Positions 1-64,000 of a stretch of DNA of 64,000 bases are shown in pieces. The position numbers were made by a program, and so were the translations under genes. Origin of the DNA: Gammaproteobacteria bacterium (GTDB lineage Bacteria > Pseudomonadota > Gammaproteobacteria > Pseudomonadales > Azotimanducaceae); the NCBI GenBank assembly GCA_028821515.1, contig JAPPGA010000016.1:1-64000 (forward strand), given 5' to 3'. Positions within the stretch are counted from its first letter, which is position 1. Each line of letters starts with the position of its first letter. The notes beneath the pieces are model-generated. The model made no database searches and had not been told where the DNA came from. It was given only the letters and a program-made list of their open reading frames with translations.

Positions 1-36
1 GTGTTCCTTGGCCAACTTGACAGGTCAAAACATATC

Positions 37-93
37 AGCGCCATGAAATCCGTCGCCCTGGCGGGCGCCGTGTTTCACCCCCGCCCAAGCCCA
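37..93 (-). repeat. Dispersed intergenic repeat, copy 1 (family GTGGGCTTGGGCGGGGGTGAAACACGGCGC...CGGATTTCATGGCGCT)
   Basis: Reverse complement nearly matches 52032-52095 and, more weakly, 40939-40995. Confidence 0.75.
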
Positions 94-164
94 CGGTTGT
101 GCCCATCCCACCCATCCCGCATCCCATCTATCTTGCCGCCAGAGGCGGCAAGTCCGACGGGCTG

Positions 165-986
165 CTAGCCCTCGTCCTTGGCCCGCCCTCCGAGCCGGGA
201 CACCAGGATGCCTATCTCGAACAGCAGCCAGACGGGGATGGCCAACAGGACCTGGGTAAACGGGTCCGGCGGTGTCAGCAGCATGCCGACGACGAAGCAG
301 CCGACGAGGACATAGGGCCGCTTGCGCGCGATCCCGTCCGCCGTTGCCAGGCCGGACCGCACCAGCAGGAACGTCGCAACCGGTATCTCGAACGCGACGC
401 CGAGGGCGAAGAACATCTTCAGCACGAAGTTCAGGTATCGGTTGATGTCCGTCATCATCGTCACGCCTTCCGGCGCGACGTGGGCGAAGAACGCGAACGC
501 GACCGGGAACATCACGAAGTACGCGAACGCCATCCCCGCATAGAACAGCAGGATGCTCGACACCAGGACCGGAAGCGCGAACTTCTTCTCGCGCAGGTAC
601 AGGCCTGGCGCAACGAAACCCCAGATCTGGTGCAGCAGGTAAGGCATCGCGCCGATGAATGCGGTGAACGCCGCGAGTTTCAGGGGCATCACGAACGGCG
701 ACGCGACGTCGATGGCGGTCAGGTTTCCGCCAGGCAGGAACGTCGTCAGCGGCGCCGATACGAAGTGGTAGATCTCGTCGCGAAAGGCGAAGCTGGGAAC
801 GAACAGGACGGCGACGGCAACGACGCTCCGCAAAAGGCGTTGACGCAGTTCCAGGAGGTGGTCGAGAAAGGGCATCTCGTGATCGTCGACCCTGGCATCG
901 TGTTCGGTTTCCGTATCCTTTGGCCCTTGCGTTGTCTCTCCTCGCTTCCTGTCGTCGACATCGCCGGGGGAAAGTTCATCGGCCAT
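165..986 (-). CDS. tatC: Sec-independent protein translocase TatC
   Basis: MPFLDHLLELRQRLL, multi-TM, PYLLHQIWGFVAPGLYLREKK motif; adjacent to tatB/tatA. Confidence 0.97.
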   Translation of the reverse strand: MADELSPGDVDDRKRGETTQGPKDTETEHDARVDDHEMPFLDHLLELRQRLLRSVVAVAVLFVPSFAFRDEIYHFVSAPLTTFLPGGNLTAIDVASPFVMPLKLAAFTAFIGAMPYLLHQIWGFVAPGLYLREKKFALPVLVSSILLFYAGMAFAYFVMFPVAFAFFAHVAPEGVTMMTDINRYLNFVLKMFFALGVAFEIPVATFLLVRSGLATADGIARKRPYVLVGCFVVGMLLTPPDPFTQVLLAIPVWLLFEIGILVSRLGGRAKDEG

Positions 987-1365
987 CGCGTGCTTTCCGG
1001 GGCGAATCGTTGGGCTCTGTCACGGGACTCGATGGCTCCACGGCCTGATTCCCGGTCGGCCCTTCCGTGTTGTGGATGGTCTGGGCAGGATCCTCGGCCG
1101 CCCGCCCGGCGTCCTCGATCGCGCCGCCGACGTCGCGCTCGATCTCCTTCATCTGCTCCATGATGGATTCGTTGTGGAGTTGCCGCCGCACGTCGTCCAT
1201 GCCGATCTCGCGCTCGATCTCGGCCTTGACCCGGGTAAAACTGCGCCGCATGCGTCCGATCCAGAGACCGAGGGTCCGCAGTGTTTCGGGAAGGCGCCTG
1301 GGTCCCACTACCAGGAGCACGACGATGCTGAGCAGCAGCAGCTCCAACAGGCCAATGTCGAACAT
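976..1365 (-). CDS. tatB: Sec-independent protein translocase TatB
   Basis: MFDIGLLELLLLSIVVLLVVGPRRLPETLRTLG N-terminus; internal ATG of the 976..1506 ORF. Confidence 0.93.
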   Translation of the reverse strand: MFDIGLLELLLLSIVVLLVVGPRRLPETLRTLGLWIGRMRRSFTRVKAEIEREIGMDDVRRQLHNESIMEQMKEIERDVGGAIEDAGRAAEDPAQTIHNTEGPTGNQAVEPSSPVTEPNDSPRKARDGR

Positions 1366-1387
1366 CCGCTCGGATCCGCGAGTGACG

Positions 1388-1606
1388 CTAGCTGTTGCGT
1401 TCCTGCCCTGACTTGGGCGGAGCGTCGTTCTCGATGACCTTCGGCTCGCTATCGGCCTTCTTGTCCTCGTCTTGCTGTACGGCGGAACGGAAGCCCTTGA
1501 TGGCATTGCCGAGATCCGATCCGAGCGTCTTGAGCCGACGTGGGCCGAATATCACCAACACGATGCCCAGGATAATCAGGAGTTCCCATACACCAAGTCC
1601 GAACAT
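1388..1606 (-). CDS. tatA: Sec-independent protein translocase TatA
   Basis: MFGLGVWELLIILGIVLVIFGPRRLKTLGSDLGNAIKGFR. Confidence 0.96.
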   Translation of the reverse strand: MFGLGVWELLIILGIVLVIFGPRRLKTLGSDLGNAIKGFRSAVQQDEDKKADSEPKVIENDAPPKSGQERNS

Positions 1607-1694
1607 CAGGGTCCTCCGCTCATTTCGGGCCGGTAACTATACTTGATCGGTCGGGACCATTGCGCGCGGCAATCGCCCAGCGCTCTGCCGCGGT

Positions 1695-3329
1695 TCAATT
1701 GCGAGTCACGAACAGGGCCCCGATGACAAGGGCCGCGACGCCGACGGCCGGGGCTGCGAACCCGTCGCCGGCGAGGAGCGGCTTCCACAGGAGGACCAGC
1801 CCGGCAAGCGCGAGGATCAGACCGGCAATGCGCCGCCAGCGGTTGTGGCGCCGCCGGGTCCCGAGCGCTTCGGTGGCCTCGGCGATGAGTTCACGCTGCT
1901 GCGCCGCCAGCCGGTCCAGGTCCTTGAAGCGGGCCTCGGCGCCGAGCAGCAGGTCTGGCAATCGCGGCAGCTCGTCGAGCAGGTCGGGCAACCGGTCCCC
2001 GAGGCGCCGCAGTGCGGCAAGGGGACCGTAGCGCGCCTCGATCCAGCGTTCCATGTAGGGCTTGGCGGTCGCCCAGAGATCCAGGTCGGGATAGAGCTGG
2101 CGCCCGAGGCCTTCGATGTTGAGCAGCGTCTTCTGCAGCAGTACGAGCTGCGGCTGGACTTCCATGTCGAAGCGCCGGGCGGCGCGGAACAGGGCGACGA
2201 GGAAGTTCCCGAAAGAGATTTCCTTCAGGGGGCGCTCGAATATGGGTTCGCACAGTTGGCGAATGACGGCTTCGAACGCGGAGACGTCGGTGCCGGGCGG
2301 GACCCAACCCGATTCGACATGCAGCCGCGCGACCCTCGCGTAGTCCTGGTGGAAGAAAGCGACGAGGTTCTTTGCGAGGTAGGCCTGGTCCTGTTCTGTC
2401 AGGCGTCCGATGACGGCGCAGTCGACGGCGATGTAGCTCGGGTTCGCCGGGTCCGAGACATCGATGAATATGTTGCCGGGGTGCATGTCCGCGTGGAAGA
2501 AGTTGTGTTCGAAGACCTGCGTGAAAAAGGTCTCGACGCCGCGCGCCGCAAGCTTGCGCATGTCGGTGCCGCGGGCTCTCAGTTCCGCCACATCGGCAAT
2601 TGGAACGCCTTCCACGCGCTCGACGACGAACACGTCTTCACGGCAGTGCTCCCAGTGTACCCGCGGTGCGTACAGCAGGGGTGAATCCGCGAAGTTCCGG
2701 CGCAGGGTCGCCGTGTTGGCGGCTTCGAGCAGCAGGTTCAACTCGTCGAAAACGGTTCGCTCGTAGTCGGCTACCACCGCCTTGAGGCGCAGTCTGCGCG
2801 CGTCGCGGGAAAAGCGCTCCAGCAACGCCGCGATGGCATAGAGAAGCTCGAGGTCCTTCTCGATGATGGATTCGATTCCGGGCCGGAGCACCTTGACCAC
2901 CACCTCGGCGCTATCGGCAAGCGTTGCCGCATGTACCTGCGCGAGGGAGGCGGACGCGATGGGTACTTCGTCGAACGTCGCGAAGACTTCCCCGATCGGG
3001 CTGCCGATGCTCGCTTCGATGCGTGCTATCGCTGTTTCGGCGGGGAATGGCGGCACGCGGTCCTGGAGCCTCGCGAGTTCGTCGGCGTAGTCCGTCGGCA
3101 ACAGGTCGCGCCGAGTGGAGAGAATCTGGCCGAACTTGACGAAGATGGGGCCCAGGTCCTCGATCGCGAGCCGCAGCCGCTCGGCGGGAGAGCGCTTGGG
3201 GCGCCCGAGCAGGACGAAGGGCGACAATCGGATCAGCCGGCTTTCGGGTACGGCGGATCGCGCGACTTCGTCGAGCCGGAACCTGGCGATGGTCCATATG
3301 ATCCTCAAGAACCGGCGGATGTGGGTCAT
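1695..3329 (-). CDS. ubiB: Ubiquinone biosynthesis regulatory protein kinase UbiB
   Basis: KFGQILSTRRDLLP and HADMHPGNIF motifs; two C-terminal TM segments; adjacent to ubiE. Confidence 0.95.
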   Translation of the reverse strand: MTHIRRFLRIIWTIARFRLDEVARSAVPESRLIRLSPFVLLGRPKRSPAERLRLAIEDLGPIFVKFGQILSTRRDLLPTDYADELARLQDRVPPFPAETAIARIEASIGSPIGEVFATFDEVPIASASLAQVHAATLADSAEVVVKVLRPGIESIIEKDLELLYAIAALLERFSRDARRLRLKAVVADYERTVFDELNLLLEAANTATLRRNFADSPLLYAPRVHWEHCREDVFVVERVEGVPIADVAELRARGTDMRKLAARGVETFFTQVFEHNFFHADMHPGNIFIDVSDPANPSYIAVDCAVIGRLTEQDQAYLAKNLVAFFHQDYARVARLHVESGWVPPGTDVSAFEAVIRQLCEPIFERPLKEISFGNFLVALFRAARRFDMEVQPQLVLLQKTLLNIEGLGRQLYPDLDLWATAKPYMERWIEARYGPLAALRRLGDRLPDLLDELPRLPDLLLGAEARFKDLDRLAAQQRELIAEATEALGTRRRHNRWRRIAGLILALAGLVLLWKPLLAGDGFAAPAVGVAALVIGALFVTRN

Positions 3330-4123
3330 GATGCCGTTCCGCCCTGTTGCACGGCATGGTCCGGTTTCGTGCCGGTGTGCATGGCCGCTATTCCGCCGAT
3401 CAGATCGTCCACCCGCACGTCCTTGAATCCTGCGTCACGCATCATCAGCGAGAGCGCGGCCTGGTTCGGATGCATCTCGATGGATTCGACGAGGTAACGA
3501 TACGGTGCCGGGTCACCTACCACGAGCCGGCCCGCCATCGGCCACAAGCCCTGGAACGCGCGGTAAGTGCTACGCAGCCATGCGCTCCGAGGCGTCGAGA
3601 ACTCCAGGACCAGCACCCGGCCCGCTGGCTGCAGAACCCGGTACATCTCGCGCAGGGCCCGCTCCTTGTCCGTCAGATTGCGCAGGCCAAAGGCGATGAC
3701 CACGCGGTCAAAGGTCGCGGGTGCGAAAGGCAGCAGTTCGGCGTCGGCCTGCGCGGGTACGACGTTGGCCAATCCGGCGTCGAGCATGCGGTCCTGCCCG
3801 ATGGCGAGCATGCTGGCGTTGATGTCGCACAGGACGACCCGGCCTGCCCGTCCCGCGATGGGCGAGATCAGGCGCGCCATGTCACCCGTTCCGCCCGCCA
3901 GGTCAAGGACGCACTGACCGGCGCGCAAGGCAAGGCTGTCGACGGCAATGCGCTTCAGCGCCCGGTGCAGGCCGACGGACATGATGTCGTTCATGGCGTC
4001 GTAGCGATCGGCGACCGTGTGGAAAACGCCAGCGACGCGGGCCGTCTTCTCGCCCGGGGTCACGGGTTCGGCGCCGAAGTCCACCGTCGCCGGCCCGCGT
4101 TCGGGCGAGCGTCGTTGTTTCAC
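3326..4123 (-). CDS. ubiE: Ubiquinone/menaquinone methyltransferase UbiE
   Basis: VAGVFHTVADRYDAMNDIMSVGLHRALKR, LDLAGGTGDMA SAM motif. Confidence 0.96.
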   Translation of the reverse strand: MKQRRSPERGPATVDFGAEPVTPGEKTARVAGVFHTVADRYDAMNDIMSVGLHRALKRIAVDSLALRAGQCVLDLAGGTGDMARLISPIAGRAGRVVLCDINASMLAIGQDRMLDAGLANVVPAQADAELLPFAPATFDRVVIAFGLRNLTDKERALREMYRVLQPAGRVLVLEFSTPRSAWLRSTYRAFQGLWPMAGRLVVGDPAPYRYLVESIEMHPNQAALSLMMRDAGFKDVRVDDLIGGIAAMHTGTKPDHAVQQGGTAS

Positions 4124-4506
4124 GGCCTGTGCGGCGGCGACCAGTGGCCGATGGGAATTGCCGGCAACCGGGAAGCGTTGGCCTGCTTCAGTTGGGTGAG
4201 GTAGTCGCGCCAGTACTCATCGCGGCGATCATGGAGGTCCTTGAGGAACTCCCAGGAGTAGATCCCGGTATCGTGGCCATCGTCGAACACGATGCGGATC
4301 GCGTAGTTGCCGACGGCCTGAATCTGCTGGATTCCGACGTGTTTCTTGCCGGTCTGCAGGACGCGTTCGGCATCCGAATGGCCGCGAACCTCGGCGGAGG
4401 GCGAGTACACGCGCAGCAGTTCCGCGGAGAGGACCGCTGTCGTGTCGCCGTAATCGATTTCCAGGGTTCGCGAGTCGCGATGATAGGTGACGGCGACGGG
4501 ATTCAC
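4120..4506 (-). CDS. DUF971 (gamma-butyrobetaine hydroxylase-like N-terminal domain) protein
   Basis: HVGIQQIQAVGNYAIRIVFDDGHDTGIYSWEFL; downstream of hslU as in many proteobacteria. Confidence 0.88.
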   Translation of the reverse strand: MNPVAVTYHRDSRTLEIDYGDTTAVLSAELLRVYSPSAEVRGHSDAERVLQTGKKHVGIQQIQAVGNYAIRIVFDDGHDTGIYSWEFLKDLHDRRDEYWRDYLTQLKQANASRLPAIPIGHWSPPHRP

Positions 4507-4532
4507 GGCGTGCTCACAGCGCGTTCAAGGAC

Positions 4533-5858
4533 TTAGAGGATGTAACGGGAGAGGTCGCGATCCTCGGCGATGTCGGCGAGGCGCGAGTTGACGTATTCGG
4601 CATCGATCAGAACCTTGCGGCCATCGCAGCCTGCGGCCTCGAAGGAAACCTCGTCGAGCAGGCGCTCCAGCACGGTGTGCAGCCTGCGGGCCCCAATGTT
4701 CTCCGTATGCTCGTTGATCTGCCAGGAGATTTCCGCGATCCGGGCTACCGCGTCTTCGGTGAAGTCGAGCGTGACGCCTTCAGTCGCGAGCAGTGCGCGG
4801 TACTGTTCGGTCAGCGAAGCGTGGGGCTCTTTCAGGATACGCCTGAAGTCGTCGGGGTCCAGGGCGGCCAGTTCCACGCGTATCGGCAGTCGCCCCTGCA
4901 GTTCCGGTATCAGGTCGGACGGCTTGGAGAGATGGAATGCGCCGGAGGCGATGAAGAGGATGTGATCGGTGCGCACCATGCCGTACTTGGTGGACACGGT
5001 ACAGCCTTCAATCAACGGCAGGAGGTCGCGTTGCACGCCCTCCCGGGACACATCGGCGCCGATGGTTTCGGAACGTCTGGCGACCTTGTCCAGTTCGTCG
5101 AGGAAGACGATCCCGGTCTGCTCCACGGCCTCGATCGCCTGGGTCTTGATCTCCTCCTCGTTGATCAGCTTGAAGGCTTCTTCCTCGCGCAGGCGCCGTA
5201 ACGCGTCCCTGACCTTCAGTCGCACGCTCTTCTTCCGGCTACCGGCCACGTTGGAGAACATGTCCTGCAACTGGTTGGTCATCTCCTCCATCCCGGGCGG
5301 GGCCATGATCTCCACGCCCCACGGCATGGCGTCCAGTTCGATCTCCACCTCGCGATCGTCGAGCATCCCTTCGCGCAGCCGTTTGCGGAAGATCTGGCGC
5401 GTATCGGCCTCGCTCATGCTGCGCTGATCCGCGTCACCGCGCGCCTGGGGAAGGAGCGCGTCGAGAACGCGATCCTCGGCGGCATCGTCGGCGCGATCCT
5501 GGACCCTTTCCAATTGGCCTTCCCGCAGCATCTTCACGGCGACGTCGGCAAGGTCCCGGACGATCGACTCGACATCCCGGCCGACGTAGCCGACCTCGGT
5601 GAACTTGGTCGCCTCCACCTTGATGAACGGTGCATTCGCGAGCCTGGCGAGCCGGCGGGCTATCTCCGTCTTGCCGACGCCCGTCGGTCCGATCATGAGG
5701 ATATTCTTGGGTGTCACCTCGTCGCGCAGTTCGTCGGGAAGCTGCATGCGGCGCCATCGGTTCCTGAGTGCGATCGCGACCGCGCGCTTGGCGTCGTCCT
5801 GGCCAATGATGTGGTTGTCCAGTTCGCGGACGATTTGGGGCGGGGCCATGGTTCTCAT
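4533..5858 (-). CDS. hslU: HslU, ATPase subunit of the HslVU protease
   Basis: [45 protein letters not shown]-terminal DLSRYIL. Confidence 0.98.
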
Positions 5859-6397
5859 GCGGTGGTCAATGTCTCGACGGTGGTCTGATGGTTGGTGTAG
5901 ACGCAGATGTCCGCAGCGATGGCCAGGCTCTTGACCACGATAGTCTCCGCGTCCAGCGGAGAATTCTCCAGCAGTGCTTTCGCCGCCGCCTGGGCGTAGG
6001 CCCCGCCCGACCCGATCGCGATGATTCCGGCCTCGGGCTCGATGACGTCGCCGTTGCCGCTGATCACCAGGGAGGTCGAACAGTCCGCGACCGCCAGCAG
6101 GGCATCCAGGCGCCGCAGAGCCCGGTCGGAGCGCCAGTCCTTCGCAAGCTCGACGGCGGCGCGGGTCAGGTTCCCGCGATACTTGTCCAGGGTGCCTTCG
6201 AAGCGCTCGAACAGGGTGAACGCATCGGCGGTTCCGCCGGCGAATCCGGCCAGGACGGCATCCTTGTAGAGGCGCCGCACCTTGTTCGCATTGCCCTTCA
6301 TGATGGTGTCGCCCATCGACACCTGGCCGTCGCCGCCGAGGGCTACCATGTCGCCACGGCGAATCGACAGTATCGTCGTCCCTCTGAATTGTTGCAC
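5855..6397 (-). CDS. hslV: HslV, peptidase subunit of the HslVU protease
   Basis: [10 protein letters not shown] with N-terminal catalytic Thr; [22 protein letters not shown]. Confidence 0.98.
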
Positions 6398-6480
6398 GGC
6401 GCGGGGCTCCCGTCAGTGGTCAACGTCTGATAGTGGGGAGGGTGAAGAGGGATTTCAACCGATTGGCGATGGGCTTGGCT

Positions 6481-7011
6481 TCAGCGTGTGGGCGGCACTT
6501 GCAGCAGGATCGGTGACACTTCGTGCTCCTTCAGGCTGGCCACCATTTTCTCGGCGTTCTCCCTGCTGGTGAACGGACCAACAACCACGCGGTGCCAGGT
6601 TCCGTCTTCTTGATCCAGCGTGTTTATGGTTATGTCGGCGTCCATTCCAGTCAGCATCAACCGAGCCCGCAGTCGGTTTGCATCGTCTTCATCGTGGAAC
6701 GAACCGGCCTGCACGAGATACTCGGACGGCGGCACGTATCCGCCAGGGGTAAGTGTCTTGTAGGGTTCGGTGTCGGTCGGCACCTCGGCGGCGGGCAGGC
6801 TTTCGAAGAACTCGAAACGCTGGGCGCCATCCGGATCATCGCCACTGTCCTCCGGGACGCCCTGGGTGTCTGCCGAGCCCTGGTCGGCGCTCTCGGGGAC
6901 TTCGATGAGATACACGACAACCATGCAGACGGCCACGCCAGCGATCAGGCCGGCGGCGAAGGACGACACGCTGAATGGGCGAGACGTTGTTCTCTGGTTT
7001 CGTGCTGGCAT
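6481..7011 (-). CDS. SPOR-domain protein (FtsN-like)
   Basis: N-terminal TM; SPOR domain YLVQAGSFHDEDDANRLRARLMLTG...WHRVVVGPF. Confidence 0.85.
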   Translation of the reverse strand: MPARNQRTTSRPFSVSSFAAGLIAGVAVCMVVVYLIEVPESADQGSADTQGVPEDSGDDPDGAQRFEFFESLPAAEVPTDTEPYKTLTPGGYVPPSEYLVQAGSFHDEDDANRLRARLMLTGMDADITINTLDQEDGTWHRVVVGPFTSRENAEKMVASLKEHEVSPILLQVPPTR

Positions 7012-7043
7012 CGAGGCTCTGCTGGCATGGCAGGATTCGAGAA

Positions 7044-9260
7044 TCAGAACGTATCGAGGGGGTCTACGTCAATGGACCAGCGCACGTTCGGGACGATGAG
7101 TTCCGCGGCTTCGAGGGCCGACAGGGCCGCGTGAAGAAACCGGCGTCGTCCCGCGCAGATCATCAACTGGTAGCGAAACCGGTTGCGTACGCGCGCGATC
7201 GGCGCGGCCACCGGACCCATCAGTTCGAACTCGCGGTCGTGGCCTCCCCCCCTATGTGCGGATGTCCCCGACGTGGTCTGGATGGATTTCCGTGATTCAC
7301 CCCTCGGGTTACGAACTACGTCCGCTGCCTGCCGCAACATTTCGATAGCCGCCGGGGCGGCGGTGCTTTCGGCTCGCAGCATTGCCATCGCCGCATATGG
7401 CGGTAGTCGGGCCGCACGACGTTCGGTCGCCTGAATCGCCGCAAAGCCGGCGTAGCCGCGCTCTATCAGGGCCTTGAGGTTCGGGTTGTCGGGGTCGTAC
7501 GACTGAATCCAGACTTCACCGGGACGTTCCGCGCGCCCGGCGCGCCCGGCGACTTGCACGATGTTCTGCGCGGTTCGCTCGGGCGCGCGGAAATCCGATG
7601 ACAGGAAGCCGTTGTCCGCGTCTACCACGGCGACGAGCGTGACCGCCGGCAGGTGGTGTCCCTTGGCCAGAATCTGCGTCCCGACAAGAATGGCGGCTCC
7701 CCCCTGGCGAATCGCGTCGAGTTGTGCCGCGAACCTTTCCGGCCCGCGTGCCGTGTCGCGATCGATGCGGTAGAGCGGGACACCGGGGAAGTGTTCGCGC
7801 AGGGCGGCGTCGACGCGTTGCGTTCCCGTGCCGAGGTGAACGAGCGTATCGGCGCCGCAGTCGGGGCAGGTGTCGGGATAGCGGTAGCGCCTGTCGCAAT
7901 GATGGCAGTGCAATGCGCGCGGGGACGCATGCAGGGTCAGTCGCGCATCGCAATCGGCGCATCGTGCCTGCCAGCCGCATGCCGAGCACAGGCAGGTCGG
8001 CGCGAATCCGCGGCGGTTGATGAAGACGAGCACTTGACTCCCGGCATCCAGGTGCCGACGGATTGCGTGAAGCAGCGTATCGCTCAAGCCGTCCCGCAAG
8101 CGTCGACCACGAATGTCGATCACGCAGTACTGCGGCATCGAGGCACCCCCGGCACGTGATGTCAGAACGTTTCGCCGGTATCGCCCGCGAGCGACGTTGG
8201 CCAAGGTCTCCAGCGATGGCGTGGCGCTGCCGAGCACCGTGGGAATCTCCAGGATCTGAGCGCGCTTGCACGCGACATCACGGGCTGAGTAGCGCAATCC
8301 TTCCTGCTGCTTGAACGAGGAGTCGTGTTCTTCGTCCACGATGATCAGTTGAAGGTCGGCGAATGGCGCGAAAACGGCCGATCGGGTGCCGATGAGGATC
8401 CGGTGGTCCCCCGATCTGCATTGCATCCAGGTGGCGAGCCGGACGCTATCGCTCTCTGCTGAGTGCAGTGCCGCCGCCGCGCCGAAACGTCTGCGAAAGC
8501 GCGCCAGCGTTTGGGGAGTGAGGCCGATTTCCGGCACCAGGACCAGGACCTGCCCGCCCTGATCCAGGACCTCGGCGATCACCCGCATGTAGACCTCGGT
8601 CTTGCCGCTGCTGGTAACGCCGTCGAGCAGGTGCGTAGCGCGCTTGCCAATGGACGCTCGGATAGCGTGTACCGCCGATTGCTGCTCTTCATTGAGCGAT
8701 ATCGGCGAAGGTTCGACGCGGTAGGCGGGCTTTGTCTCCGCCGCGCTCACAAGCCCCTTGTCACGGAGAGCCGCGAGCGTCCGCCGGTCGATCCCCAGCG
8801 CGCGCAACTCCTGCTCGGGGACACCCACGCCGAGACCTTGGAGTGTCTCGAATGCCTCCCGCTGGCGCGGGGCGCGCGCAAGCCGCGCGCCGTCGCCCGG
8901 CGCCGCAGTCCAGGAAAGCGGCCATCGCGGTTCCGGCACCGCGCCGCGCCGGGCCGCAGTCGGCAGCAGGGTCGCATACACCTCGCCCAGGGGGTGGTGG
9001 TAGTAGTCGCTAAGCCACTGGGCGAGCGTAATCAGATCGGGCACCAGAAACCCATCGTCATCGAGGACGTTGATCACCGGCTTCAGGCGATGCGCGGACG
9101 TCTCGCGAAATCCGGTGACGATCCCGACCACCTCGGCGCGGCCAAGCGGCACGCGGACCCGGGCGCCAACACTTGGCTGGGGAAGGTGCGCCGGAAGCGA
9201 ATAGTCGAAAACGCGACGCAGGGGGCGCGGGACCGCGACCTGAACGACTGGCAGCGTCAC
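7044..9260 (-). CDS. priA: Primosomal protein N' (PriA helicase)
   Basis: LLDGVTSSGKTEVYMR, VDEEHD, zinc-binding Cys clusters (CLCSACGWQARCADCDARL), GTQILAKGHH. Confidence 0.97.
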   Translation of the reverse strand: MTLPVVQVAVPRPLRRVFDYSLPAHLPQPSVGARVRVPLGRAEVVGIVTGFRETSAHRLKPVINVLDDDGFLVPDLITLAQWLSDYYHHPLGEVYATLLPTAARRGAVPEPRWPLSWTAAPGDGARLARAPRQREAFETLQGLGVGVPEQELRALGIDRRTLAALRDKGLVSAAETKPAYRVEPSPISLNEEQQSAVHAIRASIGKRATHLLDGVTSSGKTEVYMRVIAEVLDQGGQVLVLVPEIGLTPQTLARFRRRFGAAAALHSAESDSVRLATWMQCRSGDHRILIGTRSAVFAPFADLQLIIVDEEHDSSFKQQEGLRYSARDVACKRAQILEIPTVLGSATPSLETLANVARGRYRRNVLTSRAGGASMPQYCVIDIRGRRLRDGLSDTLLHAIRRHLDAGSQVLVFINRRGFAPTCLCSACGWQARCADCDARLTLHASPRALHCHHCDRRYRYPDTCPDCGADTLVHLGTGTQRVDAALREHFPGVPLYRIDRDTARGPERFAAQLDAIRQGGAAILVGTQILAKGHHLPAVTLVAVVDADNGFLSSDFRAPERTAQNIVQVAGRAGRAERPGEVWIQSYDPDNPNLKALIERGYAGFAAIQATERRAARLPPYAAMAMLRAESTAAPAAIEMLRQAADVVRNPRGESRKSIQTTSGTSAHRGGGHDREFELMGPVAAPIARVRNRFRYQLMICAGRRRFLHAALSALEAAELIVPNVRWSIDVDPLDTF

Positions 9261-9409
9261 GGGTCGATCCAGCCCGGCATGATGCTGGAACCGACGATGG
9301 GCCCCGATCCGGCGCCGATCAAGTAGACGTACATTCGGCTGTCAGTCTACCCGGTTGCTGATCGCGACGTGCAGTCAGGAGCTCCTGCGCAATGCGCTAA
9401 ACTGGTGGA

Positions 9410-9730
9410 ATGAGCGTTCGCGAGACCATCGAAACCAAGCTTGCCGAAGCTTTCGGTCCCCTGCACCTGACCGTGGACGACGAGAGTTCGAACCACAACG
9501 TGCCGGCGGGATCCGAATCGCACTTCAAGGTCGTGATTGTCGCGGAGTGCTTCGACTCCCGCCGGCTCATTGATCGGCACCGCATGGTGAATGGCGCGCT
9601 TGCAGAGGAGCTCGCCGGCCCGGTACATGCGCTGGCGCTCCACACCTACACGCCCGGCGACTGGAGAGATCGCTTCGGCGATGCGCCGATGTCGCCGCCG
9701 TGCCTCGGCGGCAGCGCCTCGGAGGGCTGA
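9410..9730 (+). CDS. bolA: BolA family protein
   Basis: ESHFKVVIVAECFDSRRLIDRHRMVNGAL...VHALALHTYTP. Confidence 0.92.
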   Translation: MSVRETIETKLAEAFGPLHLTVDDESSNHNVPAGSESHFKVVIVAECFDSRRLIDRHRMVNGALAEELAGPVHALALHTYTPGDWRDRFGDAPMSPPCLGGSASEG

Positions 9731-9736
9731 CGGCGG

Positions 9737-10402
9737 TCAACGCAACATCGGCACCAGTTCCGGCCAGATGTTGTCCAGTATCACGGGCTGGGAGTCGGCA
9801 TTCGGGTGGATGCCGTCGCGCTGCAACATGGTTTCATCGAAATGTGCGAACAGGGACGGTACCAATGCCGTCCGCATCCTGTCGGCGACTTCCCTGTAGA
9901 GGTTCTCGAAGGCTGTCGTATAGCGAGGTCCCAGGTTCGGCGACACTTCCATGCCGACGACGAGAACACGCGCTCCGCCAGCCTTGGACGTTTCGATCAT
10001 CGTGATCAGGTTTGCCCGGATCCTGGCCAGCGGAAGTCCTCTTAGACCGTCGTTGCCTCCGAGTTCAATGACTACGATGTCCGGCCGGTGGTAGTCGAGG
10101 AGCCTGGGCAACTGGGCCAGGCCGTCGCTGGTGGTCCAGCCGCTTGTGCTGGCGTTCTCGACGCGCGCGCCGAAGCCGCTCTCATCGAGGCGTTCCTGGA
10201 GCAACGCCACCCAGCCCTGCTCGCGTTGAATCCCATAGGCCGCGCTGATACTGTCGCCCAAAACCAGTATCGTTTGGTTCACGTCTCGCGAGGAAGAACC
10301 CGCGCGCGAATCCGTCGCGGGACTCGCGCCCGCAACTGCGGAGACCATCAGCAATCCGATGAACAACCATAGTGCGGCCGCCCCGATTCTGCGCGTTGAC
10401 AA
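9737..10402 (-). CDS. tesA: Multifunctional acyl-CoA thioesterase I / arylesterase (TesA-like, SGNH hydrolase)
   Basis: ILVLGDSISAAYGI, GGNDGLRGLPLARIRANL, DGIHPNADSQPVI; signal peptide suggests a TTG start near 10402 overlapping the divergent gene. Confidence 0.88.
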   Translation of the reverse strand: MSTRRIGAAALWLFIGLLMVSAVAGASPATDSRAGSSSRDVNQTILVLGDSISAAYGIQREQGWVALLQERLDESGFGARVENASTSGWTTSDGLAQLPRLLDYHRPDIVVIELGGNDGLRGLPLARIRANLITMIETSKAGGARVLVVGMEVSPNLGPRYTTAFENLYREVADRMRTALVPSLFAHFDETMLQRDGIHPNADSQPVILDNIWPELVPMLR

Positions 10403-11045
10403 TGTGTGCAAGACCGTAGCCACGGCGGAAGGACAGCTATCGATCTTGGACAGCGTCAGCCTGGAAATCAACGCCGGGGAGTCCGTCGCGGTGGTGGGGG
10501 CGTCCGGGTCGGGCAAGACCACGCTGCTTGGCATCCTGGCGGGCCTCGATCTGCCAACCGCGGGCGATGTCTGGCTTGATGGCGACAGGATCACGGCGAT
10601 GCCGGAAGAAGACCGTGCCCGGGTCCGCGGGCGCTGCGTCGGTTTCGTGTTCCAGACATTCCAGTTGATCGAGAGCCTGACAGCCCTTGAGAACGTCATG
10701 CTGCCGTCGGAACTGCGCGGCGAATCCGATGCCGGGGACGACGCGCGGATGTATCTCGATCGCGTCGGGCTGGCCGACCGGCTGACGCACTATCCCCGGC
10801 AACTGTCCGGTGGCGAGCAGCAGCGTGTCGCCATTGCCCGGGCCTTCGCCTCACGTCCCAAGGTGTTGTTCGCCGACGAACCGACGGGGAACCTCGATAC
10901 TTCGACGGGTGGCCGCGTGATAGACCTCCTGTTCGCGCTCAATCGGGAGTCGCAGACCACGCTGGTGCTGGTGACCCACGATACAGCCCTTGCGGACCGG
11001 TGCGGTCGCGTGCTCAGTCTCGAAGCGGGACGAATCGCGTCGTGA
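10359..11045 (+). CDS. ABC transporter ATPase (YbbA/LolD-like)
   Basis: Walker A GASGSGKTTLLG, signature LSGGEQQRVAIARAFA, FADEPTGNLD. Confidence 0.94.
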   Translation: MNNHSAAAPILRVDNVCKTVATAEGQLSILDSVSLEINAGESVAVVGASGSGKTTLLGILAGLDLPTAGDVWLDGDRITAMPEEDRARVRGRCVGFVFQTFQLIESLTALENVMLPSELRGESDAGDDARMYLDRVGLADRLTHYPRQLSGGEQQRVAIARAFASRPKVLFADEPTGNLDTSTGGRVIDLLFALNRESQTTLVLVTHDTALADRCGRVLSLEAGRIAS

Positions 11046-13546
11046 ATCTCCGCTTTGCGCTGAGGCTGGTCGGGCGTGACTGGCGTTCCGGTGAACTCAG
11101 GCTGTTGCTGGCGGCCGCGCTTGTGGCTGTTGGCGCGGTGACGGCGATCAGCCTGTTCGTGGATCGCCTGCAGCAGGCGCTGATGGCCGAGGCGACGACC
11201 TTCCTCGGTGCCGACAGCGTGATCAGTTCCTCCCGCCCGATCCCCGATGCGTTCCGCCAAGCCGCCGCCGAGCTTGGACTGTCACAGGTCGATATCGTCA
11301 GCTTCCCGTCCATGCTGTTCGCCGACGAATCCGACGATGCGCGCAATCAACTCGTTTCGGTGAAGGCGGTGGGCTCCGGGTATCCGTTGCGCGGCGCCGT
11401 GCGGATCGCCGACGAACCCTTCGGTCGCGATCGGGTCGCCGAAACCGTGCCCGCGATTGGTGAGGTATGGCTGGACTCGCGGCTGTTTCCCGCACTCGGA
11501 CTGCACTTGGGCGATACGGTTTCGGTGGGCTACGCGGAACTGGGCGTGGCGAGCGTCCTGACGGCGGAGCCGGACCGGGGCCGCAACTTCCTCGACCTGG
11601 GGCCGCGCCTGTTGATGCGGGTGGAAGACATTCCGGCGACGAAACTGATCCAGCCGGGCAGCCGTGTGTCCTATCGACTGCTTCTTGCGGGGGATCCTGA
11701 AGCCCTTTCAAGTCTCAAAGCCTCCATCGAAGCTGATCTGCGGCCGAACTATCGCTGGCGCACCGTCAAGGACTCGAGTCCGACGATCGGCGGCGCCCTC
11801 GACCGGGCAGAGAGTTTCCTCCTGCTCGGCGGATTGCTCGCCGTGCTTCTCGGCGGCGCCGCGGTGGCCCTGGCGGCACATCGCTACGCGCGGCGCCACT
11901 ACAGCCACGTCGGGGTATTGAAGACGTTGGGTGCCACGCCGGCCGACATCCTCTGGGGGTATGTCTGCGTGCTACTGATCATCGGCGTCGTTGGCGTACT
12001 GGCCGGTCTTGTGCTGGGCGTTCTGGTGCACCTCGGCATCATCGCCCTGCTGTCGACCTACCTGCCCGTACGCTTGCCCTGGCCAGGGCCGAACCCGTTC
12101 GTGGTCGGCGCCGTGACCGGCTTCGTATGTCTCGCGGCATTCGCATTGCCACCGCTGCTCAACTTGCGGCGCATCTCTCCCATGCGCGTGATCCGCCGCG
12201 AACCTGACCGCGGGCTGTCGAATGCGATCACCTATGGCTTCGCGGGGGTGGGCAGCATTGGCCTGCTTGTCTGGTACAGCCAAAGCGTCTGGCTAACGGT
12301 GTGGGCGCTCGTGGGGGCGACCGTGGTCTGCGGGGCGTTCGCCATCGTCGCGCTCGCATTGCTGCGCGGCGGCCGGGTGGTCGGCATGCAGGCGGGCAGT
12401 TCGTGGCGCCTGGCGCTCGCCGGATTGCAGCGCCGCCGCCGGGAGAACGTGGCACAGATCACGATTTTCGGCCTGGCAATCATGATCCTGTTGATACTTT
12501 TGCTGGTGCGCACGGCGCTACTCGCCGAGTGGCGGTCGCAGATACCCGAGAACGCACCGAATCACTTCCTGATCAATGTGGCCGCCGACGAAGTAGGCGC
12601 GGTCCAGGACCTGTTGCGTGCGCATACGGACTACGACGGCAGCCTGTTTCCGATGATTCGGGGCCGCGTCATCACCGTTAACGGTGAGCCGGCGCGGGGT
12701 TGGCGTGCGCGCGAGGGCGAGCGAGGCGAGGACCTGGGGCCGGGCCTCGGCTCCGAGCGGAACCTGACATGGTCCGACAACGTGCCTGGTGACAACGTGG
12801 TGGTGCAGGGCGACTGGTGGTCAGCCGATACCGCCGAAGCCCTGATTTCTGTTGAGGTCGACTACGCGAGGGGTAATGGTTTGCGCGTCGGCGACATGCT
12901 GGAGTTCGATATTGGAGGGTTGCCGGTATCCGCTCGCGTGGCGAATCTGCGCCGGGTCGAGTGGGACAGCCTGCAGCCGAATTTCTTTATCGTGTTCTCG
13001 CGTTCGGCGTTGGCGGGATTCGCGACAACGCACATGACGAGTTTCCATCTCGAACCCGACCGCAAGCGGTTCCTCAATCAGCTCCTTGCCGCGCATCCAA
13101 CCATTACCGTGTTCGAGGTCGACGCAATCATTGCCCAGGTCGAACGCATCATCGATCGGGTCACCCGGGCCATCGAGTTGATTCTCGGCCTGGTGCTGGG
13201 GGCAGGCGGGCTGGTTCTGATCGCGTCGATACAGGCGAGCCACGAGACTCGCATGAAGGAGCATGCGCTGGTGCGTGCCCTCGGCGGCACACGCAACCTG
13301 ATCGCCGGTGCCCTCGCGGGAGAATTTGCCGTCCTCGGCGCGTTCGCGGGAATCGTCGCGGTCCTTGGCGCCGAAGTCACCGTGTTCGCCCTGCAGACCC
13401 GGGTGTTCGAACTCGACTACGAAATCCACCCGTGGCTCTGGATTGCGGGTCCTGCGGTGGGCATGGCGCTCATCGCCGGCATTGGCTATCTCGGGACCCG
13501 CAGGCTCGTTCGATCACCGCCGCTGCTGGTCTTGCGGGAGTTGTGA
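11042..13546 (+). CDS. ABC transporter permease, FtsX-like (YbbP family)
   Basis: About 835 aa multi-TM FtsX-type protein; GTG start overlaps the end of the ATPase gene. Confidence 0.92.
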   Translation: MNLRFALRLVGRDWRSGELRLLLAAALVAVGAVTAISLFVDRLQQALMAEATTFLGADSVISSSRPIPDAFRQAAAELGLSQVDIVSFPSMLFADESDDARNQLVSVKAVGSGYPLRGAVRIADEPFGRDRVAETVPAIGEVWLDSRLFPALGLHLGDTVSVGYAELGVASVLTAEPDRGRNFLDLGPRLLMRVEDIPATKLIQPGSRVSYRLLLAGDPEALSSLKASIEADLRPNYRWRTVKDSSPTIGGALDRAESFLLLGGLLAVLLGGAAVALAAHRYARRHYSHVGVLKTLGATPADILWGYVCVLLIIGVVGVLAGLVLGVLVHLGIIALLSTYLPVRLPWPGPNPFVVGAVTGFVCLAAFALPPLLNLRRISPMRVIRREPDRGLSNAITYGFAGVGSIGLLVWYSQSVWLTVWALVGATVVCGAFAIVALALLRGGRVVGMQAGSSWRLALAGLQRRRRENVAQITIFGLAIMILLILLLVRTALLAEWRSQIPENAPNHFLINVAADEVGAVQDLLRAHTDYDGSLFPMIRGRVITVNGEPARGWRAREGERGEDLGPGLGSERNLTWSDNVPGDNVVVQGDWWSADTAEALISVEVDYARGNGLRVGDMLEFDIGGLPVSARVANLRRVEWDSLQPNFFIVFSRSALAGFATTHMTSFHLEPDRKRFLNQLLAAHPTITVFEVDAIIAQVERIIDRVTRAIELILGLVLGAGGLVLIASIQASHETRMKEHALVRALGGTRNLIAGALAGEFAVLGAFAGIVAVLGAEVTVFALQTRVFELDYEIHPWLWIAGPAVGMALIAGIGYLGTRRLVRSPPLLVLREL

Positions 13547-13670
13547 GGCTGGCATCCATCGAATGTCCGGCGGGGACCTGGACGGCGGTTTGGGGGACCC
13601 CTTGATGGGCCTGCCCGCAGATTACCGCGGGCGGCCCACGAGCCCGCTCTTGCACCTATAATGCGCGTTT

Positions 13671-14282
13671 TTGCGCGATGTCGAACGGTTGAACGGGCCA
13701 CTCTTGTCGGTACGCGATCTGGCCTGCACCGCCGGCGGCCACCGATTGTTTCACGGCATCGGTTTCGATGTGGGTCCGGGCGAGTTGATGGAAGTCCGAG
13801 GGCCGAACGGCAGCGGCAAGACGACGCTCCTGCGATGCATCGCAGGACTGTTCACCGAAGAATCCGGACGTGTGGATATCGCAGTGCAGGAGCAGCCGCT
13901 GTACCTGGGCCATAAACCGGGCCTGAGCCCCCTGCTCACGCCGCTGGAAAACCTGCGCTGGTATCTCGCGTTGCAAGGCCGTGAACCCCGGCGCGAGGAC
14001 TGCCTTTCGGCGCTGCGCGAAGTGGGCCTGAACGGTTCGCGCGCGGTGCCCTGCGGGAGCCTCTCTGCCGGTCAGCAACGGCGTGCGGCGCTGGCGCGGC
14101 TGGCGGCAAGTTCCGCACCTTTGTGGTTGCTGGACGAACCCTTTGCCGCCCTGGACGAATCAGGTCGGGATGTCGTGCGTTCGCTGGTTCGGACGCAGTG
14201 CGGCGGCGGCGGCGCCGTCGTCTGCGCAACGCATGAGGACCTGGGCGTAGCCGGCGCGAAACGCCTGGAAATCGCAGCGTGA
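13671..14282 (+). CDS. ccmA: Heme exporter ATPase CcmA
   Basis: GPNGSGKTTLLRCIAGL, LSAGQQRRAALARL, LLDEPFAALD; first gene of ccm operon. Confidence 0.95.
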   Translation: MRDVERLNGPLLSVRDLACTAGGHRLFHGIGFDVGPGELMEVRGPNGSGKTTLLRCIAGLFTEESGRVDIAVQEQPLYLGHKPGLSPLLTPLENLRWYLALQGREPRREDCLSALREVGLNGSRAVPCGSLSAGQQRRAALARLAASSAPLWLLDEPFAALDESGRDVVRSLVRTQCGGGGAVVCATHEDLGVAGAKRLEIAA

Positions 14283-14944
14283 TCGTCCTGGCCCAGGCTG
14301 GGCGAGACTTGCGGATCGCCTTTCGCGCGCGCGGCGAGATGGTCCATCCCGTGGCATTTTTCGCGCTGGCGGTGACACTGTTCGGGTTGGGTCTCGGTTC
14401 GGATCTGCAGACCCTCGGTGCGGTGGCTGTCGTCGTCGTATGGGTCATCGCGCTGCTGGCCTGCATGCTGGCGGCGGAGAGTCTTTTTCGGCGTGATTTC
14501 GAGGACGGCACCCTGGAGCAGATGCTGCTGCATGGCCGGCCGATCTTCCTCGCCGTGCTGGGCAAACTCGCTGCGCACTGGTGCGTGAGCGGGCTGCCGC
14601 TCGTGCTCTTCGCGCCGGTGGCGGGCTTCATGCTGCAGGCGCCGACGCAGGCGCTTCCCGTGCTGGTGGCAAGTCTCGCGATCGGCACGCCAACCCTCAC
14701 GGCTATCGGCGCGATAGCGGCGGCATTGACCGTGGGCCTTGGTCGCGGCGGTTTGCTGTTGGCCCTGATCGCATTGCCGTTGTACGTGCCGGTCCTCGTT
14801 TTTGGGGCCAGTGCAAGCGTCGTGGCCGCGTCGGGCCTGAGTGCGCTGCCGCAGTTGCTCTGGTTGCTGGCAATGCTGGCGGCTGCGCTGACGTTCGTGC
14901 CGTTCGCGGTGTGCTTCGCGCTGAGACTGAGTCAGGAGTACTAG
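14279..14944 (+). CDS. ccmB: Heme exporter permease CcmB
   Basis: AESLFRRDFEDGTLEQMLLHGRPIFLAVLGKLAAHW. Confidence 0.95.
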   Translation: MIVLAQAGRDLRIAFRARGEMVHPVAFFALAVTLFGLGLGSDLQTLGAVAVVVVWVIALLACMLAAESLFRRDFEDGTLEQMLLHGRPIFLAVLGKLAAHWCVSGLPLVLFAPVAGFMLQAPTQALPVLVASLAIGTPTLTAIGAIAAALTVGLGRGGLLLALIALPLYVPVLVFGASASVVAASGLSALPQLLWLLAMLAAALTFVPFAVCFALRLSQEY

Positions 14945-14945
14945 C

Positions 14946-15710
14946 ATGGGTCGGCTGGCTGCCTTTGCGCACAGACTTGGCTCGCCGCGCTGGTTTTTCG
15001 ACATCACCGGGCCGTGGCTTGTCGTCCTCTCCGTCATCGGCATCGCGCTGGTGACGGTGGGTTCGGTTTGGGGGCTTGTGTTCGCGCCGGAGGACTACCA
15101 GCAGGGCAACAGCTTCCGCATCATCTACGTGCACGTGCCAACGGCGCACCTGGCGGAAGCGCTGTACCTGGCGATGGGTGCTGCCGGCGTCGTGCTGCTG
15201 GTCTGGCGCATGAAAATCGCCGACATGTTTATCGCCGTGACGGCGCCGGTCGGCATGGTGATCACGGGCGTTGCGCTGCTGACGGGGGCGATCTGGGGCA
15301 AGCCGACGTGGGGCGCATGGTGGGTGTGGGATGCGCGCACGACGTCGGTATTGGTCCTGTTCTTCCTTTATGTCGGCCTGATGGCGCTGCGCCAGGCTAT
15401 TCCCGCGAGGGAACAGGCGGGAAGGGCGGTGGCGGTGCTCGCGGTCGTTGGTACGGTCAACGTGCCCATCATCAAGTACTCGGTGGACTGGTGGCTGACA
15501 CTGCACCAGCCGTCGAGCTTTTCCTTGACGGAACCGCCGACCATGCCTGCGGAGATGTGGCTACCGCTCCTGGTAAACGTCGTCGGGTTCTATTGTCTCG
15601 TCGCTGCCGTGGTGCTCGCGGGCCTGCGCAATGAGATTCTTGAGCGCGAGTCGGACACGGCGTGGGTGCGCGATTGGCTTGCGCGGAAGTTGCGGGGAAG
15701 CGAGGCGTGA
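14946..15710 (+). CDS. ccmC: Heme exporter protein CcmC
   Basis: [29 protein letters not shown] tryptophan-rich motif; [12 protein letters not shown]. Confidence 0.97.
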
Positions 15711-15880
15711 ACGAGTTCGTGACGTTCCTGCAGATGGGCGGCCATGGTCTCTATGTGTGGCTCGCCTACGGCATCGCCTGGGCGGCGCTCATCGTAATTG
15801 GCGTGCGTCCCATCCTCACGCGAAGGCGCTTCATCGCCATGCATCGCGCCGATGCGGAACCGGAGCGGACCGCCGAATGA
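15707..15880 (+). CDS. ccmD: Heme exporter protein CcmD
   Basis: [29 protein letters not shown]; small single-TM; GTG start overlapping ccmC stop. Confidence 0.9.
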
Positions 15881-16347
15881 ACACACAGCGTCGCAATCGC
15901 CTGGTTGCCATCGTGTTCCTGCTGGGCGGGACCGCCATCACGGCGGCGCTCGTCCTGACCGCCCTGGAAGAAAACGTCAACCTTTTCTACCCGCCGGAGC
16001 GCGTGGTGAACGGGGATGCGCCGACGGGCGTCACGATCCGTGCGGGGGGCATGGTGGTGTGCGGCAGCGTGGCGCACGACGCCAGCGGCCTCGGCGTGTC
16101 TTTCGTGCTCACCGACTACAAGGGATCCGACTTCATGGTGCGCCATGTCGGCATCTTGCCGGACCTGTTTCGCGAAGGGCAGGGCATCCTGGTTACGGGC
16201 GAACTCGATTCGGAGCGCGTGTTCCGGGCGTCCGAAGTCCTGGCCAAGCACGACGAAAACTACATGCCGCCCGAAATGGCCGGGATCGGCATCGAGGCGG
16301 AAGCCTGCGATTCTCCGGATTCGACTGACCCCGCGTTCGCGTCGTGA
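15877..16347 (+). CDS. ccmE: Cytochrome c maturation heme chaperone CcmE
   Basis: Heme-binding motif [13 protein letters not shown] (HxxxY); N-terminal TM. Confidence 0.96.
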
Positions 16348-18317
16348 TCGTCGAAATCGGACACTTCGCCGTGGTCGCTGCGCTCCTGGTGGCCTTGGCG
16401 CTCGGCGTCGTCGGCCACGTCAGCGCGGTCAACGGCACCTGGCGTAGTCTGGCCGCAACACTCGCCTCGTGCCAGCTCCTGCTGCTTGCTTTCGGATTCG
16501 CCGTGCTTGTCCGGGCATTTTTCGTCAGCGACTTTTCCGTCGCGTACGTCGCGGAGAACTCCAACAGCCTCCTGCCCTGGTACTACCGGGTCAGCGCGAC
16601 CTGGGGCGCGCACGAGGGATCGTTCCTTCTGTGGACCCTGATCATGGCGGTGTGGACCTGGGCGGTGAGTCTCGGATGCAGCCGGCTGCCGGACGAGATC
16701 TTCGGTCGCGTACTCGGCACCATGGGGTTGCTCAACTTCGGTTTCGTACTTTTCCTGTTGGCCACCAGCAGCCCCTTCGAGCGTCTCTTGCCCGGGGTTC
16801 CGGCGGAGGGCGCGGATCTCAATCCCCTGCTCCAGGACTTCGGGCTGATCGTGCATCCACCATTGCTGTACACGGGCTATGTCGGCTTTGCCGTGGCGTT
16901 CTCCTTCGCTATAGCGGCGCTCGTGAGCGGCAGGCTGGATGCGGCCTGGGCGCGTTGGTCCCGACCGTGGACCAACGTGGCGTGGGCGTTCCTCACGGTC
17001 GGGATCGCGCTCGGTAGCTGGTGGGCTTACTACGAGCTCGGTTGGGGAGGCTGGTGGTTCTGGGACCCGGTCGAGAACGCGTCGTTCATGCCTTGGCTCG
17101 CGGGTACGGCGCTGCTGCACTCGCTGGCCGTGACGGAAAAGCGCGGCGCGTTCAAGAGCTGGACTGCGCTGCTTGCGATTGCGGCCTTTTCGCTGTCGCT
17201 GCTCGGCGCATTCATCGTGCGCTCGGGGGTGTTGACTTCGGTGCACGCGTTCGCCGTGGACCCGGAGCGCGGGCTCTTCGTTCTCGCCCTGTTGGCGCTG
17301 GCGGTGGGTGGCGCGCTGACGGTTTATGCCCTGCGGGCGCCGACCATCACCAGCAGGGCCCGCTATGGCGGCTTTTCCCGCGAATTGCTGCTCCTGGTCA
17401 ACAACGCGATTCTGGTCGTCGCGTTGGCCTTTGTCCTGCACGGGACGTTGTACCCGCTTGCACACGAAGCCATTACCGGCGGCGAAAAGACCTCGGTCGG
17501 CGCTCCCTATTTCAACAGGGGCTTCGTCCCGCTCATGTGCGTCCTGGCTTGCTTCCTCGCACTGGCGCCCGTTGCACGCTGGAAACGCACGCCGCTTGCG
17601 ATGCTCAGGAACACCGGGCTGATGTGCGCCGCCGCGCTGTGTCTGGGGCTTGCATTGCCGCTCGTGCTGGGCGGCACCTTCAAGCTGGGGGCGGCCGTTG
17701 CAGTGGCGCTCGGCCTCTGGATCATGTTCGTGCACGGCGCCGACCTGTGGCGCCGCCGCGACAGTACGACACGCGGATACCTTGGGATGGCCCTCGCGCA
17801 TGTCGGTTTCGCGGTGTCCCTGATCGGAATCGGGGCGACCAGCGAGTTCTCCCGCGAGGTGGACGCCAGGATGGCTGTCGGCGATAGCGTGAGCCTGAAC
17901 GGCGTAACCTATCGCTTTGCGGCCCTGCGGCGGATCGAGGGACCGAACTACATCGCGGAGCAGGCGGAGTTCGTTACGGATGGCGGCGTGCATCTCTATC
18001 CGGAGAAGCGTCACTACCCGGTCCGCGAGCAGGTCATGACCGAAGCGGGAATTGCCGCCGGGTTCGTGCGCGACCTTTACATCGCGCTCGGTTCCACGCT
18101 TCCCGACGGTTCGTGGGGCGTTCGCATACAGGACAAGCCGATGGTGCGATGGATCTGGCTCGGTGCCCTCATGATGGCCCTTGGTGGTGTGCTTGCCGTG
18201 ACCGATCCGCGCTACCGCCGATTGAATGCCCGGGCGCGTTCCCGGCGGGAGCCGCAGAACGCCGGTGGTCTCGCGGCAGCGGGGGGCGCGAGGGGTTATC
18301 CCTCGCCTGCAAAGTGA
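16344..18317 (+). CDS. ccmF: Cytochrome c heme lyase subunit CcmF
   Basis: [32 protein letters not shown]; multi-TM. Confidence 0.97.
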
Positions 18318-18853
18318 ACCGGGCGCGTTTGTTCATACCGGTGGCCCTGTTCGTGGTCCTGGCGTCTTTTCTGTACCTGGGTTTCACCTTGCGCGATCCC
18401 CACGAGTTACCGTCGGCACTGATCGACAAGCCGTTTCCGGATTTCGATCTTCCGATACTGGGAAGGCCTGGCGAGCGTGCCTCGCTCGAGGACCTGGTCG
18501 GGGAGCGCCGGCTCGTCAATGTCTGGGCCACCTGGTGTCCCACGTGCCTGGCCGAGCACGCCGAACTCGGGCGCATCGCCGAGGAGACCGGGATATCCCT
18601 GGTCGGCATCAATTACAAGGACGATCCCCATGCGGCGAGCCAATGGCTGACGCGACATGGAGATCCCTACGACTTCAACATCGTGGACGTTGCCGGCGAT
18701 TTCGGCGTTGAACTGGGCGTGTACGGAGCGCCGGAGACGTTTCTCCTGGATGCGGACGGCATCATTCGCTACAAACGCGTGGGCGACGTCAACGAAGGCA
18801 TCTGGCGAGAAGAACTGCAGCCCGCCATGGCGGCGCTGGGACCCCCGCCATGA
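18314..18853 (+). CDS. ccmG: Thiol:disulfide interchange protein CcmG/DsbE
   Basis: [18 protein letters not shown] thioredoxin-like [24 protein letters not shown]. Confidence 0.96.
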
Positions 18854-19296
18854 TGCTGCGAATCTGCACGCTGCTGATTGCCACGTCGGGCCTGCTCGGC
18901 GCTTCGGCCATCGATGGCTTCGACTTCTCGGATCCGGACCTGGCGGACCGCTACCGCGAGTTGCTCGCGGAGCTGAGGTGCCCCAAGTGCCTGAACGAAT
19001 CCCTTGCGAGTTCTGGGGCGCCGATCGCGCGGGATTTGCGCCGAACGGTTCGGCGCCTGCTGGAAGACGGCGCGACCGATGACGACGTGCGTGTGCACCT
19101 GCAGGAGCGTTACGGTGACTTCGTGCTCTACGATCCGGAATTCCGGATGACGAACTGGCCGCTTTGGGCGATTCCGCCGTTGCTGCTGCTGGTTGCAATC
19201 GTGGTTGTCGGTCGTGTGGGCCTGTTTCGGCGGCGCGCTCCCCTCGATGATCGGGAACGCGAGCGAATCGCGCGGCTGCTTGAAGACGATCCATGA
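18850..19296 (+). CDS. ccmH: Cytochrome c maturation protein CcmH (N-terminal LRCxxC domain)
   Basis: LRCPKCLNESLASSGAPIARDLR...YGDFVLYDPEF. Confidence 0.94.
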   Translation: MMLRICTLLIATSGLLGASAIDGFDFSDPDLADRYRELLAELRCPKCLNESLASSGAPIARDLRRTVRRLLEDGATDDDVRVHLQERYGDFVLYDPEFRMTNWPLWAIPPLLLLVAIVVVGRVGLFRRRAPLDDRERERIARLLEDDP

Positions 19297-20813
19297 TCGG
19301 AGTCTTCGTGCTTGCGGCCCTGTTCGCCTCGGCGGTGGTGCTTTACGTCGTCGTCGGTGCAAGGCGGAATCGCGCGCGTTCGATGGATCGAACCTCCGCC
19401 AGCGCGGCCCTGTTCGCCGACCGGCGCCAGGAACTGGTTGCGGAGGGTCGGGTCCAGGCGTTGGATACGTCGACGCTGGCCGAACTGGAAGAGGAACTTG
19501 CCCTCGACCTGATTGAGTCGGAAGCGCAGCCGGTTGCGTCGCAGGGAGAATCGGGGGACGCCAGTCCGCAGGACGCGCCCCTACGCATCGTCGCGTTGAC
19601 CGGGGCGGGGCTCGCTGTCGTTGCCTTGGGCCTGTACGCAATCTGGGGCGAGCCGCATGCGTCCGCCCTGGTGCGTGCCGGCGATGTGCTGGTCAGTGAC
19701 GGCGTCGACCGCGCTGCCCTGGCGAGTGCGGAGAAGGCGCTGTCGGCCCGGGCTGGGCGCAATCCGGAGGACGTGGACACCTGGTTCTTCCTGGGCCATG
19801 CGCGGATGCGCCTTGCCGACTACCGGGGTGCCGAAATCGCCTTTGCGAAACTCCGCGATCTGGCGGGTCCGAACGAAGAGGCGGATGCGGCGTGGGCGCA
19901 GGCGAGTTACCTGGCGGAGGACGGCCTGACGGAGACGGCGCGGCAGGTCGTGGAGCGCGTGCTCGCCGCGCGTCCCGACCATCCGGCAATGCTGGAAATG
20001 CTGGCGATGGACGCCATGCGCCGGGGTGCCTTCGCCCGGGCTTCGGGTTACCTGGCGCGAGCCACAGGACAACCGTTGCCGGAATCCCGGCGCGCATTAC
20101 TTGAGAATCTGATGACCGTTGCCCGCTCGCAGCTCGACCCCGCGCGGCCCTTGATCGAGGTCTCCGTCAGCATAGAGGGAGACACGCGCCGACCCTGGCT
20201 GATCGTCTTTGCGCGTCCGATCGGGGGCGGCATGCCCCTGGCTGTCGTGCGGGTGCGGGCCAGGGCCTCCCAGACTGTACTGCTGGACGATACCGTGGGG
20301 ATTGGCGGGGCCACCCGTTTGTCAGACGGGGGGGTGGTAGAAGTTGTGGCGCGGCTATCGAACACGGGCAATGCCGTGGCTTCGTCGGACGATCTTGAGG
20401 TATCCGCGCAGCCCGTGGACCCTGGCGCGCAGCCGCGCGTCGAACTGACCTTCGCCCCGGATGCCATACCGGCGTCTGCCACGGCGACCGTGGACGTTTC
20501 CCTGGACGCGGCCTTCGATGTCGCTCCCGCTGCGATGGTGTTCGTGATAGCGCGGGACGCTGCACAGCCGGGACCGCCCCTGGCCGTGAAGCGGATTGTT
20601 GCGGGTGATCTGCCTGCCCGGGTCGCGTTAACGGACGCCGACGCCATGCTTGCCGGTCGCGGATTGCAGGGAGTCGAGACCCTGGAACTGGTGGCTCGCG
20701 TCGCCCTCGGTGGATCAACCACCGCGATGGCCGGAGACCTGGAAAGTCCGATCTGGGTGGGCAGCCTGAGCGCCGAACCGGTTCACCTGCACATTGATCG
20801 CCGGCTCCCCTAG
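19293..20813 (+). CDS. ccmI: Cytochrome c maturation protein CcmI/CycH (TPR-containing)
   Basis: N-terminal TMs, TPR-like AEKALSARAGRNPEDVDTWFFLGHARMRLADYRGAEIAFAKL; end of ccm operon. Confidence 0.9.
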   Translation: MIGVFVLAALFASAVVLYVVVGARRNRARSMDRTSASAALFADRRQELVAEGRVQALDTSTLAELEEELALDLIESEAQPVASQGESGDASPQDAPLRIVALTGAGLAVVALGLYAIWGEPHASALVRAGDVLVSDGVDRAALASAEKALSARAGRNPEDVDTWFFLGHARMRLADYRGAEIAFAKLRDLAGPNEEADAAWAQASYLAEDGLTETARQVVERVLAARPDHPAMLEMLAMDAMRRGAFARASGYLARATGQPLPESRRALLENLMTVARSQLDPARPLIEVSVSIEGDTRRPWLIVFARPIGGGMPLAVVRVRARASQTVLLDDTVGIGGATRLSDGGVVEVVARLSNTGNAVASSDDLEVSAQPVDPGAQPRVELTFAPDAIPASATATVDVSLDAAFDVAPAAMVFVIARDAAQPGPPLAVKRIVAGDLPARVALTDADAMLAGRGLQGVETLELVARVALGGSTTAMAGDLESPIWVGSLSAEPVHLHIDRRLP

Positions 20814-20867
20814 CGCCAGGAATCGAGTCCCACGCATTTCACCCCACCGACGATCCTGGCCGGTTTT

Positions 20868-20895
20868 GGGACACCCACAGTTTGGGGACACCCAC
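20868..20895 (+). repeat. Two tandem GGGACACCCAC units (20868-20878, 20885-20895)
   Basis: Exact 11-mer twice; the same 11-mer twice more at 36196-36248. Confidence 0.75.
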
Positions 20896-20988
20896 ATAAC
20901 CAGGTGGTGCTAACGGTTTTCTAAAGGTGCTATCGACGGCTGATTTCGTTAAACTACGGCTGGCTTAGCGAATACGACCACTCGCTGA

Positions 20989-23900
20989 ATGCGTCTTGAC
21001 GGAATCAAGCTCACGGGGTTCAAGTCATTCGTCGACCCGACGTCGATAGCCTTCCCCGGGAATCGGTGTGCGGTCGTCGGCCCCAACGGTTGTGGAAAGT
21101 CGAACATCATCGATGCCGTCCGCTGGGTGATGGGCGAAAGCTCCGCGCTCAAGTTGCGGGGAGAATCCATCGCAGACGTCATCTTCAAGGGCTCGAATTC
21201 CCGCAATGCGACGGCGATGGCATCGATCGAGCTTTCCTTCGACAACACCGACGGTCGCCTCGGGGGCGAGTATGCGAACTTCGGCCGCATCGCGGTGCGC
21301 CGGGAACTCACGCGGGATGCCCACTCCACCTACTACCTGAACGGAAACCGGTGTCGCCGACGCGACATCGTGGACGTGTTCCTCGGCACCGGTTTCGGGC
21401 CGCGGGGCTACTCCATCATCGAGCAGGGCATGATCGGCGAACTGGTCGAGGCGAGACCCGAGGATTTGCGAGCCTACCTGGAGGAATCCGCCGGTATTTC
21501 GAAATACAGGGAGCGGCGCCGGGAGACGGAGAACCGGATGCGGCGCGCGACGGAGAACCTTGATCGCCTGCGCGACATCCGCCAGGAACTGGAAGACCGG
21601 TTGCGCCACCTGCAGCGGCAGGCCCGGGCCGCGGCGCGCTACCGGGAGCTGAAGCGAGAGGAGCGGCTCCGCACCGCGGAGCTGCTGGTGCTGCGCATCA
21701 GGGACATGAATGCGGACCTGGAGGAGCGCGACCGGGCTTTGAAGCGGCTGGAAGTCGAACACGATCAGGCACTGAGCGGCTTGCGGCGTGACGACGCGAA
21801 TATCGAACGTGCGCGGGCCGAGCAGCAGGAACACTCGGATGCATCCAACCGGATCCAGGGATTGGTCTACAAAATCGGCGCGAAGATTGGGGAGACCGAG
21901 TCGGCCATCAGGTTCAATCGTCAGCGCCAGGAGCAGCTTGAGGATGATCTCCAGGGCGCGCAACGTCGATTGGAAGAGATCGTTGGCCAGATCGAGAATG
22001 ACAAGCGGGAAGCGGCGCTACTGGAGGCGGCCATCGCCGCCAAGGTGCCGGAGCTGGACGAAGCCAGAAAGGAAGATGGTCGAGTCGCCGAAGCCTTGGC
22101 TACCGCTGAAGACGATTTGCGTGCGAGTGAGGCCAGGTGGTCGGAGTTCGTTTCGCGGGCGTCGGCCAATGACCGTGAATTGCGCGTGGAAGAAAACCGT
22201 GTCGAGCACATCCAGCAGAACCTGGATCGTCTGCGTCAGCGCTTTGAGCAGCTCGAAGAACAAAACGGCGAGTACGCCTTGCCCACCGATGACCTGGCGG
22301 GGGAACTGGACGAGGCCGAACGTCGCCACGATCTGACAGAGGCAGAGCTCGAAACCTGCGCCACCGAACTGGCGTCGGCGCGCGAGGCCGTCGTTTCCAA
22401 CGAGAACGCGCTGCAGGCAGCGCGCGCCGAGACACAGGGTCTGCGTAACGAATTCGCGGCTTTGGACGCATTGCAGCAAGCTGCGCTGGGTCAAGAGAAT
22501 CACGAGGCGCAGGGATGGATCGACGCGCTGGCGCTTGACCGGGCACCGCGGCTGGGGGCGGAACTGATTGTCGAGCCGGGCTGGGAGCGCGCGGTGGAAA
22601 CGGTTCTCGGGACCGATCTGGGTGCGATCAGGGTTGAGGATATCGGGCACTTTGAGGACGACTTGTGCGGCCTGCAAGCGGGTCGCGTCGTCCTCTACGA
22701 GGGCCAGGAGATCGACGCGAGCCCGAACGGCCAGCAACTTACCCCTTTGGCAGCGCTCGTGGGCACGGACAGGGGCCCGGTTGGCGCCATGCTCGCCGGT
22801 GTGTTCGCGGCGGAGACACTGGATGTCGCCTTGGCCCACAGGTGCAACCTGAAGTCCGGCGAGAGCATCGTTACGCGGGATGCCGTCTGGCTCGGCGTCG
22901 ATTGGGTCCGCGTAAACCGGACGGAAGACGCGGCGCTGGGCGTCGTCGAACGCGCGCAGGACCTGGATGACCTCGGCGCCCGGCTGGTGCAGGCGGACCG
23001 CAAGGTTGCGGAACTGGCCGGGCTGGTGACGAGAGGCAGACGGCACGTTGTCGAACTCGATGGCCGTCGTGACCGGTTGCAGCACCGTTACCGCGAATGT
23101 AGCGACCTGCTGTCCCATCTTCGAACGGAGCAGGGAGTACGCCGGGTGCGCATGGAGGAAGCGGCGGCGCGACAGCATCGCGCGGAGTCCGAGCGCGACG
23201 AGATAGTGGCGCAGGTCGCATCGGAGATGGATCGCAAAGGTGGGGCGCAGACGCGTCTCGCATCGCTGAAGCAGGAAGCGCGAACGTTGGAAACGGAACG
23301 CGCGGAACTGCGTGGGGCACGTGCCCGCCAGGCACAACGCCTGGAAACTGCCAGGAAGGATGCGGCAGCGTGCCGATCACGTCTGCATGCGCTGCAGGTG
23401 GAATATGAGCACCTGACAACGAAGCTGTCTGCCGCCGGGACAGTTCGCTCGAGATTGCACGATCAGCGGTCGGAACTCGAAACGCTTGTGCGCGACTACA
23501 GGGACGACATCGCCGCGAACCTGAAACCGCTTCCAGCACTCGAGGCATCCCTCCAGGAGAAGCTCCGGGAAAAGGTTGGGGTCGACAGGCAGCTGGCGGC
23601 CATTCATCGCCGCGTAGAGGAGGCGGAGAACGCAATACGCGCCCAGGAACAACAACGGCAGGAGAGCAATGCTGCGGTAGAAGGGGCCAGAAGCCGCCTG
23701 CACGCCGCCCAGGTGGAGCGCGAAGGAGTCTCGGCGAGGTATGCCGACTTGTCCGAGCAGCTCGGGAATACCGGCGTGAATGTCGATGAGGTCTCCGCGG
23801 CATTGCCCGAGGACGCCGACGAAGGGACCTGGCGTGAGCGAATGGAGAGAATCGAACGCCAGATCAAGCGGCTCGGTGCGGTCAATCTTGCAGCCCTCGA

Positions 23901-24486
23901 GGAGCTGGAAACGCAGTCGGAGCGCAAGCGCTATCTCGACGCGCAGAACGAAGATCTTGAGCGGGCACTCAGTACCCTGCGCGCGGCGATAGAGCGAATC
24001 GACCGGGAAACGAGGACGCGATTCAAGTCGACTTTCGACGCGGTAAACGAACACCTGAAGAACCTGTTCCCCAAGCTTTTTGGTGGGGGGCATGCGTACC
24101 TTGAGCTGACCGGCGACAATCTCCTGGATGCGGGGGTGAGCCTGATGGCCCGCCCTCCCGGAAAGCGGAACTCGGGCATACAGATGCTGTCGGGAGGCGA
24201 GAAAGCCATGACGGCGATTGCATTGGTCTTTGCCATCTTTCAGCTCAACCCGAGCCCGGTCTGCCTGCTGGACGAGGTGGATGCGCCGCTTGACGACACG
24301 AATGTGGTTCGGTTCGCGGAACTTCTCAAGGAAATGTCGAGCGAGGTGCAATTCGTGGTGGTCACGCACAACAAGCTGACCATGGAAATGGCGGACCAGC
24401 TTCTCGGTGTGACGATGAACGAACCGGGCGTGTCGCGACTGGTTTCGGTGGATCTGGATGAGGCGGCGGCAATGGCCGCCGTCTAA
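20989..24486 (+). CDS. smc: Chromosome partition protein Smc
   Basis: GPNGCGKSNIIDAVRWVMGE Walker A; long coiled coils; LSGGEKAMTAIALVFAI; VCLLDEVDAPLDDTNV. Confidence 0.97.
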   Translation: MRLDGIKLTGFKSFVDPTSIAFPGNRCAVVGPNGCGKSNIIDAVRWVMGESSALKLRGESIADVIFKGSNSRNATAMASIELSFDNTDGRLGGEYANFGRIAVRRELTRDAHSTYYLNGNRCRRRDIVDVFLGTGFGPRGYSIIEQGMIGELVEARPEDLRAYLEESAGISKYRERRRETENRMRRATENLDRLRDIRQELEDRLRHLQRQARAAARYRELKREERLRTAELLVLRIRDMNADLEERDRALKRLEVEHDQALSGLRRDDANIERARAEQQEHSDASNRIQGLVYKIGAKIGETESAIRFNRQRQEQLEDDLQGAQRRLEEIVGQIENDKREAALLEAAIAAKVPELDEARKEDGRVAEALATAEDDLRASEARWSEFVSRASANDRELRVEENRVEHIQQNLDRLRQRFEQLEEQNGEYALPTDDLAGELDEAERRHDLTEAELETCATELASAREAVVSNENALQAARAETQGLRNEFAALDALQQAALGQENHEAQGWIDALALDRAPRLGAELIVEPGWERAVETVLGTDLGAIRVEDIGHFEDDLCGLQAGRVVLYEGQEIDASPNGQQLTPLAALVGTDRGPVGAMLAGVFAAETLDVALAHRCNLKSGESIVTRDAVWLGVDWVRVNRTEDAALGVVERAQDLDDLGARLVQADRKVAELAGLVTRGRRHVVELDGRRDRLQHRYRECSDLLSHLRTEQGVRRVRMEEAAARQHRAESERDEIVAQVASEMDRKGGAQTRLASLKQEARTLETERAELRGARARQAQRLETARKDAAACRSRLHALQVEYEHLTTKLSAAGTVRSRLHDQRSELETLVRDYRDDIAANLKPLPALEASLQEKLREKVGVDRQLAAIHRRVEEAENAIRAQEQQRQESNAAVEGARSRLHAAQVEREGVSARYADLSEQLGNTGVNVDEVSAALPEDADEGTWRERMERIERQIKRLGAVNLAALEELETQSERKRYLDAQNEDLERALSTLRAAIERIDRETRTRFKSTFDAVNEHLKNLFPKLFGGGHAYLELTGDNLLDAGVSLMARPPGKRNSGIQMLSGGEKAMTAIALVFAIFQLNPSPVCLLDEVDAPLDDTNVVRFAELLKEMSSEVQFVVVTHNKLTMEMADQLLGVTMNEPGVSRLVSVDLDEAAAMAAV

Positions 24487-24659
24487 GCGCCTGTTGTTGA
24501 AGACTTCCGTGGAACAAGTGTCTCGGGGAGCATTCAGCGACCCGGGACAGTTGTTGCATGGTCGACGAGCGGGGCCGGGCCACAGGCGAGGCCGAAGGCG
24601 TCGGCTGTGGGGCACTTGCGGAAAGTTGCGGGAAAGTTGCGGAAAGAGGAGTTGATTCG

Positions 24660-28625
<3,966 letters not shown>

Positions 28626-28895
28626 CCGACAGGCACCCGTCAGTGCTGGACTGACGCGGTCGGGCGCATTCCCTGGCGAACTGGCGGGACCAGGTTGCCA
28701 GTCGACAGCCGGCTTGGCATAGCATAGTGGCAGGCGCCACGAAGTATGGGGAGCGCGAGGGGATATCCCCTCGTTAGAGACAACCCGAAGCCGAGGCACC
28801 GGCTGTCGAGCGCTTCCCTGACAATCACGATGCGCCTGCGCCGCGAACTGCGGCTGCGAAGATGCAGGCCGGGGATACACGACGGATTCCGTTCC

Positions 28896-30980
28896 GTGAA
28901 GGATGACTACAAGGCCCTGATCCAGGGCGCGTACAGTTCGTGGCTGGAAGGGCGCGGCTTCAGGCCCCGAAAGGGCCAGCGGGAGATGATCGCGTACGTC
29001 ACGCGCGCCCTCGGCGGTGAGCAACCGCGCCTTTGCGTCATCGAAGCAGGGACAGGAACCGGCAAGACTGCCGCATATTGCCTGGCTGTCATCCCCCTGG
29101 CACAGGCGCTGGGCTTGAGGGTGCTCATCAGCACCGCGACCGTCGCGCTGCAGGAGCAGGTCGTTTTCGGAGACTTGCCGGACCTGCAGGCGCACACCGA
29201 CCTCGACTTCGACTTTGCGCTTGCCAAGGGTCGGAGGCGCTACGTCTGTCTCAAGCGGCTCGATGAGCGACGCTACGGCGATGGTGCCCAGGAATCGCTG
29301 CTTGAGGTGCCGGAACCGCAGGATGTCCCCACCTACCAAGGGATGTACTCGGCCTTCGAACAGGGCGACTGGAACGGCGAACTCGACACATGGGACGAGG
29401 GTGTGCGGACCCAGGCGTGGTCCGCCGTGACGACGGATCACCGTGGTTGCACGCACAGTCGATGTGGCTTCTTCGGCGTTTGTCCCTTCTACCAGGCTCG
29501 TCGTGAGGCAGAGGAAGCGCGCGTCGTCGTGGCGAACCACGATCTCGTCCTGGCGGACCTTAGCCTGGGCGGGGGCGTCATCCTGCCGCCGCCGGAGGAG
29601 ACCATCCTGGTCGTGGACGAGGCGCACCACATTGCGGACAAGGCGCGCGAACACCTGACGGCGCGCGCGCGGCTGCGCGGAACGCGTGAGTGGCTGGAAC
29701 AGGTGGAGACGACCGTCGGCACCTGCGCCCAGCACTTTTCCCGGCCCCGGGAACTGGTGGGGTTGGCGTCATCCCTGGCAGACGACGCCGCTGTCGCGAC
29801 GGGCTTGATCCGTGACCTCGAAAGCCTGGCGGGCCAACTCGACTTTGACCGGGCGTGGGAGGAACGCGCGAACTGTCGGTTCGCGCTGGGTCGGGTACCT
29901 GGGCAAATCGCCGATGTCTGCGACCCCTTGAGCGGTAGCCTCGGCACTCTGACTGAACGCCTGGCAACCTTCCAGGGCTACCTTGAGGAAGTGTCGAAAG
30001 GCGAACGCAACTGGCCCAATGGCTATCTCGCCGAAGACTGGCTCGGTCCCGCGGGACAGATGGTGGGGCGTGGGGAGGAGGCCACATTGCTGTTTCGGGA
30101 TTACGCATCGGGGACTGACGGTGGCGTTGAGGGACAGCTCATGGCGCGCTGGGTGACGCGGCTCAGGTTCGAGAAAGACGCGGACCTCGAGTTCGTGTCG
30201 GCCCCCCTGCAACCGGGCGAGACGCTTCGGGAAAAACTGTGGGAACGTTGCTACGGGGCGCTTTGCACGTCCGGAACGATACGGGCGCTCGGCAGCTTCG
30301 ACCGCTTTCTCGAGAAAGCCGGACTCCCCGAGGCATCTAGCCAGCATTTCATTCCCAGTCCCTTCGACTACCCGCGCCTCGCCAGTTTCAACGTGCCGGC
30401 AATGCGCTCGGACCCGCGCAACGCACAGGCCCATACGGAGGAGATATCGGAACTGATTCCCGAACTGCTGGAACTCGAACCGAGCGCCCTGGCCCTGTTT
30501 TCGTCCTGGCGGCAGTTTCGTGAAGTGGTGGCCGCGTTGCCGGTCCATATCCGGGACCGTTGCCGTTTGCAGGACGAAGGATCGAAACAGGCGCTCCTCA
30601 AGATGCATCGATCCGAAGTGGACGCGGGCGAACCGAGCTACATCCTGGGGCTCGCGAGCTTTGCCGAAGGCGTTGACCTGCCGCACGAATATTGCCGCCA
30701 CGTCATCATCGCCAAGCTGCCTTTCGCAGCACCCGACAACCCGGTGGAACAGGCGTTTGCCGAGTGGCTGGAGAGCCAGGGGCGGGCGCCGTTTTTCGAG
30801 GTCGCCCTGCCGGAGGCGGCGCTTCGCCTCGTGCAGGCTTGTGGCCGACTGATCCGCCACGAGGAAGACTACGGCCGGATCACCCTGCTTGACCGCCGCA
30901 TCGTCACGTTTCGCTACGGCAGGTCAATCCTCGAATCACTTCCTCCGTATCGACTGGAGATCGGATCCCGCGCGGAATAG
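28896..30980 (+). CDS. dinG: DinG-family ATP-dependent DNA helicase (Fe-S type)
   Basis: EAGTGTGKTAAYC Walker A, VDEAHH, Fe-S Cys (RRRYVC...CTHSRCGFFGVC); GTG start assumed. Confidence 0.9.
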   Translation: MKDDYKALIQGAYSSWLEGRGFRPRKGQREMIAYVTRALGGEQPRLCVIEAGTGTGKTAAYCLAVIPLAQALGLRVLISTATVALQEQVVFGDLPDLQAHTDLDFDFALAKGRRRYVCLKRLDERRYGDGAQESLLEVPEPQDVPTYQGMYSAFEQGDWNGELDTWDEGVRTQAWSAVTTDHRGCTHSRCGFFGVCPFYQARREAEEARVVVANHDLVLADLSLGGGVILPPPEETILVVDEAHHIADKAREHLTARARLRGTREWLEQVETTVGTCAQHFSRPRELVGLASSLADDAAVATGLIRDLESLAGQLDFDRAWEERANCRFALGRVPGQIADVCDPLSGSLGTLTERLATFQGYLEEVSKGERNWPNGYLAEDWLGPAGQMVGRGEEATLLFRDYASGTDGGVEGQLMARWVTRLRFEKDADLEFVSAPLQPGETLREKLWERCYGALCTSGTIRALGSFDRFLEKAGLPEASSQHFIPSPFDYPRLASFNVPAMRSDPRNAQAHTEEISELIPELLELEPSALALFSSWRQFREVVAALPVHIRDRCRLQDEGSKQALLKMHRSEVDAGEPSYILGLASFAEGVDLPHEYCRHVIIAKLPFAAPDNPVEQAFAEWLESQGRAPFFEVALPEAALRLVQACGRLIRHEEDYGRITLLDRRIVTFRYGRSILESLPPYRLEIGSRAE

Positions 30981-31073
30981 CAAATCCCGCCCAGGCGCGC
31001 TCTTTCTCTCCACCCCACGCCCGGCGAAGACTGCCGGCCCTCCCGGTTTGGCCATGAGCCGTCCCCGCCCGGT

Positions 31074-32432
31074 TCATCGCCTCTCGCGTTCCCTGGCAAT
31101 CACCCTGCGGTTCCACGCTCGTCCCCACAGCCCGAGAACCACGTTCGTCAGTGCGGCGGCGGCGAACACACCCGTGTAGCCCCAATGGCGGCTCGCGGCC
31201 AGCGCGAGGGGGACATAGAAGACGAACAGCCGCATCAGGGAGAGCAGCAATGGGGGCGTGGGTCTGGACAACGCCTGGAATGCGCCGTTGGCAACGTTCA
31301 GCATGCCCGCGAACCCAAGGGTGATCGGGAGGATGTAAAGATAGGTGGTGGCGGTGGCAACCACCTGCGGTTCGTCATTGATCAGCGACACGAAAGCACG
31401 TCCGCCGATCCACATGATCGTGGCGGCGATCACGCCCCATAGCAGGCAATAGCGATAGCAGAGGGCGAGCGCGCGGTCGACGCGGTCGAAGAGGCGGGCG
31501 CCCCAGTTCTGGCCGACGAGAGGCGTCGTGCTTGACGAAATGCCGATGACCACCATGAAGACCACCGCGTCGATGCGGGCGGCGACGCCGAACCCGGCGA
31601 CTACGGCGGTCCCGAAAGAAGCGAGCAGGCGCGTGATGATGCCGGACGACAACGGCTCCATGAGGTTTGTGGCCATGGCGGGGATGCCGACGTGGAGGAT
31701 GGTTCGCGCGGAATCGAAGAACTGGCGCAGGGAAGCGCGGATCATCCGGCGCTTCAGGACGAACCAGTAGGCGGTCATCAGGAAGGACAGGGTCCGCGCC
31801 AGGACGAACGCCCAGGCCGCGCCGTCGACGCCCAGCGCGGGGAACCCCAACCAGCCAAAAATGAGGAACGGACCGATCAACACCTGCACGGCAGATCCGG
31901 CCGCCATGACCAGCCCGGGAAAAGCGGGATCGCCGATGGAGCGCATGAGGCCGGAGCCCACCATCGCAAGACCGAACAGCGGGAACCCGATCGCCCAGAT
32001 GCAGACATAGGAAACGACGAGATCGAGGATGTCGCCTCGCGCGCCGAGCAGGTGAAACAGCGGCTCGGCGAACGAGACCAGCAGCACGGCACAGACGACA
32101 TTGAATATCAGGTCGAGCAGGAGGCCGTGGCTGGCCAGTACTGCCGCGCGTTCGTTTTCTCCGCCGCCGACGGCGCGCGCGAGCACCGCGCTGGTGCCGA
32201 TGCCGATGCCTCGGGTCGCGGCGCTGAGTGCCATCACCACCGGAAAGGTAAAGGTGACGGCGGCGATCGCGTTGGTGCCGAGGATGCCGAGATATACGGC
32301 CTCCACGAATTGCGCCAGGGTCATGGCTAGGAAACCCATGATCATGAATCCCGACAGGCGCATGACGTGGCCCGGCAGGTCGCCGTCGGTGAAGCTGCCG
32401 CGCGGTCGTCCGGCGGGCGCAGGCGGTTGCAT
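31074..32432 (-). CDS. MATE family efflux transporter
   Basis: 12-TM pattern; LVGQNWGARLFDRVDRAL; PVVMALSAATRGIGIGTSAVLARAVGGGE. Confidence 0.92.
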   Translation of the reverse strand: MQPPAPAGRPRGSFTDGDLPGHVMRLSGFMIMGFLAMTLAQFVEAVYLGILGTNAIAAVTFTFPVVMALSAATRGIGIGTSAVLARAVGGGENERAAVLASHGLLLDLIFNVVCAVLLVSFAEPLFHLLGARGDILDLVVSYVCIWAIGFPLFGLAMVGSGLMRSIGDPAFPGLVMAAGSAVQVLIGPFLIFGWLGFPALGVDGAAWAFVLARTLSFLMTAYWFVLKRRMIRASLRQFFDSARTILHVGIPAMATNLMEPLSSGIITRLLASFGTAVVAGFGVAARIDAVVFMVVIGISSSTTPLVGQNWGARLFDRVDRALALCYRYCLLWGVIAATIMWIGGRAFVSLINDEPQVVATATTYLYILPITLGFAGMLNVANGAFQALSRPTPPLLLSLMRLFVFYVPLALAASRHWGYTGVFAAAALTNVVLGLWGRAWNRRVIARERERR

Positions 32433-32519
32433 GATTGAGGGCCGCTACACTATGCGGGTCGACAGGCCTCGACGAGACCGGGCGCACCATCGCGCGCCGG
32501 CGGCGCAAGGAGAAAGGCA

Positions 32520-33149
32520 ATGAAGGTTCTGGTCATCGGTGCAAACGGCAACACGGCAACGCGCCTCGTGCGACGCCTTGCCCAGGGCCCCCACGATCCG
32601 GTAGCAATGATCCGGGATCCGGCGCAACGCGCGAAGTTCGACGCGCTTGGAGTGCCCACTGTGCTTGGCGACCTGGAGTACCCCATCGATCATGCCGTCT
32701 CCGGCGCGGATGCGATCGTGTTCGCGGCGGGTTCGGGCGGCCATACCGGCAAGGACAAGACGGTATTGGTGGATTACCTCGGCGCGATTCGATCCATGGT
32801 CGCCGCACAGGTCCACGACGTGCGCCGCTACGTCATGCTGAGTTCGCTCAATGCGGACATTCACAGCACGTCGCGAATCGCGCACTATCACAAGGCCAAG
32901 GCCCATGCAGACAACCATTTGCGCGAAACCGGCCTAGCCTACACCATCGTCTGTCCCGGCGGATTAACCGATGACGCCGGCACGGGAAGGGTCGTTGCGA
33001 GCGCCGACCTCGAGGGTCCAGGCCTGACCTCGCGGGAGAATCTGGCGCAGGCATTGGCCATGTGCCTGGATCTTGAAAACACCATCGGGAAGTCCTTCGG
33101 CCTGCTCGACGGAGACATGCCCATCGACGTGGCGTTGCGGTCGCTGTAG
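32520..33149 (+). CDS. NAD(P)-binding SDR/NmrA-like oxidoreductase
   Basis: KVLVIGANGNTATRLVRRLA Rossmann motif; YHKAKAHADNHLRETGLAYTIVCPGGL. Confidence 0.9.
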   Translation: MKVLVIGANGNTATRLVRRLAQGPHDPVAMIRDPAQRAKFDALGVPTVLGDLEYPIDHAVSGADAIVFAAGSGGHTGKDKTVLVDYLGAIRSMVAAQVHDVRRYVMLSSLNADIHSTSRIAHYHKAKAHADNHLRETGLAYTIVCPGGLTDDAGTGRVVASADLEGPGLTSRENLAQALAMCLDLENTIGKSFGLLDGDMPIDVALRSL

Positions 33150-33185
33150 CTTCCCGACCGGTGCCATATCCGGGTGGAAGCGAAA

Positions 33186-35210
33186 CTACCGCATCAGGTT
33201 CTGGTCGCGGATCATCGAGATTTCGTCCCGCAGCGCCGCGGCTTCCTCGAACTCCAGGTTCTTTGCGCGATCCAGCATTTCCCGCTCGAGTTTCTCGAGC
33301 AGCTTGCCGATTTCCGCGGGATCCTCGGGCGTCATCCTGCGGCGCTCGCCGCCGCGGCGGCGGTCGCCAGATCGGCGGCCGGTCTTCGCGCGGCCGGGAA
33401 CTGCCCTGGCGCTTTCCATGATGTCCGGAATGTCCTTGACGATACCCTTCGGCGTGATGTCGTGTTCGGCATTGAAACTTACCTGCTTCGCTCGCCGCCG
33501 CTCGGTCTCGTCGATGGCCGCCCGCATCGATCCCGTGATCGTGTCCGCATAAAGAATGGCGCGACCGTTCAGGTGGCGTGCGGCGCGTCCGATGGTCTGG
33601 ATCAGTGAGCGTTCCGCGCGCAGGAAACCCTCCTTGTCGGCATCAAGGACAGCGACCAGCGAGACCTCGGGCATGTCCAACCCCTCTCGCAACAGGTTGA
33701 TGCCGACGAGCACGTCGAACACCCCGAGTCGAAGATCCCGAATGATCTCGGTTCGCTCCACGGTGTCGATGTCGGAGTGCAGGTAGCGCACGCGCATGCC
33801 GTGCTCGTCGAGGTACTCGGTGAGGTCCTCGGCCATGCGCTTGGTCAGGGTGGTGACCAGGACGCGATCGCCCTTTGCCACAGTCGTCCGAAGTTCCTCG
33901 AACAGGTCGTCCACCTGGGTCGAGGCGGGACGCACGATCACCTGGGGGTCCACGAGGCCCGTGGGACGAACCACCTGCTCCACCACCTGCCCGGCGTTCT
34001 CCGCTTCGTAATCGCCCGGCGTTGCGGAGACGAAGATCATCTGCGGCGACAGCGTTTCCCACTCATCGAATCGTAGCGGCCGGTTGTCCAGCGCCGACGG
34101 GAGCCGAAAGCCGTACTCGACCAGGGTTTCCTTGCGTGACCTGTCTCCCTTGTACATGCCGCCAAGCTGCGGGATGGTGACGTGGGACTCGTCGATGACC
34201 AGGAGTGCGTTCTTCGGCAGGTAGTCGAACAGGGTGGGGGGTGGTTCTCCGGCCTCGCGGCCTGACAGGTAACGCGAGTAGTTCTCGATGCCGCTGCAAT
34301 AGCCGACCTCCTTGATCATCTCGAGGTCGAATCGGGTACGTTGTTCCAGGCGTTGCGCCTCCACCAGCTTGTCGTTGACCCTCAGGTATTCGACGCGGTC
34401 CCGGAGTTCTTCGCGTATGTCGTCGATGACGGCAAGTATGCGTTCCCTCGGCGTGACGTAGTGGGTCTTGGGAAACACCGTGTAACGGGGAACGCGGCTT
34501 GCGACCTCGCCGGTCAGTGGGTCGAACACCGAGATGTTCTCAATCTCGTCGTCGAACAGCTCGATACGCACCGCCTGCTTCTCGGACTCCGCGGGAAAGA
34601 CATCGATCACGTCGCCGCGTACGCGGTAGGCGCCGCGCTGGAACGCGGTGTCGTTTCGCGTGTATTGCAGTTCCGCGAGGCGTCGTACGATTTGGCGCTG
34701 ATCCACCCGGTCTCCGCGGTCGAGGTGGAGCACCATGCGGAGGTACGACTGAGGATCGCCGAGGCCATAGATGGCGGAGACCGATGCGACGATGATCGCA
34801 TCGGAGCGCTCGATCAGCGCCTTGGTGGCGGACAGGCGCATCTGTTCGATGTGGGCGTTGATGGATGCGTCCTTTTCGATGTAGGTGTCGGACGCGGGCA
34901 CGTAGGCTTCGGGCTGGTAGTAGTCGTAGTAGGAGACGAAGTACTCCACGGCGTTGTTCGGGAAGAACTCCCGGAACTCGCCATAGAGCTGGGCGGCCAA
35001 CGTCTTGTTCGGCGCGAGCACCAGCGCCGGGCGCTGGACCGCCTCTATGACCTTGGCAATGGCGAAAGTCTTGCCGGATCCGGTGACGCCCAGGAGGGTC
35101 TGGTGGGCAAGGCCGTCCTCCAGTCCTTCGATCAGTTCGGAGATCGCCGTGGGTTGATCCCCGGCGGGCTCGTAATCGGCGACTACGCGCAGCTCCGAGA
35201 CGGCTTGCAT
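33186..35210 (-). CDS. uvrB: Excinuclease ABC subunit B (UvrB)
   Basis: [44 protein letters not shown]-terminal UVR motif; internal start of the 33186..36248 ORF. Confidence 0.97.
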
Positions 35211-36115
35211 CAGTCCATGCACTCCAGGACCAGGTCCATCGCCCGGCCCGCGTCGATCCGGTACGCCACCCTGGCGTTGGCCGGGTCCTGCCGGCGCGTG
35301 CTCCGTTGATCGACGACCGTCATGCCCCGCGTCAGCGTTCCCTCGAGTTCGATGTCCACTGCCCGGGGTTCGGTTTCGATCAGTTGGGGATGCGTCACGG
35401 CCAGGACCGCGCACGGGTCGTGCAGGGCGGCTTCGCGGGTACCGATCAGATCCTCCATGCGCGTGTGCAGGTAGTCGAACAGCCCGGCAGCGAACTTCGC
35501 GCGCGGATTGGCGGCCTTGCGCAGGCGGGAAACGATGGCGTCCGTCGTGCGCAACTGGTGCGTCAGATTGAGCCCGCACATGGTGAGCTCTGCGCCCGCC
35601 TGGAAGACGCGCGCCGCCGCCTCCGGGTCGGCGAATATGTTGAATTCGGCAACCCGGGTGGTGTTTCCGACCGTAGCGCTGCCGCCCATGATCGAAATCC
35701 CGGCAATGCGCTGCACCCACGACGGGTCGCGGTCGATGGCGAGCGCAAGATTGGTCAACGGTCCGAGCGCGATGATCCAGACGTCCGGGTCCGGGGCGTC
35801 GAGCAGGAACTCCACGGCGTCGTCGCCGGCCACGGTGCGCCGGTGCTCGACACGCTCGACGCCGTCGAGCCCGGACTGACCATGAACGACCTGCGCATGA
35901 CGGGGTTCGCCTGCCAGCGGACGCGCGGCACCCGCATGCACGGGTGTGTCGACATCGAGCAGCGCGGTCACCATCAGCGCGTTTGCCGTCGTTGCCGCCA
36001 GGGGTGCATTGCCGGACACCGTGGATATGCCAAGCACCTGGGCGTGCCGGTGGGCCAGCATCAGGGCGACGGCATCGTCGTGTCCCGGATCGCAGTCGAT
36101 GATTACGCGGGTCAT
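35210..36115 (-). CDS. Inosine-uridine preferring nucleoside hydrolase
   Basis: [30 protein letters not shown]; stop overlaps uvrB start (TGATG). Confidence 0.93.
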
Positions 36116-36167
36116 GGCCGTCACTATAGTGCCGGTCGCCACGGCATTCCACGATGGCCCTTGCGTC

Positions 36168-36248
36168 AATCAGGACACCTCCCACGGGTGAATCAGGGAC
36201 ACCCACGTATCTGCTAGGGACAGGCATCCAAATTGGGGGGACACCCAC
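36168..36248 (+). repeat. Cluster of GGGACACCCAC repeat units (one degenerate, two exact)
   Basis: AATCAGGACACCTCCCAC, AATCAGGGACACCCAC, AATTGGGGGGACACCCAC. Confidence 0.75.
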
Positions 36249-36365
36249 TGAAAACGGACGCCCGCGCGGTGGATTGGTTGTCCCCGCTGGTGACCATCGG
36301 TGCGATTCGGGTGCTTATGCCTGGCGTGTTGAATACACTTGGGTGGTCGAAAAGGTGTGTGCGAA

Positions 36366-37193
36366 ATGACAGAACCGTTCGTAGGCAAGCAACTTACATT
36401 GCGAGAGTTCACGGTGACCGACCGGTTGCTGTCCGACTTTCACGGCGGCCTCGCGCTCAACCCGCGGGCGGACGGCAGGGTGCCAACCGCGGTTGCCAGT
36501 GATGCCGAGAGCGCCTACTTCAACGAGATCGCGTTCGCCAATCATGTCGGTCACCTATGGATGCGCCAGGGATGGGAGTGCTTCGGGCAGATGACTGCCC
36601 GGGGGACCTACGTTACGAGTGGTTGCATTCGCGACATCTATCCTCATCGCGACCGTTCGGTGGTGCACTACGAAGTGGAAGCCCGGGACGCCACCGGCAA
36701 GTTGGTGATTCGTACTCACCATCACCAGAGCTTCCTGCGCGAAGTGCCCGCTGGAGGCGAGGTCGCGTTTCGGGATCCGTCGAAGAAACCCGGCGTTCGC
36801 AAGTTCGTGGTGCCTGAAGGCGAGGCGTTCGGCGGACTCTCGCGAACGATCACGATCGAAATGTGCGGCGAGTTCTTCCATGGCAATGCGAACTATCACA
36901 CCGACAGGCAGGCTTCGAGAACGCTGGGATTCCGCGACGTCGTCGTTGGTGGCCGCATGACTATGGCCTATGCCGCGAACGTTCTCGAAGATCACTTCGG
37001 CGATGCCTGGTGGCAGAGCGGGCGAATCGATCTCAAGTTCACCAATCCGGTCTGGCCCGGGGACACGATCACCGTTCGTGGCGTCGCAACCGGTGATGTC
37101 GATGGTGATCCTGATCGTCGCGGGGCGTTTGTCTGGCTGGCGAAGGCTGACGACACGGTTGCGCTGGTAGCCGAGGCCAGTGTCGCTGCCTGA
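36366..37193 (+). CDS. Hotdog-fold / MaoC-like dehydratase family protein
   Basis: C-terminal GFRDVVVGGRMTMAYAANVLEDHFGDAWWQSGRIDLKFTNPVWPGDTITVRG. Confidence 0.75.
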   Translation: MTEPFVGKQLTLREFTVTDRLLSDFHGGLALNPRADGRVPTAVASDAESAYFNEIAFANHVGHLWMRQGWECFGQMTARGTYVTSGCIRDIYPHRDRSVVHYEVEARDATGKLVIRTHHHQSFLREVPAGGEVAFRDPSKKPGVRKFVVPEGEAFGGLSRTITIEMCGEFFHGNANYHTDRQASRTLGFRDVVVGGRMTMAYAANVLEDHFGDAWWQSGRIDLKFTNPVWPGDTITVRGVATGDVDGDPDRRGAFVWLAKADDTVALVAEASVAA

Positions 37194-38073
37194 CGAAACC
37201 GCTGGCGACCCGGGCGTCAGGTCCGAGACCTTCATCTATGGACGGGTGTGCGAGCCGCATGGCGGGCATCCGATCCAACTCCGTCTTGAGCGGTATGTCA
37301 GCCTCGACGATGATGTACGACTGGGCAAGGCCGTGATCATGGTGCATGGCGGCGCCTGGACATCCAACGACCGCCACTCTCCGCACGTCGTCTGCTGCAA
37401 TCTTGCGGAAGCGGGTTTCTCGGTGTTTTCCCTCGACTTTCGGGATGGACGGGACGGCAAGCACCCGTGCGCGGTGCGGGACATCACCGCTGGAATCCGC
37501 TACGTCCGGGCACGGGCGGAACAATTCGGCATCGATGCGGACGGCATCGCGTTGATCGGAAGTTCTTCAGGCGGCCACCTGGCGCTCCTGACGGCAATTC
37601 AGCCGGACGTGCCTGAATATCGCGGCACGTCGACGGCTATCGCGGGCGGGGACGATCTCTCCGCCAGCGTCGGCTGCGTCGTCGCCCTTTGGCCGGTTTC
37701 CAACCCGGAGAGGCGGCTCCGGCACGCTATCGAGACCGGGCGCGACGAACTCGTCCAGGCACATTTCCGCTACTACCGGGACGAGGCACACATGCGCGAT
37801 GCAAGCGTGCAACGGCGGCTCAGGGCGGGAGAAGCGCAAAGCGTTCCGCCGTTACTTGTCGTCCAACCGGGCGAAGACGCCAACGTGCCGAGGGACATGA
37901 CGCTCGACCTCGTGCGGGAGTACCAGGAGGCCGGCGGAACCGTTCACTATCTCTTCTATCCCGGATTGCGGCACGGCTTCGCCTACGAGGCGTCGACCGC
38001 AACGACGCGTCTCCTGGAAGAGATTCGCTGGTTCATCAAGCGGTACACCCATCCAGAACGCGCCCTGCGCTGA
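37180..38073 (+). CDS. Alpha/beta hydrolase (esterase/lipase-like)
   Basis: VHGGAWTSNDRHSPH oxyanion motif; GSSSGGHLALL nucleophile elbow; GLRHGFAYE catalytic His. Confidence 0.88.
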   Translation: MSLPDETAGDPGVRSETFIYGRVCEPHGGHPIQLRLERYVSLDDDVRLGKAVIMVHGGAWTSNDRHSPHVVCCNLAEAGFSVFSLDFRDGRDGKHPCAVRDITAGIRYVRARAEQFGIDADGIALIGSSSGGHLALLTAIQPDVPEYRGTSTAIAGGDDLSASVGCVVALWPVSNPERRLRHAIETGRDELVQAHFRYYRDEAHMRDASVQRRLRAGEAQSVPPLLVVQPGEDANVPRDMTLDLVREYQEAGGTVHYLFYPGLRHGFAYEASTATTRLLEEIRWFIKRYTHPERALR

Positions 38074-38147
38074 CTATCGTGCGGGCGAGGTAGCAGGGGT
38101 AGAAGAAAAGGGCGTGTCGGCGATCCCGGTATCTCGAAACCGCCGAG

Positions 38148-38203
38148 AGCAAACCTCAATTGGGGAAGGACACTCTTGGGGGAGGACTATGGAGAGGTTT
38201 GCT
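38148..38203. other. 10-bp perfect inverted repeat AGCAAACCTC / GAGGTTTGCT (36-nt loop); candidate structured transcript
   Basis: Arms at 38148-38157 and 38194-38203 are exact reverse complements. Confidence 0.55.
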
Positions 38204-38233
38204 GCACACGCCAAAAACTAACGATGTCCGGCA

Positions 38234-38298
38234 TTTTGTACAGTACAAAAACTCTTGTCAAGTCCTTTTGTACAACTTTTGTATAGTTTTTATTGTCG
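38234..38298. promoter_or_regulatory. AT-rich operator island: TTTTGTACAGTACAAAA palindrome plus 11-bp phased TTTTGTA(C/T)A repeats; minus-strand -35 TTGACA at 38256-38261
   Basis: TTTTGTACAAC (38266-38276), TTTTGTATAGT (38277-38287), weaker TTTTATTGTCG (38288-38298). Confidence 0.6.
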
Positions 38299-39165
38299 AG
38301 GATGCAGGATCTGATGCTGTTCGACAAATGCTTCCAGCGCCTCCTCGAGCCGGATGCGCGCATGTTCGGCGGCACTTGCTCCCGGATGTCTGGCGTCACC
38401 GTCTGCACATCGGGAGGCATGGACCGAAAACGCGTCCAGCTCGTTGATGAGTTCCACGAGGCCCCGGGCGCAACCGCATCCCACCTGCGATTCCGACATC
38501 GCGATCTGCAGCAACTCATCCTCGCTGAAGCGGCGAAGTTCGCTGCGATCGTCACCACCCAACGCCACGGCCTGGGACAGGCAGGCGTACTCGACATCGG
38601 GCCAGGGCGCCGGCCAGCGGAGCAGGGAGACCCCTAGTCCGGCAGCCGTCTCGGCGTCCTGCTCGTGTCCGTACCTGCACGCACACACCAGTCGAGAATT
38701 GGGAACGATGCTCCTAAGTCGTTCTATTTGCTTTGGATCCAGGCTCGGAAGTTGCACTAGAAGCACATCGAGGGCGGGAAGCAGATCCGTATACGCCTCG
38801 AAGGTGTCGAGGCTTGCCCACCGGCCGAGCACGTTCAGGCGGCTCTGCTCCTGATCGCGTTCAGCCAGTATCAGGCTCGCGCCGACCAGTCCCACGCGCG
38901 CGGCGCCTCCGCGTCCGGGCCTGACAGCCAGCCGAGCGTCGAGCTCTTCGCTCGTCAGCCGAATGAGTTGGCTGATCGCCTGGCCCCGGTCGAGGAGCAC
39001 CTTGATTTTCTTCAGGTGCTCAATCTGACCCGAGTCGTAGAAGCGCGTCTTCCCGCTCCGGTGGGCTGGCTGAAGGTCGTAGCGGCGCTCCCATGCACGC
39101 AGCCGCTCGGCGCTGATTTCCGTGAGCTTGGAGACTGCACCAATCCTGTACAGGTCTGATGTCAT
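38290..39165 (-). CDS. MerR-family regulator with C-terminal B12-binding-like region (CarH/LitR-like architecture)
   Basis: YRIGAVSKLTEISAERLRAWERRYDLQPAHRSGKTRFYDSGQIEHLKKI; C-terminal Rossmann-like half but no E/DxHxxG. Confidence 0.88.
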   Translation of the reverse strand: MTSDLYRIGAVSKLTEISAERLRAWERRYDLQPAHRSGKTRFYDSGQIEHLKKIKVLLDRGQAISQLIRLTSEELDARLAVRPGRGGAARVGLVGASLILAERDQEQSRLNVLGRWASLDTFEAYTDLLPALDVLLVQLPSLDPKQIERLRSIVPNSRLVCACRYGHEQDAETAAGLGVSLLRWPAPWPDVEYACLSQAVALGGDDRSELRRFSEDELLQIAMSESQVGCGCARGLVELINELDAFSVHASRCADGDARHPGASAAEHARIRLEEALEAFVEQHQILHPRQ

Positions 39166-39332
39166 GCCGTGTCCAGTGCACGTGGGGACGCGAATTGTAC
39201 AGAATTGGGCAAATATGTACAGACTTCCGATAAGCTGTCCGGTGTTTGTCCAGGACGAAGACCAGTAACTGGCGCGGACAGGGACGCCCTCCGGCGCAGC
39301 ATTCGCATGGATGAATAGGGCGCCTGTACAGG
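39145..39332. promoter_or_regulatory. TGTACAG-rich region spanning the merR start and the divergent intergenic region
   Basis: TGTACAG at 39147, 39196, 39216, 39325; CCTGTACAGG exact at 39145 and 39323. Confidence 0.5.
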
Positions 39333-39397
39333 GAAGGCTGTTGGCTGCGCGGGCTTTTGCGACAATCCTCCCGAATTCGGCTTACCGGAAACCGGAT

Positions 39398-40942
39398 ATG
39401 CGGAACAACATCGGTGAATGGATGACCAGGCGCGCCTTCCTCACGCCAGGTCGGGAAGGGTACGTGGACAGCGACCTCGGTCTCAGGTTGACGTTCGCCG
39501 AGATGAATGCGCGTTGCAATCGCGTGGCCAACGCGTTCCTCGCCGCCGGCGTATCTCCCGGCGAGCGCGTCGCCCTCCTGCTCATGAATTGCGCGGAATT
39601 CATGGAGACGTTCTTCGCCCTGGCGAAGATCGGCGCGGTCGCGGTGCCCCTCAACTGGCGCCTGGTACCGGACGAACTCGAGTTCATCCTCTCGGATAGC
39701 GGTTCCACGCGGTTGATCTTCAGCGCCGAGTTCCTCGACAACGTTGCCCAACTGCAGGGCCGGGGAGGCAAGACCGATATCGCGCACTGGCTGCAGGTGG
39801 TGGGCGACGACGAGGATGTCGCCCCTTTCGCCGAGAACTTCGGTAACTTCCGGGACGCCGCGCCCGATCAAGAGCCAGCCCTCGGTGGCGCCGAGGACGA
39901 CATGCTGTACATCATGTACACATCCGGCACGACGGGCCTGCCGAAAGGCGTCGTACACACTCACTACACCTCCATCTGGGGTTGCCTGACCATCGCGGCC
40001 ACCACGTATTACCGCGAAGCCGACCGCTTCCTGTCTCCGTTGCCGATGTTCCATGTCGGAGCGCTGACGCCGCTTTCGTTGGGCGTTTACCGCGGCGTGA
40101 CCAGCGTCGTCATGCGCAGCTTCGATCCCCTCCGGGCGTGGGAGCTGATCGAGAGCGAGCGCGTGTCGATCGGTATCGCCGTGCCGGCCATGCTGAATTT
40201 CATGCTCCAGGTGCCCGGTCGCGAGCGCTTTGATCACTCGGCGCTGCGCTGGTGCATGTCGGGCGCGGCGCCGGTGCCCGAGTCGCTGATCCAGGCGTAT
40301 GCAGACATCGGCATCGAGATCCACCAGGTCTATGGCCTGACGGAGACCTGCGGCCCGGCCTGTCTGATCGACGCCGAGAACGCATTGAAGAAGATCGGGT
40401 CCACCGGCAAGGCGTTCTTCCACACGGACGTGAAGATCGTGAACGATTCCGGGAGCGAGTGCCTGCCGGATGTGCCGGGCGAGGTTCTCGTGCGGGGCGC
40501 GCACGTCATGCGTGAGTACTGGAACCAGCCGGAGGCGACAGCCGAGACGATCGTCAACGGCTGGCTGCACACCGGCGATGTCGCGCGGATGGACGCGGAA
40601 GGCTTCGTGTACATAGAGGACCGCATCAAGGACATGATCATCTCGGGCGGAGAAAACGTGTATCCGGCCGAGATCGAAAAGGTGCTGGAAGCGCATCCGG
40701 GCGTTCTGGAGGCCGGCGTCATCGGCCAGCCGAGCGAGACCTGGGGCGAGTCGCCCTGCGCCGTGATCGTCAAGCGGGACGATGCGCTGACGAAGGCCGG
40801 CGTAATGGACTTCTGCCAGGGGCGCCTGGCACGCTTCAAGCAGCCGAAGGAGGTCGAATTTGTCGACGACCTGCCCCGCAATCCAAGCGGCAAGATCCTG
40901 AAGCGGATACTTCGGGAACGGTTCCCCGGTCCCGCGCCGTAG
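39398..40942 (+). CDS. Acyl-CoA synthetase / AMP-dependent ligase
   Basis: YIMYTSGTTGLPKGVVHTH; VYGLTETCGP; GWLHTGDVARMDAEGFVYIEDRIKDMIISGGENVYPAEIE; PRNPSGKILKR. Confidence 0.95.
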   Translation: MRNNIGEWMTRRAFLTPGREGYVDSDLGLRLTFAEMNARCNRVANAFLAAGVSPGERVALLLMNCAEFMETFFALAKIGAVAVPLNWRLVPDELEFILSDSGSTRLIFSAEFLDNVAQLQGRGGKTDIAHWLQVVGDDEDVAPFAENFGNFRDAAPDQEPALGGAEDDMLYIMYTSGTTGLPKGVVHTHYTSIWGCLTIAATTYYREADRFLSPLPMFHVGALTPLSLGVYRGVTSVVMRSFDPLRAWELIESERVSIGIAVPAMLNFMLQVPGRERFDHSALRWCMSGAAPVPESLIQAYADIGIEIHQVYGLTETCGPACLIDAENALKKIGSTGKAFFHTDVKIVNDSGSECLPDVPGEVLVRGAHVMREYWNQPEATAETIVNGWLHTGDVARMDAEGFVYIEDRIKDMIISGGENVYPAEIEKVLEAHPGVLEAGVIGQPSETWGESPCAVIVKRDDALTKAGVMDFCQGRLARFKQPKEVEFVDDLPRNPSGKILKRILRERFPGPAP

Positions 40943-40995
40943 GTGGGCTTGGACGGGGCGAAATGCGACCCGCCGGAAGGTTGGCGGATTTCGTG
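40939..40995 (+). repeat. Dispersed intergenic repeat, copy 2 (diverged)
   Basis: GTAGGTGGGCTTGGACGGGGCGAAATGCGACCCGCCGGAAGGTTGGCGGATTTCGTG; resembles 52032-52095. Confidence 0.65.
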
Positions 40996-41052
40996 CTGGC
41001 TCTCGGCGTGGTGGAACACGACGCGCCTTCGGTCCCGCCGGATTCCTGGGCG

Positions 41053-42450
41053 TCAGGCGCTTCCGGGAGCTTGCACCGAGGCATCGGTCGCGTCGGTGCC
41101 CGCCTCCTCCTGCTCGTGCGAACGCCGCTGACGCCCCCAATGGGCTTCCGCTTCACGATCCGCAGCGGCCGGATCACAGATTCCCGCCAGGCAAACCGAA
41201 AGTTCCTCCGCCTTCGCCGGATCCGCCTCGTATTGGTTCTCGAGTTCCTCCGGATCGTTGCCGAGATCGAACAACTGGTGCGGCGCCTCCACGTTGTGGA
41301 TCAGCTTCCAGTCACCCCGGCGCACCATGAACGAACTGCCGCGGGTGCCATGGCCATGGTATTCGGAGAAGACGAACCGGTTTCCGTTCTCAATGGTCGA
41401 CGCGGCCAGGGGAACGCCCAGCCAGCCCTCGGGTTGTTGCGCGCCAGTCAGGGAGAACACGCTGGCCTGCAGATCGTGCAGGTCGACGGGTACCGTCACC
41501 CGAACGCCCGCCTCGAAGTCCGGACCTGCGGCGATCATCGGGATTCGGGCGGCATCCTCGAGCAGGTTGCACTTCCACCATAGCCCGAACTTGCCGAGCA
41601 TCTCGCCGTGGTCCGAGGTGTAGACAAGGTTTGTCGTGCTCGCGAGACCCGCATCCGCGACGGCGGACCGCAGCCGCCCAAGTTGCCCGTCGATAAAACT
41701 GACGCAGGCGTAGTAACCCCTGCGTAGCCCTCGAACCTGGTGCTCCTCGACATGCTCCAGGGCAAAATGCCTCCGCAGGTCGGCCGCGTATGGGTGTTGC
41801 GCGGTCGCAGCCTCGACCCCGTGTGCCGGGAGGTCGCCGTGGTCACGGTACTTGTCCCAGAGCTCGTCGGTGCAGAAATGGGGAAAGTGCGGCTTCACCA
41901 GGTTGACATAGAGGACCCAGGGCCGATTGATTTCGGGTGCCCGGGTCCGCAGCCATTCGACCGCCGCATCCATGTACACGACGTCGTTTTTCCACGGCCG
42001 TTCGTGAATCCCGTAGTGGTCGAGACGCCTTTCCGCGCCTTGCCGGACGGCCAGCGGGCGGCGGCGCGTCGCCTTGTCAAAGCCCCAGGCAAGGTCGTGG
42101 GTTTCGATGGTCTCCGCGAATCCCAGTTCGGCGACCGGCCGGTAGGCGTGCACCTTGCCGATGAAGACGGAATGGACGCCCTCGTCGCCGAGTACGGCGC
42201 CAAGGCCATGGGTTTCGGGCGGAATGTTGCCGCGGTTGTTGCCGTAGGCCTTGACGGCGTGGACCCGCTTCCCCGTGAGAAAAGCGGAGCGGCTCGGCAC
42301 ACAGAGCGGCGACGGGCAATACGCCTGCTCGAACAATGTGCCGTGGTCGGCAAGCCACTGCATGTTCGGGGTGTCGACGAATTCGTGGCCATACGGCGAC
42401 GAGTATCGCGGATTGTGCTCGTCGGACATGAAGACGATGACGTTGGACAT
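41053..42450 (-). CDS. Sulfatase / arylsulfatase-type hydrolase
   Basis: FMSDEHNPRYSSPYGH; formylglycine site CVPSRSAFLTGKR. Confidence 0.93.
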   Translation of the reverse strand: MSNVIVFMSDEHNPRYSSPYGHEFVDTPNMQWLADHGTLFEQAYCPSPLCVPSRSAFLTGKRVHAVKAYGNNRGNIPPETHGLGAVLGDEGVHSVFIGKVHAYRPVAELGFAETIETHDLAWGFDKATRRRPLAVRQGAERRLDHYGIHERPWKNDVVYMDAAVEWLRTRAPEINRPWVLYVNLVKPHFPHFCTDELWDKYRDHGDLPAHGVEAATAQHPYAADLRRHFALEHVEEHQVRGLRRGYYACVSFIDGQLGRLRSAVADAGLASTTNLVYTSDHGEMLGKFGLWWKCNLLEDAARIPMIAAGPDFEAGVRVTVPVDLHDLQASVFSLTGAQQPEGWLGVPLAASTIENGNRFVFSEYHGHGTRGSSFMVRRGDWKLIHNVEAPHQLFDLGNDPEELENQYEADPAKAEELSVCLAGICDPAAADREAEAHWGRQRRSHEQEEAGTDATDASVQAPGSA

Positions 42451-42573
42451 GAGTGGCTTCCGGTCTTGCGGGGGGTCCGTCACGAACAGGATGTCGCCAG
42501 GTTCACCCGGACCGTCTCTTACGCCGCTCGGACTCTAGCACGCGTTCCGCGCACCATCCCCAACTCCGCGGGA

Positions 42574-43805
42574 TCAGTCAACCGCCTGGTAGACCAGTGC
42601 CCTGACCTTGTCGAAGTCGTTCAATCCGGGGGCCGGAATGACCTGCGCCATGTAGACGACGGTCAGCTCTCGACGGGGTCTACCCAGTACGAGGTGTGGT
42701 AGGCACCGCCCCAATAGAACTCGCCCACTGTCCCGGGCAGTCCCCGCGATCCGGGATTCGAGACCGTCCCGAAACCCAGGCCGAAACCGCCACCGGGAAA
42801 GGTACTCGCGATGTCGCCCAGGTTGTCGGTGGTCATCAGTTCGACGGACTTGCGGGAGAGGATTGGTCCCCCGCCGTTCCGGATCGCCTCCAGGAATCGC
42901 GTGTAGTCGGCGGTGGTGGAGAGCAGGCCGGCGCCTCCCGAGAAGCTGCGCCTTGGGCCAGCGACGTAGTGGCCCTGGCCGTGGAACGGCGTACTCGCGT
43001 CCGGGAGCACAAGGTCGCCTTCCGGTGTGCGCGAATACACGACGGCCAGGCGGTCGGCCTTGGCCGGCGGCAGGTAGAACGACGTGTCCGTCATGCCGAG
43101 CGGGGCGAAGATCTCGGCCTCGAGGTATCGGTCGAGCGGTGTGCCGCTCGCGACTTCGACAATCGCCCCGAGAATGTCTGTGTTGTAGCCGTATACCCAA
43201 CGTTCTCCTGGATGCGCGTCCATGGGCAGTCCACCGATCCGGCGGACGGTCTCGCGGATGGGTTCGTCGCGGTGTCCGAAGTACCAGTGCTGGATGCCGG
43301 CGGCCTGCCATTGCTCGGCGGCGGGTCCATCCCCGTACCCGACCCCGGCGGTGTGGGTCAGGAGGTCCCGAATCGTGATCGGGCGCGCGGCGTCGACGAC
43401 TTCGTAGCCTCGATCGTCTCCGGCGATCGCGACGCGGGTGGCGGCGTACTCGGGCAGAAAATCGCCCGCCGGCTGCGTGACGAGCAGTGCGCCGCGTTCC
43501 TGCAGCATCAGGACGGCGGTGCTGACCACCGCCTTCGACATCGAGGCGATGCGGAATACGGTGTCGGGCTGCATGGGCGCTTTCGCCTCGCGGTCCCGGA
43601 ACCCGGCGGCTCGGTGGTAGACAGTGCGGCCGTCGTGGGTGATCTGCAGCACCGCACCCGGGATCTTCTGCTCGTCGACGTAGGTGTCGAGGAATTCATC
43701 AACCCGTGCCAGGCGTTCGGAAGACACGCCCGCGAGGGCCGGCAGGGCAAGCGCACAGAGTGCGATGAGCGAGACGCGATATTGCGCGATACGGTTACGT
43801 GGCAT
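42574..43805 (-). pseudogene. Serine beta-lactamase-like hydrolase with probable single-base frameshift near 42666-42672
   Basis: SxxK motif RIASMSKAV, YGYNTD; frame ends SYWVDPVES*, while ELTVVYMAQVIPAPGLNDFDKVRALVYQAVD continues in another frame. Confidence 0.8.
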
Positions 43806-44148
43806 TGGTTCGGATCTCTGCAGAATTCGCTGTCGCCGCGATGGCTCACCTCCGCCGGCAAACGCGTGACGGGGTAGCCGCAACATCATAGCTCCCCCTT
43901 TGGGTCGCACCGTCCTGTTTTCTGCTATCCGGCGAGTTTGAACGGCGGCGCCCAGGGTGCCATCGGCAGGGAGATCGTCAAGGGAGACTGTTGCAGGTCG
44001 GTGCATTTCGCCAGCCAATGGTCAGATTCGCCATCCGTCGTCGAGTGGCGGTTCGCTAAGCCATTGATTTATGGTCCAACGGTTATAGTCAATCGTTGGC
44101 ACGACTATTGATTTGATTGGCGCAGTTCCATTGGATAACGAGGATAAG

Positions 44149-45096
44149 ATGCTGAATACAGGAACTCTCCCCGCAGGGGCCGTGTTGGCCATGGTTTCAT
44201 CGGTGTTCGCATCCGGATTGCATGCAGAACATCGTTCGTTCGACGTGTCGCCCGGCAGCCGTTTCGTGCTCGATGCGGACTGGGGCCAGGTCGAAGTTCG
44301 AGCCAGGGAAGGCGCCGTCGTCGAGGTCGATGTAGAACGCACCGAAAAGGTACTGCTGGAGTTCGACCAGGTCGACGACACGGTTACCGTTCGCTCCGAA
44401 ACGCGGAACAAGGGCGTGTTCGGCTGGTTCAGGAACAACCGGGGTCCGGCCCCGGTGTTCCGCGTCACCGTGCCGACCCGTACGGACCTGGATCTGACTA
44501 CGGTTGGCGGCAACGTGGAGGTTGCCGACCTCGAGGGAAGCGTCATGGTAAGTACGGTTGGGGGCAGGATCGCCCTGGGCGAGATAGTCGGCGACGTGGA
44601 AAGCCGCACCGCTGGAGGTTCCATCGAAGTCGCTGCGGCTTCGGGCACCGTGCGGGCAAACACGACCGGCGGATCGATACGGATAGGCCGCGCGGCTGGC
44701 GGCGTGGAAGCCAAGACTACTGGCGGGTCCATCCATATCGAGGAATCGGGAGGGCCGGTGGTCGCCCGCACGACGGGTGGGTCAATGGAACTTGGGCGCG
44801 TTCACGGGTCCATCGACGCCCGCACGACGGGTGGCTCGATCGGCGCCGCTCTCGCCGGTCAACCCGGCGGCGATTCCGACCTGCGCACAACCGGCGGCAG
44901 CATTCACCTGGCGATTGCGGAGGACATTGCCCTCGACCTCGATGCCCGAACCATCGGAGGTCGTGTATCGGTGGACATACCGGTCACGAACCAGCAGATG
45001 GAAGGCAAATCCAAGCTTGCGGCCTCGGTCAACGGCGGCGGTCCGGGCTTGACCCTCAGAACTACGGGCGGTTCGGTCCAGGTACGGGGTATGTAG
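44149..45096 (+). CDS. DUF4097-like repeat protein with TTGGSI beta-repeats and signal peptide
   Basis: Repeated (T/A)TGGSI(x)nG at about 18-21 aa spacing; MLNTGTLPAGAVLAMVSSVFASGLHA. Confidence 0.8.
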   Translation: MLNTGTLPAGAVLAMVSSVFASGLHAEHRSFDVSPGSRFVLDADWGQVEVRAREGAVVEVDVERTEKVLLEFDQVDDTVTVRSETRNKGVFGWFRNNRGPAPVFRVTVPTRTDLDLTTVGGNVEVADLEGSVMVSTVGGRIALGEIVGDVESRTAGGSIEVAAASGTVRANTTGGSIRIGRAAGGVEAKTTGGSIHIEESGGPVVARTTGGSMELGRVHGSIDARTTGGSIGAALAGQPGGDSDLRTTGGSIHLAIAEDIALDLDARTIGGRVSVDIPVTNQQMEGKSKLAASVNGGGPGLTLRTTGGSVQVRGM

Positions 45097-45188
45097 AAGG
45101 CGCGCCGGAGCGTTCGTCAACGACGTGTTCTATCGGCAAGAGTCCGTATCGACGCCGCCTCGCGGTCAGGGAGCTGGCGTCGGGACGG

Positions 45189-45815
45189 CTATTCCTCCCA
45201 GCGGTCCCAGCACATGGTTTCTTCGACGGGCAGACGTGTGACCGGCCCGAAGTTTCCGGACGGATAGCCGACCGGAATGAGGCAGAAAGGTGCCATGTCG
45301 TCCGGTAGATGGAGCACTTCGCGCACCGCCGCGCGGTCCGACAGGCCCAGCGTGGTCGGCGTCGCGCCCAGTCCCAGCGCCCGGGCAGCCAGCAGCAGGT
45401 TCTGTACCGCCGGCCATATCGAGCCGCCGCCCCTGGCTCCAGCCTGGGGGTTATCGACGACCGACTCACCAAATCGGTAACAGGCGATGACGAGCGCCGG
45501 AATGTCCTGCATGTGCTCAGCCTGCCAGCGCACCGCGGCGAGCAGGCGCTGCCTTTTCTCGTCTGGAGGTTCTTCTTCCGTGCGCACGTCGATATACCGC
45601 GTCGCGGCCGCCTTGTTCAGGGCGGCCAGTCGCGATCGCTGTTCGGCATCCCGAACGACGATCCACCGTGCGCCCTGCTGGTTGGAACCCGTCGGCGCCT
45701 GGTTGGCGGCGTCGATCAGCTTGAGCAGCAGGTTCTCCGGCACCGGGTCCGGCTTGAGCCGCCGCATCGCGCGGCAGTTGTAGATCGTCTCGAAGATTCC
45801 CATTTCGGTTGCCAT
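45189..45815 (-). CDS. Nitroreductase family protein
   Basis: NCRAMRRLKPDPVPENLLLKLIDAANQAPTGSNQQGARWIVV; IWPAVQNLLLAARALGLGATPTTL. Confidence 0.93.
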   Translation of the reverse strand: MATEMGIFETIYNCRAMRRLKPDPVPENLLLKLIDAANQAPTGSNQQGARWIVVRDAEQRSRLAALNKAAATRYIDVRTEEEPPDEKRQRLLAAVRWQAEHMQDIPALVIACYRFGESVVDNPQAGARGGGSIWPAVQNLLLAARALGLGATPTTLGLSDRAAVREVLHLPDDMAPFCLIPVGYPSGNFGPVTRLPVEETMCWDRWEE

Positions 45816-45860
45816 GGTTGCTCCCTGCGTTTCGGCCGTGTTGTAGCGAGTGCGCCTGCG

Positions 45861-47120
45861 TCAGTCCTCGATCGCGGCGTAGATCATGTTCTTGAGTTCT
45901 CCCCGGAAGTTGAAGACGCCGTAGGGCATGAGCTGGGTCATGAACACGACGGACAACTGTTCGACCGGATCCACCCACATGATGGTGGATGCGGCGCCGC
46001 CCCAGTAGAAGTCGCTGGCGCTGGGGCCGCCCGTCCCGACCACGTCCAGCGACATGGCGAAACCGAGGCCGAAGCCGACGCCCGCGTAAGGCGTCTCGGC
46101 AAACCTCCCCACCGCAATCTCGGTCATGTCGCAGCCATTCGCCAGGTGATTCCGGGTCATCAGCCGAAGTGTGCGAGGACCCAGGATGCGTGCGCCGTCC
46201 AGTTCCCCGCCACGGCACAACATTTCGCAGAAACGCAGGTAGTCCTGGGTGGTGCTGATCAGTCCGCCGCCGCCGGAGAAGAACGTGGGATGGGTGCGCA
46301 AAGCACTTGTCTCGGGATCGTCGAGGACCTTCAGCGCGCCGCCGGGTTGCCACTGGTAGCTCGCGGACAGCCTGCCCGCCTTCGATTCCGGGACACTGAA
46401 GGCGGTGTCGGGCATCCCGAGGGGTTCGAAGATGTGCTCCTCGAAGTAGCGGTCCAGCGGCGTGCCGGACAACGCTTCGACCAGGTAGCCGCAGACGTCC
46501 GTGGCGCAGGAGTAGTGCCACCGCTCGCCGGGGTCGTAGTACAGGGGGACGCCGGCAAGCTTGTCGACAAAGGTCTGCAGTGTCTCGCCGGGGCCACGCC
46601 GGGCTCCCGCGCGCTGGTAGGCCTTGTCCACCGGATGATCGGATCCGCCGTAGGAGAGTCCGGCGGTATGGCCGAGGATGTGGCGGAAAGTCATCGGACG
46701 CCTGGCGGGACGCGTGATCATATTCTCGTCGTTTCCCGAGACGTAGACCTCCTGCCCCCGCCAGGCGGGGATAACGCTGTGGACGGGGTCGTTCAGTTGA
46801 AACATGCCCCGTTCCCAGAGCTGCATCAGCGCCACCGAAGTGATCGGCTTCGTCATCGAGTGGATGCGGAACAGGGTGTCGTCGGCCATGGTCCGCCCGC
46901 GCTCGAGGTCCATGTGACCGAATGACGCGAAGCAGGCAAGCTCGCCGCGCCGCGCGACGGCGAGTTGGCAGCCGGCGATGTGCTGCGGTTCGACGTAGTC
47001 GTGTTCGAGGTGATCGACAACGCGTTGCAGGCGCTCCGCGTTGAGTCCGGCCTCTGCCGCCGCCGTTTCGCTGATCCCTGGTGCCATCGCTCCCCCGTGC
47101 CGATACGCGAAATGGAGCAT
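45861..47120 (-). CDS. Serine beta-lactamase-like hydrolase
   Basis: SxxK motif RIHSMTKPITSVAL; HTAGLSYG; C-terminal WVDPVEQLSVVFMTQLMPYG. Confidence 0.93.
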   Translation of the reverse strand: MLHFAYRHGGAMAPGISETAAAEAGLNAERLQRVVDHLEHDYVEPQHIAGCQLAVARRGELACFASFGHMDLERGRTMADDTLFRIHSMTKPITSVALMQLWERGMFQLNDPVHSVIPAWRGQEVYVSGNDENMITRPARRPMTFRHILGHTAGLSYGGSDHPVDKAYQRAGARRGPGETLQTFVDKLAGVPLYYDPGERWHYSCATDVCGYLVEALSGTPLDRYFEEHIFEPLGMPDTAFSVPESKAGRLSASYQWQPGGALKVLDDPETSALRTHPTFFSGGGGLISTTQDYLRFCEMLCRGGELDGARILGPRTLRLMTRNHLANGCDMTEIAVGRFAETPYAGVGFGLGFAMSLDVVGTGGPSASDFYWGGAASTIMWVDPVEQLSVVFMTQLMPYGVFNFRGELKNMIYAAIED

Positions 47121-47309
47121 GGTACATGGCTGTCCTTTCTGGCGCAGTTCACGCAACAGGGAATGGAGGCGAAGCGAAGGGGGGCGTTGAAAGGTAGGTT
47201 GGGCGGTTTCTGTCGACCGTCGACTCGGCGATACTCCGTCTTCGTGTTGACCGCTGCACAAGGCCCGTTTACGGTTCGCGTCCCGCCGAACAACGCGCGA
47301 GTATTCAGC

Positions 47310-47951
47310 ATGAAACTCACCCTCAACGAGACGCGCATCGTCGGCTGTCTCATGGAGAAGGCAGTTGTCACGCCGGATCAATGCCCCCTGACGCTGAACG
47401 CCCTGGTGGCTGCCTGCAACCAGAAGTCAAGCCGGGATCCGGTATTGTCGCTGGACAGAGGCACCGTGCAGCGTACGGCGCGCGAGTTGGAAGAGAAGTG
47501 CCTGGTCGCGACCGAGGAGAATTTCAGGACCGGCGTGATGAAGTACCGGCAGCGACTCTGCAATACGACGTTCAGTGACTTCCATTTTGCCGAAGACGAG
47601 TACGCGGTCGTTTGTTTGCTGATGTTGCGCGGTCCGCAGACACCCGGTGAATTACGCACGCGTTGCGGTCGCTTGCATGCCTTCGCCGACAATGAATCCG
47701 TTGCCAGCACCTTGCTCAGGCTGACAGACCCGGGTCGCGAAGGCGGACCGGTCGTAGCGCGGCTGGCGCGAGTTCCGGGCCGCCGGGACCATCAGTATGC
47801 ACACCTGTTCGCGGGGGAGATCGAATCGGTGCCAATGGAACCGGTGGTCGGGCGCTCGGCGGCGCGGCCGAGTCGCCTGGCGGAGCTGGAAGCCCGAGTT
47901 GACGCGCTGGAACTTGAGCTGGCGGCGCTGAAGGGGCAACTGTCGACATAG
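47310..47951 (+). CDS. YceH family (DUF480) protein
   Basis: [67 protein letters not shown]. Confidence 0.93.
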
Positions 47952-48027
47952 ATTGCCCCGTTTGCCGGGTATGGATTCGCGGGGCGCTTCAGACATAATG
48001 CGCGGCTGCTCTCGGCCCCGATGCCCC

Positions 48028-49854
48028 ATGGAAATCCGCAACGTCGCCATCATCGCCCATGTCGACCACGGCAAGACCACGCTGGTGGACTGCCTACTGC
48101 GGCAAACGGCGAGCACTTCGTCGCGCGTCGAGATCGCCGAGCGCGCGCTGGACAGCAACGAACTGGAACGCGAGCGCGGCATTACGATCCTCTCAAAGAC
48201 GACATCCGTGGAACACGCCGGATGCCGCATCAATATCGTCGATACGCCGGGGCATACGGATTTCGGCGGCGAGGTGGAGCGGATCATGTCGATGGTTGAC
48301 TCGGTCCTGCTGGTCGTCGATGCGGTGGAGGGGCCGATGCCGCAGACCCGTTTCGTCACCAGCAAGGCGTTCGCGGCGGGTCTCGACCCCATACTGGTGG
48401 TGAACAAGATCGACCGTGACAGCGCGGCGCCGCATCGGGTCGTCGACGAAGTCTTCGACCTGTTCGACCGGCTTGGAGCCAGCGAGTCGCAGCTCGACTT
48501 TCCTGTGGCGTTCACGTCGGCCACGCGAGGTATCGCCGGCCTCGATCCCGAACGGATGGCGGACGACATGATTCCGCTTCTCGACCTCGTGGTGGAGTGC
48601 GCGCGCCCGCCGAAGACCGATGCCGAAGGGCCGCTGCAAATGCAGGTCAGCACGCTGGATTACTCGACCTATGTGGGGGTCATCGGCATCGGGCGCGTGA
48701 TGCGGGGTACTGTCACACCGCGGATGCCGGTGGCGGTGGTGAACGCGGACGGGGTCGCCCGCCGCGCCAGGGTGCTGTCGGTGCACGCGAACCGGGGCCT
48801 CACGCGGATCGAGCTGCCATCGGCCTCGGCCGGTGACATCGTCTGCATTACCGGTATCGACGACATCGGGGTGTCCGACACCGTCTGCGACGTCAATGCC
48901 ATCGATCCACTCCCGCCGCTGGCCGTGGATGAACCAACGCTGACCATGATGTTCCGGGTCAATACGAGCCCGTTCGCCGGGCGCGAAGGCAGGTTCCTGA
49001 CCAGCCGCCAGATCCGGGACCGGCTGCTGCGGGAGGCTTCGCACAACGTTGCGCTGCGTGTCGAGGAGACCGACGATCCGGACCAGTTCAAGGTTTCTGG
49101 CCGCGGCGAGCTTCATCTCTCGGTGTTGCTCGAGACGATGCGCCGGGAGGGGTACGAATGCGCCGTCTCGCGGCCGACGGTCATCATGCGCGTCGTCGAC
49201 GGGGAGCGCCTCGAGCCGTTCGAGACCGTGGCCTTCGACATCGAAGCGGATCACCAGGGGCGGCTGATGGAAGCACTGGGTGAGCGCAAGGGCCAACTGG
49301 TCGACCTGCAGCACGACGGCGCGGGCCGCGTCCGGCTTGTCAGCAAACTGGCGACGAGAGCGCTGCTGGGCTTTCGCGCGGTATTCACGTCGCTCACGTC
49401 GGGTACGGGCATCATGAGCTTTTCCTCGGCCGGCTATGGTCCCGCGGTTCCCGGGCTCGAGACCGGACGCCAGGCCGGCGTCCTGATATCCAAGGAGACC
49501 GGCAGGGCCGTCGGCTATGCGCTCTTCAACCTGCAGGCGCGCGGGCGCCTGCTGGTGCGTCCCGGAGATGAGCTGTACGAAGGCATGGTGGTGGGTGTCC
49601 ACCAGCGTTCAAATGACCTGACGGTCAATCCGCTGCGGGAGAAGAAACTCACCAATATCCGGGCGGCGGGAAGCGACGAGAACATCCTGCTGGCCGCGCC
49701 GATGGAACTGTCGCTGGAACAGGCCCTCGAGTTCATCGACGACGACGAACTCGTCGAGGTCACCCCGGCATCGATCCGCATTCGCAAACGGCACTTGCGG
49801 GAGAGCGCCCGCCGCCGGGCGGGAGCGGAGGTCCTGGCTGCTCGCGGGCAGTAG
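48028..49854 (+). CDS. typA: Translational GTPase TypA/BipA
   Basis: [61 protein letters not shown]. Confidence 0.97.
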
Positions 49855-49871
49855 GTGACGGCAAGCCCGGG

Positions 49872-50648
49872 TCACACGTCCACGAGGGTCCAGCGCACGC
49901 CGCAGACGTCTACCCGGTCATCCGCCACGTAGCAGTTGCGCCGTTTTGCCGCGGCGAGAATCCTGTCCCGATCCCGTACCGCGAGATCGATGGCGCCTAG
50001 GCCCGGCCCACGCCCATCCGTCGCCTCCACGAAGCGCAGGGTGACGTTGTTGAGCGCGATACTCAGCGCGGCGCCGTCACGGGTCACGGGCAGATCGGTG
50101 ACATGGCCCCAGAGCTCCGCTATCGCGATCGGATCCGGACCCTGCAGTTCTACGGCGAGGTAGTCCACCGTCACGTCCTGGGCAACCTTGTCCTCCCATC
50201 CCGTGCCCCCGGCGGGCATCCAGTTGCCGTTGAAGTCGTCGTGCCGGTCCCAGTCGATCTCCAGGAACGACGCGATCATGTCGCGCGGATGCAGCTGGCA
50301 GATGTTCCAGTTCTCCCGCTGCGACTCCATGGCGATGCGCACGCCGCGGTCGAGCGCGCGCTGGCGCGCTGCCAGCTGTGTCGCCTTGTCGGCGCCCTGG
50401 GTGATCACCATATAACCGCCGTCGCCACCCCGCCGGTCAAGGTATCGTCCGCCGGCGGTACTGTCTTCGACAGGCGCCACCACCTCGAGGAAGTTGCGTC
50501 CGATCGGCATGAGCGTGTTCTCGAGGCCCCATTGGCCCACCCCGGGATCGACGAAGCACGACCTGATGCCGAAAACGTGGGTGAGACTGTCTATCGCCGG
50601 CGCGAGTTCGCGGGCGATCAGGCAGATCTGGCGCAGTTGGATGATCAT
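49872..50648 (-). CDS. VOC/glyoxalase-like domain protein
   Basis: LRQICLIARELAPAIDSLTHVFGI...GLENTLMPIGRNFLEVVAPV. Confidence 0.88.
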   Translation of the reverse strand: MIIQLRQICLIARELAPAIDSLTHVFGIRSCFVDPGVGQWGLENTLMPIGRNFLEVVAPVEDSTAGGRYLDRRGGDGGYMVITQGADKATQLAARQRALDRGVRIAMESQRENWNICQLHPRDMIASFLEIDWDRHDDFNGNWMPAGGTGWEDKVAQDVTVDYLAVELQGPDPIAIAELWGHVTDLPVTRDGAALSIALNNVTLRFVEATDGRGPGLGAIDLAVRDRDRILAAAKRRNCYVADDRVDVCGVRWTLVDV

Positions 50649-50670
50649 CGTCCCTCCCGGGTGGCGGATG

Positions 50671-51891
50671 CTATGCGTTGCGGGCGTTGCCCATCTGATT
50701 CATGTATCCCGGTGGCCGTCCCCTGTCCCAGACGTGGGCGCGGGCGACGTCTTCGTTCAGGTCGGCTCCCCAGCCCGGGCGGTCGGGGATCAGCACGTCA
50801 CCGTGATCGAATTCCATTTTCTCGGTGATGAGGTCGTCCTTCCACGGCACGTCGTCGATGTCGATTTCGCAGATGCGAACGTTTGGAATCACGGCGCAGA
50901 GATGCACGGAGTGCAGGGTCGAGAGATGGCTGTAGTAGTTGTGCGGCGCACAGTTGACCTCGAACGTCTCCGCCATGTCTGCGACCTTTTTCGCCGGGCC
51001 GAAACCGTTCCAGGGAAGGTCGATCATGCACACGTCCATGGAGCGGGCCTCGAAGTAGCGCCGGTAGTCGCGCGGACCGAACAGGTTCTCGCCGGAGCAG
51101 ACCGTTACGCTGGTCGCATCGCGGATTTCCCGCAACCCATCGGGTTCATACATGTCTATCTCGACCCACATCATGCGCAGGTCTTCAAGCGCCCTGCAGA
51201 TGCGTGTCGCCGCTTCCACGCGGAAGTTGAAATTCAGGTCGAGCGCGATATCGATGTTCGGCCCGACCGCATCCCTGAATGTTCCGATCAGTGTGCGGAT
51301 GTGGTCTATCGTAGCGTTGTCTATGGTGCCGTCGGTAGTGCCCTGGCCGCCGCCGAAGCCGCCAAAGTAGACTCTCGCCGGGTCACCGGGATAGACGATG
51401 TTCGTCTTCAGTGCCGTAAACCCGCGGTCGGCCACTTCCCTTCCCAACGCACTGATGTCGTCCCAGGTCCGAAGCGGCGGTACGCCGATAATGTCGGCAT
51501 TGCGCGCGCGGGACGTTCCGCAGTGTGACCAATAGACGCGCTGGCGTCGCCGGATGGGTCCCCCGAACAGTTCGTACACGGGTACGCCGAGCGCCTTCGC
51601 CTTGATGTCCCACAAGGCGAGTTCGATGCCCGCGATGGCCTTCGCGGCGATACCGCCCGGACTTTGCCGCGACATGCGATACAGGTCCCAGTAACGCGCC
51701 TCCACCGGACGCGGATCCTCACCCAGGAGCATCTTCTCGAATTCCTGGGCAGCCGCTGCGACGCTGTAGGGCATCCGCCCGTCGGAGCACTCGCCGTAGC
51801 CGGTGACATCGGCGTCGGTGCGCACGGCGACAAACGTCCACGGGCGCCACCCCGCGTCGACGACGAAGGTATCGATCCCGGTGATTTTCAT
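50671..51891 (-). CDS. Mandelate racemase/enolase superfamily protein
   Basis: GIELALWDIKAKALGVPVYELFGGPIR; GFTALKTNIVYPG; CSGENLFGPRDYRRYFE; CAPHNYYSHLS. Confidence 0.93.
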   Translation of the reverse strand: MKITGIDTFVVDAGWRPWTFVAVRTDADVTGYGECSDGRMPYSVAAAAQEFEKMLLGEDPRPVEARYWDLYRMSRQSPGGIAAKAIAGIELALWDIKAKALGVPVYELFGGPIRRRQRVYWSHCGTSRARNADIIGVPPLRTWDDISALGREVADRGFTALKTNIVYPGDPARVYFGGFGGGQGTTDGTIDNATIDHIRTLIGTFRDAVGPNIDIALDLNFNFRVEAATRICRALEDLRMMWVEIDMYEPDGLREIRDATSVTVCSGENLFGPRDYRRYFEARSMDVCMIDLPWNGFGPAKKVADMAETFEVNCAPHNYYSHLSTLHSVHLCAVIPNVRICEIDIDDVPWKDDLITEKMEFDHGDVLIPDRPGWGADLNEDVARAHVWDRGRPPGYMNQMGNARNA

Positions 51892-51987
51892 GGATTGCTT
51901 CCCTCCACCCGTGGTCCGGGCGCCAACGCGAACGTCGAAGATGATCTATCCGCGCGCGGGGGCAGGCAAGCAAAACGGACTAGCAGG

Positions 51988-52027
51988 CTGCGCCGTAGAA
52001 CGGCACGCAGTGCCGATCAAGGCGCAG
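51988..52027. repeat. Nested hairpin: outer CTGCGCC/GGCGCAG, inner CGGCAC-GCA-GTGCCG
   Basis: Both stems perfect; immediately precedes dispersed repeat copy 3. Confidence 0.65.
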
Positions 52028-52031
52028 GGTG

Positions 52032-52095
52032 GTAGGTGGGCTTGGGCGGGGGTGAAACACGGCGCGCCCGAAGGGCCGGCGGATTTCATGGCGCT
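52032..52095 (+). repeat. Dispersed intergenic repeat, copy 3
   Basis: GTAGGTGGGCTTGGGCGGGGGTGAAACACGGCGCGCCCGAAGGGCCGGCGGATTTCATGGCGCT. Confidence 0.75.
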
Positions 52096-52972
52096 ATCGG
52101 CGCGAGAGCGCCAGGCCGCCAACGATCATGGCAAGGGCGACGACAGCACTTGGGTGGATGTCCTCGCCGAGGACGTTCGCGATCAGTATCAGCGACAGGA
52201 AGGGCGACAGGAATATGAGTTGGCCGATCCGGCCGGCGTTGCCGGTCAGTGCCAGCGCCCGGTGCCAGAGCAGGAACGTGACTCCCGTCTCGACCAGGCC
52301 AACCCAGGCTCCGTAGCCGACGACCCTGAGATTGAGGGCGGGCAGGCCGGCGGTCATCCAGCAGATCGCGCCAACGGCCATGGTGGCGACGGCGAATCCG
52401 TTCAGCATGAGCGGTACCGGGTGAATGCCGAGCCGCACGGTCAGGAGCCAGTACATGGCCCAGATGACGGAACTCGACAGCGCGAGCGCCGTGCCGAGCG
52501 GGTCGAAGCGGCCGAAACCGTCGAACTCGCCCTGCGTCAGCAGCACGACCACGCCGGCGTATCCGACGCCGATGCCCGCCCAGCCACGCGCCGAGAGGCG
52601 TTGGCGGAGCAGGGGTATCGCGAGCAGCGCCAGGGCGATGGCCCAGGTGAAGTTCAGCGGCTGCGCGATCTGTGCGGGCAACCGATCGTAGGCCTCGAAC
52701 AGTACGAGGTAGTAGGCGAGGGGATTCAGCAGTCCCAGCGCCGCCGCGATGAAGTGCTGGCGCAGCGTCAGCGTTGCCGTGACGAACGGCCGCGCGGCAG
52801 CGAAGAAGGCGAGCGCGACCAGGCATCCGAGAAACAGCAGTTGCACCGGTGCGAGTTCGCGCAGGCCGAGCTTGAAACCGGTCGCCACCGTCGACCAGAG
52901 GGCGACGGCGACGAGCGCGAAGAGGATGGCGCGGCGCTCCGATTCGCGGGCGTTGACGGGTGGATTGTCCAT
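52094..52972 (-). CDS. EamA/DMT family transporter
   Basis: Ten hydrophobic segments in two EamA-like halves (ILFALVAVALWSTVATGFKLGLRELAPVQLLFL...). Confidence 0.9.
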   Translation of the reverse strand: MDNPPVNARESERRAILFALVAVALWSTVATGFKLGLRELAPVQLLFLGCLVALAFFAAARPFVTATLTLRQHFIAAALGLLNPLAYYLVLFEAYDRLPAQIAQPLNFTWAIALALLAIPLLRQRLSARGWAGIGVGYAGVVVLLTQGEFDGFGRFDPLGTALALSSSVIWAMYWLLTVRLGIHPVPLMLNGFAVATMAVGAICWMTAGLPALNLRVVGYGAWVGLVETGVTFLLWHRALALTGNAGRIGQLIFLSPFLSLILIANVLGEDIHPSAVVALAMIVGGLALSRR

Positions 52973-53003
52973 CGGGACGGTGGCCGTGCAGCGGGTTCCT
53001 CAC

Positions 53004-53729
53004 ATGGTATCGTCACCATGTTCTGTTATTCTTGCGCTCCCGTACTTTCTCGGGCTATTCGAGGTGCTTGGGGCAAGGAGGTCATCTATCACGGGGACAT
53101 GCACGTTCACGGCAGGTCGCACCTGGCGCGGGGTTGCCTGGCTCGTGGCGCTGCTCCTGCTGCCCGTGCCGGGGAGCGAGAGCGTCCGCGCCGAGGAGGT
53201 GGACGAATCGGCGCTGCCGGAGTTGCCTGCCAAGATCAGGGCGCAACTGGAAGCGAACCAGTTACGGCGTGAAATCGAACTTGAACAACTGCGCCGGGAA
53301 CTGGAGGACCTGAAGGGATTCGACGATGCTGACGTGGCGCGGAAGATCGAGCGGTTGGGCGAGTTGCGAAGACTATTGGAAGTTGACCGTGATGTTCGCG
53401 AACTGCTTGAGAATTCGCCCGAAATGGCGGAAGAATACGAACGCATCGTCCAGGCGACCGCGCTGAGCCCACCCGAAACTCCGCGGGGCTTCTGCGCCTG
53501 TCTCGAGAGTGCCCGGGTACATTGGCTCGGCCAGGGCGACCAGGCGGGTCAGGTCACCGTCTTCCTTGACGGCGCGTACTACGACGTGCGTGCCGGTGAA
53601 ACGATCGGGAGCAGCCGTTGCAGCGTGGGGCAGACCCTTTCCGGAAGCGTTGTCCTGCAGTGCGGCACGCAGAGAGCGATTCGGGGACTCTACAGCCCCG
53701 TCGAAAGGACCCCGCACACCTCGCAATGA
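53004..53729 (+). CDS. PilP-like type IV pilus accessory protein (start uncertain)
   Basis: TM/signal WLVALLLLPVPGSESVRA, coiled coil, C-terminal TVFLDGAYYDVRAGETIGSSRCSVG; directly upstream of the pilus ATPase (ATGA overlap). Confidence 0.65.
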   Translation: MVSSPCSVILALPYFLGLFEVLGARRSSITGTCTFTAGRTWRGVAWLVALLLLPVPGSESVRAEEVDESALPELPAKIRAQLEANQLRREIELEQLRRELEDLKGFDDADVARKIERLGELRRLLEVDRDVRELLENSPEMAEEYERIVQATALSPPETPRGFCACLESARVHWLGQGDQAGQVTVFLDGAYYDVRAGETIGSSRCSVGQTLSGSVVLQCGTQRAIRGLYSPVERTPHTSQ

Positions 53730-55456
53730 GCGACATCGCGGAGAATCAACGCCGATCCCTGGACATCTTGCCCGGACGGGAGGATGGCGCGGCACCCGTG
53801 ACAGGTGAAACGAGCGCTGCCGGCGAGACGGACCACATGGTCGACGAGTCCGTCGTGGAGCTGGAGGTGGATCGCATCCAGCGGCTCGCCGCGACCTGGG
53901 GCGTGACGCCGATCCTTGTGCGCGAGGACCTGGTTACTCAGCAGCCGGCCATGTCCCTGCAGGCCTGGTTGCGGGACAGCGCGGACGGAAAGCTCTGCAT
54001 CATGGAGGACGGCTCCATCATCACTGCCGATCCCGACGCTCCCCAGGTGGAAGCTGCCAGGGCGCTGATGGGACTGAAACGGATTCCCTTCCAGGTGCGG
54101 CCCGCCATGTCCGAGGTGGTGCGGGCCGCTCTCAGGCGGCTCGACGAAGACGAGATCGGCGACGATATGTTGATCGAGGACGACCGCACGGAAACGGACG
54201 TGTCGCGGTTGTTCCTGTCGATCCTCGACGCTGCCGTCAACCGCGAAGCGTCCGACATCCACTTTGAGATGCGTGGTAGCGAAGCCAGCATACGTTTTCG
54301 CGTCAACGGCCAGATGATCGAATACGACCGTATCTCGGCGCGAGAGACTATCGCGATCGGCAACTACCTTTTCAACGCCGAGGCGAAGCGCGGCGCGCTC
54401 CAGTTCAATACCTACATGCCGCTCAACGCCTCGGCGCAGTTCCCGGTGCGCGGTCAGACGGTCGCGACCCGCTTCGCCACCGCGCCGGATATCCGGGGCG
54501 TCGACATCTTCGTGCGGATCTGGCGCCCGGATGCGGAAGCCTGGCCCCTGGAGGACCTCGGGTATACGCGGTTGCAGCGCGACCTGTTGCGCGAGGCATT
54601 CGGCCGGCCGTACGGCGTTATCGTCTTCTCCGGGCCGACCGGTTCTGGCAAGAGCACTTCCATGAGCGCCGTTCTGGAGACGCTTCCGGAGTCACTCAAG
54701 GTCGTTTCCCTGGAAGAACCCGTGGAACGGGAACTGCCGAACGTGACGCACATCGCCATCTCCGACATCACCGATCACGGCGGCTGGGAGAACCTGCGGG
54801 GAGGGTTGAACCGTTGGGACTCCAACATAAACGTGCTCGGCGAGATCAAGGACAGGGAGACTGCGGACTCCATCAAAGACCTGGTGACGGCGGGCAAGCT
54901 GACCATCACGACGCTGCACGCCTCGAACGTCCTGACGGTGCCATCGCGCATGGAGGACCTGGGCGTCGATCATTCACTGCTGTGCGATCCCAACTTCCTT
55001 GTCCTGCTGATCAACCAGCGCCTTGTCCCGGAACTGTGCCGAGCTTGCAAGACGCCGTTCACCGAGGCGGAACACGTGGACCGGGATTCGCGCCATCGCT
55101 TTTCCCGCCTGTTCGCGGAGGAGATGGAGCGTGTTTTCGTGCGTGGTTCCGGATGCGCCGAGTGCAGCAACTCCGGCATAGTCGGTCGTCTTCTCGCGGC
55201 AGAGATGGTGATGATCGACGAGACGTCGCTCGACTTCATCCGCAACCGCGATCCGCTTCGCTGGCGCCAGCACCTTTCCGCTCATGGCTGGCGACCCATT
55301 ACCGACCACATGCTCAGGCACGTACGCGCCGGACGCGTTGACCCGGTGGACGCTGAACGCGCGGCGGGCCGGCTGGACGCGACGCAAACGCCTGTCTTCG
55401 ACTACCGCGAGCGTGCAGAGCTTGTCGATGACGAAGCGGAAGAGGCGGACGCATGA
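53726..55456 (+). CDS. Type II/IV secretion-type assembly ATPase (PilQ of R64-like / GspE-PilB family)
   Basis: Walker A FSGPTGSGKSTSM; NINVLGEIKDRETADSI; CRAC...CAEC zinc motif; ASDIHFE. Confidence 0.93.
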   Translation: MSDIAENQRRSLDILPGREDGAAPVTGETSAAGETDHMVDESVVELEVDRIQRLAATWGVTPILVREDLVTQQPAMSLQAWLRDSADGKLCIMEDGSIITADPDAPQVEAARALMGLKRIPFQVRPAMSEVVRAALRRLDEDEIGDDMLIEDDRTETDVSRLFLSILDAAVNREASDIHFEMRGSEASIRFRVNGQMIEYDRISARETIAIGNYLFNAEAKRGALQFNTYMPLNASAQFPVRGQTVATRFATAPDIRGVDIFVRIWRPDAEAWPLEDLGYTRLQRDLLREAFGRPYGVIVFSGPTGSGKSTSMSAVLETLPESLKVVSLEEPVERELPNVTHIAISDITDHGGWENLRGGLNRWDSNINVLGEIKDRETADSIKDLVTAGKLTITTLHASNVLTVPSRMEDLGVDHSLLCDPNFLVLLINQRLVPELCRACKTPFTEAEHVDRDSRHRFSRLFAEEMERVFVRGSGCAECSNSGIVGRLLAAEMVMIDETSLDFIRNRDPLRWRQHLSAHGWRPITDHMLRHVRAGRVDPVDAERAAGRLDATQTPVFDYRERAELVDDEAEEADA

Positions 55457-56511
55457 AGGAGGCTCTTGCCAGGATCGACGAGGGCTTCCTGCTGCTCCAG
55501 TTTGGCGCATCGCTGCCCAAGCAGTTGGCGTTTCTGGAAGGGATATTCGCACTGATGTCCGACGGCGTCCCGCCGCGCGACGCGTTGCGGCTGACCGCGA
55601 CCGCCGCGGCGCCGCTTGACCGCCATGTCGCGCGACATATGCTGCGAAGGTTGCGCGAGGGGCGGGCCGTGTCGAGTTCCATGGACAGGCTGTTTCGTTT
55701 CGACGTCGTGAGCGCGATCACCGCAGCCGAACAGACGGAGAACTTTACCGAGAACGGGGCGACCGTTCTGCGCCACATCCGGGGCCAGCACGAGGCGCGC
55801 TCGGGAGTGCTTCGGCAACTCGTGATGCCCGGCGTGTACATCGTTCTCGCGTGCGCGGTGTACGCCGTCTTCGCGATTCAGGTGTGGCCAAAGTTCGCCG
55901 TGGAGCTCACGCCGGATCAGTGGCCCGCGCCGGCCAGGGCCACCTATGGGACGGGACGCTTCATCTCGGACTTCTGGTGGGCGATGGCAGCGGCGGCAGC
56001 GACTGCATTCGTCGGAATCCGCCTCCTGCTGAGGCGCTGGACTGGCCGGGGCCGACGATTGCTGGACCGGGTCTGGCCGTTTACCCTGTATCGTGTGCTT
56101 CTCGCCGCCAATGCCATCGAGTCCGTAGGGACGCTGCTGGTGGCGGGTCATGATATCCGCACGGCGCTCGCGACAGTGTCGCGGCATGCGTCGCCGTATA
56201 CGCGGATGTACTTCGACATGATGCGCCGCCGGCTGCGTGACGGCCGTAACGTATCGCGGGCCCTGGATGTGGGGTTTCTCCATCGCCGGGACGTGTACCG
56301 CCTGAATCTCCTGGCCGAGCACCAGAACCTGAGGCAGGTCATGGTGAGAACGGGCGCCGCCGCCCGGGAAGGCGTTCTGGCAAATTTCAGGGTTACGGCG
56401 GGGGTGCTCAACACGGTGGGACTGACGGCCGTCGCGGCGTCCTTCGCATTATTGATTCTGTCGGTTTACATGGTCGTGACGATTCTCGTGCGCAATTTGC
56501 AGATCGGTTGA
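55453..56511 (+). CDS. Type II/IV secretion inner-membrane platform protein (PilR/GspF-like)
   Basis: LLQFGASLPKQLAFLEGIFALMSDGVPPRDAL; three large TM segments; follows ATPase with ATGA overlap. Confidence 0.9.
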   Translation: MKEALARIDEGFLLLQFGASLPKQLAFLEGIFALMSDGVPPRDALRLTATAAAPLDRHVARHMLRRLREGRAVSSSMDRLFRFDVVSAITAAEQTENFTENGATVLRHIRGQHEARSGVLRQLVMPGVYIVLACAVYAVFAIQVWPKFAVELTPDQWPAPARATYGTGRFISDFWWAMAAAAATAFVGIRLLLRRWTGRGRRLLDRVWPFTLYRVLLAANAIESVGTLLVAGHDIRTALATVSRHASPYTRMYFDMMRRRLRDGRNVSRALDVGFLHRRDVYRLNLLAEHQNLRQVMVRTGAAAREGVLANFRVTAGVLNTVGLTAVAASFALLILSVYMVVTILVRNLQIG

Positions 56512-56512
56512 C

Positions 56513-57157
56513 ATGCTCTTGCGGGCCATGACAACCAACAACAAGATGGGAGGTACCAATCCAATGATTCTCAACAGCGTTCAGACCGAGCCTGGGGCGC
56601 GGCGATTTGCTCATCGGAACAGGGGAGTGACCCTGATCGAGCTTGCCTTCGTGATCGGCATCATCGCCGTGATCCTGGTCTCGGTGATGGGCGTATACAA
56701 CATCGTCCAGCGCAACCAGACGCTCTCGGATGTCACGACCGACGTGGCCGTGATTCGCCAGGCGGTGTCCACATGGGCGCGAGGCGGGCCGATCACGTAC
56801 TCTGCGGCGGACATCAATCGAGGCTTCACCAGCCTGACGGGTTGGGACCAGCTCGCTGGATTCCTGCCCGGAAGCCTGGGTGACGAGGCGCGTGAAGTCG
56901 GGGACGAAACTGTCCTTACTGCGGCGAACTCGTGGGAATGCACGTACGAGTTGGAATTCTACGAAACCGACCGGTACAGGTGGTCTCTCAGGATCGACAA
57001 GCTTCCCACCGATGTGTTGAATGCGCTCGCCAACAGCTTGCGGGAGGGGGTCGTGGCGGATCAGGGCGAAGGCGACACCCTCCAGAGGGGACTTGAAATA
57101 ACCGAAGGAACCGCAGGCGAAAACGACAGCGCGTTGAAGCTGACCTATCGCCATTGA
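56513..57157 (+). CDS. Type IV prepilin (probable major pilin, PilS-like)
   Basis: Class III signal NRG|VTLIELAFVIGIIAVILVSVMG. Confidence 0.85.
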   Translation: MLLRAMTTNNKMGGTNPMILNSVQTEPGARRFAHRNRGVTLIELAFVIGIIAVILVSVMGVYNIVQRNQTLSDVTTDVAVIRQAVSTWARGGPITYSAADINRGFTSLTGWDQLAGFLPGSLGDEAREVGDETVLTAANSWECTYELEFYETDRYRWSLRIDKLPTDVLNALANSLREGVVADQGEGDTLQRGLEITEGTAGENDSALKLTYRH

Positions 57158-57190
57158 GGGATCACGGGCCAGCAATACTGCGACGGTGTC

Positions 57191-58006
57191 GTGCCAAATT
57201 CGCGCAGTAAGGGCGCCACTTTGCTGGAACTCGCCCTGGTTCTGGTCGTCGGCGCCGGCGTGATTTCGGGTGTCGTGTTCCTTGGGCAGGGCTGGCGCCA
57301 GAACCTCGCAACTGCTGGCGAGGCGAGCGCGGTACCAGTCCACGTGGCCACGCTGCGCAACGCGGTCGAAAACTGGTACAGGTGGGAGTATTGTCATGTC
57401 GACCCGGATAGTCCCGATGCGGTGCAGGCGCCACACTTCCCCATCGGCAGCGGGTCTACTGACCTCGCGCCTTATCTGCCGCCCGTCCCGCGCTTGCCGG
57501 ATCCCCTGGCGGGGGGCGAATACGATTGGGAGATCGTGCGCTCGGCACAGACCTACAGCGGGACACCACCGCCGCAGTTGCGCGTGTTCTGGAATCCGCC
57601 GGAGCGCTTCGACGAGCGGATCTCGCTGATCGCCCGAGACCTTGAGGCCGCCTGCGACAGCGACGGCGATGCCGGCACGTACGAGCCCTGCGGTAGCCAG
57701 CCGCGTGCGCGGCTCTTCTGGGTGGAGCTGTTGGCAGTGCGATCGGAGGAACGTTCATACGACGATCTGCGCGGGCAAGCCTGGCTTGGCCGAAATGGCA
57801 TTGAGTGCCGAGATGGCGTCCACCTACGGTTGAACGCTTTTTGCGACAGCGACGGAAACGGGCGACTGGGACCCAACGTCGATCAGGACGGTGACGGGAT
57901 GGACGACACCTGGCGACTGGATGCGGACGGCGACGGCAAACTGGACTTTGACTTGACGGACGACCTGCTGGTCGACGTCTCCGACTTTCGGTTACTGGGA
58001 TGCTGA
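57191..58006 (+). CDS. Type IV prepilin-like protein with C-terminal Ca-binding (EF-hand/dockerin-like) loops
   Basis: SKG|ATLLELALVLVVGAG; DSDGNGRLGPNVDQDGDGMDDTWRLDADGDGKLDFD. Confidence 0.8.
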   Translation: MPNSRSKGATLLELALVLVVGAGVISGVVFLGQGWRQNLATAGEASAVPVHVATLRNAVENWYRWEYCHVDPDSPDAVQAPHFPIGSGSTDLAPYLPPVPRLPDPLAGGEYDWEIVRSAQTYSGTPPPQLRVFWNPPERFDERISLIARDLEAACDSDGDAGTYEPCGSQPRARLFWVELLAVRSEERSYDDLRGQAWLGRNGIECRDGVHLRLNAFCDSDGNGRLGPNVDQDGDGMDDTWRLDADGDGKLDFDLTDDLLVDVSDFRLLGC

Positions 58007-59091
58007 GGTACACAATGGGTAGTGGAGTAACGACGAGTAGAGCCCGGCTCCGCGAACATCGGGCGGCCGGCTTCACCCTGGTCGAGATCGGCATCGTCGT
58101 GGCGCTGCTTGGATTCATCGCGGTACTCGTGGCGGATTTCTATGCGAACCAACTGAGCCTCAGACACTCCATTCAGCGTGTCGAGGGCACGGTGCGTGAC
58201 GCGCGGTCGATCATCGACGCGTCCGTTGCCTGGGCCGAGGTGAACGGGTACGAATGGCCGAACGACAGGGCGATACCCCAACCTGCGATCAGCCTGGAGA
58301 AGCTGGTCGAGGAGGGTTACCTGATCCATGTTCCCGGCATCCGGTACGAGGGGTGCGAGGGAGGCTGTCGAGGTTTTGCCATCACGGGATGGGACCGGGC
58401 GGCGGCGCGGGCATCGGTGCCGGCAACCCCCTGCATGGGGCCCCCAGACCACACGCAGTCTACGGCGTCCGGCAACTACGACGCGAACCCGGCCGCCGAC
58501 GACCTCGTCCTGTGTTTCGATGTCCGAGGCAGTAGCGATGCGCGTGCCATCGCCTCGCGCCTGCCGCAGGGCCGGCTCTTTCAGACCGCCGGGCAGATCG
58601 GGACGGATGCTTACCAGGTTGAAGCCCGGATCCTCGGCGTGGCCGCTTTTGCCGGTGGCGGTCCGGGCGGGTCCGATCCGTTCGTCCGCCGCATCGATGA
58701 AGGCCGTCCGGTGATATTCGCCGATACCGGCGGCGAACTGCAGAACATGAAACGGCTCTCCTCGATCGCCCTCGATCCATCGCAGAGGTTCGAGGATCCG
58801 TTGCCACGTGAAGCATCGGGTGTTCGTTTCCTGAACGACGGCAGTTTGATCGATCCGGCGGATGATGGGATTACGGCCGGTCTGCTCATCGATGGTAGGC
58901 TCTTCATGGGAGGGGCGAGCGAAACCGACATCTACTTCTCCCGGCGTGACCCAGTGAACGCCATATATCCGTTGCGCGGCCTGGCGAGGCGTGTCTGCCG
59001 GTTGGAGGCTGCCAACAACCTGCGACCCATAGGCGGCACCGGCGCCCGAATTGGTTTGGATGGATCATGCGACAGATTGAACAGACTATAG
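58000..59091 (+). CDS. Large prepilin-like minor pilin (PilV-like position)
   Basis: AAG|FTLVEIGIVVALLGFIAVLVADFY; about 360 aa; within pilus operon. Confidence 0.8.
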   Translation: MLRYTMGSGVTTSRARLREHRAAGFTLVEIGIVVALLGFIAVLVADFYANQLSLRHSIQRVEGTVRDARSIIDASVAWAEVNGYEWPNDRAIPQPAISLEKLVEEGYLIHVPGIRYEGCEGGCRGFAITGWDRAAARASVPATPCMGPPDHTQSTASGNYDANPAADDLVLCFDVRGSSDARAIASRLPQGRLFQTAGQIGTDAYQVEARILGVAAFAGGGPGGSDPFVRRIDEGRPVIFADTGGELQNMKRLSSIALDPSQRFEDPLPREASGVRFLNDGSLIDPADDGITAGLLIDGRLFMGGASETDIYFSRRDPVNAIYPLRGLARRVCRLEAANNLRPIGGTGARIGLDGSCDRLNRL

Positions 59092-60689
59092 CCCGGCCGA
59101 TCTATCTGGATGCGCTCGGGAAGTTTGGAGCCCTTGGCACTGCCGTCGTCCTGCTCGCCGCCTGTGCGGTCCTGTCGCCACGTACCGATCCCCGCATTCC
59201 AGAGGCGCAGACCGTTGCGGAAAGGGACATTGAGGCGAGTTACGTCACGCCGTCGCGTCCGCTGGTCCTCCTGCATGATGATCCCTACGTCGACTCCGAC
59301 CGCGTCGCGTACGCGGGTTCGGCGTGGCTGCACGAAGCTGTGGAGATCAGGGTTTCGGGGCTGCCGTTCGACCTCTGTCTCGCAAAGGCCATCGAGCAAC
59401 TGGAGGACGCCCCGTCGGTAGTTTTCGCCCATGATGTCGCCCAGCGCGATTTGCCGGTGACGCTGGACCATGAGGGAGTCTTTCGGGATTTTCTCAACCT
59501 GCTCGCCGAAGCGAGTGGCCTGGGTTGGGAAGAGAAGTCGGGCGCTCTGCACTGGATGGCGGAAGTCGCGCGCACGTTTGAGATTCACCGTGTGCCCGGT
59601 GACCTGTCCTGGTCCATGTCCACGGTCGAATCGGATCGCTCCGCGACCGTGCAGGCTGGCGGGGGCGGGGGTGGAGGGTCATCGGGCGGCGTCCGGGCAA
59701 CGCCCCAGACTGGCAGCGAGATCACTCTCAACAGCAATGCGAGTTTCTGGCAAGGCCTGGAGGAGACGCTGATCCGTCTGCTGGGTGCTGAAAACCCGGC
59801 GCCGATTATCGATCGAAGTACCGGCACCGTTGTCGTCCGGGGTCCCGCCGGCCGCGTGCGCGAGGCGGGAGGTTACATCGGTGCGATGAATCACTGGCTT
59901 GCCCGTCAGGTCCTGCTCGAAATACAGCTGGTCACGGTCACGTTGTCGGACAGCCAGAGCACCGGGATCGACTGGCAGCTGGTCTACCAGGCGGTAACCG
60001 ACCAAGGAAGCCCAGAGAGGCCGGGGTCGGTGGAGCCCGCTGGCCGTAGCGGTTTCGCGGACGCGCTGGCGCGGGCTTCTGGCATGGACGCGGCTTCCGT
60101 CGGTATCGAGTTGGGCGATGGTCATGCGTTCCATGGCACGGAGGTGGTTCTTCGCGCGCTGGCGGCCCAGGGGGAGACGAGTTTGCGAAACTCGCCGAGG
60201 GTCGTCGCGTTGAACGGTCAGGCTGCGCACATGCAGGTGCTAAACGACAGGGGCATCCTGGCCGGGGTGGACGTCACCACGCGGGAAACGGTCGCGGTCG
60301 TGACGGAAGTGGATCTGCAGCCCGGCGTCGTCTCGACAGGCATGTCGCTCACGATCGTGCCGAAGATCGTCGGTGACAGGGTCTTCCTGCATGCTGCCAT
60401 CTCGGTGAGCGACCTCGTCAGCTTGGAGTCGGCGGGGAGCGGCGACCAGTCCATTCAACTCCCGACGGTGGAACGCAGCCAATTCTTTCAGAGCGCCCGG
60501 CTGCGCAGCGGTGAAACGCTGGCCCTCGGCGGGCTGTTGGCACGCCGCGGGGCCACGGACTCTCGAGGCATCGTTCGATGGCCATGGCTGACCGCCAAAA
60601 GCAGCGAATACAGCAGCACAGAGACCGTGCTGCTCATTACCCCCACACTACTGGACCGACCTGCGCCCGACGAAGACTTGCTGTTGTGA
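59067..60689 (+). CDS. Secretin lipoprotein (PilN-like, type IVb pilus)
   Basis: Lipobox VVLLAAC; C-terminal secretin domain (VALNGQAAHMQVLNDRG...SLTIVPKIVGDRVFLHAAIS...LPTVERSQFFQSARLRSGETLALGGLLARR). Confidence 0.9.
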   Translation: MRQIEQTIARPIYLDALGKFGALGTAVVLLAACAVLSPRTDPRIPEAQTVAERDIEASYVTPSRPLVLLHDDPYVDSDRVAYAGSAWLHEAVEIRVSGLPFDLCLAKAIEQLEDAPSVVFAHDVAQRDLPVTLDHEGVFRDFLNLLAEASGLGWEEKSGALHWMAEVARTFEIHRVPGDLSWSMSTVESDRSATVQAGGGGGGGSSGGVRATPQTGSEITLNSNASFWQGLEETLIRLLGAENPAPIIDRSTGTVVVRGPAGRVREAGGYIGAMNHWLARQVLLEIQLVTVTLSDSQSTGIDWQLVYQAVTDQGSPERPGSVEPAGRSGFADALARASGMDAASVGIELGDGHAFHGTEVVLRALAAQGETSLRNSPRVVALNGQAAHMQVLNDRGILAGVDVTTRETVAVVTEVDLQPGVVSTGMSLTIVPKIVGDRVFLHAAISVSDLVSLESAGSGDQSIQLPTVERSQFFQSARLRSGETLALGGLLARRGATDSRGIVRWPWLTAKSSEYSSTETVLLITPTLLDRPAPDEDLLL

Positions 60690-62110
60690 GTCTCGTGATT
60701 GGAAGGGAGAGTTTCGCGCTTCCCGTCGTGCGGGAAACTGCGCAACTCAGCATCGGAATCGAGTCCCTGCGTTCGTCCTCCGCCACCATTGCAGCAACGG
60801 CTAGGCGGCGCGCACGTCTGATGCAGTCGGTATTCGAAGATGACGACCTTTTCGCGTGGTTCGAACCCGCCGGCAACGGGTCCCTGTACTGCGCGTTCGC
60901 GACGGAGCCCGGGTATCTGCTCGGCGAGAACGTCAGGAATTGGCTGCGGGAAGAAGTACACGCGCGCGACTTCGTGTACTGCGAAAGGATGGGCAACGAG
61001 CGGGCCGTCGTCCTGGTGATCGACGGACACGTCATCAAAGATGCCCTTGTGAGCGGATATGAACTGAATGTCGAACTGCGCCATGCTCTCACCCGACTGG
61101 ATGCAGTTGCTCCTGGCGTCTATACCGTGTTTTTTCACGGCATCGAGGTTCAGGACCTGGAACTGCCAGACCGTTCCCGCGCGGTACCTCTTGAAGACTC
61201 CGTGCTCGACTGGATGGAGGACGCGCCGGAGCCGCTCCCGGAACTCAGTCCCACCAACCGGGCGATCCGTGCCATAGATGTGGTCGCCAAGCGCCTTCGA
61301 CAACTCCGGATAGTGCGCACTGTCAGTTTGTCAGTGGGATCCCTGGTGGTAGCGGCTGCCGGGGTCTACTGGTGGCAGAATCGCGTACCGCCACCGCCGC
61401 CCGAGGACGCACCACCTCCGCCGCTCCCGATCGAACAGCTGAATGCGGAGTACAGCGATCTGTTGGGTACGCCAGACCCCGGCGAACTCATCCCGGCTAT
61501 GCATCGCGCCTATCGGCTGTTTCTGAGCGATACCCTGTTTGGCGAGTTGCTGTCCGTCAGGAAGCTGCAATGGACCCGGACCGATGGCGATCGACTCACC
61601 ATCGAGACATCCTTGCCGCCGGAAGTCCTGGGAGGACCCCGCTCCGGGCCTCGGGACGCCCTGTTGGACCAGATGCGCCGCCGCGCGGGGGTGCAAGGAT
61701 GGCGCATCGTATTTTCGGGTCTGGACGCGACCTTCTCGCTGCCTGTCGACGCCTCGAACCGGGTCGACGAACTGCGCCTGCCGCAACCTTTGGCCGAAGG
61801 CAATCCCTGGCACCGGAAACGGTTGGGCGGGGAGCTCGAGGCGCTCGGCACCGTGACGGTCAGTCCCGGGCCGCTGAACCAGGTCTACCGGGGCTTTTCG
61901 ACGCTGTTGGAATTGCAGGGCGTCGAATGGTCCACGGGAGGTACGGCGGCATGGCTTGGTGACCGGCTTGCGGGCGGTCCCCTCGTATTGGAGTCAGTGG
62001 AGTTCGAATCCGGGCGAGGCGCTGCCATGGATGGTCGAATCCAGTTCACCACGCTGTGGTGCGTGACCGAGAATGCTTCGGCACGCCGTTGCTTGCACGA
62101 GAGCGCGTAG
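60686..62110 (+). CDS. PilO-like type IVb pilus accessory protein (R64 PilO type)
   Basis: GTGA overlap with secretin; single TM (TVSLSVGSLVVAAAGVYWW), proline linker, periplasmic domain; position. Confidence 0.65.
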   Translation: MSLVIGRESFALPVVRETAQLSIGIESLRSSSATIAATARRRARLMQSVFEDDDLFAWFEPAGNGSLYCAFATEPGYLLGENVRNWLREEVHARDFVYCERMGNERAVVLVIDGHVIKDALVSGYELNVELRHALTRLDAVAPGVYTVFFHGIEVQDLELPDRSRAVPLEDSVLDWMEDAPEPLPELSPTNRAIRAIDVVAKRLRQLRIVRTVSLSVGSLVVAAAGVYWWQNRVPPPPPEDAPPPPLPIEQLNAEYSDLLGTPDPGELIPAMHRAYRLFLSDTLFGELLSVRKLQWTRTDGDRLTIETSLPPEVLGGPRSGPRDALLDQMRRRAGVQGWRIVFSGLDATFSLPVDASNRVDELRLPQPLAEGNPWHRKRLGGELEALGTVTVSPGPLNQVYRGFSTLLELQGVEWSTGGTAAWLGDRLAGGPLVLESVEFESGRGAAMDGRIQFTTLWCVTENASARRCLHESA

Positions 62111-62182
62111 CCCTTCGATCCGAGGGACAGCGCTGGCTGACTTGCGGCGGCAGGGCGACGAAGACGGCCCTGAGGACTCGAA

Positions 62183-62728
62183 TCAGCGCGACAGGTCGGC
62201 TGCTTCCGTGTTGACGGTTACCGGTAGGGATATGGACCCATCGGAATCGTCGGGCGCCGGACCTTCGTAAGCCACTGTCATCGGGGTTTCGGTGCCGGCA
62301 TCAACGAGATTGGATTCGACAGGTGCGGGTTCGCCCACTGCTGATTGCCGGGCGTCTTGGTTGCCCACGGAGCCGGGGAGTTCGACATCGACGCGTGGCG
62401 GCGGTGTATTGACCACTACTACGCGGTTGCCGCGGTAGAGGTCGGCGACGAACTGACCCCTGTACATCGCAAGAAGTGATTCGAGCGCGCCTTCAAGCGA
62501 GTCGTTTGAAATGGTGAATGCATGGGAAACCATCCGGTCTTCGCCGGCGCTCCAGACCAGGGACCATCCGTGGGAGTCCACGAGTTCCCGCACGCTCGCT
62601 GACAGGTAGCCCTCGCGAACCTCGAAATCGACCGATTCGGCGGAGGCGGCCGATGCCGCCATGACAAGTGCCAATGCGGCGACGGCGCGTGCGGTCGGCG
62701 GGCGTGACCGGGAAAGCGGGAGAGGCAT
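62183..62728 (-). CDS. TcpQ/PilL C-terminal domain-like protein
   Basis: Signal peptide; REGYLSASVRELVDSHGWSLVWSAGEDRMVSHAFTISNDSLEGALESLLAMYRGQFVADLYRGNRVVVV. Confidence 0.7.
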   Translation of the reverse strand: MPLPLSRSRPPTARAVAALALVMAASAASAESVDFEVREGYLSASVRELVDSHGWSLVWSAGEDRMVSHAFTISNDSLEGALESLLAMYRGQFVADLYRGNRVVVVNTPPPRVDVELPGSVGNQDARQSAVGEPAPVESNLVDAGTETPMTVAYEGPAPDDSDGSISLPVTVNTEAADLSR

Positions 62729-62837
62729 CAGGCATGGCTCCGGTAAGGGACGACGTAACTCTAGCAGATGGGGAGAGATGCCGTTGCGGACGAACGCAGT
62801 CGTCACGTGTGGCTTGCGGTCTGGTCTCCTGTCGTCG

Positions 62838-62880
62838 AAAAAAACACTCCCGCCCCTCGATCCTGCGAGGGGTCGGGAGT
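62838..62880 (-). terminator. Rho-independent terminator (minus strand)
   Basis: ACTCCCG(A/C)CCCCTCG...CGAGGGG(C/T)CGGGAGT stem followed by a T7 tract on the minus strand. Confidence 0.85.
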
Positions 62881-62984
62881 TGAATGTCAGTCTTTCCGCC
62901 CGATGGGCGAACCCGCCGGAGCGCTTGGCTACCGGCGCTGACGCGGGCTGTCGGGGGCGGCTGCCGAAGCTGCCGCCCTCCCGT

Positions 62985-63323
62985 TCACTCGGAGTCGTCC
63001 GAAGCCGTTAGCTGGTTGTATATCCCCATACCGACGGATGCCGCCGCGCCTGACAGGAGCGCGATCACCAAGGCGTCGAGTATGCCGTCCAGATATCCAC
63101 CGATGTATTGGACATTGTCCAGAACATCGCCATTCCCGGCCATAGCGGCCGCGACGGCGGCTACGAGGGCCGCAGTCGGATGCCCGTCATCGTTCATCAC
63201 GGCCGCCACGATTCCGAGGACGACCAGTGCTAACGGCAGGATGCCCGCTGGCATTTGGTCTCCGGCTAACCCTTGGACGAGTGCCGCAAGGACGATCAGG
63301 CCAAGCACTATCTTATTTGGCAT
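62985..63323 (-). CDS. Small hydrophobic membrane protein of unknown function (112 aa)
   Basis: Several hydrophobic segments; purine-rich GGGGAGG upstream of ATG and a strong downstream terminator. Confidence 0.7.
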   Translation of the reverse strand: MPNKIVLGLIVLAALVQGLAGDQMPAGILPLALVVLGIVAAVMNDDGHPTAALVAAVAAAMAGNGDVLDNVQYIGGYLDGILDALVIALLSGAAASVGMGIYNQLTASDDSE

Positions 63324-63514
63324 TTTGCCTCCCCTTTTTGGTTTTTCTCTTCACCATCTGCAGGCCCCTTCCCCAAGGGGACCTGGGCCGACGCCAGGTG
63401 AAGAGTCACATATACCACCTTTGGCCGGGTTGTAACAGTGCATTAGTGCAGAAAAATCTCCACCGCTCGCGTGCGAAAGGACCGGCGCATCCCCCTAGGG
63501 GATGCCCAGGACGG

Positions 63515-63907
63515 CTACCCGTCCTTGTCCAACGCCGCCACCGCCCGGAACCAGCGGTGTGCCTGCGGGAGGCAAAGGAGCGCCAGCGCGCTGGCCTGCA
63601 GCACCCTGCAAAGGACTTCCCACGGGGCAAGTTCTGCGATCGCTTCCAGGGGCGACACCGCGTTCGCGAAGCCCCAGAGCGTCACGAGCAGGATGGCGAC
63701 GATGGCGTACCGGACCCAGCCGGCGCCCCTGAACGTCACGTAGGCGAGCACCGTCCACAGCATGATGAAGAAGACCTGGCCACCGTTGCTGACGACCTGT
63801 TCGGGCCAGGCAATCCAGACCACGAGCAGGACTACGGCCGATGCGAACAGCGCCCCCGCTGCTATTGAAATTACCCTCGGACGGGCGGGTAGCCTGACTT
63901 CAGTCAC
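63515..63907 (-). CDS. Predicted 4-TM membrane protein (130 aa)
   Basis: Four hydrophobic segments; no recognised family. Confidence 0.6.
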   Translation of the reverse strand: MTEVRLPARPRVISIAAGALFASAVVLLVVWIAWPEQVVSNGGQVFFIMLWTVLAYVTFRGAGWVRYAIVAILLVTLWGFANAVSPLEAIAELAPWEVLCRVLQASALALLCLPQAHRWFRAVAALDKDG

Positions 63908-64000
63908 TGCCGTCCTGAATCAAGAACCTTGACCGTGCATGATCGTAACGCGACTCCCCCTATTGGACCACTGCGGCGCGGTCAATCCCTGCGGGGCGTT

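Follow-up and report, generated by a model that had tools for sequence, protein, structure and literature searches.

A chromosomal type IVb pilus locus with a rotated gene order in one family of uncultured Gammaproteobacteria

Introduction

Which class of machine is encoded by nine closely packed genes on a gammaproteobacterial chromosome, and how does it relate to the thin pilus of R64-like plasmids? Few type IVb pili (T4bP) have been studied experimentally, most of them from plasmids and gut pathogens. PMC6668835 included no more than five validated systems. The DNA analyzed here, called the window throughout, comprises bases 1-64000 (64,000 nucleotides) of a contig 73 kb long; the assembly (genome G000) totals 4.04 Mb. 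An earlier note on this DNA had read the genes as a type IVb rather than type IVa pilus locus with the parts of the R64 and Tcp-Bfp systems, and as perhaps a divergent, domesticated one; we address both readings here, along with the alternatives of a secretion machine and of a decaying remnant.

Results

Nine ORFs occupy positions 53004-62728 (Table 1), of which eight form one tight plus-strand operon (53004-62110), while the ninth, the TcpQ gene, is convergent and reads on the minus strand from an ATG at 62728. ATGA overlaps join the PilP gene to the ATPase gene and the ATPase gene to the platform gene; a 1-nt gap precedes prepilin 1 and a 33-nt gap separates it from prepilin 2, after which overlaps of 7 nt (prepilins 2 and 3) and 25 nt (prepilin 3 and secretin) and a GTGA overlap (secretin and PilO) follow. 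The gene order, the strands and the tight coupling described in the earlier note were thus all found, each ORF in its place, and the extent it gave also stands; its longer ORF start for PilO does not, as the start is most likely the GTG at 60686 that overlaps the secretin stop, and its PilP start is doubtful. The ATG at 53004 is possible for PilP, yet homology to the sister genome begins at about 53052, and there is an AAGGAGG at 53075. Between 53075 and 53090 this AAGGAGG stands 6 nt ahead of an in-frame ATC, and none of ATG, GTG and TTG occurs in frame at this distance, so that a non-canonical or an earlier start is possible. Because nine genes recur with the same order and orientations in relatives at only ~28-59% protein identity, the arrangement is more than a chance one.

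Table 1. Genes of the pilus locus, with positions in the window and the basis of each assignment
Product	Position	Strand	Basis
PilP-like periplasmic linker	53004..53729	+	Foldseek on AlphaFold C-terminal domain; start 53004-53100
Pilus assembly ATPase (R64 PilQ / BfpD equivalent)	53726..55456	+	PF00437 2.4e-59
Inner-membrane platform protein (PilR/PilC/GspF-like)	55453..56511	+	PF00482 9.6e-19; tree
Prepilin 1, probable major pilin (cleavage G/VTLIE)	56513..57157	+	Profile matches
Prepilin-like 2, probable minor pilin (G/ATLLE)	57191..58006	+	Profile match; motif counts
Prepilin 3, probable minor/tip pilin (G/FTLVE)	58000..59091	+	Profile match
Secretin lipoprotein, PilN/BfpB type	59067..60689	+	TIGR02520; PDB BfpB; tree
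PilO (T4bP PilO2-like), inner-membrane alignment protein	60686..62110	+	hhalign via intermediates
TcpQ-domain protein, predicted secretin partner	62183..62728	-	PF10671 8.6e-7

To the left lies a minus-strand gene named from its sequence as an EamA-type transporter; to the right of TcpQ are two small genes with no assigned family, and then the nuo (complex I) operon beyond the window end. These two genes, located between TcpQ and nuoA (62985-63323 and 63515-63907), encode small membrane-like proteins without a family match, and both are kept in the sister genomes whether the pilus is present or absent.

The secretin, a predicted lipoprotein with the lipobox LLAAC, matched the Pfam families Secretin and Secretin_N_2, and among NCBIfam models it scored best against TIGR02520 (PilN; 4.5e-52, at 177 bits, under the equivalog cut-off of 287.65), ahead of MshL (2.3e-31), GspD and PilQ, whereas the MshL-type secretins of the relatives rank MshL above PilN. 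Among PDB structures, a profile built from three sequences reached 1e-37 against BfpB but no better than 1e-4 against GspD. The ATPase and the platform protein belong to the Pfam families T2SSE and T2SSF, respectively, and the former also matches BfpD. The TcpQ protein scored 29.4 bits against PF10671, whose cut-off is 27, and the best PDB match of its profile, a weak one (9u5s_R; E=0.02), is a lipoprotein chain from the entry that also contains BfpB.

Assigning the two linker proteins took longer routes. PilO had no library match, but hhalign placed it with the PilO of other chromosomal T4bP loci (P=98.5 over 392 columns), which in turn matched the PilO2 of R64-type plasmids (P=96.2); direct profile comparison with R64 PilO2 failed, and the link to it runs via these intermediates only. 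PilP, which had no Pfam or NCBIfam match, combines a signal or transmembrane segment, a coiled coil and a C-terminal beta domain, the latter modeled by AlphaFold at pLDDT 75-85 within a moderately confident model (mean pLDDT 61). The top seven Foldseek hits (best E 8.5e-3; probability 0.96-1.00) were all PilP, either as structures or within models that include it, from Neisseria, Pseudomonas and Myxococcus, with the GspC HR domain lower. Profile comparison was weak, and a direct profile match to R64 PilP failed; the protein is thus a predicted PilP, identified by fold only. Its gene adjoins the ATPase gene, as in R64. The family assignments of the earlier note consequently hold for TcpQ by Pfam, for PilO by profile, for PilP by fold, and for the secretin by TIGR02520.

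Prepilin 1 resembled the T4b major pilins (profile P=98.1 over residues 35-181) and R64-like PilS (P=93.8). It has a leader of ~21-38 residues, valine at +1 and, because it carries one cysteine only, no disulfide of the kind found in classical T4b major pilins. Over its N-terminal 99 residues, prepilin 2 matched the second pilin of other chromosomal T4bP loci (P=94.9). It contains six conserved cysteines, and its C-terminal region is rich in Asp, with three DxD[GN]xG loops in the window protein, a number reached by none of 5000 shuffles. Related Asp-rich loops are conserved across four lineages, and they are possibly calcium-binding sites; the AlphaFold model of this protein was uninformative (pLDDT 32). 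The N-terminal part of prepilin 3 matched the third pilin of other chromosomal loci (P=94.0), and this protein would be exposed at the fiber tip.

The ATPases of this group of loci carry SLEEPVE, NRWDSNINVLGEIKD and AGKL..TT.HA where the other T4bP ATPases that we compared have EDP, usually DPD, GE[IM]RD or SEVRD, and TGH. The Asp box has thus changed from EDP to EEP, the His box from TGH to AGK, and DPD...GE-R-D to DSN...GEIKD, and these altered motifs are conserved in the relatives, while the P-loop, the catalytic Glu and the zinc-type cysteines are retained.

Trees were built for the secretin, ATPase and platform proteins, with R64, environmental plasmids and E. coli K-12 as references and with TCP and BFP left out because pathogen virulence elements carry them. 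In all three, the window forms a 100/100 clade with its relatives G003 and L067. The secretin tree separates all T4bP, the window included, from MshL, GspD and RcpA at 100/99, and the ATPase tree leaves the window out of a 98/99 clade made up of GspE, PilB, HofB and MshE. Together these two trees rule out membership in the MSHA, type II secretion (T2SS), type IVa pilus and Tad classes, and bear out the earlier placement as type IVb. R64-like plasmid systems form a clade of their own for secretin (100/99), ATPase (99/99 for most of them) and platform, with the window outside in each case; and since no locus protein matched PilV or Shufflon_N, the R64-like thin pilus sub-group was rejected as well. 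The deep branch order within the T4bP, including that of the window ATPase, is not fixed by these trees, whose platform backbone is weak and in which the Vogesella and Aeromonas rows sit loosely on long branches. We conclude that the nine genes are a genuine type IVb pilus locus, whose component identities are established computationally.

No peptidase, PilT or shufflon lies in the locus, just as had been noted, and the same genome encodes a PilT-family ATPase elsewhere. The prepilin peptidase, which the earlier note suggested seeking to the right of the window, is not there, and neither is PilT, as the contig continues into the nuo genes; contig C2 carries a PilD that adjoins pilB and pilC. 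PMC6668835 treats the prepilin peptidase as a loner gene in its T4bP model. Besides the locus, contigs C2, C13, C23, C49 and C78 of G000 carry pilBCD, a Tad-type ATPase, a T2SS gene cluster and the PilT-family ATPase, and also an MshE-like ATPase with a c-di-GMP-binding domain.

Scanning the contigs of genomes with the single secretin protein, an approach that reaches close relatives only, returned two, both gammaproteobacterial MAGs: JAPOYI010000130.1 (G003, 85-91% identical) and VYDB01000123.1 (L067, 55%). A profile search raised the count to 5 of 201 same-family genomes, in 3 of 37 genera, the two additional ones belonging to genus g322. At the set threshold, a sample of 392 genomes of the order gave no match beyond the window's own genome, and a 399-genome sample of the phylum nothing comparably strong beyond it; viral contigs held no relatives, and among the matches listed from 72,556 plasmids none exceeded 32% identity. 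The distribution is therefore patchy within one family of uncultured gammaproteobacteria. The bins of the relatives may, we presume, be of sponge origin.

All five genomes have the order PilP, ATPase, platform, pilins 1 to 3, PilN and PilO, with a convergent TcpQ, so that the neighborhood comparison proposed earlier finds the nine-gene order across three genera. The neighbors of the L067 locus differ from those in the window and G003, which makes at least two chromosomal neighborhoods overall. One copy, L110 from a MAG, shows an interrupted ATPase frame as well as gaps in the assembly. The complete genome of a sister species, G005, lacks the whole pilus block: its region 314001-325000 of contig C1 (L100) aligns with the window contig over the flanks 47971-51982 and 62830-68296, and the ~200 bp in between hold the last 22 codons of EamA followed by a terminator-like hairpin near window position 62830. 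Most simply, the block and most of EamA were lost there as a unit by one deletion; because this sister species does without the block, the pilus is dispensable.

Comparison of the window genome with G003, its nearest relative, gave dN/dS of 0.08-0.38 for all plus-strand genes and showed no stops, a pattern of substitutions that indicates purifying selection; the value for TcpQ (~1.0 on few changes) is uninformative. DNA identity between the two exceeds 90% over most of the block, and is 95-98% ahead of prepilin 3, but drops in two places: to 74-83% over 58500-59500, in the C-terminal half of pilin 3 and the N-terminus of the secretin, and to 79-82% over 61000-61500, in PilO. Synonymous divergence likewise rises from 0.07-0.09 upstream to ~0.3 in pilin 3 and secretin, and this mosaic fits an import of divergent alleles.

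Discussion

Our results make it very probable that a complete type IVb pilus machine is encoded here, belonging to a lineage that, within our sampling, is confined to one gammaproteobacterial family. By homology with known systems, prepilin 1 would be the main filament subunit, and prepilins 2 and 3 minor subunits that start and cap the fiber. A shared PilD would cut the prepilin leaders, after which the ATPase would power the platform protein so that pilins are pushed into the fiber, with PilO and PilP linking the inner membrane to the secretin, the putative outer-membrane opening, whose assembly the TcpQ protein would aid. The PilT-family ATPase encoded elsewhere may help retraction. Such a predicted extracellular filament would most likely serve attachment, adhesion or aggregation.

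The same parts could instead form a secretion-type machine, in which a short periplasmic pseudopilus exports proteins. Pilins are few, the locus has no dedicated retraction ATPase, and TCP, itself a T4bP, also exports a protein. This reading is nonetheless unlikely, as the secretin is of the PilN/BfpB and not the GspD type, prepilin 1 is akin to the T4b major pilins, and a T2SS is encoded by a separate gene cluster of this genome. Far less credible is a recent domestication of an R64-like plasmid thin pilus that was once an aid to conjugation. The core parts are indeed the same as in R64, and the locus is chromosomal and patchily distributed, but the secretin and most ATPase clades of the plasmids exclude the window, and there is no PilV or shufflon in the locus. 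Furthermore, because gene order is conserved across three genera whose secretins go down to ~54% identity, the locus is not a recent capture. The earlier wording holds, therefore, as regards a divergent lineage and a type IVb system, while a domestication is not supported and the locus is not specifically R64-like. A decaying remnant, to which the absence of the block from G005 and the damaged L110 copy might point, is the least probable of all, as the window genome, G003 and L067 have kept every gene intact and dN/dS is low for the plus-strand genes.

A complete and conserved chromosomal lineage of this type IVb pilus in uncultured bacteria broadens the T4bP family. Its ATPase is a case of natural variation in motor motifs that are nearly fixed elsewhere, and the locus illustrates that gene order can rotate with the machine kept intact. 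Writing the genes by their R64 letters, we obtain P-Q-R-S-S-S-N-O followed by an inverted TcpQ for the window, TcpQ-N-O-P-Q-R-S plus extra genes for R64 and the plasmid loci, and Q-R-S...-TcpQ-N-O-P for other chromosomal gammaproteobacterial loci. TcpQ aside, all the orders compared are rotations of one circular order. The departure from R64 that had been noticed before, with secretin and PilO after the pilins, is hence such a rotation with TcpQ flipped, and a single block move could produce it, a pattern to test rather than a mechanism proven by order. A bolder proposal, which we put forward tentatively and consider rather unlikely, is that this is a deep, separate T4bP lineage of one family, that its conserved motor-motif departures and calcium-binding minor pilin make assembly or dynamics differ from those of known type IV pili, and that T4bP loci in general are rotations of one circular order.

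Compared with known systems, the MSHA pilus shares a secondary secretin match (MshL), while the MshL and MshE of the relatives sit in other clades. The Bfp pilus of EPEC provides the best PDB match of the secretin, the entry holding that of TcpQ, and a match to the ATPase; it is distant in sequence, and a peptidase and a retraction ATPase belong to the Bfp system itself. Chromosomal T4bP loci L060, L063 and L064 share the run from ATPase through platform, pilins and secretin to PilO, with pilins 1-3 and PilO related by profile; they differ in having PilP after PilO and TcpQ ahead of the secretin on the same strand, and in falling in separate clades. In a different T4bP-like locus, L062 (contig C88 of G218), TcpQ, PilN and PilO are accompanied by very large prepilin-like proteins (665 and 698 aa). 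With the IncI1 R64 thin pilus (pilL-V), finally, the window has in common the TcpQ domain (in PilL), PilN, PilO, PilP, PilQ, PilR and prepilins, as well as the adjacent runs P-Q-R-S and N-O; it differs in its separate tree branch and in having no PilV or shufflon, PilM, transglycosylase or peptidase of its own. The machine is thus a known one, a type IVb pilus, and what is new is a separate branch of it with a rotated gene order.
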